Source: a virus
IMG/VR virus record: IMGVR_UViG_3300030333_006863
Coordinates: 1-48,490 of that record
Strand: one strand, 5' to 3'
Length of the DNA stretch: 48,490 nt
Shown here: in pieces, positions 1 to 48,490 of the stretch
Layout: each line of letters opens with the position of its first letter
How positions within the stretch are numbered: position 1 is the stretch's first letter
Notes under the pieces: model-generated
What the model saw: the letters and a program-made list of their open reading frames with translations, nothing else
Databases searched by the model: none
What the model was told of the DNA's origin: nothing
Made by a program: the position numbers and the translations under genes

Positions 1-1041
1 CCGTTGATCGGTAAGCAAAGAGAAATAAATAAAAGTCATCAGATTTTAGTCCATAATGCATCATTAGGTTCTTCATTGAGATGGCTTTATGAGGAAGGAT
101 CTATAGATGAGGATCTTTGGGAAAAGTATTCTTCTGCTCCAGGAGCGTTATTACCAAAGAGAGTAGGATCGGAAGCTCCTACTCCTATTATGCCAGCTCC
201 ATTGTCTAATGCATTTTTTGGTATTGTGCAGCAAGGAAAGCAAGATATGGAATACCTAGCTGGTATCTATTCAAGTATGCAGGGCGATACGCAACAGCAA
301 CATGAGACATTTAGAGGTATGTTAGCACTGGACGAGTACGGAACTAGACGAATAAAACAGTGGATGAAGCATAGCATGGAACCAGCATTACGCCAAGTTG
401 GCAAGATTGTCATGCAGTTTTCTCAAAGTGTTTATACTGCTAATAAAAGATTTAGAATTGTTCAGCCAAACGCTTTACAAGAAGATAAGAAGGTAGAGAT
501 CAATATACCTTTGTATAATGACATGGGTGAAGCAATAGGAAAGAGTATGGACTATGAATCTGCTAAATTTGATGTTCGAGTTGTAGCTGGATCAACATTG
601 CCAGTGAATAGATGGGCATATCTAGCAGAGCTAAAAGAATTATTGCAATTCGGTGTAGTAGATGATATAGCAGTACTTGCAGAGACTGATATAAGAAATA
701 AAGAACAAATAGCTCAGCGTAAGAGTCTATATGCGCAGCTTCAAAATCAAATAGGTCAGATGGAAGAAGCGATGAAAGATAAGGAAGGTACAATAGAGAC
801 TCTTGAAAGACAACTTGTTCAGGCAGGAATCAAGGGGAAGGTTATGCAGGCTGAAATGGAGATCAATAAGGTAAAAGAGCAAGAAAAAGCTAAGGCTAGT
901 GAGCAATCTACAGAAAGTAGAGCAAAGCATACAGTTCTAAGGGATGTAATGTCCAATGAAGTAGACTTGCAAAAAGAACGAATGAACCTCGAATTACAAA
1001 AAACACGAAATAATTTGGCTAATGCCGATAATCAAGAATAA
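1..1041 (+). CDS. Portal protein, C-terminal part (cut by window edge)
   Basis: The reading frame is open to the first base, so this is the C-terminal 347 or so residues of a longer protein; the TTG at position 4 is unlikely to be the true start. In P22-like phages the portal is a dodecameric ring at one capsid vertex through which DNA enters and leaves. The visible part has a mixed alpha/beta region, then a long helical, charged tail with coiled-coil character (about residues 225-345) like the barrel helices of podovirus portals. It lies directly before scaffold and capsid genes, the usual portal-scaffold-capsid order. The family call rests on order and general composition, not on a motif. 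Confidence 0.72.
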   Translation, partial: PLIGKQREINKSHQILVHNASLGSSLRWLYEEGSIDEDLWEKYSSAPGALLPKRVGSEAPTPIMPAPLSNAFFGIVQQGKQDMEYLAGIYSSMQGDTQQQHETFRGMLALDEYGTRRIKQWMKHSMEPALRQVGKIVMQFSQSVYTANKRFRIVQPNALQEDKKVEINIPLYNDMGEAIGKSMDYESAKFDVRVVAGSTLPVNRWAYLAELKELLQFGVVDDIAVLAETDIRNKEQIAQRKSLYAQLQNQIGQMEEAMKDKEGTIETLERQLVQAGIKGKVMQAEMEINKVKEQEKAKASEQSTESRAKHTVLRDVMSNEVDLQKERMNLELQKTRNNLANADNQE

Positions 1042-1068
1042 AATACACAACAACTTAGGAGAATAAGT

Positions 1069-1989
1069 ATGGTAGCTTCTACACAAGAAACTGAAAGTAA
1101 CCCTGTTAATCAAGAGTCTAAGCCTTTAAATGATGTTAATTTAGAGTCTTTGGCTGGTACAGGCTCGGAAAGTGATGCATTTTTTGAAGCGCTTGATAAA
1201 GATGTCAATGGAGGAATCCTTGACGATACCACTGAAGTAACCCAACAAGTCGCAAGTGATCCCGAACAGGCAACTCACTATGCTCAGGACAATGGCTCTA
1301 ATACGTGGGACAATGATGAGAATCCTTATAAAAAACGATATTCCGACTCTAGTCGTGAAGCCGTTAAACTTAGGGAGGAGCTTAAGGACTTGGAACCATT
1401 TGTTCCTGTTCTTGAAGCTATGAAGAATGATAGTGGTCTTGTTGATCATGTTAGAGAATATTTGGTTAATGGTGGCGCTCCCGCACAATCCATACAAGAG
1501 AAATTAAATCTCGGTGAGGATTTTATGTTTGATGCGAGTGACGCTATTACTGACCCTGAATCTGATTCGGCTAAAGTAATGAATGCTCATGTTGATGGTA
1601 TAGTTCAGCAAAGAGTTGGACAAATGCTTAAAAATGAGCGTCAAAATGCCCAAGTAATGCAAAGCAGAGCTAGGCAAGCTAAAGAGGAAGAAGCATTCAG
1701 GGAAAGAATGAATATGTCTGAAGATGATTTTAAGATAATGATGTCTGAAGCGAAAGGTCGCAAAATGACCATTGATGATATTTATTACCTTGTAAATCGT
1801 GATAAAGCTGCGCAGAATACTGCTAATGCTACAAAAGAAGATATGATCACCCAAATGAGGAATGTACGTAACATGCCAACAAGCGCCAGTGGAGTAAACA
1901 GTCCAGGGAAGGTAGCTAAATCTGCAGATGATGCAGTTTTTGATAAGATACTGACTCTGGATCCTGATTTAGAAAACCTGTTCGGATAG
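1069..1989 (+). CDS. Capsid assembly scaffolding protein
   Basis: A 306-residue acidic, helix-rich protein with no hydrophobic core segments. Residues 1-110 are low-complexity and acidic; the middle and C-terminal part is charged and coiled-coil-like, ending in a small hydrophobic tip (DPDLENLFG). This composition, and its place between portal and major capsid protein, is typical of podovirus scaffolds, which copolymerise with the capsid protein and are lost during maturation. A clear AGGAG site lies 7 bases before the ATG. No protease motif is seen, so it is not an obvious protease-scaffold fusion. Confidence 0.75.
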   Translation: MVASTQETESNPVNQESKPLNDVNLESLAGTGSESDAFFEALDKDVNGGILDDTTEVTQQVASDPEQATHYAQDNGSNTWDNDENPYKKRYSDSSREAVKLREELKDLEPFVPVLEAMKNDSGLVDHVREYLVNGGAPAQSIQEKLNLGEDFMFDASDAITDPESDSAKVMNAHVDGIVQQRVGQMLKNERQNAQVMQSRARQAKEEEAFRERMNMSEDDFKIMMSEAKGRKMTIDDIYYLVNRDKAAQNTANATKEDMITQMRNVRNMPTSASGVNSPGKVAKSADDAVFDKILTLDPDLENLFG

Positions 1990-2032
1990 AGCTTTAGTAG
2001 TCCTATTCCGAACTTAAGAAAAGGAGTTTGGA

Positions 2033-3652
2033 ATGCCAGAAGACATTCTATATTCATCTGGGTCAAATATTGGCACATTTGCCGATAATGCGGCCCCTGG
2101 TGCCCCTAGCGGGTACTCTGGTGGATCTCCTGTAGACACTGGTGATCTTCGTAGAAAATATGATTTTAGTGATCGTGTTTCGGAGCTCGCTGTGTCCCAG
2201 GATCCCTTTTTTCGCTTTGTAAGTAAAGTAGCGAAAAAGCCAACCGATGATCCTCAGTTCAAATATACAGAACGACGAGGTTCATGGCATAAACGTTATG
2301 CCTATCCAGCTGGATTTTCAGCTGATGACTCAACATACACATACATAGGCGCTATTTCACTTAGTACGATAGCTCTGCAAACAGCAGATACTATTTTCTA
2401 CGTGAAGATGGCTGGCGACTATAAGAATACTGGAAACATTGGAAATATTTACGGTCAGACCGACGGAGAAGTAAAAATTGGTTCTGATGGTACAGAGCCT
2501 AAGTTTTTCCTAGTAGACCAATTAGTTCGCATTCCCATGTCTTCAACAGAAGGTGGGACACCTAATGACTATGTGGTAGCTAAGGTTCTTGCTGTTACTG
2601 AAAATGCAGGTTCTGGTGATAAGGATGAGAAAAGCGGTAGTGATGAGATCGCGCATACAAAGCTGAAGCTAAAAGTTGTTAAAGGTTGTTCTGCAATTTC
2701 ATCTAATGCATACATCCCTAGACTAAAAGCACCAGCAGCAGCATCCAATTTTGTTGGTGTTGCTACTCATGGACTAGCAGGCGCAAGTGTAGTGAAAGAT
2801 AATCACACGACTGGATCATCTGCAAAGAGCCTTGATCATGCATTCTTAGAAGATCTAAGATGCTATGTCATGGGTACAACCTTTGATAAAGGAACTGGTT
2901 ATCCAGAAACCTGGAAAGATCAGCCTTTCTCAACTGGTTACGGACAAACTCAGATATGGAAGACAACCATGTCAATGACCAATACTGACAGGGCGACTAG
3001 CCTAAAGTATGAGGGCAATGAGTGGGCGCGTATCTGGAAAGAAAAGCTCATTGAGCACAAGTTCGATATTGAGCAATCATTGTTGTTTGGTTCTCAAAAC
3101 TCCACTCATCGTACCACTCAAGGTGCGGTAGACTGGGTAGTGAACAATGGAAATGTGTTCTCATGGAGCACCAGCAAGGACGCAGATGGCTTCTTAGAAG
3201 ATATGTCTGCATTGCTTGATCCGAGATATGCAGCTGCAAATGCAACTGTATTTTTCTGTTCAACAGCAGTCTATAACTGGTTGCATCAACTAGGTGGCTA
3301 CTTTTCACAAAATGTTAATATCAATGATCAATTCCGTGCAGACCTTGCTGTAACTGGTCGCAAAAAGGTTCTTGGCCTTGATATGACAAGTATCATGACA
3401 CCATTTGGTGGAATGAACGTAGCTAGAAATATCCATTTGGATGGAACAGATGTAGCAATTCTAGGTGTAAACCTAAAGAACTGTGCTTATCGTCCGCTAG
3501 TGGGTAATGGCTTGAATCGCGATACCAGCATTTATGTTGGTGTTCAAACGCTTGAAAACAGCGGTGTTGACCGTAGGGTTGATCAAATTCTTACCGAAGC
3601 TGGTATGGAATGGTCTATGCCTGAGTCTCACTCTGTTTGGAAAGCAGTATAA
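2033..3652 (+). CDS. Major capsid protein
   Basis: A 539-residue protein following the scaffold gene, with AAGGAG at a good distance from the ATG. The N-terminal region (about residues 38-75: DLRRKYDFSDRVSELAVSQ and a following aromatic/basic segment) resembles the N-arm region of HK97-fold capsid proteins of marine phages. The remainder is beta-rich, with a long central insertion (about residues 125-220) that could be an inserted surface domain. It is followed after 11 bases by a small Ala-rich gene and then a strong terminator, as expected for a highly expressed capsid unit. The fold is inferred from position, size and general sequence character. Confidence 0.85.
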   Translation: MPEDILYSSGSNIGTFADNAAPGAPSGYSGGSPVDTGDLRRKYDFSDRVSELAVSQDPFFRFVSKVAKKPTDDPQFKYTERRGSWHKRYAYPAGFSADDSTYTYIGAISLSTIALQTADTIFYVKMAGDYKNTGNIGNIYGQTDGEVKIGSDGTEPKFFLVDQLVRIPMSSTEGGTPNDYVVAKVLAVTENAGSGDKDEKSGSDEIAHTKLKLKVVKGCSAISSNAYIPRLKAPAAASNFVGVATHGLAGASVVKDNHTTGSSAKSLDHAFLEDLRCYVMGTTFDKGTGYPETWKDQPFSTGYGQTQIWKTTMSMTNTDRATSLKYEGNEWARIWKEKLIEHKFDIEQSLLFGSQNSTHRTTQGAVDWVVNNGNVFSWSTSKDADGFLEDMSALLDPRYAAANATVFFCSTAVYNWLHQLGGYFSQNVNINDQFRADLAVTGRKKVLGLDMTSIMTPFGGMNVARNIHLDGTDVAILGVNLKNCAYRPLVGNGLNRDTSIYVGVQTLENSGVDRRVDQILTEAGMEWSMPESHSVWKAV

Positions 3653-3663
3653 GGAGGTAACTA

Positions 3664-3873
3664 ATGGCTAATCCTTTATATGGTTCAAACAAAGCAGATG
3701 CAAAACTTGATGGAATGGTAGACGCTCAAGACGCAATCGCAGATGCCGCAGCAGCTACAGCTGCTGTTGGCGATAGTGATAACACAGAGATCTTAGCTGA
3801 CGTAGCAGAGTTACGCACAAAGATCAATTTAATTATCGCTGCTCTTGAAGCCGCTGGAGTCATCAAGTCGTAA
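3664..3873 (+). CDS. Small Ala-rich virion protein (head-associated?)
   Basis: A 69-residue protein with a strong GGAGG site before the ATG. Residues 20-69 are almost entirely helical and alanine-rich (a run such as DAAAATAAVG), consistent with a short coiled coil or trimeric stalk. It sits between the major capsid gene and its terminator and so should be made at capsid-like levels. Small proteins here are often head decoration or head-fibre components. No conserved motif is visible, so the role is inferred from position only. Confidence 0.6.
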   Translation: MANPLYGSNKADAKLDGMVDAQDAIADAAAATAAVGDSDNTEILADVAELRTKINLIIAALEAAGVIKS

Positions 3874-3914
3874 TAAAACTGAAGTTTGAGAGGTAATAAC
3901 TCAATATAAGGTTA

Positions 3915-3943
3915 GGGGCCCATCTAATGGTGGGCCCCCTTTT
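3915..3943 (+). terminator. Intrinsic terminator after the capsid unit
   Basis: GGGGCCCA (3915-3922) and TGGGCCCC (3931-3938) form a perfect 8-bp GC-rich stem with an 8-base loop, followed by C and TTTT. It separates the capsid unit from the connector and tail genes and probably gives partial termination, lowering downstream expression. Confidence 0.9.
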
Positions 3944-3968
3944 AATAAATAAAATAAGGAAATAGTAA

Positions 3969-4814
3969 ATGTCTGCAGTTACCACAAGGACGCTAATTGA
4001 AAAAGCATATGATATAGCTACTATAGCCGTTCCTACGGACCCGAGTGCTGACCTAAAGGAAGAGATATTTGGTTATTGGAGAGCTGGCGCTAGGGATGTG
4101 GTCAGCAGGGCTAAACAAGCTAGACCAGATCTAATATTGGGCATGGTATCTCAATCATCTGTTGCAGCAAATACAGATTATGTTTCTGTAGATGTTGATT
4201 CAGTGGATACAATACTTTCTGTTAGGCGAAATAATTATCCTTGTATGCAAATCTCTTTTAATGAATCTCAGCTTTATGATGATGCTTCATCTGGGAGTAT
4301 TTTAGAATCTAGTATTTATCATCCAGTTTTTTTTGTTGATACATCAACTGCAGATTCATCTCGCGTAAGGGTTATGCCTACAAATCATACATCAATTGAA
4401 GTAGATTTAGTTGAGTTTTCAGCTATAGATGCTGTTGATATATATGCTGCTACATCTGCAAATAATTTACCAACCCTATCTGAAACACTGCTCTTGACAT
4501 ACTTAGCTATCAGGCTTATTGATAATGAGATTGGAAATCATATCACTGCGGGAGATTATAATGGCGCTATTGATAGTGCTAAAAATTTTATTAATAGTCT
4601 TACTCATAATTCTATAGATATAGATGTGCAGGCTAGGTTAGAAGATGATGATATAGAAACTGCATCTGTTGCAATACAAGCTGCTAAGAATGAATTAGAT
4701 AGGGCAATGGGATCATTAAAAGAAGTCGAACAATTACAAGCTAGGAAAAATCAATTAATGCAGGAATATTATGGATCGTTAGGCTCTTCTGGTGGATCAC
4801 AGGATAAAGAATGA
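3969..4814 (+). CDS. Head-tail connector / adaptor protein
   Basis: A 281-residue protein following the capsid terminator, with AAGGA upstream of the ATG. The N-terminal 30 residues and several later segments are helical; the middle has short beta strands (SVDSVDTILSVRRNNYP), and the C-terminal 80 residues form a long charged helix. This size and alternating pattern fit the podovirus adaptor ring that docks under the portal (T7 gp11 or P22 gp4 type). Its stop overlaps the next start (ATGA), implying coupled translation. Assignment is by context and secondary-structure pattern. Confidence 0.55.
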   Translation: MSAVTTRTLIEKAYDIATIAVPTDPSADLKEEIFGYWRAGARDVVSRAKQARPDLILGMVSQSSVAANTDYVSVDVDSVDTILSVRRNNYPCMQISFNESQLYDDASSGSILESSIYHPVFFVDTSTADSSRVRVMPTNHTSIEVDLVEFSAIDAVDIYAATSANNLPTLSETLLLTYLAIRLIDNEIGNHITAGDYNGAIDSAKNFINSLTHNSIDIDVQARLEDDDIETASVAIQAAKNELDRAMGSLKEVEQLQARKNQLMQEYYGSLGSSGGSQDKE

Positions 4815-5092
4815 GTTGGACAACACAGACTCCCAATAGCAATGATTCATGGAAAACCTTTGCACCTCATAGCAGGTCTATATGGGAAGACGCTGGTTCT
4901 TTTACTTGGGATGGATTATCTACAGATACATCACTTGATCTTTTAGATCTTACCTGGGATGGAATTAGTTGGAAAATACCATCGGAATGGAGTCTTGATA
5001 ATTTTGGTAGCTCTCCAAGTTGGATCACTCAAAATATGACAAGCGATACATATACTACATCCCTTCAACCACATACAACTTGGGAGATATAA
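4811..5092 (+). CDS. Trp-rich small protein of unknown function
   Basis: 93 residues, starting in an ATGA overlap with the connector gene. It has about nine tryptophans and repeats the theme TWDG (residues about 33-36 and 48-51), with many Ser, Thr and Asp. Such Trp-spaced, polar sequences occur in small beta-rich virion proteins. Nothing in it suggests an enzyme. The stop TAA shares a base with the next ATG (TAATG), so the run of small genes here is probably translated as one coupled unit. Confidence 0.6.
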   Translation: MSWTTQTPNSNDSWKTFAPHSRSIWEDAGSFTWDGLSTDTSLDLLDLTWDGISWKIPSEWSLDNFGSSPSWITQNMTSDTYTTSLQPHTTWEI

Positions 5093-5373
5093 TGAAATTT
5101 ATGGAATTAATGCAAAGAGCTGGATTACAAAGTTTTGGCATTGCAAAATCTTATTTTAAAAGTGCTCTATTAGAAGTCGAAAGTAGATATCCTGACAAAA
5201 TAGAGCAAGCTAAGACAAATTTAACTAAGGATAAAAGATATTACTCAACTCCACCGAATATGGTTAATTTGCAAGATGTTCGTGTTAAATATAAAGGAGA
5301 TGATGGAGAAACAAAATACCGTTCTATCCCCAGGATAAAAATGGTAGAGGATATTGATCAAGATGGCGTCTGA
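5092..5373 (+). CDS. Small basic protein of unknown function, virion region
   Basis: 93 residues from the ATG at 5092, chosen because it overlaps the preceding stop (TAATG) and has GGGAGA upstream; an in-frame ATG at 5020 would overlap the previous gene by 73 bases and lacks a ribosome site. The sequence is Lys/Arg-rich with an N-terminal helix (residues 1-45) and a short beta-like C-terminal part. It lies among connector and lysis-type genes. No family recognised. Confidence 0.6.
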   Translation: MKFMELMQRAGLQSFGIAKSYFKSALLEVESRYPDKIEQAKTNLTKDKRYYSTPPNMVNLQDVRVKYKGDDGETKYRSIPRIKMVEDIDQDGV

Positions 5374-5731
5374 TAATAAATATGCATATTATTTTCGAGG
5401 CAGAGATATTGCTATAGTAGAAAATAAGGATGGTAAGTGGCAATCCCCAACAGAGACTGTTGCAGAAGGATTGATGTTTGAGTATAGTAAACTACCTAAT
5501 GTTCCTACGGTTGAGAGTTCTGATTTAGATATGTCAGATACACTCGCTAATGCTATTATATACTACTTTAAAGCTATGAAAGCAGAGGAAGAGAAGGAAT
5601 TACAAGAGAAAGAGTATTACTATGCATTGTTTTTAAAATGGGCTCATATGGATAGAGATAACAGAATTAAAACTGTTAGAAGAATTACACCTTTATTTTC
5701 TAGTGCCCCTAACATAAGAAATACAAAATGA
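5363..5731 (+). CDS. Conserved-looking small protein, unknown function
   Basis: 122 residues from the ATG at 5363, which overlaps the preceding gene by 11 bases; a TTG at 5354 in the same frame is less likely. The N-terminus has beta-like segments with aromatic residues (YAYYFRGRDIAIVENKDGKW), followed by an acidic helical region (about residues 80-95, rich in Glu and Lys) and a basic C-terminus. The stop overlaps the next start (ATGA). It may be a head-completion or tail component by position; no motif confirms that. Confidence 0.6.
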   Translation: MASDNKYAYYFRGRDIAIVENKDGKWQSPTETVAEGLMFEYSKLPNVPTVESSDLDMSDTLANAIIYYFKAMKAEEEKELQEKEYYYALFLKWAHMDRDNRIKTVRRITPLFSSAPNIRNTK

Positions 5732-6177
5732 TTAAAAAAGCTGTTAAAAAAATAACAAAAGAAACTTTAAAAAGAATTAATCTATATTCAGAAGAAGCAG
5801 TAGCATTGATAATGGCAACTGGTAGCGCTGAAAGTGGATATAGGCACTTAGAGCAGATAAAAGGTCCTGCTTTAGGATTTTTCCAAATGGAGCCTGCAAC
5901 ATGTCGTGATATAATGGAGAATTACGTAGTGTATAGACCTAAGTATAAAAATGCATTAATTACTATTGGTTTTGATGAAGCAGATTTAGAATTTTGTTTA
6001 TACACTAACATTGCAGTTCAAGCAGCAATGTGTAGATTGCATTACAGACGAGTTCCTAAGAGATTACCTGCAGCGGATGATCTAGAGGGTCAAGCAAGAT
6101 ATTGGAAAAAATGGTATAATACAGAGCTTGGTCGTGGAACCGTTGAACATTTCATTAAAGCAAATCAGGAGAAATGA
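5728..6177 (+). CDS. Lysozyme-like (SLT-type) transglycosylase
   Basis: 149 residues. The segment TGSAESGY (catalytic Glu at about residue 35) followed by GPALGFFQMEP (residues 46-56) matches the catalytic Glu and the G-x-x-Q-x-x-P signature of soluble lytic transglycosylase-like folds, which cut the glycan strands of peptidoglycan. There is no signal peptide, so it needs either a holin for lysis or packaging into the virion for wall penetration. It lies in the virion block in an ATGA overlap with the upstream gene and abuts a metallophosphoesterase, which slightly favours a virion-associated role. It could equally be the endolysin, as no other candidate was found. Confidence 0.7.
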   Translation: MIKKAVKKITKETLKRINLYSEEAVALIMATGSAESGYRHLEQIKGPALGFFQMEPATCRDIMENYVVYRPKYKNALITIGFDEADLEFCLYTNIAVQAAMCRLHYRRVPKRLPAADDLEGQARYWKKWYNTELGRGTVEHFIKANQEK

Positions 6178-7059
6178 ATGATATGTCCTTATTGTTCTTC
6201 AATAAAAGTAGGAAAAGAAGGTACTCGAAAAACGAAAAAAGAGAATTACCAACGTTTTTCTTGTCAGAAATGTGGGAAATGGTACCAAGTACCTTTTTCT
6301 CAAGCAGAATTAAACAAAAATGGAATTGTTGAGCCAGGCAGTCTCCTTTCCTTTAAGTTCGATGGACCTATTAAAGTTCACGGTGCTACTGATGTTCATC
6401 ATGGTGCAGCTGAGCATAGCTGGAGCCATTTTGACGAATTTATTGAGGAAGTGGACGCAGACCCACAAGCAAGATGGTTCTTGAATGGAGATAATATTGA
6501 ACTTATACCACCGAATTATAAGATTCCTCAAAGAGGTCAATCAATGGAGCCCGATGAGCAGCATATATCATTTAGAAAGAGAATTGAGAAGATTGCAGAT
6601 AAACTTCTTTTTATTCGTGGTGGTAACCATGATTTTATCAGGAGCGTTAACATTCTAGGTTTTGATGTATCTATGTTACTCGCTGATGATTTAAAAGTGC
6701 CGTATTTTAAAATGCCTGGATATACTAGAATCGATATTAATGATAAGTCTTGGTACTTAGTGAGTGGTCATGGTAAAAGTGGTGGTAAAAATGGGGATCT
6801 AGAATTAGATAAAATGGCTGCAGTTTATAGCCAAGGAGATGTTTTTTTTCTTGGACACAATCATCAGTTATATGCTAAACCTATTGACTCATTAAGAGTT
6901 GAAGGTAGCGAAGAAAAACTTCATAGGAGATGGTATTGTAGAGGAGGATCATTCTTGAATTATGCGGAATATGCTCGATATTCATTTTATCCTATGATAA
7001 GAACAGGTTGGGTTACAATGGAATTTGGACCCAAGGTAATTAAAGCATGGGCTAATTAG
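6178..7059 (+). CDS. Zinc-ribbon metallophosphoesterase
   Basis: 293 residues with two parts. Residues 1-40 carry C3-x2-C6 and C29-x2-C32, a zinc ribbon. Residues 60-290 show the calcineurin-like phosphoesterase motifs in order: D72-x-H74, G-D105-N106, G-N150-H151-D, G-H198-G and G-H227-N-H229, the ligands of a dinuclear metal site. Such enzymes cleave phosphodiesters or phosphomonoesters, including DNA, RNA and cyclic nucleotides. The zinc ribbon suggests nucleic acid binding. The gene starts right after the transglycosylase stop, with GGAG upstream, among virion genes rather than replication genes. The substrate cannot be read from the sequence. Confidence 0.85.
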   Translation: MICPYCSSIKVGKEGTRKTKKENYQRFSCQKCGKWYQVPFSQAELNKNGIVEPGSLLSFKFDGPIKVHGATDVHHGAAEHSWSHFDEFIEEVDADPQARWFLNGDNIELIPPNYKIPQRGQSMEPDEQHISFRKRIEKIADKLLFIRGGNHDFIRSVNILGFDVSMLLADDLKVPYFKMPGYTRIDINDKSWYLVSGHGKSGGKNGDLELDKMAAVYSQGDVFFLGHNHQLYAKPIDSLRVEGSEEKLHRRWYCRGGSFLNYAEYARYSFYPMIRTGWVTMEFGPKVIKAWAN

Positions 7060-7068
7060 GAGAAAATC

Positions 7069-7296
7069 ATGGATATAAAATCAATGCTAGTTAAACTAGC
7101 TGAAGATCAAGCTGAAAAAATGCAAGAGGAAGCTGTAAAGCATCTTGCGTCTGATGAAATGTCTGATATGATCGCTACAAAGATCAATGAAAAAATAGAT
7201 ATTCCATTTGTAAGCGAAGATAAGGAGCAGATATTTTTTGAAAAAATGGTTGATATCGTAACAGATATCTTAGAAGGCGTATTTAAAGGAAAATAA
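7069..7296 (+). CDS. Small helical acidic protein, unknown function
   Basis: 75 residues, GGAG 7 bases before the ATG. It is predicted fully helical, with alternating charge and hydrophobic positions (AEDQAEKMQEEAVKHLAS), and no Cys or transmembrane segment. It is followed one base later by the Lys-rich small gene. It could be a chaperone or a small structural protein; unknown. Confidence 0.55.
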   Translation: MDIKSMLVKLAEDQAEKMQEEAVKHLASDEMSDMIATKINEKIDIPFVSEDKEQIFFEKMVDIVTDILEGVFKGK

Positions 7297-7297
7297 A

Positions 7298-7498
7298 ATG
7301 TTATCAATATTATTAACAATAACACTTGCTAATGCAGATAGCGTAAAAATAGAAGCAACCACTCATCCTACATATAATGTAATGGCTTATAATATGGATG
7401 ATGTTAAAAAGAAAAAAAAGAAGAAAGGCAAAAAGCTAGGTGAGAAGGGAAAGAAGAAAAAAAAGGGTTTCTTTTCAAAGGTATTTGGTTCGAAATAA
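7298..7498 (+). CDS. Short protein with hydrophobic N-terminus and polylysine tail
   Basis: 66 residues with AAAGGA upstream. The first 14 residues (MLSILLTITLANAD) are hydrophobic and end in ANA, like a minimal signal peptide, though without the usual N-terminal Lys/Arg. From residue 37 it is dominated by lysine (seven in a row, then GKK and KKKKK) and ends in FFSKVFGSK, an amphipathic cationic tip. It resembles small membrane-active or DNA-binding peptides. It could assist lysis or bind DNA in the virion; the sequence does not decide. Confidence 0.5.
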   Translation: MLSILLTITLANADSVKIEATTHPTYNVMAYNMDDVKKKKKKKGKKLGEKGKKKKKGFFSKVFGSK

Positions 7499-7513
7499 CC
7501 TTTAGGATGATCG

Positions 7514-10138
7514 ATGGCCAGGAAGCAAGAATGGAAAATTGAAAGATTTGATGGTGGGTTAAATCTTGGGTCCTCTTTGCGTGATGTGCAAGATACTCAA
7601 TTGGTACAAGCTCAATCAGTTAATCTAGATACTCTTGGCACAATAAAATGTGGTGGTAAGGTAGTTGTTAATGCAGTAGGTACTACACCTACCTTCACCA
7701 CAGAAGCAGGAGTTGGTAATCAATACTTTACTCCTCTATCTTTAAAATTCGGTAGTGGATTATTCAAATTTGGTAGCGATTACACGCTAACATTAAATGG
7801 TACAGATCCAGTTGCTACTGAATCCCCAACAAAATATATAGGGTTTATAGATAAGAATGCAAATTTAGCTTTATATAATGATACTAGTTCTGAATGGATA
7901 ACTATGCGATTCGATGCGCAGTCTTCTAATTCAGCATTTGACCCTGTTACTTATGCAGTAGATGGAGTAGTGAGGATATCTAATGCTGATTATTCATATG
8001 TAGGGACAACAACTGGAAAATGGTTTGGGTATATTAGAAGGCATTTTTTTAAAGGATGCACTGATGCATATACTATTAATAAATGGAAAATGTTAGATCA
8101 AGACCTTACCCCTCCTGGTGGCTTACATGTGAAAGGAACATATAATTCAGGGGTGAGAAGAGATTTTGATAGTAGTGTAGGAGATACAGTAGATCCAGTC
8201 ACTCTAAGTAATAACGATATTTTAGTGCATCTTTATGCTAAAAGAGATCAAACGGCAGCTGATGCTCTAAATAAATCTGCTGATGCGGGAACTGGCACAG
8301 GTGAACCTGTTTCTACCGTAACTGGCTGGGAAGCCAAATGGTACATTGCTGTATCATATGTATATGAGGGAGATCAAGAATCGCCATTGCGTTATAGGGA
8401 TTCTGGAGATGAATTTGTTGATTTTATTGAAGAACAGCAACCTGCTATTGATGGTAGCGCATCTACTACTATAGCTGCTGAAGTTCCATATATACAAGAT
8501 GTCAATGTCATGGTTGCAATTAAATCTGATGTGATTGATGATGATGGAGCGCATATTATAGATCCTCGTATTAAAGGAATAAATGTTTATGCCAGAGAAG
8601 AAAATGCAGAAAGTTGGTGGAGGATAGCGACTTGCCATATAGAAAAGGGAATTGAGTTAGAAAGTGGTACAGGAACCTATGATACCTGGAAGAATTATGA
8701 AAGAGGTAGTTCTGGGGCGATTGCTAGCTTTGCTGACCCCACTGTAGGGAATGCCAATGCTTTTACCTTGGTGACCTCTAATGGACATGGTCTTTCTAAT
8801 GGGGATACTATCGCAATTGAAAACTCAACAAACTATAATGGCTCTCATACTGTTTCTTCTGTTGCTACAAATACCTTTGAAATTGACCATTCTTTTACCA
8901 CTGGTGGTAGCGAGGGATCTGGCTCTACGTGGATCAAGGGAACGATTGGTCGTTTCTGGTCGCAAACTAGTTACCAAAAAACATTTCCTAATGATATTAC
9001 TTTTGAACTTTCTTCTGGCTTTGATAATACGGTTGAAGAAATTAGAGCTAGGTTTAAAACAGCAACAGTACTTGGCAGATACGCATGGATTGGTAATGTA
9101 AGAATGCTTAATCCAGATAAGGGAGAAGTGGAAACACTAAGTGATGTTATGATAAAAACCCCAGCTGGGAAATTCGATACATACCTATATGATAGAAGAT
9201 CAGTAGCTGCTATTAATGACGGAGAGAGTATTGTTCATCTAGAAGGATATAATGATCGCATATTGCAGTTTAAAGAAGATACTCTATATATAATAAATGT
9301 TACAAGCGATATGGAATTCCTAGAGCAAACACTACCTGGTCGTGGAGTTACTCACTCTGCTTCAGTAACGAAAAGTCAGTATGGAATCACATGGGCAAAT
9401 AAAGAAAGTGTATTTCATTATGATGGACAAAACGTTATAGATCTCTTTCTTAAAGAAGGATCTAAGGCTATAACAGAAGAAGAGTGGGAGAGATTTAGGT
9501 CTGTTGCAAAGAATAATGCAGGTGGCGCTAGTAATGATCAATTGGTTGGATACAATCCAAGAAATTCTACATTGTTAGTTGTAGATAGTGTAGGAGGTGG
9601 AACTAATACTGGAGAATTATACATTTTTAGTTTTAAAACTAATTCATGGACGTTTTTTCCAGATGTTCAAGGCCTATTTGAAGGTGAAAAAAAGAGCAAT
9701 ATGATAGTAGACTGGAATGGAAAATTAATGTTTGGTGAAGAACATGATCACGATTCTGAAAGTGGTACTATTATGAAATTTAAAGAATGGCAATATGAAC
9801 CGTTTGGAAATTCTACATTTCTAGTAGAAACCAAGGATCTAAACTTTGGCTCTAATGCTTCTAATAAACGTATTTACAGTATTTACGTAACTCATAGGAA
9901 TTCAGGAAGTAATGCCGTTAAACTATGGTATAAAGCAACAAATCTTAGTAGTGGAACTGGAGATTGGGTAGACGCTGGTGTGCTAACAAATTCTGCTAGT
10001 ACGATTGTGCAAAAATTTAGTGTAGGATTAAACAATATTGTATCTTTACAATTAAAAATCGATAGTGCAGGTATACCAAATTTAAATTTTGAAGTTGATA
10101 ATATTAGCATTGTTTACAGGGAAAAGACATTAAAGTGA
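7514..10138 (+). CDS. Tail nozzle / stabilisation-type protein (T7 gp12 or P22 gp10 role)
   Basis: 874 residues. The opening (IERFDGGLNLGSSLRDVQD followed by ..QAQSVNLDTLGTIKCGG) is the pattern of large podovirus tail-hub proteins in which an N-terminal GGLN motif precedes a beta-propeller-like body. The body is beta-rich with repeated short strands. About residues 412-470 (GHGLSNGDTIAIE... NTFEID) match the pattern of a small beta domain often inserted in phage tail proteins. The following genes are ejection-type proteins, fitting a tail nozzle position. The exact role is inferred from order, length and N-terminal pattern. Confidence 0.65.
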   Translation: MARKQEWKIERFDGGLNLGSSLRDVQDTQLVQAQSVNLDTLGTIKCGGKVVVNAVGTTPTFTTEAGVGNQYFTPLSLKFGSGLFKFGSDYTLTLNGTDPVATESPTKYIGFIDKNANLALYNDTSSEWITMRFDAQSSNSAFDPVTYAVDGVVRISNADYSYVGTTTGKWFGYIRRHFFKGCTDAYTINKWKMLDQDLTPPGGLHVKGTYNSGVRRDFDSSVGDTVDPVTLSNNDILVHLYAKRDQTAADALNKSADAGTGTGEPVSTVTGWEAKWYIAVSYVYEGDQESPLRYRDSGDEFVDFIEEQQPAIDGSASTTIAAEVPYIQDVNVMVAIKSDVIDDDGAHIIDPRIKGINVYAREENAESWWRIATCHIEKGIELESGTGTYDTWKNYERGSSGAIASFADPTVGNANAFTLVTSNGHGLSNGDTIAIENSTNYNGSHTVSSVATNTFEIDHSFTTGGSEGSGSTWIKGTIGRFWSQTSYQKTFPNDITFELSSGFDNTVEEIRARFKTATVLGRYAWIGNVRMLNPDKGEVETLSDVMIKTPAGKFDTYLYDRRSVAAINDGESIVHLEGYNDRILQFKEDTLYIINVTSDMEFLEQTLPGRGVTHSASVTKSQYGITWANKESVFHYDGQNVIDLFLKEGSKAITEEEWERFRSVAKNNAGGASNDQLVGYNPRNSTLLVVDSVGGGTNTGELYIFSFKTNSWTFFPDVQGLFEGEKKSNMIVDWNGKLMFGEEHDHDSESGTIMKFKEWQYEPFGNSTFLVETKDLNFGSNASNKRIYSIYVTHRNSGSNAVKLWYKATNLSSGTGDWVDAGVLTNSASTIVQKFSVGLNNIVSLQLKIDSAGIPNLNFEVDNISIVYREKTLK

Positions 10139-10326
10139 AAAGAGAGATTAGAAATATTGTTAATTTAAAAGGTACTAAAGCTTCAGTAAGTACAGGAATA
10201 CCTGCATTGGGTGATCTCCCTGAAGGTGTTCCTCAGTATAGATTTATAAAAGGTAAGGGTATGTATCAATTTTTAAAGCATAATGGTGTGATATATAACT
10301 CTAAGTTTAATAAGGGAGGATTATAA
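10135..10326 (+). CDS. Small basic protein, unknown function
   Basis: 63 residues starting with GTG in a GTGA overlap with the stop of the tail nozzle gene, so translation is coupled. The protein is basic and probably beta-rich (VPQYRFIKGKGMYQFLKHNG). Its own stop shares a base with the next ATG. Small genes in this slot can encode tail-assembly helpers. No family recognised. Confidence 0.55.
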   Translation: MKREIRNIVNLKGTKASVSTGIPALGDLPEGVPQYRFIKGKGMYQFLKHNGVIYNSKFNKGGL

Positions 10327-10952
10327 TGTCTCAAGCCTACGGTGCAGTTCAATTAAAATATGACGATATGAAATCTAAGGATACTGCTTTACAGAGCAGA
10401 TTTGACCATTCTCAAGATATTGCTGATAAAACACTAGAAGATCAATATAGAGGCGCACAAGCAATAGATGACTCAAAGGATAGCTGGGCTATGAATCTTG
10501 GAAGGGGTGTTGTGGGTGGTTTGGTAGGATTAGGTACATTTCTTACTACAGGTAGTCCAACTGCTACTGCGGCTGCTGTAGGTGCAACTGATAAAGCAAT
10601 TACATCAAAATATGGTACACCAGATGATTATCTTGCATATACTAGAGGTGGACTTGATAATTTTCTTGCATTAAAAGATAAGCAAAATAAGCAATATACA
10701 ACTGAGGCTATACAATTGGGTTCATTAGCTTATCAGGGAGCTGATATTGCTACAAAAACAGCTAATATGAATGTTTATGATTACTATGAGCAAAACTTAG
10801 GTGATGAATTTCACAATCAAAGTTGGGCAGATTGGGCTGCAGAAGATCATAGTATTTTAGATCTGCATAAAGGTATTGATTCTAGATTTGGACAATTTGA
10901 TAATGTAGATAGTTATTGGGATAGATTAAGCATTATGATGGGGCGAAAATAG
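10326..10952 (+). CDS. Internal virion protein candidate with Gly-rich hydrophobic segment
   Basis: 208 residues with GGGAGG before the ATG. Residues 55-88 are Gly/Ala/Leu/Val-rich (GRGVVGGLVGLGTFLTTG...), long enough to enter a membrane, between charged helical arms. Podovirus ejection proteins use such segments to form a channel through the cell envelope. It opens a block of progressively larger helical proteins (165, 642, 2978 and 884 residues), consistent with an ejection cassette. No enzymatic motif. Confidence 0.55.
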   Translation: MSQAYGAVQLKYDDMKSKDTALQSRFDHSQDIADKTLEDQYRGAQAIDDSKDSWAMNLGRGVVGGLVGLGTFLTTGSPTATAAAVGATDKAITSKYGTPDDYLAYTRGGLDNFLALKDKQNKQYTTEAIQLGSLAYQGADIATKTANMNVYDYYEQNLGDEFHNQSWADWAAEDHSILDLHKGIDSRFGQFDNVDSYWDRLSIMMGRK

Positions 10953-10961
10953 GGGGTTCTT

Positions 10962-11459
10962 ATGGCTAGTAAGGCTGAAGAAAAATATGGTGTAGAATTT
11001 GCCGAATGGTATGCATTGCATGAAAATGAGTATGATGAGTTTTGGTCAACAGAAAGAACTGAGATGGAAAATGCATATAAGCAATGGAAATCGTTAAATA
11101 AAACATATCAACCAATGATAGATGATCTCCAAGATCAATATGATGATCTTACTGCTCTAACAACTTCTGCTCATTATAGACCAGAAATAGGGTTCCAAAT
11201 ACAAGCTGGCGCTGATAAAGCAGAATCTATGTGGTCAGGAGCCACTAGGAAATTATTTAATACAAAAGCTGGATCTACGATGATTGCATCTTCTGGTATA
11301 GCTTCCACAATGAAGGATATAGAAACCTCTTTTAATAGCATTATGGATAATACTATTTATAGCACATATTCTGATGTCCAAAATAAAATAAGCGGAGCTA
11401 AGGATCTACAGAGGCAAATACAAAGTGATATTAGAGGATATGAAAGGGAGTTAGTATGA
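10962..11459 (+). CDS. Internal virion protein candidate, helical
   Basis: 165 residues with AGGGGGT before the ATG, the same unusual G-rich site used for the 884-residue gene. It is almost entirely helical, Trp/Tyr-rich at the N-terminus (EFAEWYALHENEYDEFW) and polar. The stop overlaps the next start in ATGA. Its position within the ejection block suggests a structural or DNA-ejection role; no motif proves this. Confidence 0.5.
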   Translation: MASKAEEKYGVEFAEWYALHENEYDEFWSTERTEMENAYKQWKSLNKTYQPMIDDLQDQYDDLTALTTSAHYRPEIGFQIQAGADKAESMWSGATRKLFNTKAGSTMIASSGIASTMKDIETSFNSIMDNTIYSTYSDVQNKISGAKDLQRQIQSDIRGYERELV

Positions 11460-13384
11460 GCGAAGCACTATCAGCATTAAATCAACTAGTTGGCTTAGTA
11501 CGAGAGGATATACAGCAAAAATATAAGGCTAGGGATACAGCAGCTGCACGTGATTTTGCTAGAGAAAATTTATTTATTCAAACAGGATTAAAGGAATTAG
11601 AGCAATCTAGAGCAACTACATCAGCATTAGAAGCAGATGCTGTAAATAAAGGTTTGAATATTAGTGCAATTGAATCATTAAATGATATGCAACAAACAAA
11701 TGCAGCTAGAAAATTTGCTACAAAAAGTTTAGAAGATGTTAATATGGCTCTTAAAGGGGAATCGGATTATCAGAGATCTATTCAAAGGAATTTATCAGAA
11801 TTTTCTAAGGGACAGATTGATTTTGCTAGTGTAGATAAAGATACGTCTGGCACAATTTCCGATGAAGAACTTAAAAGCCTTGATAAGGTCGTATATCAAG
11901 ATGAAGAAAACCGTATTGTATCTCCAAGTGCTGCTTATATACAGGGATTGAGGTCAAAAGAGCTTACTGCTATTCAAGCCACAGATCTTGCCAGGAAAAA
12001 AGAAGAGCTCTCTCAATTAACAACCATTGGAAAGGATCTAGATAAGAAGAGCAAGTTAGAATTACAGATATTGCAACAGCAATATGAAACTGGCGAAATA
12101 AATAAAAAAACACTTAGTGAGAAGTTAGAAGCTCTTGGGCTTGAGACTGATTTTCTAAGAGATACCCAGGAAACTAGAAAGGGTATATTAGCCGAAGAAT
12201 ACAAAAAAGCAAAAACTTCGAATGATATCCTTGCACTAAAATCAAAATATACAGAGCAAGAAATAACAGCAGGCTTAGCTAATGTAGATGCTGACACTCG
12301 AACTAAGTTAAAAAATCTTGGATTAATAGATTTAAGCATAGAAGCTCAAACACTTGCAAATAAAAAAGAAAAAATGAAATTGAGATTTCTAGAAGGTAGC
12401 TTAGAAAGGCAAGAGGAATTAGAAGAACTAAAGTTAAATATGTCTGCCAAAGAATTAGAGCAATTAGATATAACAATAGATACAGCTAGGGTTGGCTATG
12501 AAATGGCGCAGAAAGAACTTTTAATGGCTGATGTTAAAAATGCGAATTTAAAAAGGAAATGGGAAAAAGAAGAATGGATATTCGAAAAAGAAGTTATGGA
12601 TAAAACTATTTCCGACCAACAAAAACTTATTGCGGATGTCAATAGTAATGCTATTAAGTTAACTACATTTGCTTTATCTCAGATGTCTTTTATGAATTTT
12701 AAAACAAACGAAATAAAGCCAATAGTCAATATGATGCAAGAGTTACAAGCTCAAGCTGCAGCAGGAGATACAGACAAATGGAAAGATGATTTTGAAGAAT
12801 TTGTTTTAGAGAATCCAATATATGAAGCTATAGCAGATGATTTAAAAGATTTATTTTCAGCTACAATACAAATTGATGATACTACGCCTAAAAGCGATCC
12901 TTTACTAAGATTAGCACCTCAGATCGATATGATGAGTAAAGAGTTACAATCATGGTCGAAAAGCGATGCTGGAAAAAGTGCTCTTGAAGCGTTTAAAAAA
13001 GAGTATATTGCTAGTCTTGCAGGTAGAGGGGCTACTCAAAATTTCTCTGAAAAACAATGGATGGATATTTTCTTGAGATCTAGTTCATCAACTTCCCCTA
13101 GATGGCAAACTACTCTTAGTAATTTGCATTATAATAATTTTGGAGTAACTGATGAGCAGGCTGAGAAATTTAGAAAAGCAATGGCTTGGCAGGAAACAGG
13201 TATATATAAAGACAAAGATCTGTTTAAGGAGATGGTATTACTAGCACAAACTAAGCCTGTTTATGAAAAACAACTATCTATGTTTCTAAGAGATGCTTCA
13301 TATTATAATTTAGGTGAGCATGAAAGCTATGACAGTATGACTGATGAACAATTTGAAGCATTTCTAGATAGTCTAGAAAATTAA
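11456..13384 (+). CDS. Long coiled-coil internal virion protein with an EF-hand loop
   Basis: 642 residues, mostly charged helix with coiled-coil character from about residue 150 to 400. Residues 127-138 (DKDTSGTISDEE) form a canonical 12-residue EF-hand calcium loop: Asp at 1 and 3, Ser at 5, Gly at 6, Ile at 8 and Glu at 12, flanked by helical sequence. EF hands bind Ca2+. The partner EF hand of a normal pair is not evident, so this may be a solitary site. The gene overlaps its upstream neighbour by ATGA and precedes the giant gene. A role in DNA ejection is inferred from context. Confidence 0.6.
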   Translation: MSEALSALNQLVGLVREDIQQKYKARDTAAARDFARENLFIQTGLKELEQSRATTSALEADAVNKGLNISAIESLNDMQQTNAARKFATKSLEDVNMALKGESDYQRSIQRNLSEFSKGQIDFASVDKDTSGTISDEELKSLDKVVYQDEENRIVSPSAAYIQGLRSKELTAIQATDLARKKEELSQLTTIGKDLDKKSKLELQILQQQYETGEINKKTLSEKLEALGLETDFLRDTQETRKGILAEEYKKAKTSNDILALKSKYTEQEITAGLANVDADTRTKLKNLGLIDLSIEAQTLANKKEKMKLRFLEGSLERQEELEELKLNMSAKELEQLDITIDTARVGYEMAQKELLMADVKNANLKRKWEKEEWIFEKEVMDKTISDQQKLIADVNSNAIKLTTFALSQMSFMNFKTNEIKPIVNMMQELQAQAAAGDTDKWKDDFEEFVLENPIYEAIADDLKDLFSATIQIDDTTPKSDPLLRLAPQIDMMSKELQSWSKSDAGKSALEAFKKEYIASLAGRGATQNFSEKQWMDIFLRSSSSTSPRWQTTLSNLHYNNFGVTDEQAEKFRKAMAWQETGIYKDKDLFKEMVLLAQTKPVYEKQLSMFLRDASYYNLGEHESYDSMTDEQFEAFLDSLEN

Positions 13385-13391
13385 TATAAGT

Positions 13392-16300
13392 ATGGCTTTA
13401 GATCTATATAAAAAAGAACAAATTCGCTCAATGTTCTTGGCGCAAGGGCGATATGTAACAGATGCTCAAATAGAGGAGTATTACAATAAAGCCCAAGCGA
13501 CTCAAGCAACTCAACCAGAAGAACCAGAGTTATGGGACCCTAAGGAGCCTACACTTGCTTCGGCATACAACGACGAGTCAACTCTCGAGCAAGCGCTTGA
13601 AGCAACAGCTAATCTAGTCTGGGGAGGTCTTGATACTGCCTTACTAGGATTGCCAGGGTTAGCTTGGAAAGGAATAGATAAAGAGAGTTATGAAGCTTCA
13701 ATGGCCGACTTAAATGATAATGCCTTGGCAAGAGTCGGTGGTGGTATCGGTGGTGCTCTTGGATTTTTAGCTCCTATGGGATGGTCTGGTAGACTTCTTA
13801 GCTACGGAGCAAGAGGTTTACGAGGTGCTAGACAAGCTAAGGCTTTAAAGACTGGCGCTACCACAATAGACAAGATAAAGGCGCCTACTACAGAAGCTAT
13901 ACAAACTGCTGCAGGTTCTTCTTTATTCAAGAGCGCTCAAAAAAGAGCTTCTGATCTCGGAACACTTACTAAGGATGAGGCTATTGAAATAGCTAAAAGA
14001 GTATCAGATGATACTATAGGGTTTAGCTTGACTGGTAAAAAATGGTGGCAAAAGGTCTTTCAAGGTGGCCCAGGATATCAAATGGAGCACGGACTTAGTA
14101 GCGTTAATAGATTTAAAGAGTTAATGAAATTCCAAATGTCCGATAGGCTAGCTGCTGAATTAGCAGAAAGTGGTGTAAAATTAACTAATAAGCAGATATT
14201 GAAAATGTCTGATGATCTTGTTGATATGCTTGGAAAAAAATCCTTTAATACTATAGATGCAATGATACAAGGTAGTTATATGGGTCGCATGCATCCTGCT
14301 TTATTTAATTTATTAGGTGGAGTTGTTCAAGAGGGCATTCAGTTTGGTCTAGTGGGTACTGCTATGGATGCAGTTCAATATATAAAAGGGGATTTGGACC
14401 TAAATGAAAGGTCATTCGCAGATAGGGTCTTACATCATGTTGCACTTGGTGGTGTTTTAGGTACTGTAAAATTTATACCTGGAGGAGCAAAAACTCCTAT
14501 ATGGAAGAATTTTGTTGAAGCTTCTTCCTTTATGACTAAAAAATTAAATGATAAAGTTGGAAAAATGGGTCTTGAAGAGTTGAAAGCATTTGGCTTAGTA
14601 AAAATGAGAAATGATAGATCTTCTATTTTCTCAATTACTAAAAATGGAAAAACTATTAATCTCACAAGAAAGGATCTGCGTCCAGAGTCAACTACGATCG
14701 GCAATGAAAATATTCAATCTTTACGAAAGACAATTCAAGATCATAATACAATGTTGGCAAAAAGCTTAAGAGGTCCTTATTGGACCAAATTTGCAGCGAA
14801 TACTCGTAAGGATCTAGTGGGATCCTTTGTTCGTATGTCTGTAGGAGCCGCTTCCATGAATTATGAGGCAATTAATGCTGGTGCTTTTGAGGGCTTGGAG
14901 GATGCTGAGGTTGCGTTTCACCTTGCATTAGGTGCGTTTATGACAAAAAAACATAAACCTCTTTTTAAAGATACAGCTCCTAGACAGGGCATTCATTTTG
15001 GAGAACGTGATTATCATTATTTTTCAGATATGACAGATGTATCTAATGCAATTGCAAAAAATTCAAGATATATTAATAATATAGGTTCATTGATCAAGCA
15101 ATTTGATGGTAACACTTATACTGATTGGGTTAATAAGTATCCGATTAAAGATGTGGAAAGAATGATCAAGGTGTTGAAGGATAACGATATTATATATGAT
15201 AGCCTGGATGGTGAAGTAACAGCAAAACAAATAACACCTGTCCCTCATAGGGAGCTTATGGATCTCCTAGGTCCTATTAGTGCTATTATGACATCTAGAG
15301 GATTAAGAATAAATCCTAATGCTACTAAAGAAATGCAGGTTAAAGTTTTAGATATAATAAAAAATATGACCTCAGAAGAGTTGACATCTGGAGACCATAT
15401 AAGAAAATTAGATTCTAGAGCTAATGTATTACAATCTGTTTTAGCTGGAAGCCAAAGGAGTATTCAAAAATTTCAAAATGATGCTTACAAGCTATTTGAT
15501 GATATGTACAAAATAATCACAGACGGTGAATACTCTATAACTCCAGAAGGTGAAATGTTTGTTTTTAATTTAAAGCATGAACATCTTGACTTGAATGAAC
15601 AACAGAGTCAAACTATTGCTAAGTTTCTTGAGCTAAAAGAAAATTTACGACAAGAAAATATTATCAAGCTTAGAGAGATTGAACATGGAAAAGAAGCGGG
15701 TTTGCAGCATGAAGTAACGATGGAAATGATAAATAAGATGGAGGAATTTATTAATCGTTATGAAAGAAATCTTGGAGCGGAGATATTAGGTGAGGGTTGG
15801 AATGCTCCTGCGGATATTAATGATAAGATGCTTTGGTCTTTAGTTAATGAAGTAAATCATCAAAGAAATGTAGTTAATGTTTTTTCGATTATGAATGGGG
15901 AAGCAATAACTGGGGTTAATGAAGTTGATGCTAAGGAGATACAATCATTGATCAAGCAAGTCTTATCTCATAGAGACAACTTTAATAATGAAATAATGGT
16001 TGATAACGCATTAAAGATAGATCTAATATTCGATGAAGGCATTAGTATTACGCCACAGCAGCAACAAGCATTACAAAGCTTTATACAAGATCTTTGGAGT
16101 ATTAATGCAACAGTTAAGGCTCCTACTGATATTAGAAGAGTTGAGGTCCCAGTATCAAAGGTACTTGCATTAAAAGAAAAATTAGTTAATAACGGTATGC
16201 CAGATCATGAGATTCATATGCTGGATTCTAGAATGGCTAATTGGGTTGAAAAGGCAGTGCAGCACGGTATAGAAAGAGCAACATTAGGTGCTGATATGGA

Positions 16301-19300
16301 GCCTATTATTGGAGTTGCTTTAAAACAGCTAATGAAAAATGGGCTTATACAAACTACTACTGATAGTAAAAATAGAGGTGTTAGGCTAGTTGCGCCTAAT
16401 AAAATAACAGTAGAGCAAGTAGAACGAATTATACCAAATTTAACTCAGAAAGAAAAGCAAGCATATGTAGATGCATATACCAGAGTTATGGACTCGATTG
16501 GGAAAAAATTAGTAGCTAGGCGAGATGATTTTAATATAACAATGCTAACTGCAGAGCAATTATCATCTATTACAACAGCTGATAAGATGTTAGATAAAAA
16601 TCGATATATAACTGATTCTGAAGCAAAAGAAAATATAATACTAGAAGCTATAGAAAGAACCAATGTTCGCAGGAATGTTTTACAGGACCAGCTAAAGGAT
16701 CCTACAATTGAGGATAGTGCAGCTTCTCAAATACGCGATCTATTGAATTTTGAAACTTCAAAGTACCAACAATTAAACGAAATACATCAAGCTTGGAGAG
16801 CAGCATTCGCTGGTGGTCAGGAAATGACTAGAGCTGCAGCATATTTAGAATTTGCAGGTACTACTAGAAATAAAGATGGTAAAAATATATTTGATCTTAT
16901 TAGGGATATTGAAAAATCAGAGGATCCCTTTCATAAATTCACAGAAGATATAAAGCAGCTTCAAAATATTATTGCTGAAAAGGTCAATGAGAGACCGAGT
17001 GGTAAGAGCTGGGACGAGAGAAGGAATGATTTTTTAATAGCTGAAGAACAAAGAGAAATTGAAGGTGTTTTACCAGATAATAGAAAACATACTAATCCCG
17101 ATCTATTTTTTGAAAAATACGGAATAGATAAGAATGACATCTTTTCTGTTGGAGAGAAATATTATAGATCAACATTTGAAACAAACGCGGAAGCTCTGTA
17201 TGAGTTATATAATGAAGTTGTTGTTACTCAAAATCAAAGTAGGGAAGTTTTTATTGATAGAGTTATGGAACTAGCTGGAACTAATAGAGCCGAAGCTTCA
17301 GCTGAGTTAAGAAATGATGTTATGGTTTTAAGCAATCTCATGGATAGAAGGTTTAAGATCAAAAGACTTACAGTTAATCAAACTAGTGGAACTGGAGTAT
17401 TTGAGAATACAGAAATATCCAAAGGCTTTTTAACGGATATATGGACAGAAATATTTAGCGGCATTAACGCTCCAATGCTTATTCTAGATAGCGGATATAC
17501 TAAGAATGGTAAAATACAAAATATCTTTACAAGCCCTAATGGATTAAATGAATTAACTCAAATATTATATGGGAATGAATTTTTTGCTACATTAAATCAG
17601 GGCGAAAATAGATATATAAGTTCATTAAAAAGAGGAACGGCAAAACCAGTTGAACTAGGTCAAGAAGTATGGCATACAGTTGATATAGCTGAAACCTATT
17701 TAAAAGGAGCAATGTATCCTGTTGTTGTCGATGAGAATATAACAGTTCTTATTCCAGAAGCTCATATATCCCATATTAAAAAACCATTTATGAGATGGTT
17801 TGAAAAAATTGAGAAAGATCCGTATACTAAAAAAGCCATAGATAAGTTGCCCCAAGCTAAGGAGCTTATAAATGAGCTAAGGAATTATTATGAGATATTC
17901 AAGAATGGAAACGGGACCCCCGATTCATTTGTTAAGGATGGACAAAGATGGCAAGAAAGTGTACATGATGCAATTTTTACAATTTTTAATTCTATGTATG
18001 GGGAGCGTATTGATGGAGACTGGCTTCAAGATGCTTATACTAATGGCCCTGGTCAAAGAAAACATTTTAAATATAAAAGGTTAGCTCAAAACCAAGGATA
18101 TTCAAGAAATAGTATTGCTCGACGGGAAACTGCTAAGGCTATTTTTGGTGAAGGTACTGGTAGTAGTAAGTATGAAAAAATATTAATTGAAAAATATGCT
18201 GATAGAGAAATAAATAATATTTTCGTCGTGAACGATGGTGTTAATAGTGAAATGGGTTCTGCTGCTAACCAATTAATAACAGATAATAGATCAGTTGCTG
18301 AGCATAGATTGGAAAGAATGTTGGAGAGGGGTGACATTACCAAGGAAGATTATAAAGAGAATTTAAGATTGCTAGAAAATGCATCTTCTATTAACGCTGA
18401 AGCTGTAAATGGAATGACCCCTGTGCGTCGAGAGTATTTAGATTTCCTTTTATTGCAAAATGGTGATGCTGATCTTATAGGAAAATCAGCTGGGCAAAAA
18501 CCAGTGGGATTAACTTCGTATACTGATTCAAAGGGAGTAGTGCATGTTCTTTATAATAAGACTCACTACTTTTATGACTCTAGGCTAGATAAGTTTTTTG
18601 AATTGAATCCAGATATAGATATGATTGCATTTACCAGTGGAGCAAAGAAAGCTAAGATCATTGATCCTAATCAGTCCTTGGAGAATCAATTAAAGCCATA
18701 CGAAGCTATACCTGTCATAGGCGATCTAATTAAAGACAAAGATGGTGTTGAAAGACAGGTTACTATATATGATATGCTTAATTCATTGAATACTAATGAT
18801 TCTAAAAGATCTATAATGCCAGTTAGGGCAGATCAGAGTTTATCAGGTACTGTTTATGGTGAGCATCACAATGCTAAGATATTAAAACAATTTAGTAATT
18901 GGACATCACCAGAGGTTCAAAGAGATCTTTATAAATATGCTCGTCAAGATATGATAGAACAATTTTCTGAAATAAATATGAAGTTTTATAATCCAGAAAA
19001 TATGGCATTGGCATCAGCAGAAGCTAGATCCTTTATGAGAACAGAGGGAAACAAGGATGGAACTATTGCTGTTCAAACTGAAAATGCATCTACCGAGGCT
19101 ATTTGGATAGAGAATAGTGGGATTCCTTTTTCGATATCTGGAAATCTATATGATGCTATAATCAAGAAAAGATATGTTGATCAAGCTGGAATTTTTGATG
19201 GATTTACAGATGCAGGTGGTTCAGCAATATTGCGTGGCAATATGGCAATGGATCTAGATATTCCTGTTTATAAGGGTAATGTTCAGATAAAGTTAGGCGA

Positions 19301-22300
19301 AGCTAATATCTCAGAGGTATATTTAGATGCAAAAATTCATAATATAAGTGATTACGGACCTGCTCAAGGAAAGCCTAGGGGTAGAGAAAAGCGTCATTAT
19401 AAATCTGCAGCTGGAATTACATTAGTAATGGAATTTAGAGGCGATGGCACAGCACCTAGAGATGTATTATACGATCTTAAAAAAGGTAAAATATCAGATC
19501 CGTTAAACCCTAAAGCAAAGTTAGAAGACTATAAGGCTCTGGCTAATGCTGTTGATAAAATATTGCAAGAAATTAACATGGGAGACGGTAGGGTTTCTAC
19601 ATATAGAGATGTTTATAATATCTTAAATGGACCTGGAATGGGTAGACCAGATGGGTCACGTCCAGTAAAGCTTGGTATTATGGGGTTACCTGCTCCTAGA
19701 ACTGGTCCACATGATGCAGTTGTTATGAAGGTAAAGGGCATATTAGATAGAAAAGATGGTGGCATAATGGAGATGAATACCTATGATCTTACCATGAGAG
19801 CACAAAGAGACTTTGATACTGATAAGTTATATTTTTATATGGATACACCATTTTCTGCTATGAGAGAAGCATATAAAATTAACGGTGATGTTAAGGAAGC
19901 AAGAACTACTGAAGCATTTCAAGGTGCAGGGATGCCATTGAATCCATATAATAGACTCAGTATGGAGAATTACACTTCTAATATCAATGAGTATAGGAAG
20001 AAATTTGGTCAAGTTGTTAAGACACAACGCAAAATATCTTTCATGAAGAATTTAATTGATTTAATGGGTACTGAGCCTAATACAAAAAATATACCTATGG
20101 ATAATAAGGGTGATGTAAGATTGGTTGTTGAGCATAACGATTCTGATTTTTTACAAAGGCTTGTTTCACATACTCAAGGCGCAGTAGATATTTATGGAGA
20201 GAATGGCTTGCCACTTTATTTAGCTAATATGAAAGCCTGGCAAAGAGAAATACTATTTGGAAGCGATAAGTTTAAAAATCCAATTTTTAAATTAGTAGAT
20301 AAAAATGGTAATCGATTACCGATGGAAGAGGTGCATAAGCTTATTATTGAAAAAATTATGAATGACTATGGAAGATTGTTAAGCTATGAAGGTAATATAT
20401 GGGAGGCTGGTGAGTCTAAAAGGCCGAGATATAAAGATATGATAACTGGAATGGAATTGTTTAACCAGGAATATAGTCCAGATATTATTAATAGAAATTT
20501 TTATTATTATATAGAAAAGAAATTAAGTACAGAAGCAGCTAATGATTTTTTTGGATTCGCCAAAACAACCGAAAAAGGAATTGATCCATTTTTACAAGGC
20601 ATATCTAAAGCTATGCGTAGTCATACTGATCCATTTCTAAGATCAATGAGGGCTATTACCAGTAAAGATCAGTTTAAAGTTCGTGAAACATTCAGTCCAG
20701 ATGGTGAACATTTTAATGCTACAGTGCAAAAACTACTAGGTCGACATAGAGCAGAAATGCTTGAAACTTTTAGGCTGGAGCCGCAAACTGGTGGAGAGAG
20801 ACCTTTATATCTTGAAGGTCCAAAAGCTGAGACTTTAATTATTGATGAGATGTGGAGAGGTTTTTATAAGGAAAGGAATACTGAAAAGGCTTTAATACAG
20901 GCTAATGCTATAGAACATCAAATAAATTCAATGGAGCGCTTAGTACAAAAAGAAAGTAAAAAACCAGAAGAGATAAGGGATGATGCTTTTATTTCAATGC
21001 AGGAAGAAAATATAGCCATTAAAAGAAAAGCTCTGTCTGTATTGCTTAATAAGCTTACTGTAGAAAAAGATGCTGGATTACCTGGGCAAAAAATGAAGTA
21101 TTACAAAGCAAAAGGTAAAAAAGGTCGTAACTATATTCAAGTAAGTGGTAATAATGTGATGATCAAAGATGCTATAAAAGGCACTGAAAAGAAAGTTCAG
21201 CTTGATAAAAATGGAGGATATATCCTACAACCTAATGAGGTTGCAGTTTATAATCCTATAAAATTAAGAGCTGTGAGGGAGCATGATTTGATTGATGGTG
21301 CTGCTTGGGCAAATACAGTTCTTGGCTACTGGAGCAGGGTCACTGAAGCAGATCTGCCAAAGTTTAGAAAGTATGTAATGGAAACGAAAAATGAAATACA
21401 AAAGCTTATTTCTGAAACAATGGATAATAAGAATTTAAAAGACTGGGAAGCATATGAACATAGGGTCTTTAATGCAATGGAAAGAGGTTTAGAAAATATT
21501 CTAAAAATGACAATGGCAGAACCTGGATGGTCCTTTAAAGACGCTCAGGGTTTTCCAGGCTATGCGAAATTACCAGCAGGTAAAGAATCTTACTTAATAG
21601 ACTTTTTAATGGCTATGCTAACTCCCAAAGGATCTGGCAATCCTAATGAATTTTATTTTTCTCCTAAAACTGGTGGCTTTATGCCAGCTGTTAAAGCTCA
21701 ATCACCTGTTGTTGTTAAAGCTGTAATGCGTATGTTAGATAGTTATACTGTAACACCTCATAAAAATGAATTAATAGCTAAAATGGCACAAATACACAGA
21801 GGGTTTTATGATGCTATTGTCGCTGGGGAAGGCTATCATTCCGCATTTGATAGAATAGCAGAACAAAGTTTCGAAGGCGCATTAGTGAATACAATTAAAA
21901 ATAGAGTAATGCATAGTCCATTTATGCAGCATAAGGATTATAAAAAGTTAACTGAGTGGTTGGAACTAGGAACGGGGATGGAAGCTAAGATGGCTGAACT
22001 AATGCATCAATTATTAGTGGACAATGCTATTATTGACCCAGGTACAGTAATGAGATTAAAAGAAGAGATCATTAATAAACCTGGTGGAGAAGAAGCTTAT
22101 AAAAGCTTATTTACAGTGTCTCGTGGACAACTCTTATTCGATGGTCTCAATACAAAACAATTCAGTACTGGAAAAGGTGAAGGACAATTGGTTGGGGAAT
22201 TGACCATGGAAAGACCCGCAATTAGAAGTGATAGGATTACTGGTGTGGGTCAGAGAAAGAGAGGAACTCAAATTAGTCAATGGCTTCAAGATCAGATTGG

Positions 22301-22328
22301 CTATGAAAACAATGTAAAGTGTGATTAG
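13392..22328 (+). CDS. Giant (2978-residue) internal virion protein; candidate virion RNA polymerase
   Basis: The largest gene of the window. It has no Shine-Dalgarno site and begins 7 bases after the previous stop, so it may be translated by reinitiation. Residues 111-140 (RVGGGIGGALGFLAPMGW and following) and about 300-330 are Gly-rich and hydrophobic, like membrane-active parts of ejection proteins. Most of the rest is helical. Around residues 2075-2165 is a beta-rich stretch with a MGLPAPRTGPHDAVVMK segment and then R-D2140-F-D2142-T-D2144-K, resembling the DFDGD metal-binding loop of two-barrel RNA polymerases and the DxDxD loop of crAss-type virion polymerases. No T7-type polymerase motifs were seen. 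Virion location is well supported by context; polymerase activity is a hypothesis. Confidence 0.6.
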   Translation: MALDLYKKEQIRSMFLAQGRYVTDAQIEEYYNKAQATQATQPEEPELWDPKEPTLASAYNDESTLEQALEATANLVWGGLDTALLGLPGLAWKGIDKESYEASMADLNDNALARVGGGIGGALGFLAPMGWSGRLLSYGARGLRGARQAKALKTGATTIDKIKAPTTEAIQTAAGSSLFKSAQKRASDLGTLTKDEAIEIAKRVSDDTIGFSLTGKKWWQKVFQGGPGYQMEHGLSSVNRFKELMKFQMSDRLAAELAESGVKLTNKQILKMSDDLVDMLGKKSFNTIDAMIQGSYMGRMHPALFNLLGGVVQEGIQFGLVGTAMDAVQYIKGDLDLNERSFADRVLHHVALGGVLGTVKFIPGGAKTPIWKNFVEASSFMTKKLNDKVGKMGLEELKAFGLVKMRNDRSSIFSITKNGKTINLTRKDLRPESTTIGNENIQSLRKTIQDHNTMLAKSLRGPYWTKFAANTRKDLVGSFVRMSVGAASMNYEAINAGAFEGLEDAEVAFHLALGAFMTKKHKPLFKDTAPRQGIHFGERDYHYFSDMTDVSNAIAKNSRYINNIGSLIKQFDGNTYTDWVNKYPIKDVERMIKVLKDNDIIYDSLDGEVTAKQITPVPHRELMDLLGPISAIMTSRGLRINPNATKEMQVKVLDIIKNMTSEELTSGDHIRKLDSRANVLQSVLAGSQRSIQKFQNDAYKLFDDMYKIITDGEYSITPEGEMFVFNLKHEHLDLNEQQSQTIAKFLELKENLRQENIIKLREIEHGKEAGLQHEVTMEMINKMEEFINRYERNLGAEILGEGWNAPADINDKMLWSLVNEVNHQRNVVNVFSIMNGEAITGVNEVDAKEIQSLIKQVLSHRDNFNNEIMVDNALKIDLIFDEGISITPQQQQALQSFIQDLWSINATVKAPTDIRRVEVPVSKVLALKEKLVNNGMPDHEIHMLDSRMANWVEKAVQHGIERATLGADMEPIIGVALKQLMKNGLIQTTTDSKNRGVRLVAPNKITVEQVERIIPNLTQKEKQAYVDAYTRVMDSIGKKLVARRDDFNITMLTAEQLSSITTADKMLDKNRYITDSEAKENIILEAIERTNVRRNVLQDQLKDPTIEDSAASQIRDLLNFETSKYQQLNEIHQAWRAAFAGGQEMTRAAAYLEFAGTTRNKDGKNIFDLIRDIEKSEDPFHKFTEDIKQLQNIIAEKVNERPSGKSWDERRNDFLIAEEQREIEGVLPDNRKHTNPDLFFEKYGIDKNDIFSVGEKYYRSTFETNAEALYELYNEVVVTQNQSREVFIDRVMELAGTNRAEASAELRNDVMVLSNLMDRRFKIKRLTVNQTSGTGVFENTEISKGFLTDIWTEIFSGINAPMLILDSGYTKNGKIQNIFTSPNGLNELTQILYGNEFFATLNQGENRYISSLKRGTAKPVELGQEVWHTVDIAETYLKGAMYPVVVDENITVLIPEAHISHIKKPFMRWFEKIEKDPYTKKAIDKLPQAKELINELRNYYEIFKNGNGTPDSFVKDGQRWQESVHDAIFTIFNSMYGERIDGDWLQDAYTNGPGQRKHFKYKRLAQNQGYSRNSIARRETAKAIFGEGTGSSKYEKILIEKYADREINNIFVVNDGVNSEMGSAANQLITDNRSVAEHRLERMLERGDITKEDYKENLRLLENASSINAEAVNGMTPVRREYLDFLLLQNGDADLIGKSAGQKPVGLTSYTDSKGVVHVLYNKTHYFYDSRLDKFFELNPDIDMIAFTSGAKKAKIIDPNQSLENQLKPYEAIPVIGDLIKDKDGVERQVTIYDMLNSLNTNDSKRSIMPVRADQSLSGTVYGEHHNAKILKQFSNWTSPEVQRDLYKYARQDMIEQFSEINMKFYNPENMALASAEARSFMRTEGNKDGTIAVQTENASTEAIWIENSGIPFSISGNLYDAIIKKRYVDQAGIFDGFTDAGGSAILRGNMAMDLDIPVYKGNVQIKLGEANISEVYLDAKIHNISDYGPAQGKPRGREKRHYKSAAGITLVMEFRGDGTAPRDVLYDLKKGKISDPLNPKAKLEDYKALANAVDKILQEINMGDGRVSTYRDVYNILNGPGMGRPDGSRPVKLGIMGLPAPRTGPHDAVVMKVKGILDRKDGGIMEMNTYDLTMRAQRDFDTDKLYFYMDTPFSAMREAYKINGDVKEARTTEAFQGAGMPLNPYNRLSMENYTSNINEYRKKFGQVVKTQRKISFMKNLIDLMGTEPNTKNIPMDNKGDVRLVVEHNDSDFLQRLVSHTQGAVDIYGENGLPLYLANMKAWQREILFGSDKFKNPIFKLVDKNGNRLPMEEVHKLIIEKIMNDYGRLLSYEGNIWEAGESKRPRYKDMITGMELFNQEYSPDIINRNFYYYIEKKLSTEAANDFFGFAKTTEKGIDPFLQGISKAMRSHTDPFLRSMRAITSKDQFKVRETFSPDGEHFNATVQKLLGRHRAEMLETFRLEPQTGGERPLYLEGPKAETLIIDEMWRGFYKERNTEKALIQANAIEHQINSMERLVQKESKKPEEIRDDAFISMQEENIAIKRKALSVLLNKLTVEKDAGLPGQKMKYYKAKGKKGRNYIQVSGNNVMIKDAIKGTEKKVQLDKNGGYILQPNEVAVYNPIKLRAVREHDLIDGAAWANTVLGYWSRVTEADLPKFRKYVMETKNEIQKLISETMDNKNLKDWEAYEHRVFNAMERGLENILKMTMAEPGWSFKDAQGFPGYAKLPAGKESYLIDFLMAMLTPKGSGNPNEFYFSPKTGGFMPAVKAQSPVVVKAVMRMLDSYTVTPHKNELIAKMAQIHRGFYDAIVAGEGYHSAFDRIAEQSFEGALVNTIKNRVMHSPFMQHKDYKKLTEWLELGTGMEAKMAELMHQLLVDNAIIDPGTVMRLKEEIINKPGGEEAYKSLFTVSRGQLLFDGLNTKQFSTGKGEGQLVGELTMERPAIRSDRITGVGQRKRGTQISQWLQDQIGYENNVKCD

Positions 22329-22336
22329 GGGGTTGT

Positions 22337-24991
22337 ATGGCATGTTTAGCTGATTCGCCATTATGGCACGAAACAAATAAAGCAGAAAAGATGTGGCAAG
22401 AGTCTAAATCAATTAAAAGATTTAACTTATCAGATGATTTGCATGCATTTAAAAGCTTATTTGAAGCCACAACTGGTAAATTATTAGAAGCTGGTGAAAA
22501 TATCACAGAAATAGATATGAGGAAATTCCAGCAAGGTATAGTTGAATTAAATAAGGACTTAAGAAATCCTGGGGTTCTTGGCAACAAATTTCTTCGAGCA
22601 TTCATACCAGGTTTTGCCAAGGCTAGATGGTCACCCACCACAAAAGAATTTTGGAATAGACTAGTAGAGGGCAATGAGTTTAGGGCGAATAACACAAATG
22701 TAATGATGGCCAATTATAATAATATGATCAAATCCTTAAAGCAAGCTATGTTAGAATTTGATGGAATGGGCACGGTACAAGATAAAACAGCTCCTAGATT
22801 TGCAATTACTAGCGATCAAAGGGCTCGTAAGAAGATCATTAATGAAAAATTTAGCAAACTATCAAAGTTAGAAAAAGATCTTGTAATTAAGATGAAGAAT
22901 GGTGATCCAATTGGACATACAAAAGAATTAGAAGCATTATTTCATTTCTTAGAAAATGACGGTTCTGTCTTTAATGATTTTATCGAAAGAGTTGAATCTA
23001 AAACAGATCGTGGATTAAGATATAAATATAGAGATCAACTTGGGTCTAGAGAGAATTATATAAATAGGATCAACAAAGCAGCTACTGAATGGGCAAGTAT
23101 ACAAGAGATTTCTAAAAAACATTTGGTGAGAGGTCTAAGCAATGTTAAAGAAACTATAAAATTAAAATATGGTAGATTAAGTAATACAGCTCAAAAACTT
23201 ATTGATGAATATACCGCTGTTGAGAAAAATTTAGAATCAGTAGAGGGTGGGTATATACCTCATTTTGTTATGGATATTATGGGTCAAACGATGACTCTTC
23301 CAGAGGCATTAGGTAAGGTAACAACTACTAAGGAAGTAGAAACTATTCTCGCTAAGCATGTAGCAGAGGTTCAAGATATTAATGTGGGGTTAACACAAAG
23401 ATTGAAAAAAAGATCTAAAGAAGATAATGAATATTTTTCAAGAAATCCGATGCTATATGCTCATAAGTATATAGAGCAGGTAGCTTCATTTAATCACAGC
23501 TCTCATATTAATAGAGCTTATGTACAAGGATTGAAGGACATAACTGAGGTTATACTGCGTAATCCAAATACAAAGGAAGCTCAAGCAGCTGAGGTTTATT
23601 CAGATGTATTAAGATCAATGTATGATAAGGCTGTATCTACTCAAAGAGTTGAAGATGCAGGTACAAAAGAGAATCTTACTAGAATTCTTACTTCATTGCA
23701 GTTCACTTCAAAATTAGGGTGGTCAACAAGAGGTGCGCTAAGAAATTCAACTCAACAATTGTTAAATAGAGTTTATTGGAATGTATTAGCTCAATCTAGG
23801 GCAGAAAAAGAATACAGTGAAAATTCTATTTATAAAGCAGGCCTGGATAAGCAAATGGCAGAAAAGGGATTAATGTTTCTTGATATTGCATCCATTACAG
23901 AAGGCGCACTTGCAAATACAGATCTTCTTGCTTATGGCATTGATTTAGATAAAGGTATTCTTACATTTAGAGATCAAAAAAATATCTTAGAAACTATAGC
24001 TCAAAAATCTAGTAAAGTAGCAGAGCATTCAGCTGTATTTACAAGACGTGCTGAAAATTATAATAGAAGAAGTACTTTTAAGACTGCTTACCATCAACGA
24101 TATTTACAATTAAAGAACTTAACTAAATACGCTAATGCAGAATTTGATTCAAATATCAGAGCTCAAATGGAAGCTGCTGCTGGAACATATGCTAGTCGGA
24201 TGACTAATTTACTTCATTTTGAATATTCGAAATTTGGGAAGTCTGATATATTAGCAAGTAAGACAGGATCTGTTTTAGGCCAATTTCAACATTATGCTTT
24301 TTCATTTGCTGATCTACAATTTAAATTAGTTAAAGATTGGAATAGGGCTAGAAAAGCTGGTGATTGGACTGGAGAAGAATTTGCTCGGATCTATCGAATG
24401 GCATTGTTGCATAGTTTTACAAATATTATATCGGGACTTTCTGATATTGATTTTACAAGTTATATAAATAATGATACATTAGATAGAGTAGTTCAGTTAG
24501 CTACATTTCTTACAGGCGATGAAGAAGCAAGTAAGGATGCTTTTTACGGCAAAGGACTTGTAGGTGCATCTGGAATAGTTCCACTAAATGATGCAGTTGA
24601 AATATTAAATCTAGGTGTTGCTGCAGGATATTGGGATATGCTTGCAGATGAAGATAGTACTATAGCATGGTTAACTGGAATGCGTGAGTATGAAAAGATC
24701 GATGATCTTGAATTCGCTAAGGAAGTTGCTGGTATGGGTAGCATTCAATTAGAAAGAACATTAAGAAAAAGCTTACTACCTTTATTTAATTCCATGGCAG
24801 GAGGTGATGAATTTAGTTTATCTGCAGCATTAAGAGCAGAGTTTGGGCTTTACCCAGGCACAACATCTCTTGGGATTAAAACACGGGATATGTCAAAAAG
24901 AATGGATGAATTACGACAAGGTAAAAAACCTGTTGGTAAATTGTCTGAGAGGAACAGAAGAAAAGCTCTGAGTGCAATAGCTAATTTATAG
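22337..24991 (+). CDS. Large helical internal virion protein
   Basis: 884 residues, start chosen at the ATG with AGGGGG 5 bases upstream, 8 bases after the giant gene's stop. The sequence is predominantly long helices with many Lys and Glu; hydrophobic stretches near residues 700-770 (MALLHSFTNIISGLSDIDF) could be membrane-seeking. It is the last gene of the rightward late block, before a strong terminator, and probably works with the giant protein during genome ejection. No enzymatic motif recognised. Confidence 0.6.
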   Translation: MACLADSPLWHETNKAEKMWQESKSIKRFNLSDDLHAFKSLFEATTGKLLEAGENITEIDMRKFQQGIVELNKDLRNPGVLGNKFLRAFIPGFAKARWSPTTKEFWNRLVEGNEFRANNTNVMMANYNNMIKSLKQAMLEFDGMGTVQDKTAPRFAITSDQRARKKIINEKFSKLSKLEKDLVIKMKNGDPIGHTKELEALFHFLENDGSVFNDFIERVESKTDRGLRYKYRDQLGSRENYINRINKAATEWASIQEISKKHLVRGLSNVKETIKLKYGRLSNTAQKLIDEYTAVEKNLESVEGGYIPHFVMDIMGQTMTLPEALGKVTTTKEVETILAKHVAEVQDINVGLTQRLKKRSKEDNEYFSRNPMLYAHKYIEQVASFNHSSHINRAYVQGLKDITEVILRNPNTKEAQAAEVYSDVLRSMYDKAVSTQRVEDAGTKENLTRILTSLQFTSKLGWSTRGALRNSTQQLLNRVYWNVLAQSRAEKEYSENSIYKAGLDKQMAEKGLMFLDIASITEGALANTDLLAYGIDLDKGILTFRDQKNILETIAQKSSKVAEHSAVFTRRAENYNRRSTFKTAYHQRYLQLKNLTKYANAEFDSNIRAQMEAAAGTYASRMTNLLHFEYSKFGKSDILASKTGSVLGQFQHYAFSFADLQFKLVKDWNRARKAGDWTGEEFARIYRMALLHSFTNIISGLSDIDFTSYINNDTLDRVVQLATFLTGDEEASKDAFYGKGLVGASGIVPLNDAVEILNLGVAAGYWDMLADEDSTIAWLTGMREYEKIDDLEFAKEVAGMGSIQLERTLRKSLLPLFNSMAGGDEFSLSAALRAEFGLYPGTTSLGIKTRDMSKRMDELRQGKKPVGKLSERNRRKALSAIANL

Positions 24992-24992
24992 A

Positions 24993-25023
24993 GGGGGATA
25001 TTATAGTTATCCCCCTTCTTTTT
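24993..25023 (+). terminator. Intrinsic terminator ending the late block
   Basis: GGGGGAT (24993-24999) and ATCCCCC (25009-25015) form a perfect 7-bp stem with a 9-base loop, followed by TTCTTTTT. It lies 2 bases after the late operon and a few bases from the convergent minus-strand genes. Confidence 0.9.
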
Positions 25024-25026
25024 AAA

Positions 25027-25245
25027 TTAATCAGCGTATATTTTATTTTCTTTTTTTATTGTATTACTAAGATCCATTATTTTAGATAGTATTGTATCTA
25101 TATTTAACGATAGATTGATCAAGCTTTTTTCTAATTCAGATAGATCTTCTAGTGTAAACTTTTTTTCTCTTCCTAATATTTTACCACATAAATAATCAAT
25201 ATTGTTAATTGAATTATTAAATTCCCTACTTAAGTTTTTTTTCAT
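25027..25245 (-). CDS. Small helical protein, unknown function
   Basis: 72 residues; last gene of the minus-strand operon, overlapping the end of the nuclease-like gene by 20 bases. The sequence is Asn/Lys/Leu-rich and fully helical, with a heptad-like pattern in residues 30-65, suggesting a short coiled coil. No motif. It stops just before the convergent late terminator. Confidence 0.5.
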   Translation of the reverse strand: MKKNLSREFNNSINNIDYLCGKILGREKKFTLEDLSELEKSLINLSLNIDTILSKIMDLSNTIKKENKIYAD

Positions 25246-25552
25246 ATTTCTTTACCTTTAATAATAATTCTAAATAATCTTCATAAGGCATTACCACTAA
25301 TGGCATTCCCCTGTCTTCTTTAATTAATTGAATGTCTACATTTTCATTAGGTATCATCCATTCTGCAATTTTAGCTCTACATTTACATTGAACTTTAATT
25401 GTATTATCGATTAAAACATCAACTTCTTCATGGTGGCCTAGGGCAGCTCCATTACTGCCCCAAGCTCTTTTTGCTGGGATTCCAGCTTCTTTTGTTAACT
25501 TAACCACTAGACGCTCAAATCTATTACCTTTTTGCTTACTCTTGTTGCTCAT
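25226..25552 (-). CDS. PD-(D/E)XK-type nuclease / Holliday junction resolvase-like protein
   Basis: 108 residues. The layout KQKGNRFERLVVKLTKEAG, then KRAWGSNG, then HEEVDVLI and KVQCKCR matches small resolvase-like nucleases of marine phages: an N-terminal helix with Glu14, a metal-binding Asp (D45 in EVDVL) and a following Q/E-x-K (Q54-C-K56). These enzymes cleave branched DNA to allow packaging. The canonical (D/E)XK acid is replaced by Gln here, as in some such families. It lies in the replication operon with ATGA coupling to the upstream gene. The general nuclease class is fairly secure; junction resolution is inferred. Confidence 0.65.
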   Translation of the reverse strand: MSNKSKQKGNRFERLVVKLTKEAGIPAKRAWGSNGAALGHHEEVDVLIDNTIKVQCKCRAKIAEWMIPNENVDIQLIKEDRGMPLVVMPYEDYLELLLKVKKYEKKLK

Positions 25553-25935
25553 ATTGGTATTGTCCCGAATTCTTCTACTTTTTCTATTATTTCTTCTCTT
25601 AGAGTATCTTCTTCATAAAATGGATCTTTTTCTTCCTCAGGAGATGATTGATTTTCTATCGGACCGTATATTAATTGACACATAAATTCATAATCAATCT
25701 TTTCATCAGAAGATATAATATCATCACAATTATTTTTTTTCATGAGATATTTTAAAGATTCACGATACCATTCAGATGTTCTTTGATACATATAAATTCT
25801 TTTTATATCAGAAAATATATGAAATAAATATAGAATTTCAAATTCTGGGTTTTTATTATTTTTGATAATATCTTGAACTTTATCTAATAATCCATTCCAA
25901 TATTTAAAAGATTTTCTTTTTTCTATTTTGTTCAA
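25549..25935 (-). CDS. Helical protein of unknown function (TTG start)
   Basis: 128 residues beginning at TTG in a TTGA overlap with the preceding stop; AAGGA lies 8 bases upstream, so the TTG is credible. The first 85 residues are basic and helical with several Trp/Tyr; the C-terminal 45 residues are very acidic (EEEKDPFYEEDTLREEIIEKVEE). It resembles nothing I can name. Its place between small replication-operon genes suggests an accessory role. Confidence 0.5.
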   Translation of the reverse strand: MNKIEKRKSFKYWNGLLDKVQDIIKNNKNPEFEILYLFHIFSDIKRIYMYQRTSEWYRESLKYLMKKNNCDDIISSDEKIDYEFMCQLIYGPIENQSSPEEEKDPFYEEDTLREEIIEKVEEFGTIPI

Positions 25936-26129
25936 AATAATTCCTTATTTATTGGTTGTTCTTCTAATGCTTTTTTTGCAATATTTTTTAAATGACATAA
26001 TTCATGCGAATTAGAAGATGCTTTAGAGATTATTTTTAAAGCTTGTTGATATTTACTCATTGTAGACTCTAGATCTAATAATAATTCATTCCATGTAATA
26101 TCACTATTTTTTCTTTTTGTCAATTGCAT
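25932..26129 (-). CDS. Small helical protein, unknown function
   Basis: 65 residues with GAGGAG 7 bases before the ATG; overlaps the 3' end of the preceding small membrane gene by 26 bases. Helical, with a single Cys and a basic N-terminus (QLTKRKNSD). No motif. Part of the compact leftward operon of short genes. Confidence 0.5.
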   Translation of the reverse strand: MQLTKRKNSDITWNELLLDLESTMSKYQQALKIISKASSNSHELCHLKNIAKKALEEQPINKELF

Positions 26130-26262
26130 CTTTTAACTCCTCAACTTTATTAGATATATACCATCTCATTAAAAAATGAGTAAAGAAGATAGCAACTCCT
26201 ATCCATACGACTTGAAAAACATCAAATGCATTTTCTTGCAATGATTCTATCCAAAATTTCAT
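26104..26262 (-). CDS. Small single-pass membrane protein
   Basis: 52 residues, below the usual ORF length cutoffs. MKFWIESLQENAFD leads into a hydrophobic helix (about residues 15-33, VFQVVWIGVAIFFTHFL) and then a charged, Lys-rich tail ending in KKKK. AAGGAT precedes the ATG. One transmembrane segment with a positive C-terminus suggests a membrane-anchored peptide with a cytoplasmic tail. It could be a holin-like or superinfection-exclusion protein; nothing decides. Confidence 0.55.
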   Translation of the reverse strand: MKFWIESLQENAFDVFQVVWIGVAIFFTHFLMRWYISNKVEELKDAIDKKKK

Positions 26263-26263
26263 T

Positions 26264-26587
26264 TTATTTATCCTTTTTCTTGTATTTTTGTAACATTGCT
26301 ACCATTAATAGCAAATAATTAATAATATCGCTTATACGGCCTTCAATAGGTTCACTGTACTCTTTACCTGCTTTAAAGTAGCTTTTAAGGCTAGAAAGGT
26401 GTTTATAGAGGTAAACAGATAGTACTTGCAATGGTTCTAGGTTAACAGATTGAGCAATATTCTCAAAATTCCATAAAACATTATCATTTTGATTGCCTTC
26501 TGTGTATTCAATTCTTTTTAAATCGGACATTTCCAATGTCTCTTTTAAAAACTTATTTCTTAATTGTCTGTATTCTTCTGATGTCAT
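26264..26587 (-). CDS. Nucleotide-pyrophosphatase-like helical protein
   Basis: 107 residues, all helical. The pattern WNFENIAQSVNLEPLQVLSVYLYKHL, then YSEPIEGRISDIINYLLLMVAML, is that of small phage proteins related to the all-alpha NTP pyrophosphatase (MazG) superfamily and nucleotide-modification-associated proteins, where an acidic patch and a C-terminal D-x-x-N-Y binds metal and nucleotide. Such enzymes trim the nucleotide pool. The Shine-Dalgarno AAAGGA lies inside the end of the upstream 34-residue gene. Family assignment is from pattern recognition only. Confidence 0.45.
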   Translation of the reverse strand: MTSEEYRQLRNKFLKETLEMSDLKRIEYTEGNQNDNVLWNFENIAQSVNLEPLQVLSVYLYKHLSSLKSYFKAGKEYSEPIEGRISDIINYLLLMVAMLQKYKKKDK

Positions 26588-26589
26588 TA

Positions 26590-26694
26590 TTATTCCTTTG
26601 GGTATTTAAGATCACAGGCACTGCATACCCATATGCCGTCATCTTTTTTTATGTCTTCTTTTTCTTGTTCACATAGATCACATATTTTTTTCAT
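26590..26694 (-). CDS. 34-residue CxxC...CxxC zinc protein
   Basis: A very short gene (MKKICDLCEQEKEDIKKDDG and following) with AAGGA before the ATG. Cys5-x2-Cys8 and Cys24-x2-Cys27 form one treble-clef or zinc-knuckle site. Single zinc-finger micro-proteins of this kind are common in phages and often bind nucleic acid or host proteins. It lies immediately upstream of the pyrophosphatase-like gene and immediately downstream of the structured RNA array. Confidence 0.65.
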   Translation of the reverse strand: MKKICDLCEQEKEDIKKDDGIWVCSACDLKYPKE

Positions 26695-26710
26695 ATTAAT
26701 TCCTTAAAAT

Positions 26711-26765
26711 TTGGGCTAGCTCGCTTACGGAGTTGAATATTGGTCGACCTAACTAACTAGCCCAA
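26711..26765 (-). ncRNA. Structured RNA element A
   Basis: TTGGGCTAG (26711-26719) pairs perfectly with CTAGCCCAA (26757-26765), a 9-bp closing stem around 37 bases that include the palindrome GGTCGACC. It is separated from element B by four A/T bases. Strand inferred from flanking minus-strand genes. Confidence 0.5.
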
Positions 26766-26769
26766 TTAA

Positions 26770-26848
26770 AGGTGGAACATGGCTCAGCTCGCTGTTCTTA
26801 TGGGTAGCTCCCAGCCTGACCATTTACGCTCTGGGTACACGCCCACCT
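26770..26848 (-). ncRNA. Structured RNA element B
   Basis: AGGTGG (26770-26775) pairs with CCACCT (26843-26848), enclosing 67 bases with an internal GGCT/AGCC plus AGCT/AGCT stem. Size 79 bases, tRNA-like in length, but no T-arm or anticodon arm could be built. Shares GCGAGCT with element A (minus strand). Confidence 0.45.
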
Positions 26849-26856
26849 ATATTAAT

Positions 26857-26934
26857 TTCAAGCACTACCGTTGCCCCACGCGGCAATTGTAACGGCTTTT
26901 ACGGGATCCCCTGTGGTTCTAACTAGTGCTTGAA
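26857..26934 (-). ncRNA. Structured RNA element C
   Basis: An 11-bp perfect closing stem, TTCAAGCACTA (26857-26867) with TAGTGCTTGAA (26924-26934). Inside are TTGCC/GGCAA (26871-26875 and 26882-26886) or, alternatively, CCGTT/AACGG, and a GGGATCCC palindrome. Markedly more GC-rich than the surrounding genes. Flanked by A/T-only linkers. Confidence 0.55.
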
Positions 26935-26950
26935 TGTTTTTTCCTCTCAC

Positions 26951-27018
26951 AATAGGTGCCATGGTACTTATCTAAAATACCTATTGATCAATTAAATGAG
27001 CTCTTTTTCAGGCAAGAG
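26951..27018 (-). ncRNA. Structured RNA elements D and E
   Basis: D: AATAGGT (26951-26957) with ACCTATT (26979-26985), 7 bp and a 21-base loop. E: CTCTT (27001-27005) with AAGAG (27014-27018). Both lie between elements C and F in the same gene-free stretch. These are smaller and could be processing hairpins rather than independent RNAs. Confidence 0.35.
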
Positions 27019-27020
27019 GA

Positions 27021-27176
27021 AATAATTATACCTTGCGTCTGACATCAAGACCGTATAGAAGCCAGATGAATAGCTGTTTGGTTTGCATTTACTTTGCGAA
27101 AACCCGAAGGACGGGAGGAGTTCCAAGATGAAAAGAACTGAAGCGTATTCATCAGTCTATAGACAAGGTAATTATT
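27021..27176 (-). ncRNA. Structured RNA element F, about 156 bases, branched
   Basis: A long closing stem (AATAATT, bulge, ACCTTG, bulge, TCT at 27021-27040 against AGACAAGGTAATTATT at 27161-27176) contains a second helix GATGAAT/ATTCATC (27065-27071 and 27147-27153) with an adjoining TATAGA/TCTATA, and inner hairpins CCCG/CGGG (27103-27106 and 27112-27115) and AGTTC/GAACT. This order of nested and branched helices is too regular for chance in AT-rich DNA. A small zinc gene ends within its last bases (27172). No known riboswitch or ribozyme core was matched. Confidence 0.55.
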
Positions 27177-27402
27177 GAGTACAATTTGGACATATTTTTC
27201 TTTCTTTACCATAGGTAGGAAAGTTTTCATACCATTCAAAATTTTTCAAATGGAAACCTTTCACTACTTTTGAATTCTTATGTTCCCAGCATAATTTACA
27301 AGATGTACAATATTTTATCAACCTATCTGCCTTTCTACCTGGGAAGTTAGTAGATCCATATGGTAAACGTTTTCTTTTATGATTTTGCTTCATACCAATC
27401 AT
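27172..27402 (-). CDS. Small zinc-binding protein (CxxCxxC ... CxxC)
   Basis: 76 residues from the ATG at 27402, which follows AAGGA closely and overlaps the preceding membrane gene; an ATG at 27393 is the alternative. The basic N-terminus (MKQNHKRKRLPYG) is followed by YCTSCKLCW and a C-terminal CPNC, giving a CxxC-CxxC zinc site. Similar small phage proteins are fragments or relatives of HNH/endonuclease VII-like zinc domains, but no His-Asn-His catalytic core is visible. Likely nucleic-acid-binding. Confidence 0.55.
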   Translation of the reverse strand: MIGMKQNHKRKRLPYGSTNFPGRKADRLIKYCTSCKLCWEHKNSKVVKGFHLKNFEWYENFPTYGKERKICPNCTQ

Positions 27403-27532
27403 ATATCCTTGAAGCAAATTCACTAATGCTATCTCTAAATACATATAGAGCTAAAGCTGCAAAGAACATTCCTAGTCCAGCTGCTAGCATCCAAAAACAA
27501 ATTAATATAAAAGAATTTAGAAATTCAATCAT
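27377..27532 (-). CDS. Small single-pass membrane protein
   Basis: 51 residues from the ATG at 27532 (GGAG 6 bases upstream); the longer in-frame start at 27601 has no ribosome site. Residues 5-32 are hydrophobic (FLNSFILICFWMLAAGLGMFFAALALYVF), one transmembrane helix, followed by a charged amphipathic C-terminus. Overlaps the zinc gene downstream. Could be a holin-like, spanin-like or membrane-anchor peptide; unknown. Confidence 0.55.
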   Translation of the reverse strand: MIEFLNSFILICFWMLAAGLGMFFAALALYVFRDSISEFASRIYDWYEAKS

Positions 27533-27643
27533 TCTTTTCTCCTTAAAATTTTCATTGACTGAGATATTTTCTAACAAGAGCCAACCTGCAGAAATAAACA
27601 CATTTGTTACCCTCTTTTTGTACCGTCATTTTTAAAACATTTT

Positions 27644-27663
27644 AAAAAAGAGGCGCATACCTC
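27644..27663 (-). terminator. Weak intrinsic terminator on the minus strand
   Basis: On the minus strand GAGG, a 6-base loop, then CCTC is followed directly by six T. The stem is only 4 bp but GC-rich. It lies about 40 bases after the histone-fold-like gene and may separate the replication genes from the downstream small genes. Confidence 0.4.
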
Positions 27664-27702
27664 ACAAGATTTTTCTTGATCTTCGATAGGCGATTATATA
27701 TC

Positions 27703-27912
27703 TCAGTCAATGATTTTTGACCATGCATTACCAAGTACTAAATATAGATCCTCTGGCTTCAACCTTTTAATATTTCCTTCTTTTGCTCTACGAGCCCATA
27801 AGGAAATTTTTCTTGATATTTCTTCATCAATAAGATTTAATGTAGAAATTGGGATCTGCACTCCATTTTTGTGAAAAATTTCTTTAACTTTGTTTTTCAC
27901 TATCATTGCCAT
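27703..27912 (-). CDS. Histone-fold-like small protein
   Basis: 69 residues with AAGGAG before the ATG. The pattern is helix (VKNKVKEIFHKNG), loop with Ile/Pro, a long central helix (LNLIDEEISRKISLWARRAKEGN), a short loop, then KRLKPEDLYLVLGNAW. This matches the helix-strand-helix-strand-helix order of a single archaeal-type histone fold, in which the second loop ends in T/K-x-x-x-x-D before helix 3. Histone folds dimerise and bind DNA. Basic residues are plentiful. The assignment is from length and pattern only and could be a coincidental three-helix protein. Confidence 0.45.
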   Translation of the reverse strand: MAMIVKNKVKEIFHKNGVQIPISTLNLIDEEISRKISLWARRAKEGNIKRLKPEDLYLVLGNAWSKIID

Positions 27913-28078
27913 TATCTGACTCCTTTATTGTGCATTTATTTAACTCTTGTAATAATGGTTGTAAGTTATTAAATAATGTTAATTCATCTGATGATCTATG
28001 TGCTTTATGTGATAATATAGCATAATAAGCATTTAAAACATCTAGAATGGTTTTGGTATCTTTAGAGTTGATCTTCAT
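27884..28078 (-). CDS. Small helical protein, unknown function
   Basis: 64 residues, starting in an ATGA overlap with the Gp157-like gene and overlapping the histone-fold-like gene by 29 bases. Helical, with a polar Asn/Ser/Asp-rich C-terminal tail (ESDNGNDSEKQS). No motif. Translationally coupled with its neighbours in the replication operon. Confidence 0.5.
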   Translation of the reverse strand: MKINSKDTKTILDVLNAYYAILSHKAHRSSDELTLFNNLQPLLQELNKCTIKESDNGNDSEKQS

Positions 28079-28575
28079 TTAAGACCACCTACATTTTTAC
28101 CAACTTTTAATCTGACACCGCGTATATCAACTCCAGCTCTTAATTCTTCTAATATTCTTTTCTTATCTAATCTTTTAGTTTCAACAAGAATAAAATATTC
28201 CTCTGGAATTGAAGACTCATCTATAATGTCAACAGCACCAGGAGAATTACGTATCTTAATTGGATTGAAAACTGAATGTTTAGGTAGCTTGCCAATTGAT
28301 TGATTAGTATCCAAGATCAAACTTTTAATTCTTTCCTGTCCTCTTTTCATGGCAGCTACATGTTTTTTTAATTTCTTAGCTTGATTTTCAAACATTTCAA
28401 TTTCTTTTTCAGTTCTCTGATATAGCCAATAGACACCATCTTCTTTTAAAGCTAATTCTTTATAAAGATCATCTAATCTTTCTAGAATTTCTTCTTCAGA
28501 GTCTCCAGATGCGATTTGGGTATTCCATTGTTCTCTGATAATATCAGTTCCAATTTCATGTAGTTTTCTTGACAA
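28075..28575 (-). CDS. Gp157-family protein
   Basis: A clear match to the siphovirus Gp157 pattern: an N-terminal helical coiled coil (about residues 20-85) with many Glu and Lys, then KHSVFNPIKIRNSPGAVDI, then IDESSIPEEYF and a KRLDKKRILEELRAG-type end. I place the start at TTG 28575, which has GAGGTG 6 bases upstream; the GTG at 28584 overlaps that site. In other phages Gp157 genes sit with single-strand annealing or recombination genes, as here beside primase-helicase, SSB-like and Sak4-like genes. The biochemical role is not established. Confidence 0.8.
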   Translation of the reverse strand: MSRKLHEIGTDIIREQWNTQIASGDSEEEILERLDDLYKELALKEDGVYWLYQRTEKEIEMFENQAKKLKKHVAAMKRGQERIKSLILDTNQSIGKLPKHSVFNPIKIRNSPGAVDIIDESSIPEEYFILVETKRLDKKRILEELRAGVDIRGVRLKVGKNVGGLK

Positions 28576-28762
28576 TGCTTTCACCTCTCTTTTGTTTAAA
28601 TAAAGCTATATGTCCTTTATCATTTGTTTTAATTGTAGTATATCTTCCAGATTTTTTTGCAAGAAGAATAGCTTCCGACTCAAGCCATTCTTCATTTGTT
28701 ACAATTTGATCACCTTGAAAGAGTTCTTCTTTTGGGTCTAGCCAATCTGTTATCTGTATCAT
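28556..28762 (-). CDS. Small protein of unknown function
   Basis: 68 residues, beginning in an ATGA overlap with the primase-helicase stop and overlapping the Gp157 gene. The N-terminal half is acidic (ITDWLDPKEELFQGDQIVTN), the C-terminal half basic (KKSGRYTTIKTNDKGHIALF). It may be a small accessory protein of the replication complex, judging from the coupling. No family recognised. Confidence 0.5.
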   Translation of the reverse strand: MIQITDWLDPKEELFQGDQIVTNEEWLESEAILLAKKSGRYTTIKTNDKGHIALFKQKRGESIVKKTT

Positions 28763-30531
28763 GATTCTATCCTAATACCATTAACATTGAATCTGGCATT
28801 TAAAGTCTCACCTTCTCTATCTTTAGAAGTATAGACATGCAATTGTTTAATCTTACTACTTTCATTTGCATCTTGTGAGCGGTAAGGCACTAAGGATAAT
28901 ATCTTATGTGCATTATATGCTTGTCTAAATGATCCCTTACTTGATGCCATATCTAATGATCCATCATGAAATGCAGATTTAGATATTTCACTAATAGCAA
29001 ATACAATGATATCATTTCTCCTCGCTAATTCCATTAGTCCTTGAGAAACTTCTTCATTTCTAAAGTTACTATCATTTCCTTTTGCTTTCATCAATCCAAT
29101 ATGATCAATAACGACTATTTCAGGTCTTACGGCTAGTTGATCTATTCTTTTTTGTAATTCACCAGCAAAACAAGGTTCAAAATCAACATTTAACCATGAA
29201 AATTTATCATCCATACCATTTTGAAATGATTTATAATGATCTTTTAATCGTTGTTTATCCCAACCCATTTCAATCATTACAAATCTTTGCCAAATTTGTC
29301 TTGGTGACATTTCAAGCTCTAAGAAATACGTATTTTTCTTAAAGAATTGCATTATATTTTGAACAAGCATTGTTTTCATAGAAGCTGGTGGCGCTTGCAG
29401 CACTACTAATTCACCTGGGAATATTGGAAAGTCTTGATTACACATTTCACCTAAATTTAATGGAGTAACATCTCTTAAGTAAAATTCTGCTAGCATTTTT
29501 TCCATAGAAGATGCATCTAATATCTTATTAGATTTTTTAGCTTTATATAAACGACATGTATTTTGACAATATTTATCCTTTAATTTATCTTCGCATCCAT
29601 AATTATTGCCCTTTCCACCATGCCCTTCATAAGCGCTTTTTACAATACTATCCATTTCATCTTCTTTAAAAGGATGTGCATCTGATGAATTTTTCAATCT
29701 CCATGATTCCATAACGGTTCTTACGATCTCTTCAGGAAATCTCCAGCGTAAATGTGATGATACACGTAAAGCTGCTGCATGCCTTTCTCCAACTTGAGGA
29801 TTCGACATTAATTGTTGTATACAAGGATAATTAATAGGATCAGGTTTGTAACCTAATACATCACCTTCTACTAATGCATTATTAATAGATTTCTTTTTAA
29901 TTTTCTTTGTTACGTCAAATGCTGGAACATCAGTTTCTAACTCTCTTAATATTATAGCATTTTTTCCCAATCTTGGTTTTTTTGCTAGTTCAATAATAGA
30001 ATTTATATTACCATTAAGCTCAGACTCCGTTAATGGGGTTTTCCATAAATTGTTTTTTGTATTAAGAGTGTATGGTATTCTTATTAATCTTGTTTTATCA
30101 GTAACTGCAATATCAGCAAAATCAAAAATACCGTGTGAATCTAATTCAGCTTTTACCTTTAAATGTAATTCTTTACTAGGCTTCCATCTAAATGATGAAC
30201 GTGGAATATGGACATGGAATCCTGTACCACTAATATAAATTTGAAATGGAATATACATATCATTTAGTAATAATGATAATCCTTGAGTAGCTAACTTAGC
30301 TTCTTCTAAAGTGCTTCCATCAACATCTAAGATAAATTCTTCAGGCATATATAGCATGCCATCATAACCAGACATTTTTTTATTTTTCTTAACAAATTCT
30401 ATTGCATATTCATCATAGTCATATAATGAATGAAACATATTTTGTGCAGTTCCATGAAATGCAGACACTTCATTAATAGCTTTAAAATGATGACGATTGG
30501 CAACTGAGCCAATGGCAAATTCTTTTATCAT
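28759..30531 (-). CDS. Fused primase-polymerase and RecA/DnaB-type helicase
   Basis: 590 residues from the ATG at 30531, which overlaps the previous stop in ATGA. Residues 60-165 carry FILDVDG (D69, D71), IYISGTGFHVHIP (His106, His108) and RLIRIPYTLN, the three motifs of archaeo-eukaryotic-type primases. C313, C322 and C326 may form a zinc site. Residues 370-540 are a RecA/DnaB-like motor: QAPPASMKT (Lys386, Thr387), IVVIDH as Walker B, FAISEIS and a KGSFRQAY segment. The Walker A lacks the usual glycines, which is odd. The protein should both prime and unwind at the fork. It is the central replication enzyme of this phage; no DNA polymerase was found in the window. Confidence 0.85.
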   Translation of the reverse strand: MIKEFAIGSVANRHHFKAINEVSAFHGTAQNMFHSLYDYDEYAIEFVKKNKKMSGYDGMLYMPEEFILDVDGSTLEEAKLATQGLSLLLNDMYIPFQIYISGTGFHVHIPRSSFRWKPSKELHLKVKAELDSHGIFDFADIAVTDKTRLIRIPYTLNTKNNLWKTPLTESELNGNINSIIELAKKPRLGKNAIILRELETDVPAFDVTKKIKKKSINNALVEGDVLGYKPDPINYPCIQQLMSNPQVGERHAAALRVSSHLRWRFPEEIVRTVMESWRLKNSSDAHPFKEDEMDSIVKSAYEGHGGKGNNYGCEDKLKDKYCQNTCRLYKAKKSNKILDASSMEKMLAEFYLRDVTPLNLGEMCNQDFPIFPGELVVLQAPPASMKTMLVQNIMQFFKKNTYFLELEMSPRQIWQRFVMIEMGWDKQRLKDHYKSFQNGMDDKFSWLNVDFEPCFAGELQKRIDQLAVRPEIVVIDHIGLMKAKGNDSNFRNEEVSQGLMELARRNDIIVFAISEISKSAFHDGSLDMASSKGSFRQAYNAHKILSLVPYRSQDANESSKIKQLHVYTSKDREGETLNARFNVNGIRIES

Positions 30532-30776
30532 AAACTGTGGCCCTCCAAATACCATGTGTTATCTTTTGTTGTACCTTTTATAGGAGTAACTTTTATATCT
30601 CCATTTTCTTTCATAGTTCTAAATGTTCTAGTATATGTATCAGGAGATCCTAATCTATATCCAAATTTTACTTTTCCACTTTCAGAAAGAGATTGGATAT
30701 TTCTTGTTTTAAATGTTGCTATATTATTATTCCAATAATATTTAATAAACATTGCAATATGTTCTTTTACTGTCAT
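30528..30776 (-). CDS. Small DNA-binding-like protein
   Basis: 82 residues from the ATG at 30776, with AAGGAG upstream; an in-frame ATG at 30842 lies in the loop of the hairpin before this gene and lacks a ribosome site. The sequence (MTVKEHIAMFIKYYWNNN, then FKTRNIQSLSESGKVKFGYRLGSPDTYTRTFRTMKENGDI) resembles a winged-helix: helix, helix, recognition-like helix and a beta hairpin. Its stop overlaps the primase-helicase start. A regulator or loader role is possible; not proven. Confidence 0.5.
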   Translation of the reverse strand: MTVKEHIAMFIKYYWNNNIATFKTRNIQSLSESGKVKFGYRLGSPDTYTRTFRTMKENGDIKVTPIKGTTKDNTWYLEGHSL

Positions 30777-30793
30777 TATAACTCCTTTATAAA

Positions 30794-30857
30794 TAAGGAG
30801 ACCTGTATTCAACTTTGCTTGGATGGAATTCAAAACCGTCATAATACAGGCCCCTTA
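30794..30857 (-). promoter_or_regulatory. Intergenic RNA hairpin between the SSB-like gene and the 82-residue gene
   Basis: CCTGTATT (30802-30809) pairs with AATACAGG (30843-30850) and, past a small internal loop, TAAGG (30794-30798) pairs with CCTTA (30853-30857). Total 13 bp with a 33-base loop. No T-run follows on the minus strand, so it is more likely a processing or stability element than a terminator. Confidence 0.5.
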
Positions 30858-30868
30858 CTTATTAATCA

Positions 30869-31456
30869 TTAAAATGGCAGATCGTCACCTTTGTCATTAC
30901 TTGTTTCAGTTTGTGATTGAGATACCATTTCTTTAATTTCGTCAACTGAAGCAGTAGTAAAATCATTTTGATCAGACTTCGCTAATACATAATCTTTATA
31001 ATACTTTTCAGCACGACCTTTCCAATATTCTACATCACTAGATGAAAATGTAAGCATTTCACCATTAGTGGTTTCATTAGGTGCAAAATCTCTTAATACA
31101 CGAAGATAACCATCTTCATTTTTGTATATGAAGACATTTAAATCTTTACCAACAAGATTTACTGCACTATCATCATATTGAACTACAGGTTTTTTACCTG
31201 TTGGATCATCTAATACATCTTTAATACCAGCATTTGCAAATCTAAAAACCTGTGCAATTCTAAATTCTTCTTGCGTTGTTTTATTTTTAGCTTCATATAC
31301 TCTAGCATTAAGATTTTCAGGAAATCCATTAAACCAAACATCTATATATCTAGTTCCTTGGTAGTCGCCATACTCTGCTTTATTAACAGTGGCTAAATGC
31401 CAACCTTCAGCAGGTAAATTTTGAGCGTTTCCCAATGTCATTGTTTTAATAGCCAT
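30869..31456 (-). CDS. SSB-like protein with acidic DDLPF tail
   Basis: 195 residues. The N-terminal 130 residues are beta-rich with an OB-fold-like alternation (GWHLATVNKAEYGDYQGTRY, YIDVWFNGF), resembling DUF669-type phage proteins found next to Sak4-like ATPases. The last 20 residues are acidic and end in DDLPF, close to the DDDIPF tip with which bacterial SSB recruits host replication and repair enzymes. It is 8 bases downstream of the Sak4-like gene. Single-strand DNA binding with recruitment of host proteins is the expected role. Confidence 0.7.
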   Translation of the reverse strand: MAIKTMTLGNAQNLPAEGWHLATVNKAEYGDYQGTRYIDVWFNGFPENLNARVYEAKNKTTQEEFRIAQVFRFANAGIKDVLDDPTGKKPVVQYDDSAVNLVGKDLNVFIYKNEDGYLRVLRDFAPNETTNGEMLTFSSSDVEYWKGRAEKYYKDYVLAKSDQNDFTTASVDEIKEMVSQSQTETSNDKGDDLPF

Positions 31457-31464
31457 TGATTCTC

Positions 31465-32238
31465 CTAAGTTGTTTCAGTGTTAGTTTTATTATTTGATAC
31501 AAGAGTTTTAGTTGACATTGTTTTGCCTGTTCCAGGTGAACCAATGATCAATATCTTACATCCATCATATCCTTTTTCTTTTGCTGCATTTAATACTAAG
31601 GTATAATCCTGTGGTATCTCTGCATCAAGAGTGTTTGTGCGATCTTTTGCATGTTCATACATATCATTGTGACGTGTACGCCATACATATCTTTCACTCC
31701 CATCTGGTTCATTAATTGTCTTTGTGTAGAAAACAAAATCAAACCATTTAGATATATCTTCCTTAGTGCTACCATCTATATAAGGTAATACTTTTGATGT
31801 TCCATCAGACATGTCTTTAAACTTTGAATGACAATTCATAATAACAACACCTGGTATTTTTGTTAAATATTCTAGTAGCATATCTAATTTATTTTTGAGC
31901 TTTCCCCAATCCTGCATTTGCATGCGTCCATTTTTATCACATAGGGATCTCATATATTTTTTAGATAGCTCAGAAAATGTATCTAATATTAGAGCATCAA
32001 CTTTAATACCATTCTTTAAAACAGTATCAGTTCTTCTTTCTCTAATTTTTAATCCACCAACATCTTTTTCAATTTCACGCGTTTGTGAAGTATATAACTG
32101 TTTCACAATATCAGTAAAATCATTAAATGATGATGGAGCTAGAACAGGAAATCCAAAAAGTTCTTGGATAGATTCTTCACTACCTAAGGTTTTTGAACCA
32201 CGTTCTAGATCAAACATTAGTATTTTATTACTTTGCAT
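31465..32238 (-). CDS. Sak4/RecA-like ATPase with circularly permuted order
   Basis: 257 residues, GGAG 7 bases before the ATG. The protein begins at NKILMFDLERGSKTL, which in normal Sak4-type recombinases follows the Walker A helix. Then come VDALILDTFSE (Walker B, Asp86) and GVVIMNCHSKF (sensor-like strand). The Walker A motif, KILIIGSPGTGKT, appears only at residues 228-240, followed by just 17 residues. All core elements are present, but in the order beta2...Walker B...Walker A. The upstream sequence has no P-loop in any coding frame, and the start codon has a good ribosome site, so a missing N-terminus does not explain it. Neighbours (SSB-like, Gp157, primase-helicase) fit a single-strand annealing or recombination role. 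Confidence 0.75.
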   Translation of the reverse strand: MQSNKILMFDLERGSKTLGSEESIQELFGFPVLAPSSFNDFTDIVKQLYTSQTREIEKDVGGLKIRERRTDTVLKNGIKVDALILDTFSELSKKYMRSLCDKNGRMQMQDWGKLKNKLDMLLEYLTKIPGVVIMNCHSKFKDMSDGTSKVLPYIDGSTKEDISKWFDFVFYTKTINEPDGSERYVWRTRHNDMYEHAKDRTNTLDAEIPQDYTLVLNAAKEKGYDGCKILIIGSPGTGKTMSTKTLVSNNKTNTETT

Positions 32239-32268
32239 GTTTACTCCTATAGGGTTATTATTAAAGAC

Positions 32269-32321
32269 AAAAAAGCCTCTGAGATATATTAATTATAAAT
32301 CTCATAAGGCTTTATTTTTTT
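32269..32321. terminator. Bidirectional intrinsic terminator
   Basis: AAAGCCT (32272-32278) and AGGCTTT (32307-32313) enclose GAGAT/ATCTC (32281-32285 and 32299-32303). ATTTTTTT follows on the plus strand, and TTTTTT follows on the minus strand. It separates the Ubl-E1 operon from the replication operon, both read leftward. Confidence 0.85.
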
Positions 32322-32456
32322 AACTTAGAATAATTATTTAATAACTTACCAAGTCGTTCTTTAATTCTTTTTGTGGGTTTGTTTTCTTCGATTAGTTTTA
32401 AGTATATTTTTAAATACTGTTCAATCACTACTCGATCGGTATTGATATTATTCAAC
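32312..32456 (-). pseudogene. Possible frameshifted small gene
   Basis: A TTG at 32456 with AGGTGA upstream begins a Lys/Asn-rich reading frame (MNNINTDRVVIEQYLKIY...) that stops after 31 codons. One base shift in the run TTTAAAA would extend it to a coherent 47-residue helical basic protein ending at 32312. This stretch of the 32239-32564 gap holds nothing else apart from the terminator and a hairpin. It could be a broken gene, a sequencing error or a programmed shift. Confidence 0.25.
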
Positions 32457-32534
32457 TATCACCTATTGTATGAATAATTAACGGAAAATAATCAAGAATT
32501 TAATACTATAATTCCAGTTCATCAATATTTTTTT

Positions 32535-32565
32535 ACTATAGGGGCCATTTCTGACCCCTTATAGT
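32535..32565 (-). promoter_or_regulatory. 3' hairpin after the E1-like gene
   Basis: ACTATAGGGG (32535-32544) pairs with CCCC-T-TATAGT (32555-32565, one bulged T), a 10-bp stem with a 10-base loop starting at the E1 stop codon. No T-run follows on the minus strand, so it is probably an mRNA-end or stability element upstream of the true terminator at 32269. Confidence 0.5.
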
Positions 32566-33455
32566 TATGTAGTAAGGCGACTTTTATCCATAGTAGATAG
32601 TAAGGTCATACTTGGAAAGTTAAAGGTAATTTCAGGATTGACTAAAGAAGTTTCATCAACTATTTTTCGTACTTGATTATTAATAAATGCAGCTGCCATT
32701 GAAGCACAATAGCCTGTACTTCTTGCATTGCATGGTTCATTATCTCCATCTTCATCAGGATACCATGTTTCCATATATTCTGATTTAAATTCTTCTACTC
32801 TATCTCTAAGATCATCTCTGTATCTTTGACCTTCTTCTCTATGCATATCATGAGTCCAATCGTGTTCTTCATATCCTTCGATACCTTCACCTCTATCTCT
32901 TAATTCTGGATTAAAATGAAATATGTTAGATTGAAATGTTTCACTACCCATTCTAGCATCAATTACATATATATTTCTATAATTTCCAGACCTATAATGA
33001 TCATCTTCTCCATTACCAGGTATTCCATACTCCCAATGCTTAAATATTTTATCACAATATTTTTCCATTACTTTAGATCTAGCATTCATGCTATCAACTC
33101 CAATAATTAAAATTTGAGTATCTACTTGACTAGGAATACTTAACCAACTACGACTCCAAGTCATATCAGGCTCATATCTATTAGGTACTTTTTTTATTCT
33201 AATTGCTGGATTAACTTCTGTCATTTGCCTAGCTAACATATTAACCTTACTTTTACCAATATGACTAGTATTGAAATGTTGAACTCCAATATTAACTGTA
33301 GCAACAACATCATTATCATATATAGAAAAAGTTTTACCACCTGCTCGAGCTAGAGCCATGGCAGTATAACTACCAATGGCTCCACACCCTACAATAAGAA
33401 AATGAACTTTATCAATGTTGTAAATGTTTTGAAATCTCGCTGTAAGCTGACTCAT
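32565..33455 (-). CDS. E1-like ubiquitin-activating (ThiF/MoeB) enzyme
   Basis: 296 residues. GCGAIGS at 23-29 is the dinucleotide-binding GxGxxG, followed by IYDNDVV (D47, D49), GVDSMNAR at 119-126 (the Asp and Arg of the adenylation site) and a C-terminal segment with Cys242 and Cys250 (PCNARSTGYCASMAAAF), one of which could form the Ubl thioester. E1-like enzymes adenylate the C-terminal Gly of a Ubl and pass it on. The gene overlaps the JAB gene by 44 bases and has GGAG before its ATG. With the Ubl, E2-like and JAB genes upstream, it completes a conjugation cassette. Acting alone it might have been a thiamine or molybdopterin sulphur-transfer enzyme, but no such pathway genes are present. 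Confidence 0.88.
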   Translation of the reverse strand: MSQLTARFQNIYNIDKVHFLIVGCGAIGSYTAMALARAGGKTFSIYDNDVVATVNIGVQHFNTSHIGKSKVNMLARQMTEVNPAIRIKKVPNRYEPDMTWSRSWLSIPSQVDTQILIIGVDSMNARSKVMEKYCDKIFKHWEYGIPGNGEDDHYRSGNYRNIYVIDARMGSETFQSNIFHFNPELRDRGEGIEGYEEHDWTHDMHREEGQRYRDDLRDRVEEFKSEYMETWYPDEDGDNEPCNARSTGYCASMAAAFINNQVRKIVDETSLVNPEITFNFPSMTLLSTMDKSRLTT

Positions 33456-34539
33456 AATTTACTCCTTCAATCTCTTCTCTTACTAAAAGATCATCGAATC
33501 CACTTAATGTATCCATTTGACTTGGAATATGTAGCTTCATATTATACTGCTGCTGTAATCCTCTAATAAGATCTGTTATGTATTTTAAATGTTCTTCTTC
33601 TGTTTTTGATCCATTTGAAAATGTATGCCAACCTTCAATGGCTTGTTCAATATTTCTAATGATCAATTTTTGTTGTTTTTTCTTTTCATCATCATTATTA
33701 ACTGGTTTTCCTAGAAGATTTCCTACATTATTTAAAGATTTTTCTCTTAAGGGTTTTTTCCCTTTTTGAGATAAACCTCTTTCAACATTTTGTATTTCTT
33801 CTTCTATGATATATTCAGGTATATCTCTATCATCTTTTTTATCATTTAATACTTCTTTAGCGTTAATATTTTCCATTAAAGCTTCTTCAGAAGTATATCC
33901 ACCTAATGGAGCACCATCTCCACTAAGATAACTTGAATAACCTAGTTCATCATCAAATAAACAACCTTGCTGCATTCCTTTGTATTCTTCCCATTTAGTA
34001 AATTTCTTGACAGATACTTTTTCATCAATTTCTTTACTAACATCAGGAGTTTCAATACCATAGTCAATAACTATATTAACATCAAAAGAAACTATTTTAA
34101 TATGATTACCATTGATCTTTACAGGAACTGAATAATCAGCTTTATATTCACCATCATTGTTTACAACAATTGCTAATGATGGACCTTTTTCAGCATACTC
34201 TTTTATTGTAGCTGAATCTGTACCTGACCAAAAAGCTTTCATTGTATGATGTGAATGCCACCAGCAAAACATTAATTTATTTGGTAATAATTCACGATAC
34301 TTTTTTGCAGTTTTATCTACATATTCAACAATAGCTTCTTTATCCAGTGTCGTATTACTACCACTGCATTCTTGAGTCAAGATAGAAGGTGTTCCTACTG
34401 TCATTTTTCCATCATCATCAATAAATACAGGACAATACCCACTTACTTCAGTTTTGTATTTTTCATAAGCAGATCTTGCGTAGACAATCATTTTATTAAA
34501 ATCTTGTCCACTCATATAAACTTTAAGTTTATCTTCCAT
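33412..34539 (-). CDS. JAB/MPN+ metalloprotease (deubiquitinase-like)
   Basis: 375 residues from the ATG at 34539, with GGGAGA upstream and an 11-base overlap with the E2-like gene. The JAMM motif is complete: E31 (EVSG), then H95-S-H97, seven residues, S105-x-x-D108. This is the zinc-dependent isopeptidase site that cleaves ubiquitin-like proteins. Residues 110-375 form a long extension rich in charged residues, with no other catalytic motif, perhaps for binding substrate or other members of the cassette. Expected roles are trimming the Ubl precursor and removing Ubl from targets. Confidence 0.9.
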   Translation of the reverse strand: MEDKLKVYMSGQDFNKMIVYARSAYEKYKTEVSGYCPVFIDDDGKMTVGTPSILTQECSGSNTTLDKEAIVEYVDKTAKKYRELLPNKLMFCWWHSHHTMKAFWSGTDSATIKEYAEKGPSLAIVVNNDGEYKADYSVPVKINGNHIKIVSFDVNIVIDYGIETPDVSKEIDEKVSVKKFTKWEEYKGMQQGCLFDDELGYSSYLSGDGAPLGGYTSEEALMENINAKEVLNDKKDDRDIPEYIIEEEIQNVERGLSQKGKKPLREKSLNNVGNLLGKPVNNDDEKKKQQKLIIRNIEQAIEGWHTFSNGSKTEEEHLKYITDLIRGLQQQYNMKLHIPSQMDTLSGFDDLLVREEIEGVNYESAYSEISKHLQH

Positions 34540-40650: not shown

Positions 40651-41046
40651 TTAAATTCGAGTTCTAGTTCTGTAATTACGACGAGTTTTCAGAATGTTGA
40701 ATACTAAATTAACATGTTCTTCAGTAGTATTGATCAGCGTTGTACCGTTACTGCCACGTGAAGCAAGGTATTTAGGTCCTGATACCATTAATTTTTCCAG
40801 AACCTTATCACTAGCTTCAACCATTTTATTTGCATAAATGGTTTCATGCTGCCTGTCTTCAGCTTGTTCATTATAGAACCTACCAGTTACAGAATTGGGA
40901 TCAACTCCCAGATCTTCTTCAGCTGGAGACAGACCTTTAAAGCGTGCTGCTACACTCCTGTCAATTATAGGCTCAAGATGAGCAGCAATTGCATCTAGCG
41001 CTGCAGGACTGAGTTCCACTCCTGCTTGTGGTTGTGTGTCAGACAT
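40651..41046 (-). CDS. First gene of the leftward early operon, unknown function
   Basis: 131 residues from the ATG at 41046 (GGAGG 6 bases upstream); the ATG at 41070 has no ribosome site. The N-terminal third is Ala/Pro-rich and helical (ELSPAALDAIAAHLEPIIDR), the middle acidic, the C-terminus basic (KTRRNYRTRTRI). As the promoter-proximal gene it may be made first after infection and act on host or on transcription. No family recognised. Confidence 0.55.
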   Translation of the reverse strand: MSDTQPQAGVELSPAALDAIAAHLEPIIDRSVAARFKGLSPAEEDLGVDPNSVTGRFYNEQAEDRQHETIYANKMVEASDKVLEKLMVSGPKYLASRGSNGTTLINTTEEHVNLVFNILKTRRNYRTRTRI

Positions 41047-41140
41047 AAATGTCCTCCTATTAGTTAACAAGACTTAAATAATATATAATATAAATCGAAA
41101 TTAACGTAATTCGAATTTCGAATCCCCCCGAATAGGGGGG
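41047..41140 (-). promoter_or_regulatory. Early promoter/operator with GC hairpin
   Basis: Upstream of the first minus-strand gene lie CCCCCC-GAATA-GGGGGG (41124-41140), two TTCGAA boxes, and an inverted repeat TCGAAATT/AATTTCGA (41095-41102 and 41114-41121). On the minus strand a weak sigma70-like pair is TTCGAA and TATATT spaced 17 bases apart, overlapping the repeat, as in an operator-controlled promoter. Alternatively the 6-bp GC hairpin could be a promoter for an injected RNA polymerase, as in phage N4. Confidence 0.45.
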
Positions 41141-41147
41141 TACTTCA

Positions 41148-41179
41148 TTGAAAAAGACCACGCATCAAAATGCTATAAT
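41148..41179 (+). promoter_or_regulatory. Extended -10 promoter for the plus strand
   Basis: TGCTATAAT (41171-41179) is a perfect extended -10 element. A TTGAAA sits 20 bases upstream of TATAAT, longer than optimal spacing, which extended -10 promoters tolerate. It points towards the terminase genes and is the best host-type promoter in the window. Confidence 0.6.
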
Positions 41180-41460
41180 TTTTAAAACCTTTCTTCTTTA
41201 CCGTAACCAGAGTACGGTGGTTACGATACTAACTAACAGTTTTTGTTTTATCCTTGTGCTTAGCTATTATATGCAATTAACTTGCATCGGTAGCTTTAAT
41301 AAAAGATCATCCAATTAGTACCCGTTGCGATACGTTCTGCTAAGTGGATCAGACGTTGGGTTTAAGATCTTTCACCATAGTAAGGTCAAGTTGTCCCCGA
41401 TACTACCACAAATTGCTTAGATATAAACATTGGATATGGGAGTGAATAACTGGTCCAGGT
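41180..41460 (+). ncRNA. Long structured leader
   Basis: About 280 bases without a gene, with nested pairings: CGTAACC/GGTTACG (41202-41208 and 41219-41225, competing with ACCGT/ACGGT), AGCTA...ATGCAA/TTGCAT...TAGCT (41262-41295), a 7-bp AAAGATC/GATCTTT (41302-41308 and 41366-41372) around CGTTCTG/CAGACG, and TAGTA/TACTA (41378-41405). Probably a leader RNA of the late transcript or a processed RNA. It does not form a tRNA. Confidence 0.45.
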
Positions 41461-41557
41461 GAGAAATTCTGAGTTAAACATCCAAAACCTTCAGGGGCTA
41501 ATAGCATCCTTTTTGAATTTTCTTGCAGATAGAACATCATATTCATACCTTATATAC

Positions 41558-41740
41558 ATGAAGATATACACATTAAGCCTTATAATAGATAATGATGGAA
41601 ATATTCTCCATAGTGAGACCGATGTTAAAATAATGGATAAGATGGAAGAGAATAAGGATGATGATGCGATACAGGCTACTACATTAGAAGATATGATACT
41701 CATGGAATTAAATGATGTAGAAGGTGTGGCAAGGGCTTAA
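41558..41740 (+). CDS. Small acidic protein, unknown function
   Basis: 60 residues from the ATG at 41558; the frame is open further upstream to GTG 41459 (93 residues), and no ribosome site clearly favours either. The sequence (MKIYTLSLIIDNDGNILHSE...) begins with a beta strand and continues as an acidic helix (EENKDDDAIQATTLEDMI). It lies between the leader and the small terminase-like gene. Function unknown. Confidence 0.45.
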   Translation: MKIYTLSLIIDNDGNILHSETDVKIMDKMEENKDDDAIQATTLEDMILMELNDVEGVARA

Positions 41741-41748
41741 TTGTTAAC

Positions 41749-41766
41749 GGATCCCTAACGGGATCC
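41749..41766 (+). promoter_or_regulatory. Perfect hairpin just before the small terminase-like gene
   Basis: GGATCCC-TAAC-GGGATCC, 7 bp with a 4-base loop, ends 7 bases before the ATG at 41774, where no Shine-Dalgarno site is present. No T-run follows. It may control translation or be bound by a protein; a packaging site is also possible. Confidence 0.45.
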
Positions 41767-41773
41767 TAAATTT

Positions 41774-42523
41774 ATGAGACATTACAAAGTAAATAAGATA
41801 CAGCATACTGTATTTGACTCTCTGGATGAAATTCCAGCGGAACTTACGTATGTCCATGATTGGAGAGATGGGCAGGTAGGTGATTGGGTTGTCGCTGATG
41901 ATGGGTGCGTGATACAGGTATTGAGACGAGGCAGAATGATGAAGGCTAAGGGGAAGGAAAAAATAAGAGAGTATATTGGGACTTGCGCTGGAACCTTTGT
42001 TATCGGAGAGAGCAGTAAGATGGATACTAGCAGGAGAATAAACATCTATTCTTTTGGTGGGGATCTTTTATCAGATGAGCGTTTAGAAGAGCGTGCTGAG
42101 GCGAATGCTAAGGAATTGCTATTTGTGCAATACATCACAGGTGGGCTCACAGCTCAACAAGCTTATTTAAAAGCTTTCCCCACAAATAACCCATCGTACG
42201 CTAACTCAAAGGCAATGCAACTTATCAAGACAGAAAGGATACGAACTGCAATGAAAGAAGAATTAAAGCCAGTAATGGAAGAACTTCAAATAGATGAGAA
42301 GTATGTTCTTGAAGGCATAAAATCAGAAGCAGATGGAGCTGATAAAGCTGACGTGCGTTTAAAGGCTCTATTTAAGTTGAGTGATATACTAGATATGGAA
42401 GATAAAAATCAAACCAAGGTGCAGCAGGTCACTGGTGCAGTTTTTCAAGGTTTTGATAAGAAAGCTTTACAGGATGCTGAGAGACCTAAAGAAAAAATGC
42501 TTGAGATAGGTGTGAAAAAATAA
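41774..42523 (+). CDS. Small terminase-like protein
   Basis: 249 residues. Residues 1-100 are a beta-rich N-terminal domain (VHDWRDGQVGDWVVADDGCVIQVL). Residues 110-165 (FVQYITGGLTAQQAYLKAFP and following LIKTERIRTAMKEE) form a helix-turn-helix with the repeated helical pattern of terminase small subunits, which bind the packaging site and recruit the large subunit. A coiled, acidic C-terminus follows. Two genes downstream is TerL. The N-terminal beta domain is unusual for this family. Confidence 0.65.
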   Translation: MRHYKVNKIQHTVFDSLDEIPAELTYVHDWRDGQVGDWVVADDGCVIQVLRRGRMMKAKGKEKIREYIGTCAGTFVIGESSKMDTSRRINIYSFGGDLLSDERLEERAEANAKELLFVQYITGGLTAQQAYLKAFPTNNPSYANSKAMQLIKTERIRTAMKEELKPVMEELQIDEKYVLEGIKSEADGADKADVRLKALFKLSDILDMEDKNQTKVQQVTGAVFQGFDKKALQDAERPKEKMLEIGVKK

Positions 42524-43632
42524 TGCCCCCAAAGGAAGGATATAACGACGTATTTGATATGATGGTTGCTGCCGCTGACAAGACCGATGTCGATATAATG
42601 GCGCAAGCTGACACTGATCTTAATAAATATCCAGAATGGGTCCAGGAAGAGACTCCTGAGGATGTAGAGAACTGGAATAATTTTATAAATGCTTTAGATG
42701 TTGAGCGTGAAGGGAAAAAAGAACTTGGATTGAAGGAAGGTATGAGTATACCTCGCTTAGATCCCTTTCAAAGGCAATATTTAAAGGATCTATGGGTAGA
42801 AGGTGGTCGTCCTAAAATTCATGTTATTGATAAGGACAATACGAATCCAGTGCACGCAGATCGTAGGGCAAGCTATAGCTCTAGTCTTCGTTACATAGGA
42901 ACAGGTTACGAGGATCTTGAAGGTGGTGATCATCACAGATTACCTCAGGTATGGCGAGATCAAATAGACAATCAAAGGTCTGCGATGTGGGTATATGAAG
43001 GTGATCTATTTGATGATTATATGGCTGAGATAGCTCATGCGAATAAATACGCTAGGAAACCTGGAGAGAATAGGAGACAATGGTTGGCTAGGGCCAACAA
43101 GCTACGCAATGAAGGTAAAGAAGAGAAAGAGAACTTTGGAGATAAAGCTAGATATGGCAAGTACGAATCCTTTGAGGATGCCCTACCTGGTGAAGATATA
43201 GTATCAAAATACGATGAAGCTTGGGGTGGTGGTACTCAAGTATACGATAAGATTAATGACAAAAGATATGTTAAAACATTTCCATTTATGTCTAAACAAA
43301 GATTTGAGTGGAAAAAACTTCCTGACGGAACTGAGGTTATAGTAGACAGTGAGGGGAATGTGAGAGATGACATGACAGGTCCAGCAGATGATGTGAGAAA
43401 CATTACACGACATAATGATGGTAGATGGGGTTGGAGCCAGTTTGAAATGGATCACGCTGCGTATCATCCTAGCACCAGAATGGGGCTTACAAGGGAAGGT
43501 GAATGGGTAAGGCCATCAAGGGAATTTGAAGCTCATTCTATCATAGAGGATTCATTATTAGAAAGATACCATGAGCGCGAACTTTTTGATGACTATGACC
43601 CAACAAAAATTAATCCATGGTGGATAGAATAA
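42523..43632 (+). CDS. Packaging-region protein, unknown function
   Basis: 369 residues starting in a TAATG overlap with the small terminase-like gene. Hydrophilic, rich in Asp, Glu, Arg and Trp, with clusters such as RRQWLARANKLRNEGKEEKE and WGWSQFEMDHAAYHPS. No P-loop, nuclease or zinc motif. Its place between the terminase subunits suggests a packaging or head-assembly role, for example a terminase accessory protein. No family recognised. Confidence 0.5.
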   Translation: MPPKEGYNDVFDMMVAAADKTDVDIMAQADTDLNKYPEWVQEETPEDVENWNNFINALDVEREGKKELGLKEGMSIPRLDPFQRQYLKDLWVEGGRPKIHVIDKDNTNPVHADRRASYSSSLRYIGTGYEDLEGGDHHRLPQVWRDQIDNQRSAMWVYEGDLFDDYMAEIAHANKYARKPGENRRQWLARANKLRNEGKEEKENFGDKARYGKYESFEDALPGEDIVSKYDEAWGGGTQVYDKINDKRYVKTFPFMSKQRFEWKKLPDGTEVIVDSEGNVRDDMTGPADDVRNITRHNDGRWGWSQFEMDHAAYHPSTRMGLTREGEWVRPSREFEAHSIIEDSLLERYHERELFDDYDPTKINPWWIE

Positions 43633-43711
43633 TAACTTACATTTTACACGAAAGTTTTAGTCAAAATCATACTTTATTACTTAGAATTGCTCCAATTAGG
43701 TGCAATAATTG

Positions 43712-45262
43712 ATGAATATTAACTCTAACGACGTATCAACTGCGGAAGAACAGTTATTATTAGCAAAAAACGATCTAGTTGCGTTTGGTAAATTATTCTT
43801 ACCTGATGATTTTATGCGTTCCGAGACTCCATTCTTTCATTATGAGGTCGTAGATGCATTAAATGATCTTGATAAGAGACAGCTTGCGGTTATATTGCCA
43901 CGTGGACATGGGAAAACAGTGCTGACTAAATGTTCTATCCTACATGATTTTTGCTTTGCTACTGAACCATTGTTTTATGGATGGGTAGCTGCAAGTTCTA
44001 AGATATCTGTACCTAATTTAGATTATGTTAAATATCATTTAGAGTATAATGATAAAATAAAATATTACTTTGGGGACCTTAAAGGTCGAAAATGGACGGA
44101 AGACGATATAGAACTTAAGAATGGTTGTAAACTTATTTCTAAATCTAACCTTTCGGGGATACGCGGAGGGGCGAAATTACATAAAAGATATGATCTGATC
44201 ATTCTTGATGATTTTGAAGACGAAAATAACACAGTAACACCTGAATCTAGAGCAAAGATATCAAATCTAGTAACTGCTGTGGTATTTCCAGCGCTAGAGC
44301 CTAAGACAGGACGGTTAAGAATTAATGGAACACCTGTGCATTATGATGCATTTATCCAGAAAATACTTGTAGGGTATGAAAAGGCTAAAAAAATGGGGGA
44401 GAGCTATTCGTGGCATGTGATCACATATAAGGCACTTCTTGAAGATGGATCTCCCCTTTGGCCTTCATGGTTTGGGCATAAAGAAATGTTACGTAAGAAA
44501 AAATTCTATGCAGATAGTGGGACTCCTCAAAAATTCTATCAAGAATATATGATGGAAGTTCAGAGCGCTGAAGATTCTATGTTTACTAGAGATCATATCA
44601 AATACTGGGATGGAACTTTTACAGTAGATGGAGATACTGGCATACCTTATATTAAAATTGAGGGGGATGACGTCAAACCTTGTAATATTTTTGTTGGCGT
44701 CGATCCTGCAACTGATTCAACACGTAGAGATAGTGATTTCTCTGTTTTAATTACTATTGCTGTTACTGCAGATAACAATATCTACGTACTGGATTATATA
44801 CGGCAAAGATCTTTGCCTGTGCTTGCAATTCCTGGAACAGAACGAACTGGTATCGTTGACCATATGTTCATGATTTCTCAAACCTATAATCCAAATCTGT
44901 TCACGGTTGAGGACACTACGATGAGTAAGCCTATTTTTCAGGCAGTACAATCCGAATCTAGGAGGCGCAATGATTTTACAGTAAGGATCAAAGCTGAAAA
45001 GCCAGGTACGAGAATGAGTAAAAGAGATCGAATACAGGAAATTCTTGCTCAAAGATTTGCCATAGGTCAAATCCATATTAAAAAGACTCATTATGAGTTA
45101 GAGCGAGAAATCATTACTTTTGGTCCACGAATGGCACATGATGATACAATTGATGCATTGGCTTATGCTTGTAAATTTTCACATCCCCCACAAGGAATGA
45201 ATAAAGAAAATGGTAATTGGTATAAATATAAGCCAACTGCTAAAAATTGGGTAGTAGCATGA
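43712..45262 (+). CDS. Terminase large subunit
   Basis: 516 residues from the ATG at 43712. The ATPase half has LPRGHGKT at 62-69 as Walker A and LIILDDFEDE as Walker B. The nuclease half has VGVDPATDSTRRDSDFSVL, the first metal-binding Asp of the RNase H-like fold, and DDTIDALAYA near the C-terminus. It pumps DNA into the prohead and cuts it. The RGHGK variant of Walker A occurs in many marine podo- and siphovirus terminases. The stop overlaps the next ATG. Confidence 0.93.
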   Translation: MNINSNDVSTAEEQLLLAKNDLVAFGKLFLPDDFMRSETPFFHYEVVDALNDLDKRQLAVILPRGHGKTVLTKCSILHDFCFATEPLFYGWVAASSKISVPNLDYVKYHLEYNDKIKYYFGDLKGRKWTEDDIELKNGCKLISKSNLSGIRGGAKLHKRYDLIILDDFEDENNTVTPESRAKISNLVTAVVFPALEPKTGRLRINGTPVHYDAFIQKILVGYEKAKKMGESYSWHVITYKALLEDGSPLWPSWFGHKEMLRKKKFYADSGTPQKFYQEYMMEVQSAEDSMFTRDHIKYWDGTFTVDGDTGIPYIKIEGDDVKPCNIFVGVDPATDSTRRDSDFSVLITIAVTADNNIYVLDYIRQRSLPVLAIPGTERTGIVDHMFMISQTYNPNLFTVEDTTMSKPIFQAVQSESRRRNDFTVRIKAEKPGTRMSKRDRIQEILAQRFAIGQIHIKKTHYELEREIITFGPRMAHDDTIDALAYACKFSHPPQGMNKENGNWYKYKPTAKNWVVA

Positions 45263-45606
45263 ATGATGCGTTTCAACATATGAAGAATGCAACTACTGAT
45301 CTATTTGATCAATATTCAGAAAAAGTCCGAAATATGAGATCTTTTACGATGAATGAAGAGGGGAAGAATCCATCTACAGTTCGACTGAGAGCTGAAGAAT
45401 TTGATGGACATTGGTTCGTATTCCCTACTATATTTCCACCCAAAGGAGAATCATCTGATCCTAATGATTGGACTAGATTTGAAGCAGATGAGCAAATAAG
45501 AGATGCATTTAGAATGTCAATTGATAGGAACGAAGTATTCCCATTTGGCAAGGACAGTCTTAGCGCTAAAGCTTTTGCAGAAGGCGCTTGGAAAATACAG
45601 GAGTAA
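45259..45606 (+). CDS. Small protein downstream of TerL, conserved-looking
   Basis: 115 residues from the ATG in the ATGA overlap with TerL (a TTG at 45247 is in frame but less likely). The C-terminal half resembles small marine-phage proteins (HWFVFPTIFP, then DPNDWTRFEADEQIRDAFRMSIDR, ending KAFAEGAWK). Soluble, no catalytic motif. Its position after TerL is common for such genes; role unknown. Confidence 0.55.
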   Translation: MNDAFQHMKNATTDLFDQYSEKVRNMRSFTMNEEGKNPSTVRLRAEEFDGHWFVFPTIFPPKGESSDPNDWTRFEADEQIRDAFRMSIDRNEVFPFGKDSLSAKAFAEGAWKIQE

Positions 45607-45608
45607 AA

Positions 45609-46181
45609 ATGGCTGCATTAACAGGAAAACAGATAACTAATACATATAAAGATATTTTAACAGTATTAGGCTCTACAAGCAATGAAGGACTTACAAGTAG
45701 CGCAAAACAAATTTTTGATGGTGAGGGAGTTGGTAGTGCCATGTGGGTTAGCACTAATTTACTTCAGGTTGGCTCTCCCTCATCTACAGCAAGTGTTGAT
45801 GTGTATGGTGGTGTGACAGCAAGGAGTTATAAATTAAGAACTAGTGTTAGTGGAGAAGTTCATACTGTTTTTACTATAAATGAAGATGGTTCAGCAAATA
45901 TGATACAGCCATTTATAACAAAATCTTCTGTAACCTTTAAATCTGATGGTGCTGATGATATAGTGATGGACGCAAGTAACAGTTCCATGAAAAGAGGGGA
46001 TGGTAGTAAAGGTAATGTCAAATTAGGGTCTACAGATGTTACTCTACAAAAAGGGAGTACAGATTTGTTAACAGCAAAAGAAGATGGTACTATAAAATTT
46101 CAAAACGTAAGCTCTCTGCCGTCAAACCCCGCGGCTGGAGACATAGTAAATTACAATGGGGTAATAAACGTAGGAGTTTAA
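45609..46181 (+). CDS. Tail-fibre-associated protein
   Basis: 190 residues from the ATG with AGGAG upstream; a TTG at 45588 is upstream in frame. The middle and C-terminal parts are short Ser/Thr/Gly/Asp-rich beta segments (SVTFKSDGADDIVMDASNSS) typical of fibre shafts. It ends with SLPSNPAAGDIVNYNGVIN, the kind of motif seen at fibre tips. It starts the tail-fibre cluster. Assignment is by composition and neighbours. Confidence 0.5.
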   Translation: MAALTGKQITNTYKDILTVLGSTSNEGLTSSAKQIFDGEGVGSAMWVSTNLLQVGSPSSTASVDVYGGVTARSYKLRTSVSGEVHTVFTINEDGSANMIQPFITKSSVTFKSDGADDIVMDASNSSMKRGDGSKGNVKLGSTDVTLQKGSTDLLTAKEDGTIKFQNVSSLPSNPAAGDIVNYNGVINVGV

Positions 46182-46182
46182 T

Positions 46183-47127
46183 ATGGCAACATGGAAAGAG
46201 TTGGTTGATATTAGTTCAGATCAAACTCTAACAAACAAAACACACACAAGCCCAGTTTTAAATACTGGAGTAAGTGGAACTGCAATTAAAGATGAAGACA
46301 ACATGGCGTCTAATTCTGATACTCATCTTGCAACACAACAAAGTATTAAAGCGTATGTAGATGCACAGGTAGATACGGCAGATGCTCTTTCTGAGATGAG
46401 CGATGTAACTATTACTGGTACACCTGCTGATAATGAAGTATTAGCATATGATACTAGTACTAGTGAGTTTATTAATCAAACTGCTGCAGAAGCTGGTATT
46501 CAAAAAACTATAAGTGGAGCAGCTAGTACAGTAGTAGAGTCAGACCTTACTGCTTCAAGAGCATTAATGTCTGGTACTGGTGGTAAAATTGAAGTATCAG
46601 ATGTAACTAAAACAGAATTAGGTTATCTAGATGGAGTGACATCAGCTATTCAGACTCAGTTAGATGGAAAACAAGCATCAGGTTCTTATGCAGCATTAGC
46701 TGGTAGTGAAAGTCAAAATTTCAGCACAAATGACTTAGCAGTTACTGGAAATTTAACAGTTACAGGGACAACTATAAGTGTAGCTAATGAAAATATAAAA
46801 TTAGAAGACTCTATTATGACATTAAACTCTGGAGCTAATAGCACAAGCGCATCTTTAGATGGAGGATTTATTGTAGAAAGAGGAACTGATGGTGATACTG
46901 CAGGATTGGTAAGGGTAGATGGTAATAATGTAGGAATAGGATGGGATGAATCTGAAGGATATTTCAGATTTAGTACATCTGATTCTACAACTGAATTTAC
47001 ATTCGTTGCAGATGTCGGATGTGCAACAAATAGTACTGCTGATGCTCCTACGAATGATGATGTAGGTCCAATAGGCTCGGTTCATGTAAACACAGATAGT
47101 GACCAAGTATTTATTAGAGTAGACTAG
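46183..47127 (+). CDS. Tail fibre protein
   Basis: 314 residues. It begins MATWKELVDISSDQTLTNKTH, closely related to the start of the gene at 47457, and continues with repeats of beta-rich, Thr/Ser/Ala-rich sequence and a long shaft-like part (TGNLTVTGTTISVANENIKL) as in phage fibres that contact the cell surface. The C-terminal part is Asp/Gly-rich. It overlaps the next small gene by one base. Confidence 0.65.
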   Translation: MATWKELVDISSDQTLTNKTHTSPVLNTGVSGTAIKDEDNMASNSDTHLATQQSIKAYVDAQVDTADALSEMSDVTITGTPADNEVLAYDTSTSEFINQTAAEAGIQKTISGAASTVVESDLTASRALMSGTGGKIEVSDVTKTELGYLDGVTSAIQTQLDGKQASGSYAALAGSESQNFSTNDLAVTGNLTVTGTTISVANENIKLEDSIMTLNSGANSTSASLDGGFIVERGTDGDTAGLVRVDGNNVGIGWDESEGYFRFSTSDSTTEFTFVADVGCATNSTADAPTNDDVGPIGSVHVNTDSDQVFIRVD

Positions 47128-47309
47128 TGTCTAGGATAGCTAAGGATACTTCTTTGGTAAAGATACCTGAGGTTAAATTTGGAATAAAAGACACAGACTT
47201 CTTACTAAAGTTAATAATGAGGTCTACATTTGATGGGACTGAGATAGAGATTGCTAATTCAGTAATCAAAAAATTAACAGAAATACATAGGGTTAATCTT
47301 GAAGCTTGA
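47127..47309 (+). CDS. Small protein in the fibre cluster (GTG start)
   Basis: 60 residues starting with GTG that shares a base with the preceding TAG. Basic, helical at the C-terminus (NSVIKKLTEIHRVNLEA). It may be a fibre-assembly or chaperone-like helper. It overlaps the next short gene by 11 bases. No family recognised. Confidence 0.45.
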   Translation: MSRIAKDTSLVKIPEVKFGIKDTDFLLKLIMRSTFDGTEIEIANSVIKKLTEIHRVNLEA

Positions 47310-47457
47310 ACTTTCATCTGACGAATTATATCTATTAAAAGCTTCTATTGAGAACATTCCAATAAAAGGTGTTGATGCTCCTCGTGTTGCCAAACTCCTA
47401 CAGAGACTAATCAATGCCTTTGAGAAACAAGTAGCAAAAGATAACGAGGTTAAATAA
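47299..47457 (+). CDS. Small helical protein in the fibre cluster (TTG start)
   Basis: 52 residues starting at TTG inside the end of the previous gene, with GGG upstream. MKLELSSDELYLLKASIENI and RVAKLLQRLINAFEKQVAK are two amphipathic helices, so it may form a helical hairpin. The stop shares a base with the next ATG (TAATG). The coupling and coding-like sequence support it being real. Confidence 0.45.
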   Translation: MKLELSSDELYLLKASIENIPIKGVDAPRVAKLLQRLINAFEKQVAKDNEVK

Positions 47458-48490
47458 TGCCTACTTGGAAAAAACTCGCACTTGTTGGTTCATCTCAAAC
47501 CTTTTCAGGTACTCAAACCATTGATGAAACTACAAATCATGGCCTGGTTATATCTTCTCTTGCTAACTATAAAGGTATAGAGTTAAATGCGGTAGGTTCA
47601 AGTAGACCTGCAATTTATTTTAAAAATGCAAATCAAAGTACTCTAGGTTCAATATACGGAACAGAGGGTAATGAAATGGAGATTTACTCAACTGGCGGTG
47701 TAAATGTTAATTCCCCTAGTTTGGATGTAGGAACTTCCTCTATTGCAGATACTACTATAAACATTGAATCAAGTTCAAGTGGAGACCCTAAACTCAATTT
47801 TAAATCCACATCTAATCGAAGTGCTAATATTGATTTTACTGAAGGTGGAACGCTACAAGGTTCTATATACTACAAACATAATGGAGATACTATTGGTATT
47901 TCTACTGGTAGCACAAATAGAACTGCAAGGTTAAGTATTAATGAAACAACTAGCACACTTACTAGCAATCTTTCATTAGAAGGAAGCCTAATAGGAGATT
48001 CTACAAACTTTGACATATACCAAACATCAGATGATGCTTCTGACAATAGAAGAACAAGAATTGGTGGTGGAGGAGATGTTATTACGTCAAGAGGTGCTTA
48101 TATTGAACTAGCAGGTAATGAGCATAGTAATACTGGTCAGCTTATATTAAATGCAGGTGATGTTAGTGGTGGAGATATAATATTCAAAACAGATAATACT
48201 ACCAGATTGACGATTGATGATACAACTGGTAATGCCACATTCGCAGGTTATATATATACAAATGTTATATTTGCAAATGGTTCTAGTGCTTTACAACTCA
48301 GGTCTGAAAATAGTAAAGGTATAGAGTATCTCTCTGATGCTGATGGTCATATCTTTAAAACCTATGATGGTAGTTGGAAAACAAGGATGACCATTGCAGA
48401 TGGTGGAGATACAACATTTGCTGGGGATGTAACTGTTGAGAGAGATTCCGCAGATACAACTTTTAAAGTCAGCAGGAGTGACCAAACAAA
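47457..48490 (+). CDS. Tail fibre protein, cut by the right edge
   Basis: 344 codons are visible and the frame runs off the window. It starts MPTWKKLALVGSSQTFSGTQT, paralogous with the N-terminus of the gene at 46183, and then repeats Thr/Ser/Asn/Gly-rich beta segments (for example TIADGGDTTFAGDVTV at the end) typical of fibre shafts. The recurring RLTIDDTTGNATFAG and RMTIADGGDTTFAG units suggest duplication within the shaft. The C-terminal receptor-binding part lies beyond the window. Confidence 0.75.
   Translation, partial: MPTWKKLALVGSSQTFSGTQTIDETTNHGLVISSLANYKGIELNAVGSSRPAIYFKNANQSTLGSIYGTEGNEMEIYSTGGVNVNSPSLDVGTSSIADTTINIESSSSGDPKLNFKSTSNRSANIDFTEGGTLQGSIYYKHNGDTIGISTGSTNRTARLSINETTSTLTSNLSLEGSLIGDSTNFDIYQTSDDASDNRRTRIGGGGDVITSRGAYIELAGNEHSNTGQLILNAGDVSGGDIIFKTDNTTRLTIDDTTGNATFAGYIYTNVIFANGSSALQLRSENSKGIEYLSDADGHIFKTYDGSWKTRMTIADGGDTTFAGDVTVERDSADTTFKVSRSDQT

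Follow-up and report, generated by a model that had tools for sequence, protein, structure and literature searches.

Five stem-closed elements, referred to as E1 to E5, stand in a row in the early operon of an uncultured phage, and we consider that they probably constitute a tandem array of separately folding, trans-acting small RNA genes that would be released from the early transcript in the way tRNAs are. In the analyzed DNA (the window), a 48.5-kb virus record, the portal, capsid, and terminase genes are on the plus strand and the early block is on the minus strand. The array spans positions 26711-27174. As both flanking genes are on the minus strand, the array is expected to encode its RNAs on that strand too. 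Coordinates of the elements and of related features are summarized in Table 1.

Table 1. Array elements, flanking genes, and other stem-closed elements in the window
Feature	Position	Strand	Description
E1	26711-26765	-	55 nt, closing stem of 9-11 bp; member of a conserved RNA family
E1 conserved core	26720-26736	-	TCAACTCCGTAAGCGAG; search pattern, near-invariant also in the search with the other half
E1 palindromic loop	26742-26749	-	GGTCGACC; candidate self-pairing (kissing) site
E2	26770-26848	-	79 nt, 6-bp closing stem AGGTGG/CCACCT; from sequence
E3	26857-26934	-	78 nt, perfect 11-bp closing stem; second RNA family
E3 palindrome	26903-26910	-	GGGATCCC; GTGTCAC in relatives, imperfect there
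E4	26940-27022	-	83 nt, closing stem of 8-11 bp around hairpin 26950-26986
E5	about 27025-27174	-	bulged long stem of ~150 nt
Upstream gene	27172-27444	-	90-aa cysteine-rich protein; stop codon abuts E5
Downstream gene	26590-26694	-	34-aa zinc-ribbon-like ORF; start codon 16 nt past E1
Stem-closed element, same early block	40586-40637	-	14-16 bp stem
Stem-closed element, same early block	40457-40497	-	
tRNA-Met	39864-39938	-	adjoined by a stem-closed 44-nt element at 39810-39853

The initial annotation, made from the letters alone, had described a gene-free stretch with at least five structured RNAs, and most of its description holds. The array score is 14.5, compared with 3.5 ± 2.7 for dinucleotide shuffles; none of 200 shuffles reached it, and two control regions from this genome score 0. 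Perfect stems of at least 9 bp number two in the array region versus 0.16 in shuffles (5/500). The first three elements have the sizes originally given (55, 79, and 78 bases), and the long bulged stem named as the fifth corresponds to E5. The 35-base fourth element, on the other hand, proved to be the inner hairpin of the 83-nt E4. The linkers, which had been called A/T-only, are indeed short, but only nearly A/T-only, with a single G between E3 and E4. The elevated GC content is borne out, being 0.35-0.57 in the elements versus 0.347 in the genome and visible as a bump in the composition profile. The plain folding energy of the whole region is not significant on either strand (z -1.3 and -1.8), and the argument is hence carried by the arrangement of the elements together with comparative data. 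Aside from the elements in Table 1, the minus strand of the early block has at least one additional stem-closed element within 36487-36640.

We then compared the array with known RNA classes. Rfam 15, including the models of GOLLD, ROOL, 6S, tmRNA, and self-cleaving ribozymes, detected only the tRNA in the window at the gathering threshold, and a relaxed threshold (E up to 10) gave nothing relevant in 26600-27250. Ten E1-bearing loci yielded tRNAs only. Neither ARAGORN nor Rfam called a tRNA on E1-E5, the tRNA-Met being the sole tRNA of the window. The elements had been thought to resemble neither tRNA, tmRNA, 6S, nor hammerhead RNA, and these searches agree. No earlier description of these RNAs was found in the open-licence literature. 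GOLLD and ROOL are ornate RNAs of phages and prophages, often located near tRNA islands; each is a single cage-forming RNA of about 660-800+ nt, assembles via covariation-supported kissing loops and other contacts, and has unknown function (PMC12286853). The array shares with them that phage-encoded structured noncoding RNAs lie near tRNA genes and that intermolecular kissing loops occur, which are predicted in the present case. It differs in having many distinct elements of ~40-190 nt in tandem, with no Rfam match to either family. A Y RNA serving a phage Ro protein was also considered as a candidate. A DUF2828/DUF7788 gene (phrog_850, annotated as RNA-binding protein), whose product we take to be Ro-like, is located at 36705-38102 on the minus strand, 9 kb from the array. 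The phrog_850 protein was absent from 35 related records, including E1-bearing ones, in a search whose control gave a signal in 6 of 14 genomes, and the candidate was rejected.

The phage is remote from cultured phages, as terminase identity to isolates does not exceed about 26%. The isolates gave one weak capsid match, to Caulobacter phage Kuura, and BLASTN against isolated phages and plasmids returned nothing meaningful. Scans of viral contigs with the helicase or the Ro-like protein as single queries found no relatives, while alignments of capsid and terminase recovered a large uncultured group. The kept loci of this group have capsids 49-97% and terminases 64-84% identical to those of the window. 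The relatives are metagenomic contigs throughout, drawn from many samples, and their element boundaries, assigned by a simple stem parser, are approximate. The closest two (G001 and G004) were left out of the array comparison since their contigs end just before the array.

E1 belongs to a family of about 20 viral contigs, the terminases of which are 30-79% identical to that of the window. A search of 50 relatives matched E1 in two of them (G023 and G029). An exact scan of IMG/VR with the 17-mer core TCAACTCCGTAAGCGAG hit 25 contigs, 21 of which share E1 in full or as far as it is visible; in the remaining four, the match is embedded in unrelated sequence. Because the core was selected by an exact pattern, part of its invariance arises by construction; this was partly checked by searching with the remaining half of E1, which retrieved known members again and two core variants. 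A 20-mer of E1 has no match in 84,980 prokaryote genomes. In the 16-row alignment A4, both sides of the closing stem change in eight of the nine pairs. Paired cells amount to 80.6%, compared with 50.2% in shuffled and at most 47.7% in slid alignments, and the covariation score is 0.759 versus 0.211 and at most 0.265, respectively. The pair at the stem base, otherwise an invariant U-G, becomes U-A in L314 and L316. The opposite strand would read A-C at this position, and the exchange hence supports the minus strand as the RNA strand. Two candidate inner helices of E1, one pairing AGUU with AACU and the other a GUAA-loop hairpin in CUCCGUAAGCGAG, lie in invariant columns, and folding energies favor neither. 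The E1 loop differs in length by 1-4 nt between phages; as such differences are not divisible by three, E1 is not coding.

The E1 loop is a perfect palindrome in every family member, with seven different sequences, namely GGTCGACC, GCATATGC, GCACGTGC, GTGTACAC, GTCTAGAC, AGGTACCT, and AGGCCT. Any single palindrome is unremarkable, having a chance of 4-20% per sequence; on the aligned sequences, the striking feature is that palindromy is conserved while the sequence changes. The computed self-duplex energies range from -9 to -14 kcal/mol. A hairpin with a four-base loop needs no palindromic loop, and AGGCCT is unable to form a hairpin, so intermolecular pairing is the simplest reading. These data suggest that E1 loops form loop-loop dimers: the hallmark of a kissing loop, self-complementarity kept despite sequence change, is found in E1 as a prediction from sequence. 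The retroviral dimerization site is a palindromic kissing loop. Like that site, the E1 loop is variable yet always palindromic and is flanked by purines; the two are unrelated in sequence, and the E1 dimer is a predicted one. Palindromes and inverted repeats are also symmetrical in DNA, and the elements are exchanged between phages, as could be expected if the palindromes and stems were DNA sites, such as binding sites of dimeric proteins, recombination sites, or mobile-element ends. We regard this as extremely unlikely, as seven palindromes would require equally many proteins, the U-G/U-A exchange and the fixed strand relative to genes favor RNA, the element interiors are asymmetric, and tRNA genes are among the elements.

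The gene 3′ of E1 is sense-oriented in all of the 22 loci where one is seen, and E1 often terminates 15-35 nt ahead of the start codon. Both features would suit a cis-regulatory leader or riboswitch acting on the following gene. The identity of this gene nevertheless varies; judged by translations, it can be a zinc-ribbon ORF, a ThiF-like, ParB-like, or exonuclease-like gene, or others. Moreover, another element intervenes between E1 and the gene in G023 and L267, and E1 is also found within a different scaffold (F3, see below). Assignment to the cis-regulatory class was rejected on the inconsistent downstream genes, and we judge a leader function to be very unlikely. The ThiF-like gene directly flanks E1 in L260, L261, L271, L272, and L276, and in the window, genes of a ThiF-like and a weakly JAB-like protein lie adjacent to each other at 32565-34590 on the minus strand.

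E3 likewise represents an RNA family, the second in the array. When two of its interior pieces, joined by a free spacer, served as the search pattern, 12 matches were obtained, three of which (L321, L325, and L326) are true to E3: their interior, size, and closing arrangement are alike, whereas the closing stem is different. In alignment A8, all 84 cells are paired, with seven compensatory pairs and none broken; the family has four sequences, three of them close to one another, so that effectively two lineages are compared. One compensatory pair is in an inner helix (CCGTT/AACGG to CTGTT/AACAG), and another is in the self-complementary stretch, where GGGATCCC becomes the imperfect GTGTCAC. A proposed pseudoknot, CCAC/GUGG, is invariant across the family. 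The terminases of L325 and L326 are 29% identical to that of the window, and L321 has the helicase (27%) and the resolvase (48%); by these protein comparisons, the E3-bearing phages are of the same broad group as the phage studied here.

Compensatory changes in helices, as expected of structured noncoding RNAs, are thus found in both E1 and E3, and the covariance analysis across related contigs that the initial annotation had proposed came out positive for both. By their alignments, E1 and E3 are previously undescribed RNA families, absent from Rfam. Together with similar arrays in related phages, this upholds the original view of an array of structured RNAs of an unknown class. E2, E4, and E5 had no counterparts in 2.9 Mb of sequence from relatives or in 18 additional records, and the closing stems are the supported part of these three elements.

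We then inspected the intergenic DNA of the group. Stems of at least 10 bp closing 40-200 nt number 62 versus 9 in shuffles, compared with 17 versus 15 for the same class in coding DNA, and 35 of 194 intergenic stretches beat all 20 of their shuffles, where about 9 are expected. L267 has five consecutive elements separated by linkers of 3-9 nt. The arrays of related phages mostly consist of elements different from those of the window. In L286, for example, the elements at the corresponding place show no similarity in sequence to those of the window, while the neighboring resolvase gene is 92% identical. In L299, L240, and L226, a tRNA-Met is itself an array element. The array hence resembles phage tRNA gene arrays in that small structured RNAs follow one another in early operons, separated by short A/T linkers, and in that tRNA-Met is an element in three relatives; it differs in that the other elements are not tRNAs according to ARAGORN and Rfam.

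Parts of the elements are exchangeable as well. The F3 scaffold, GTTACGGCTAAAACCACCATTCGTTAA ... AAGCGTGGTC, carries a tip that is exchanged between phages. This tip is E1 in L261, L267, and L274, other sequences occupy it in L225, L146, L239, and L303, and L325 is nearly tipless. The F2 family, found in the early region of L224, L227, L231, L237, L239, and L257, has a constant interior (CCTGTAAGTC...AAAGGAATAyGTGA), a variable inner hairpin, and a compensated closing stem, in which both sides change in five of nine pairs among the six sequences. On this sequence comparison, RNA modules are swapped between phages. A 60-nt element, GGGGGA..TATCGAGTCCTCCGAGACCT..TATTCCCCC, is located upstream of E1 in L299 (within 16899-17899) and L282, and is near-identical in G062 and G066, phages with terminase identities to the window of 77% and 32%, respectively. 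Judged by its recurrence, it is another shared RNA family.

Phage T7 has RNase III hairpins between its early genes. The main rival to trans-acting RNAs is accordingly a function in cis, with the elements serving the early mRNA as processing or stability signals, similar to the T7 sites, or as tandem exonuclease-blocking folds. In both systems, stem structures are situated between early podovirus genes; the elements described here sit between co-oriented genes of the early operon, and their closing stems are kept as pairs rather than as sequence, as for a generic double-stranded substrate. Unlike the T7 sites, however, the elements have interiors that are far more conserved than their stems, the E1 core of ~20 nt being kept down to terminases of 30% identity. 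Four to five of them are arranged back to back with no gene interposed, a tRNA-Met is among them, the genes that follow E1 are various, and exchangeable tips would be superfluous for a processing site. Taking both sides into account, we consider cis-acting signals unlikely, though deserving of serious attention.

Another alternative concerns type III toxin-antitoxin systems, in which the antitoxin consists of a single short sequence, about 35-45 nt in length, repeated in tandem. The elements might be decoy antitoxins that neutralize host nucleases of this type (ToxIN-like) and are cut apart at the A-rich linkers. ToxI arrays consist of compact, partly pseudoknotted RNAs in tandem, and the array with its A/T linkers has a ToxI-like architecture, sharing with ToxI and CptI the tandem arrangement of compact RNAs (PMC8860590, PMC5086642). 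A repeated unit is nevertheless lacking here: every array element differs, most are 55-150 nt long, and no repeat family links them. Membership in the ToxI-like class was rejected on this ground, and we find a decoy antitoxin function highly improbable.

We favor trans-acting small RNAs, for which the following course can be proposed. The array RNAs would be co-transcribed with the early genes from the minus strand. Host nucleases would cut the A/U-rich linkers, as they do in tRNA and sRNA arrays, and thereby release stem-clamped RNAs resistant to exonucleases, which would work in trans. E1, and perhaps E3, may dimerize through self-pairing of the palindromic loop, and the dimers may expose a conserved surface for a partner of host or phage origin. 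A role in counter-defense or host takeover, as decoy or inhibitor RNAs, is a tentative guess by analogy, prompted by how quickly elements are replaced while their early locus stays fixed, a behavior reminiscent of anti-defense gene clusters. Taken together, an uncultured podovirus-like lineage could conceivably possess a combinatorial RNA toolkit, although we hold this full picture with low confidence: unrelated small RNA families in tandem, with constant interiors, exchanged clamp stems, and swappable tips, several of them self-pairing by palindromic loops, would be delivered early in tRNA-like fashion against host defense or physiology. The known noncoding RNAs of phages are mostly single large RNAs (GOLLD and ROOL), tRNAs, and isolated sRNAs. 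If true, the proposal would add to these a novel way of organizing RNA genes in phages, namely tandem arrays of diverse modular small RNAs that turn over at one constant early position, comparable to clusters of small anti-defense protein genes. As E1 and E3 are defined in sequence and have testable structures, the function of phage structured RNAs becomes directly testable using molecules of 55-80 nt.

Apart from the array, the window has a conserved noncoding stretch of ~175-190 nt upstream of the terminase genes (41290-41488, plus strand), which has no Rfam match at the gathering score. Its DNA is 70-78% identical in at least 17 relatives. The fold has 32 pairs, 15 of which change on both sides, and 96.8% of cells are paired; U-G pairs in it indicate that the plus strand is the RNA strand. 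By this comparative evidence, the stretch encodes a structured RNA that is new and might be a leader or have to do with packaging.

Follow-up and report, generated by a model that had tools for sequence, protein, structure and literature searches.

We find that a tailed virus encodes a Sak4 homologue with a circularly permuted chain: a protein of 257 aa, whose gene lies on the minus strand, from 32238 down to 31465 of the window (the whole 48,490-nt stretch of viral DNA analysed here). An earlier note, made from sequence alone and giving no strand, had called 31465–32238 a circularly permuted Sak4/RecA-like ATPase, and this held, being supported by profile matches in swapped order, by conservation of that order among relatives and by the predicted fold. 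The details behind the claim held as well. Walker B (Asp86) precedes Walker A (residues 233–240), after which only 17 residues remain; the chain opens with KILMFDLE, which in the usual order is the strand found after the Walker A helix; and the start codon has a good ribosome-binding site, as do most relatives. What had been called a sensor-like strand is read here as residues 131–137 (VVIMNCH). Coordinates are collected in Table 1.

Table 1. Features of the permuted sak4 gene and its neighbourhood, in window coordinates
Feature	Position	Strand	Basis or remark
Circularly permuted Sak4 gene	31465..32238	-	Pfam AAA_24 5e-19; PHROG_124 (Sak4-like) 2.7e-24; AF2 model
Ribosome-binding site AGGAG, 5 nt before ATG	32244..32248	-	sequence
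Glu12 after strand beta2 (FDLE)	32203..32205	-	invariant 88/88
Predicted beta-hairpin, residues 49-74	32014..32094	-	DSSP of AF2 model; gap in canonical Sak4
Walker B strand, residues 81-87, Asp86 in ALILDT	31978..31998	-	Asp86 invariant 88/88
Sensor region His137-Ser-Lys139	31822..31830	-	His137 88/88; residue 139 Lys in 86, Arg in 2
AKDRT motif, residues 197-201	31636..31650	-	hhalign alignment to Sak4_52A
Junction: former C-terminal helix (IPQDYTLVLNAAKEKG) joined to former N-terminus	31558..31620	-	alignment to canonical termini
Relocated strand beta1, Walker A and helix alpha1, residues 228-247	31498..31557	-	PHROG_124 42-63; AAA_24 3-23
Walker A GSPGTGKT, residues 233-240	31519..31542	-	sequence
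SSB-like OB-fold protein, 195 aa, directly downstream	30869..31456	-	AF2 pLDDT 84.6; Foldseek PrgE
Acidic tip DDLPF of SSB-like protein	30872..30886	-	sequence
Primase-DnaB helicase fusion, 598 aa	28759..30555	-	PHROG_16345 1.8e-19; PHROG_19 4.7e-23; DnaB_C 4e-13
ThiF/E1-like protein, upstream	32565..33455	-	ThiF 3.1e-22; context in about half of loci
JAB/MPN-like protein, overlaps ThiF gene	33412..34590	-	Prok-JAB 6.5e-4, below Pfam's cut-off

The permutation can be read from the order in which parts of the protein match known profiles. Residues 5–219 matched positions 65–257 of PHROG_124 and a C-terminal piece, residues 225–246, matched positions 42–63, which leaves the two pieces adjacent in the profile. 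With Pfam AAA_24 (5.2e-19), residues 4–201 fell on positions 23–195 and the C-terminal piece, taken alone, placed residues 227–249 on positions 3–23. When the permuted family (88 sequences) was compared by hhalign with six canonical Sak4 proteins, including that of phage 52A, columns 7–219 aligned with canonical 50–252 (E 5e-18) and columns 220–247 with canonical 20–47 (E 7e-7); as both parts are significant and their order is swapped, this is more than chance. The result is an almost gapless circular permutation, cut in the loop between helix 1 and strand 2 (alpha1-beta2). The old C-terminal helix (IPQDY...) now continues into the old N-terminal strand (KILIIG), and in several relatives (L034, L083 and L088) no more than a few residues separate the end of alpha1 from the end of the chain. 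Native and rotated profiles gave similar HMMER scores on canonical Sak4, because HMMER scores the pieces separately; the evidence is the order of the pieces, not their sum. Profile homology, core fold, catalytic motifs, the K-x-R and a neighbouring SSB-like gene all fit membership in Sak4. The one feature that failed is a Walker A near the N-terminus and before Walker B, as found in the canonical members compared, this motif being C-terminal in 88/88 proteins. Since only motif order fails and the other testable features are met, we file the family as a permuted, non-canonical branch of Sak4.

The earlier note had asked for homologues with the same order and held that they might instead expose a misassembly. 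Successive IMG/VR scans yielded 2, 16, 116 and 128 confirmed loci (the sets overlap, and the best 80 were kept in the last two). Among 146 ORFs with a Sak4 match, 145 contained both segments, in permuted order in 145/145 and in canonical order in 0; the remaining one (L018) is truncated by the end of its locus. These loci include some overlapping copies of a single contig. Counted by dataset name in one IMG/VR scan, more than 50 metagenome datasets are represented. In all, 88 distinct proteins were found, with pairwise identities of 34–100% (median 56%) and a C-terminal P-loop in every one, which removes the misassembly objection. Motif conservation is equally strict: Asp10, Glu12, Asp86, His137, Lys198 and Arg200, together with the G, P, G, G, K and T of Walker A, are invariant in 88/88. 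Glu12 occupies the position of the RecA-family catalytic Glu, its role being assigned by homology to RecA Glu96. The tails that follow helix alpha1 are variable and of low complexity, from 0 to about 68 residues long (e.g. L005, L008, L012, L048, L085 and L126), and in several of them an NG(V/A/G) motif recurs close to the end.

The carriers are a group of uncultured tailed viruses. A contig of the Flavobacteriaceae MAG UBA6231 encodes a permuted Sak4 that is 38% identical, in the same gene order; this contig is short and the only match in a cellular genome, and it is possibly a misbinned virus. No permuted Sak4 was found among phage isolates or plasmids in the collections searched. Proteins of isolated phages gave only partial matches at about 22–31% identity, without the C-terminal P-loop part, and those whose sequences were read out have the canonical order.

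The AF2 model, run as a monomer from 15 alignment rows, had a mean pLDDT of 88.5 and a pTM of 0.86, and as predicted the protein very likely has a RecA-type ATPase core fold without extra domains. The best VIA-align match was phage 52A Sak4 (8rc5; Z 12.9, rmsd 3.0, 166 residues aligned), followed by Rad51 paralogues, Rad51 and Dmc1 (Z about 9–10; about 8–10.4 when RadA is included). Residues 3–222 of the model lay on 48–258 of the 8rc5 chain, that is, from just after its P-loop, whose Lys41 and Thr42 come before the aligned range (PMC11846896). At the other end of the model, strand 228–233 and helix 241–246 were confidently formed, with pLDDT 92–94 over 221–240 and 80 over 241–250. Prediction was in line with a Sak4/Rad51 core, and the placement of the P-loop beside Walker B, which the earlier note had made one of its tests, was supported only in part: the strand assignment and the pLDDT of 92–94 argue for docking in the sheet, but this is indirect, with neither coordinates nor a distance to rely on. 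In 8rc5, Lys229, Arg231 and His232 of the next protomer contact ATPgammaS (PMC11846896). We confirmed the identities of these three residues in the phage 52A Sak4 sequence, and Lys198 and Arg200 of the permuted protein align with Lys229 and Arg231. When the model was compared with the PDB by Foldseek, no match fell below E 1e-3, as can happen when a sequential aligner meets a permuted chain; the weak matches, Ras-like and others (TM about 0.1–0.2), were for the same reason dismissed as artefacts. Searching the PDB by sequence yielded nothing meaningful.

The gene directly downstream encodes an SSB-like protein whose best Foldseek match (E 6e-4) was PrgE, an OB-fold ssDNA-binding protein (PMC11137577). 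Its family is conserved in these viruses; neither Pfam nor NCBIfam gave a match, and the sole PHROG match was marginal (0.036). Acidic/aromatic tips similar to its DDLPF are seen in most relatives; others differ (e.g. GMPE, PDPWD), so contact through this tip may vary. For canonical HK620 Sak4, DNA binding and annealing need ATP, and binding to SSB-coated ssDNA requires the SSB tail (PMC5928155). The primase-DnaB fusion is also downstream of the permuted Sak4, in a conserved position, and its family has at least 377 IMG/VR loci; these came from a scan with an aligned query, a scan from a single sequence having found nothing.

Directly upstream of the permuted gene lies a ThiF-JAB pair, which was present in 28/48 permuted loci with at least 3.5 kb of upstream sequence and in 0/15 ERF loci (described below) at the same depth. 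We nevertheless rejected it as a fixed partner, as two ERF loci with less upstream sequence have ThiF. The pair on this virus resembles a ubiquitin-like activation/deconjugation pair. Elsewhere in the window, a 465-aa protein (36705–38102, minus strand) with the stretch MADTSGSM looks by eye like a Ro60/TROVE-vWA protein, and a 2978-aa ORF (13392–22328, plus strand) among the structural genes is possibly a virion-borne giant protein.

What the protein does is suggested by an exchange at its locus. Sister viruses, fetched by a scan with the helicase profile, carry an ERF-superfamily annealase (PF04404, up to 1e-24) exactly in place of the permuted Sak4 (loci among L142–L218, e.g. L146:4677-5189 and L198:4210-4716). 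After deduplication by SSB protein there were 94 permuted-Sak4 loci and 40 ERF loci, with none carrying both, and the slot was never empty where a locus extended 900 bp or more beyond the SSB gene on the upstream side. The helicase-fetched set, selected for neither annealase, contained 11 permuted Sak4 and 41 ERF. On the helicase tree 8 Sak4/ERF changes are required, at least 6 of them forced by well-supported branches; this count rests on a FastTree tree. The slot is therefore an exchangeable annealase slot. ERF did not appear among the Pfam matches of the permuted Sak4 itself, at E values up to 10. Because the permuted Sak4 alternates with ERF in one operon slot, an annealase role is the best explanation, and the protein is probably a working ATP-dependent single-strand annealing protein with an SSB-like partner. 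That activity is inferred, there being no biochemistry on any permuted member.

We propose the following explanation. The ancestral N- and C-termini were fused through a short helix plus linker, and the chain opened anew between alpha1, the Walker A helix, and beta2; by inference, this may have come about when the gene was duplicated in tandem and the two outer halves were then lost. With the fold preserved and no catalytic residue lost, the C-terminal P-loop is expected to pack into the sheet next to Walker B in its own chain. Like canonical Sak4, the protein would bind ATP. On ssDNA covered with the SSB-like protein of the same phage it would assemble as a filament, making use of that protein's acidic tip, and K198/R200 of each protomer would contact the ATP bound by its neighbour. 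Annealing of complementary strands would then serve the virus in recombining and replicating its genome. ATP binding, filament formation and cooperation with the SSB-like protein are inferred here just as annealing is. As a whole we consider it likely that the permuted Sak4 works like canonical Sak4, bearing in mind that biochemistry is lacking and that the AF2 evidence for P-loop docking is indirect.

Several other readings deserve consideration. One is a domain swap, in which residues 228–247 complete the ATP site of a neighbour and thread the filament together. ATP sites of the RecA family already lie between protomers (PMC11846896), and only a short linker (222–227) separates the last core helix from the relocated strand. 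Against this, the AF2 monomer forms strand 228–233 and the helix in the same chain (pLDDT 80–94), and canonical HK620 Sak4 is a monomer in solution (PMC5928155); we regard a swap as unlikely. Also improbable is a structural or regulatory subunit like the Rad51 paralogues, which would bind ATP without annealing of its own, for example as a mediator of a host recombinase. Rad51 paralogues are indeed close structural matches, and HK620 Sak4 by itself is a poor annealase (PMC5928155), but the strict alternation with ERF-family annealases points to the annealase role itself. A bolder suggestion, which we hold doubtful, is that the permutation is not neutral: the freed P-loop and fused termini would alter protomer contacts, possibly with a swapped P-loop, and so evade host or satellite factors directed against canonical Sak4 filaments. 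Stl2 of SaPI2 is such a factor, recognising canonical Sak4 filaments.

A circularly permuted GTPase of the YjeQ/YlqF kind, rather than a RecA-like protein, is suggested by an NKLD string at 116–119, which has the form of the G4 motif for GTP specificity (NKxD), and by the Ras-like GTPases at the top of the Foldseek list. Those matches are weak (TM about 0.1–0.2, E at least 0.0097), NKLD lies inside helix 108–126 and is not kept (MQLD in L017, SGLD in L088), the Pfam and PHROG matches are to AAA_24/Sak4 (1e-19 to 1e-24), and VIA-align gives Sak4 and Rad51, which together all but exclude this reading. An assembly artefact, a gene cut in two where a contig or genome ends, or a degenerate remnant can be virtually dismissed too: misassembly could in principle permute one contig, but no tool result favours it, the 88 distinct proteins come from independent contigs in which neighbouring genes and start sites are conserved, and the catalytic residues are invariant.

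The permuted Sak4 annealase thus remains our preferred reading. We found no earlier report of a permuted Sak4 or RecA/Rad51-type recombinase in the literature searched, where coverage was partial and absence is unproven, and the earlier note had likewise known of no permuted Sak4; in the most relevant papers where 'permut' occurs together with 'Sak4', it means something else. The family is likely to escape annotation pipelines, because profile searches label the protein an ordinary Sak4 with a P-loop that is seemingly missing or detached. A natural permuted family that keeps all catalytic residues shows that the alpha1-beta2 loop of the RecA core can accommodate new termini, and provides a ready test of the role of chain connectivity in filament assembly. 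The exchange of permuted Sak4 and ERF in one slot is genomic evidence that annealases are swapped as interchangeable parts, and the family offers a new set of annealing enzymes, annealing itself being inferred.

Among known systems, the closest are the Sak4 proteins of HK620 and phage 52A. The permuted protein shares with them a RecA core only, with Walker A and B, and a sak4 gene directly upstream of a phage ssb; with Sak4_52A it shares a K-x-R toward the neighbour's ATP, and it is homologous to the Sak4 family (PHROG_124, Pfam AAA_24) over its whole length. Unlike canonical Sak4, it has a C-terminal Walker A, fused old termini, new termini between alpha1 and beta2, and an additional beta-hairpin at 49–74. 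The GTPases YjeQ/RsgA, YlqF/RbgA and YqeH are P-loop NTPases whose motif order was also changed by circular permutation; they differ from the permuted Sak4 in P-loop class, cut site and function, and have no profile match in common with it. In sister viruses the ERF annealase (PF04404), of a superfamily grouped with the Rad52-like superfamily (PMC8093625), sits in exactly this place in the operon, ahead of the SSB-like gene and the primase-helicase, yet has no detected sequence similarity to the permuted Sak4. Finally, the Rad51 paralogues, Rad51/Dmc1 and RadA are its structural neighbours; these proteins have the canonical order, and most carry additional N-terminal domains.
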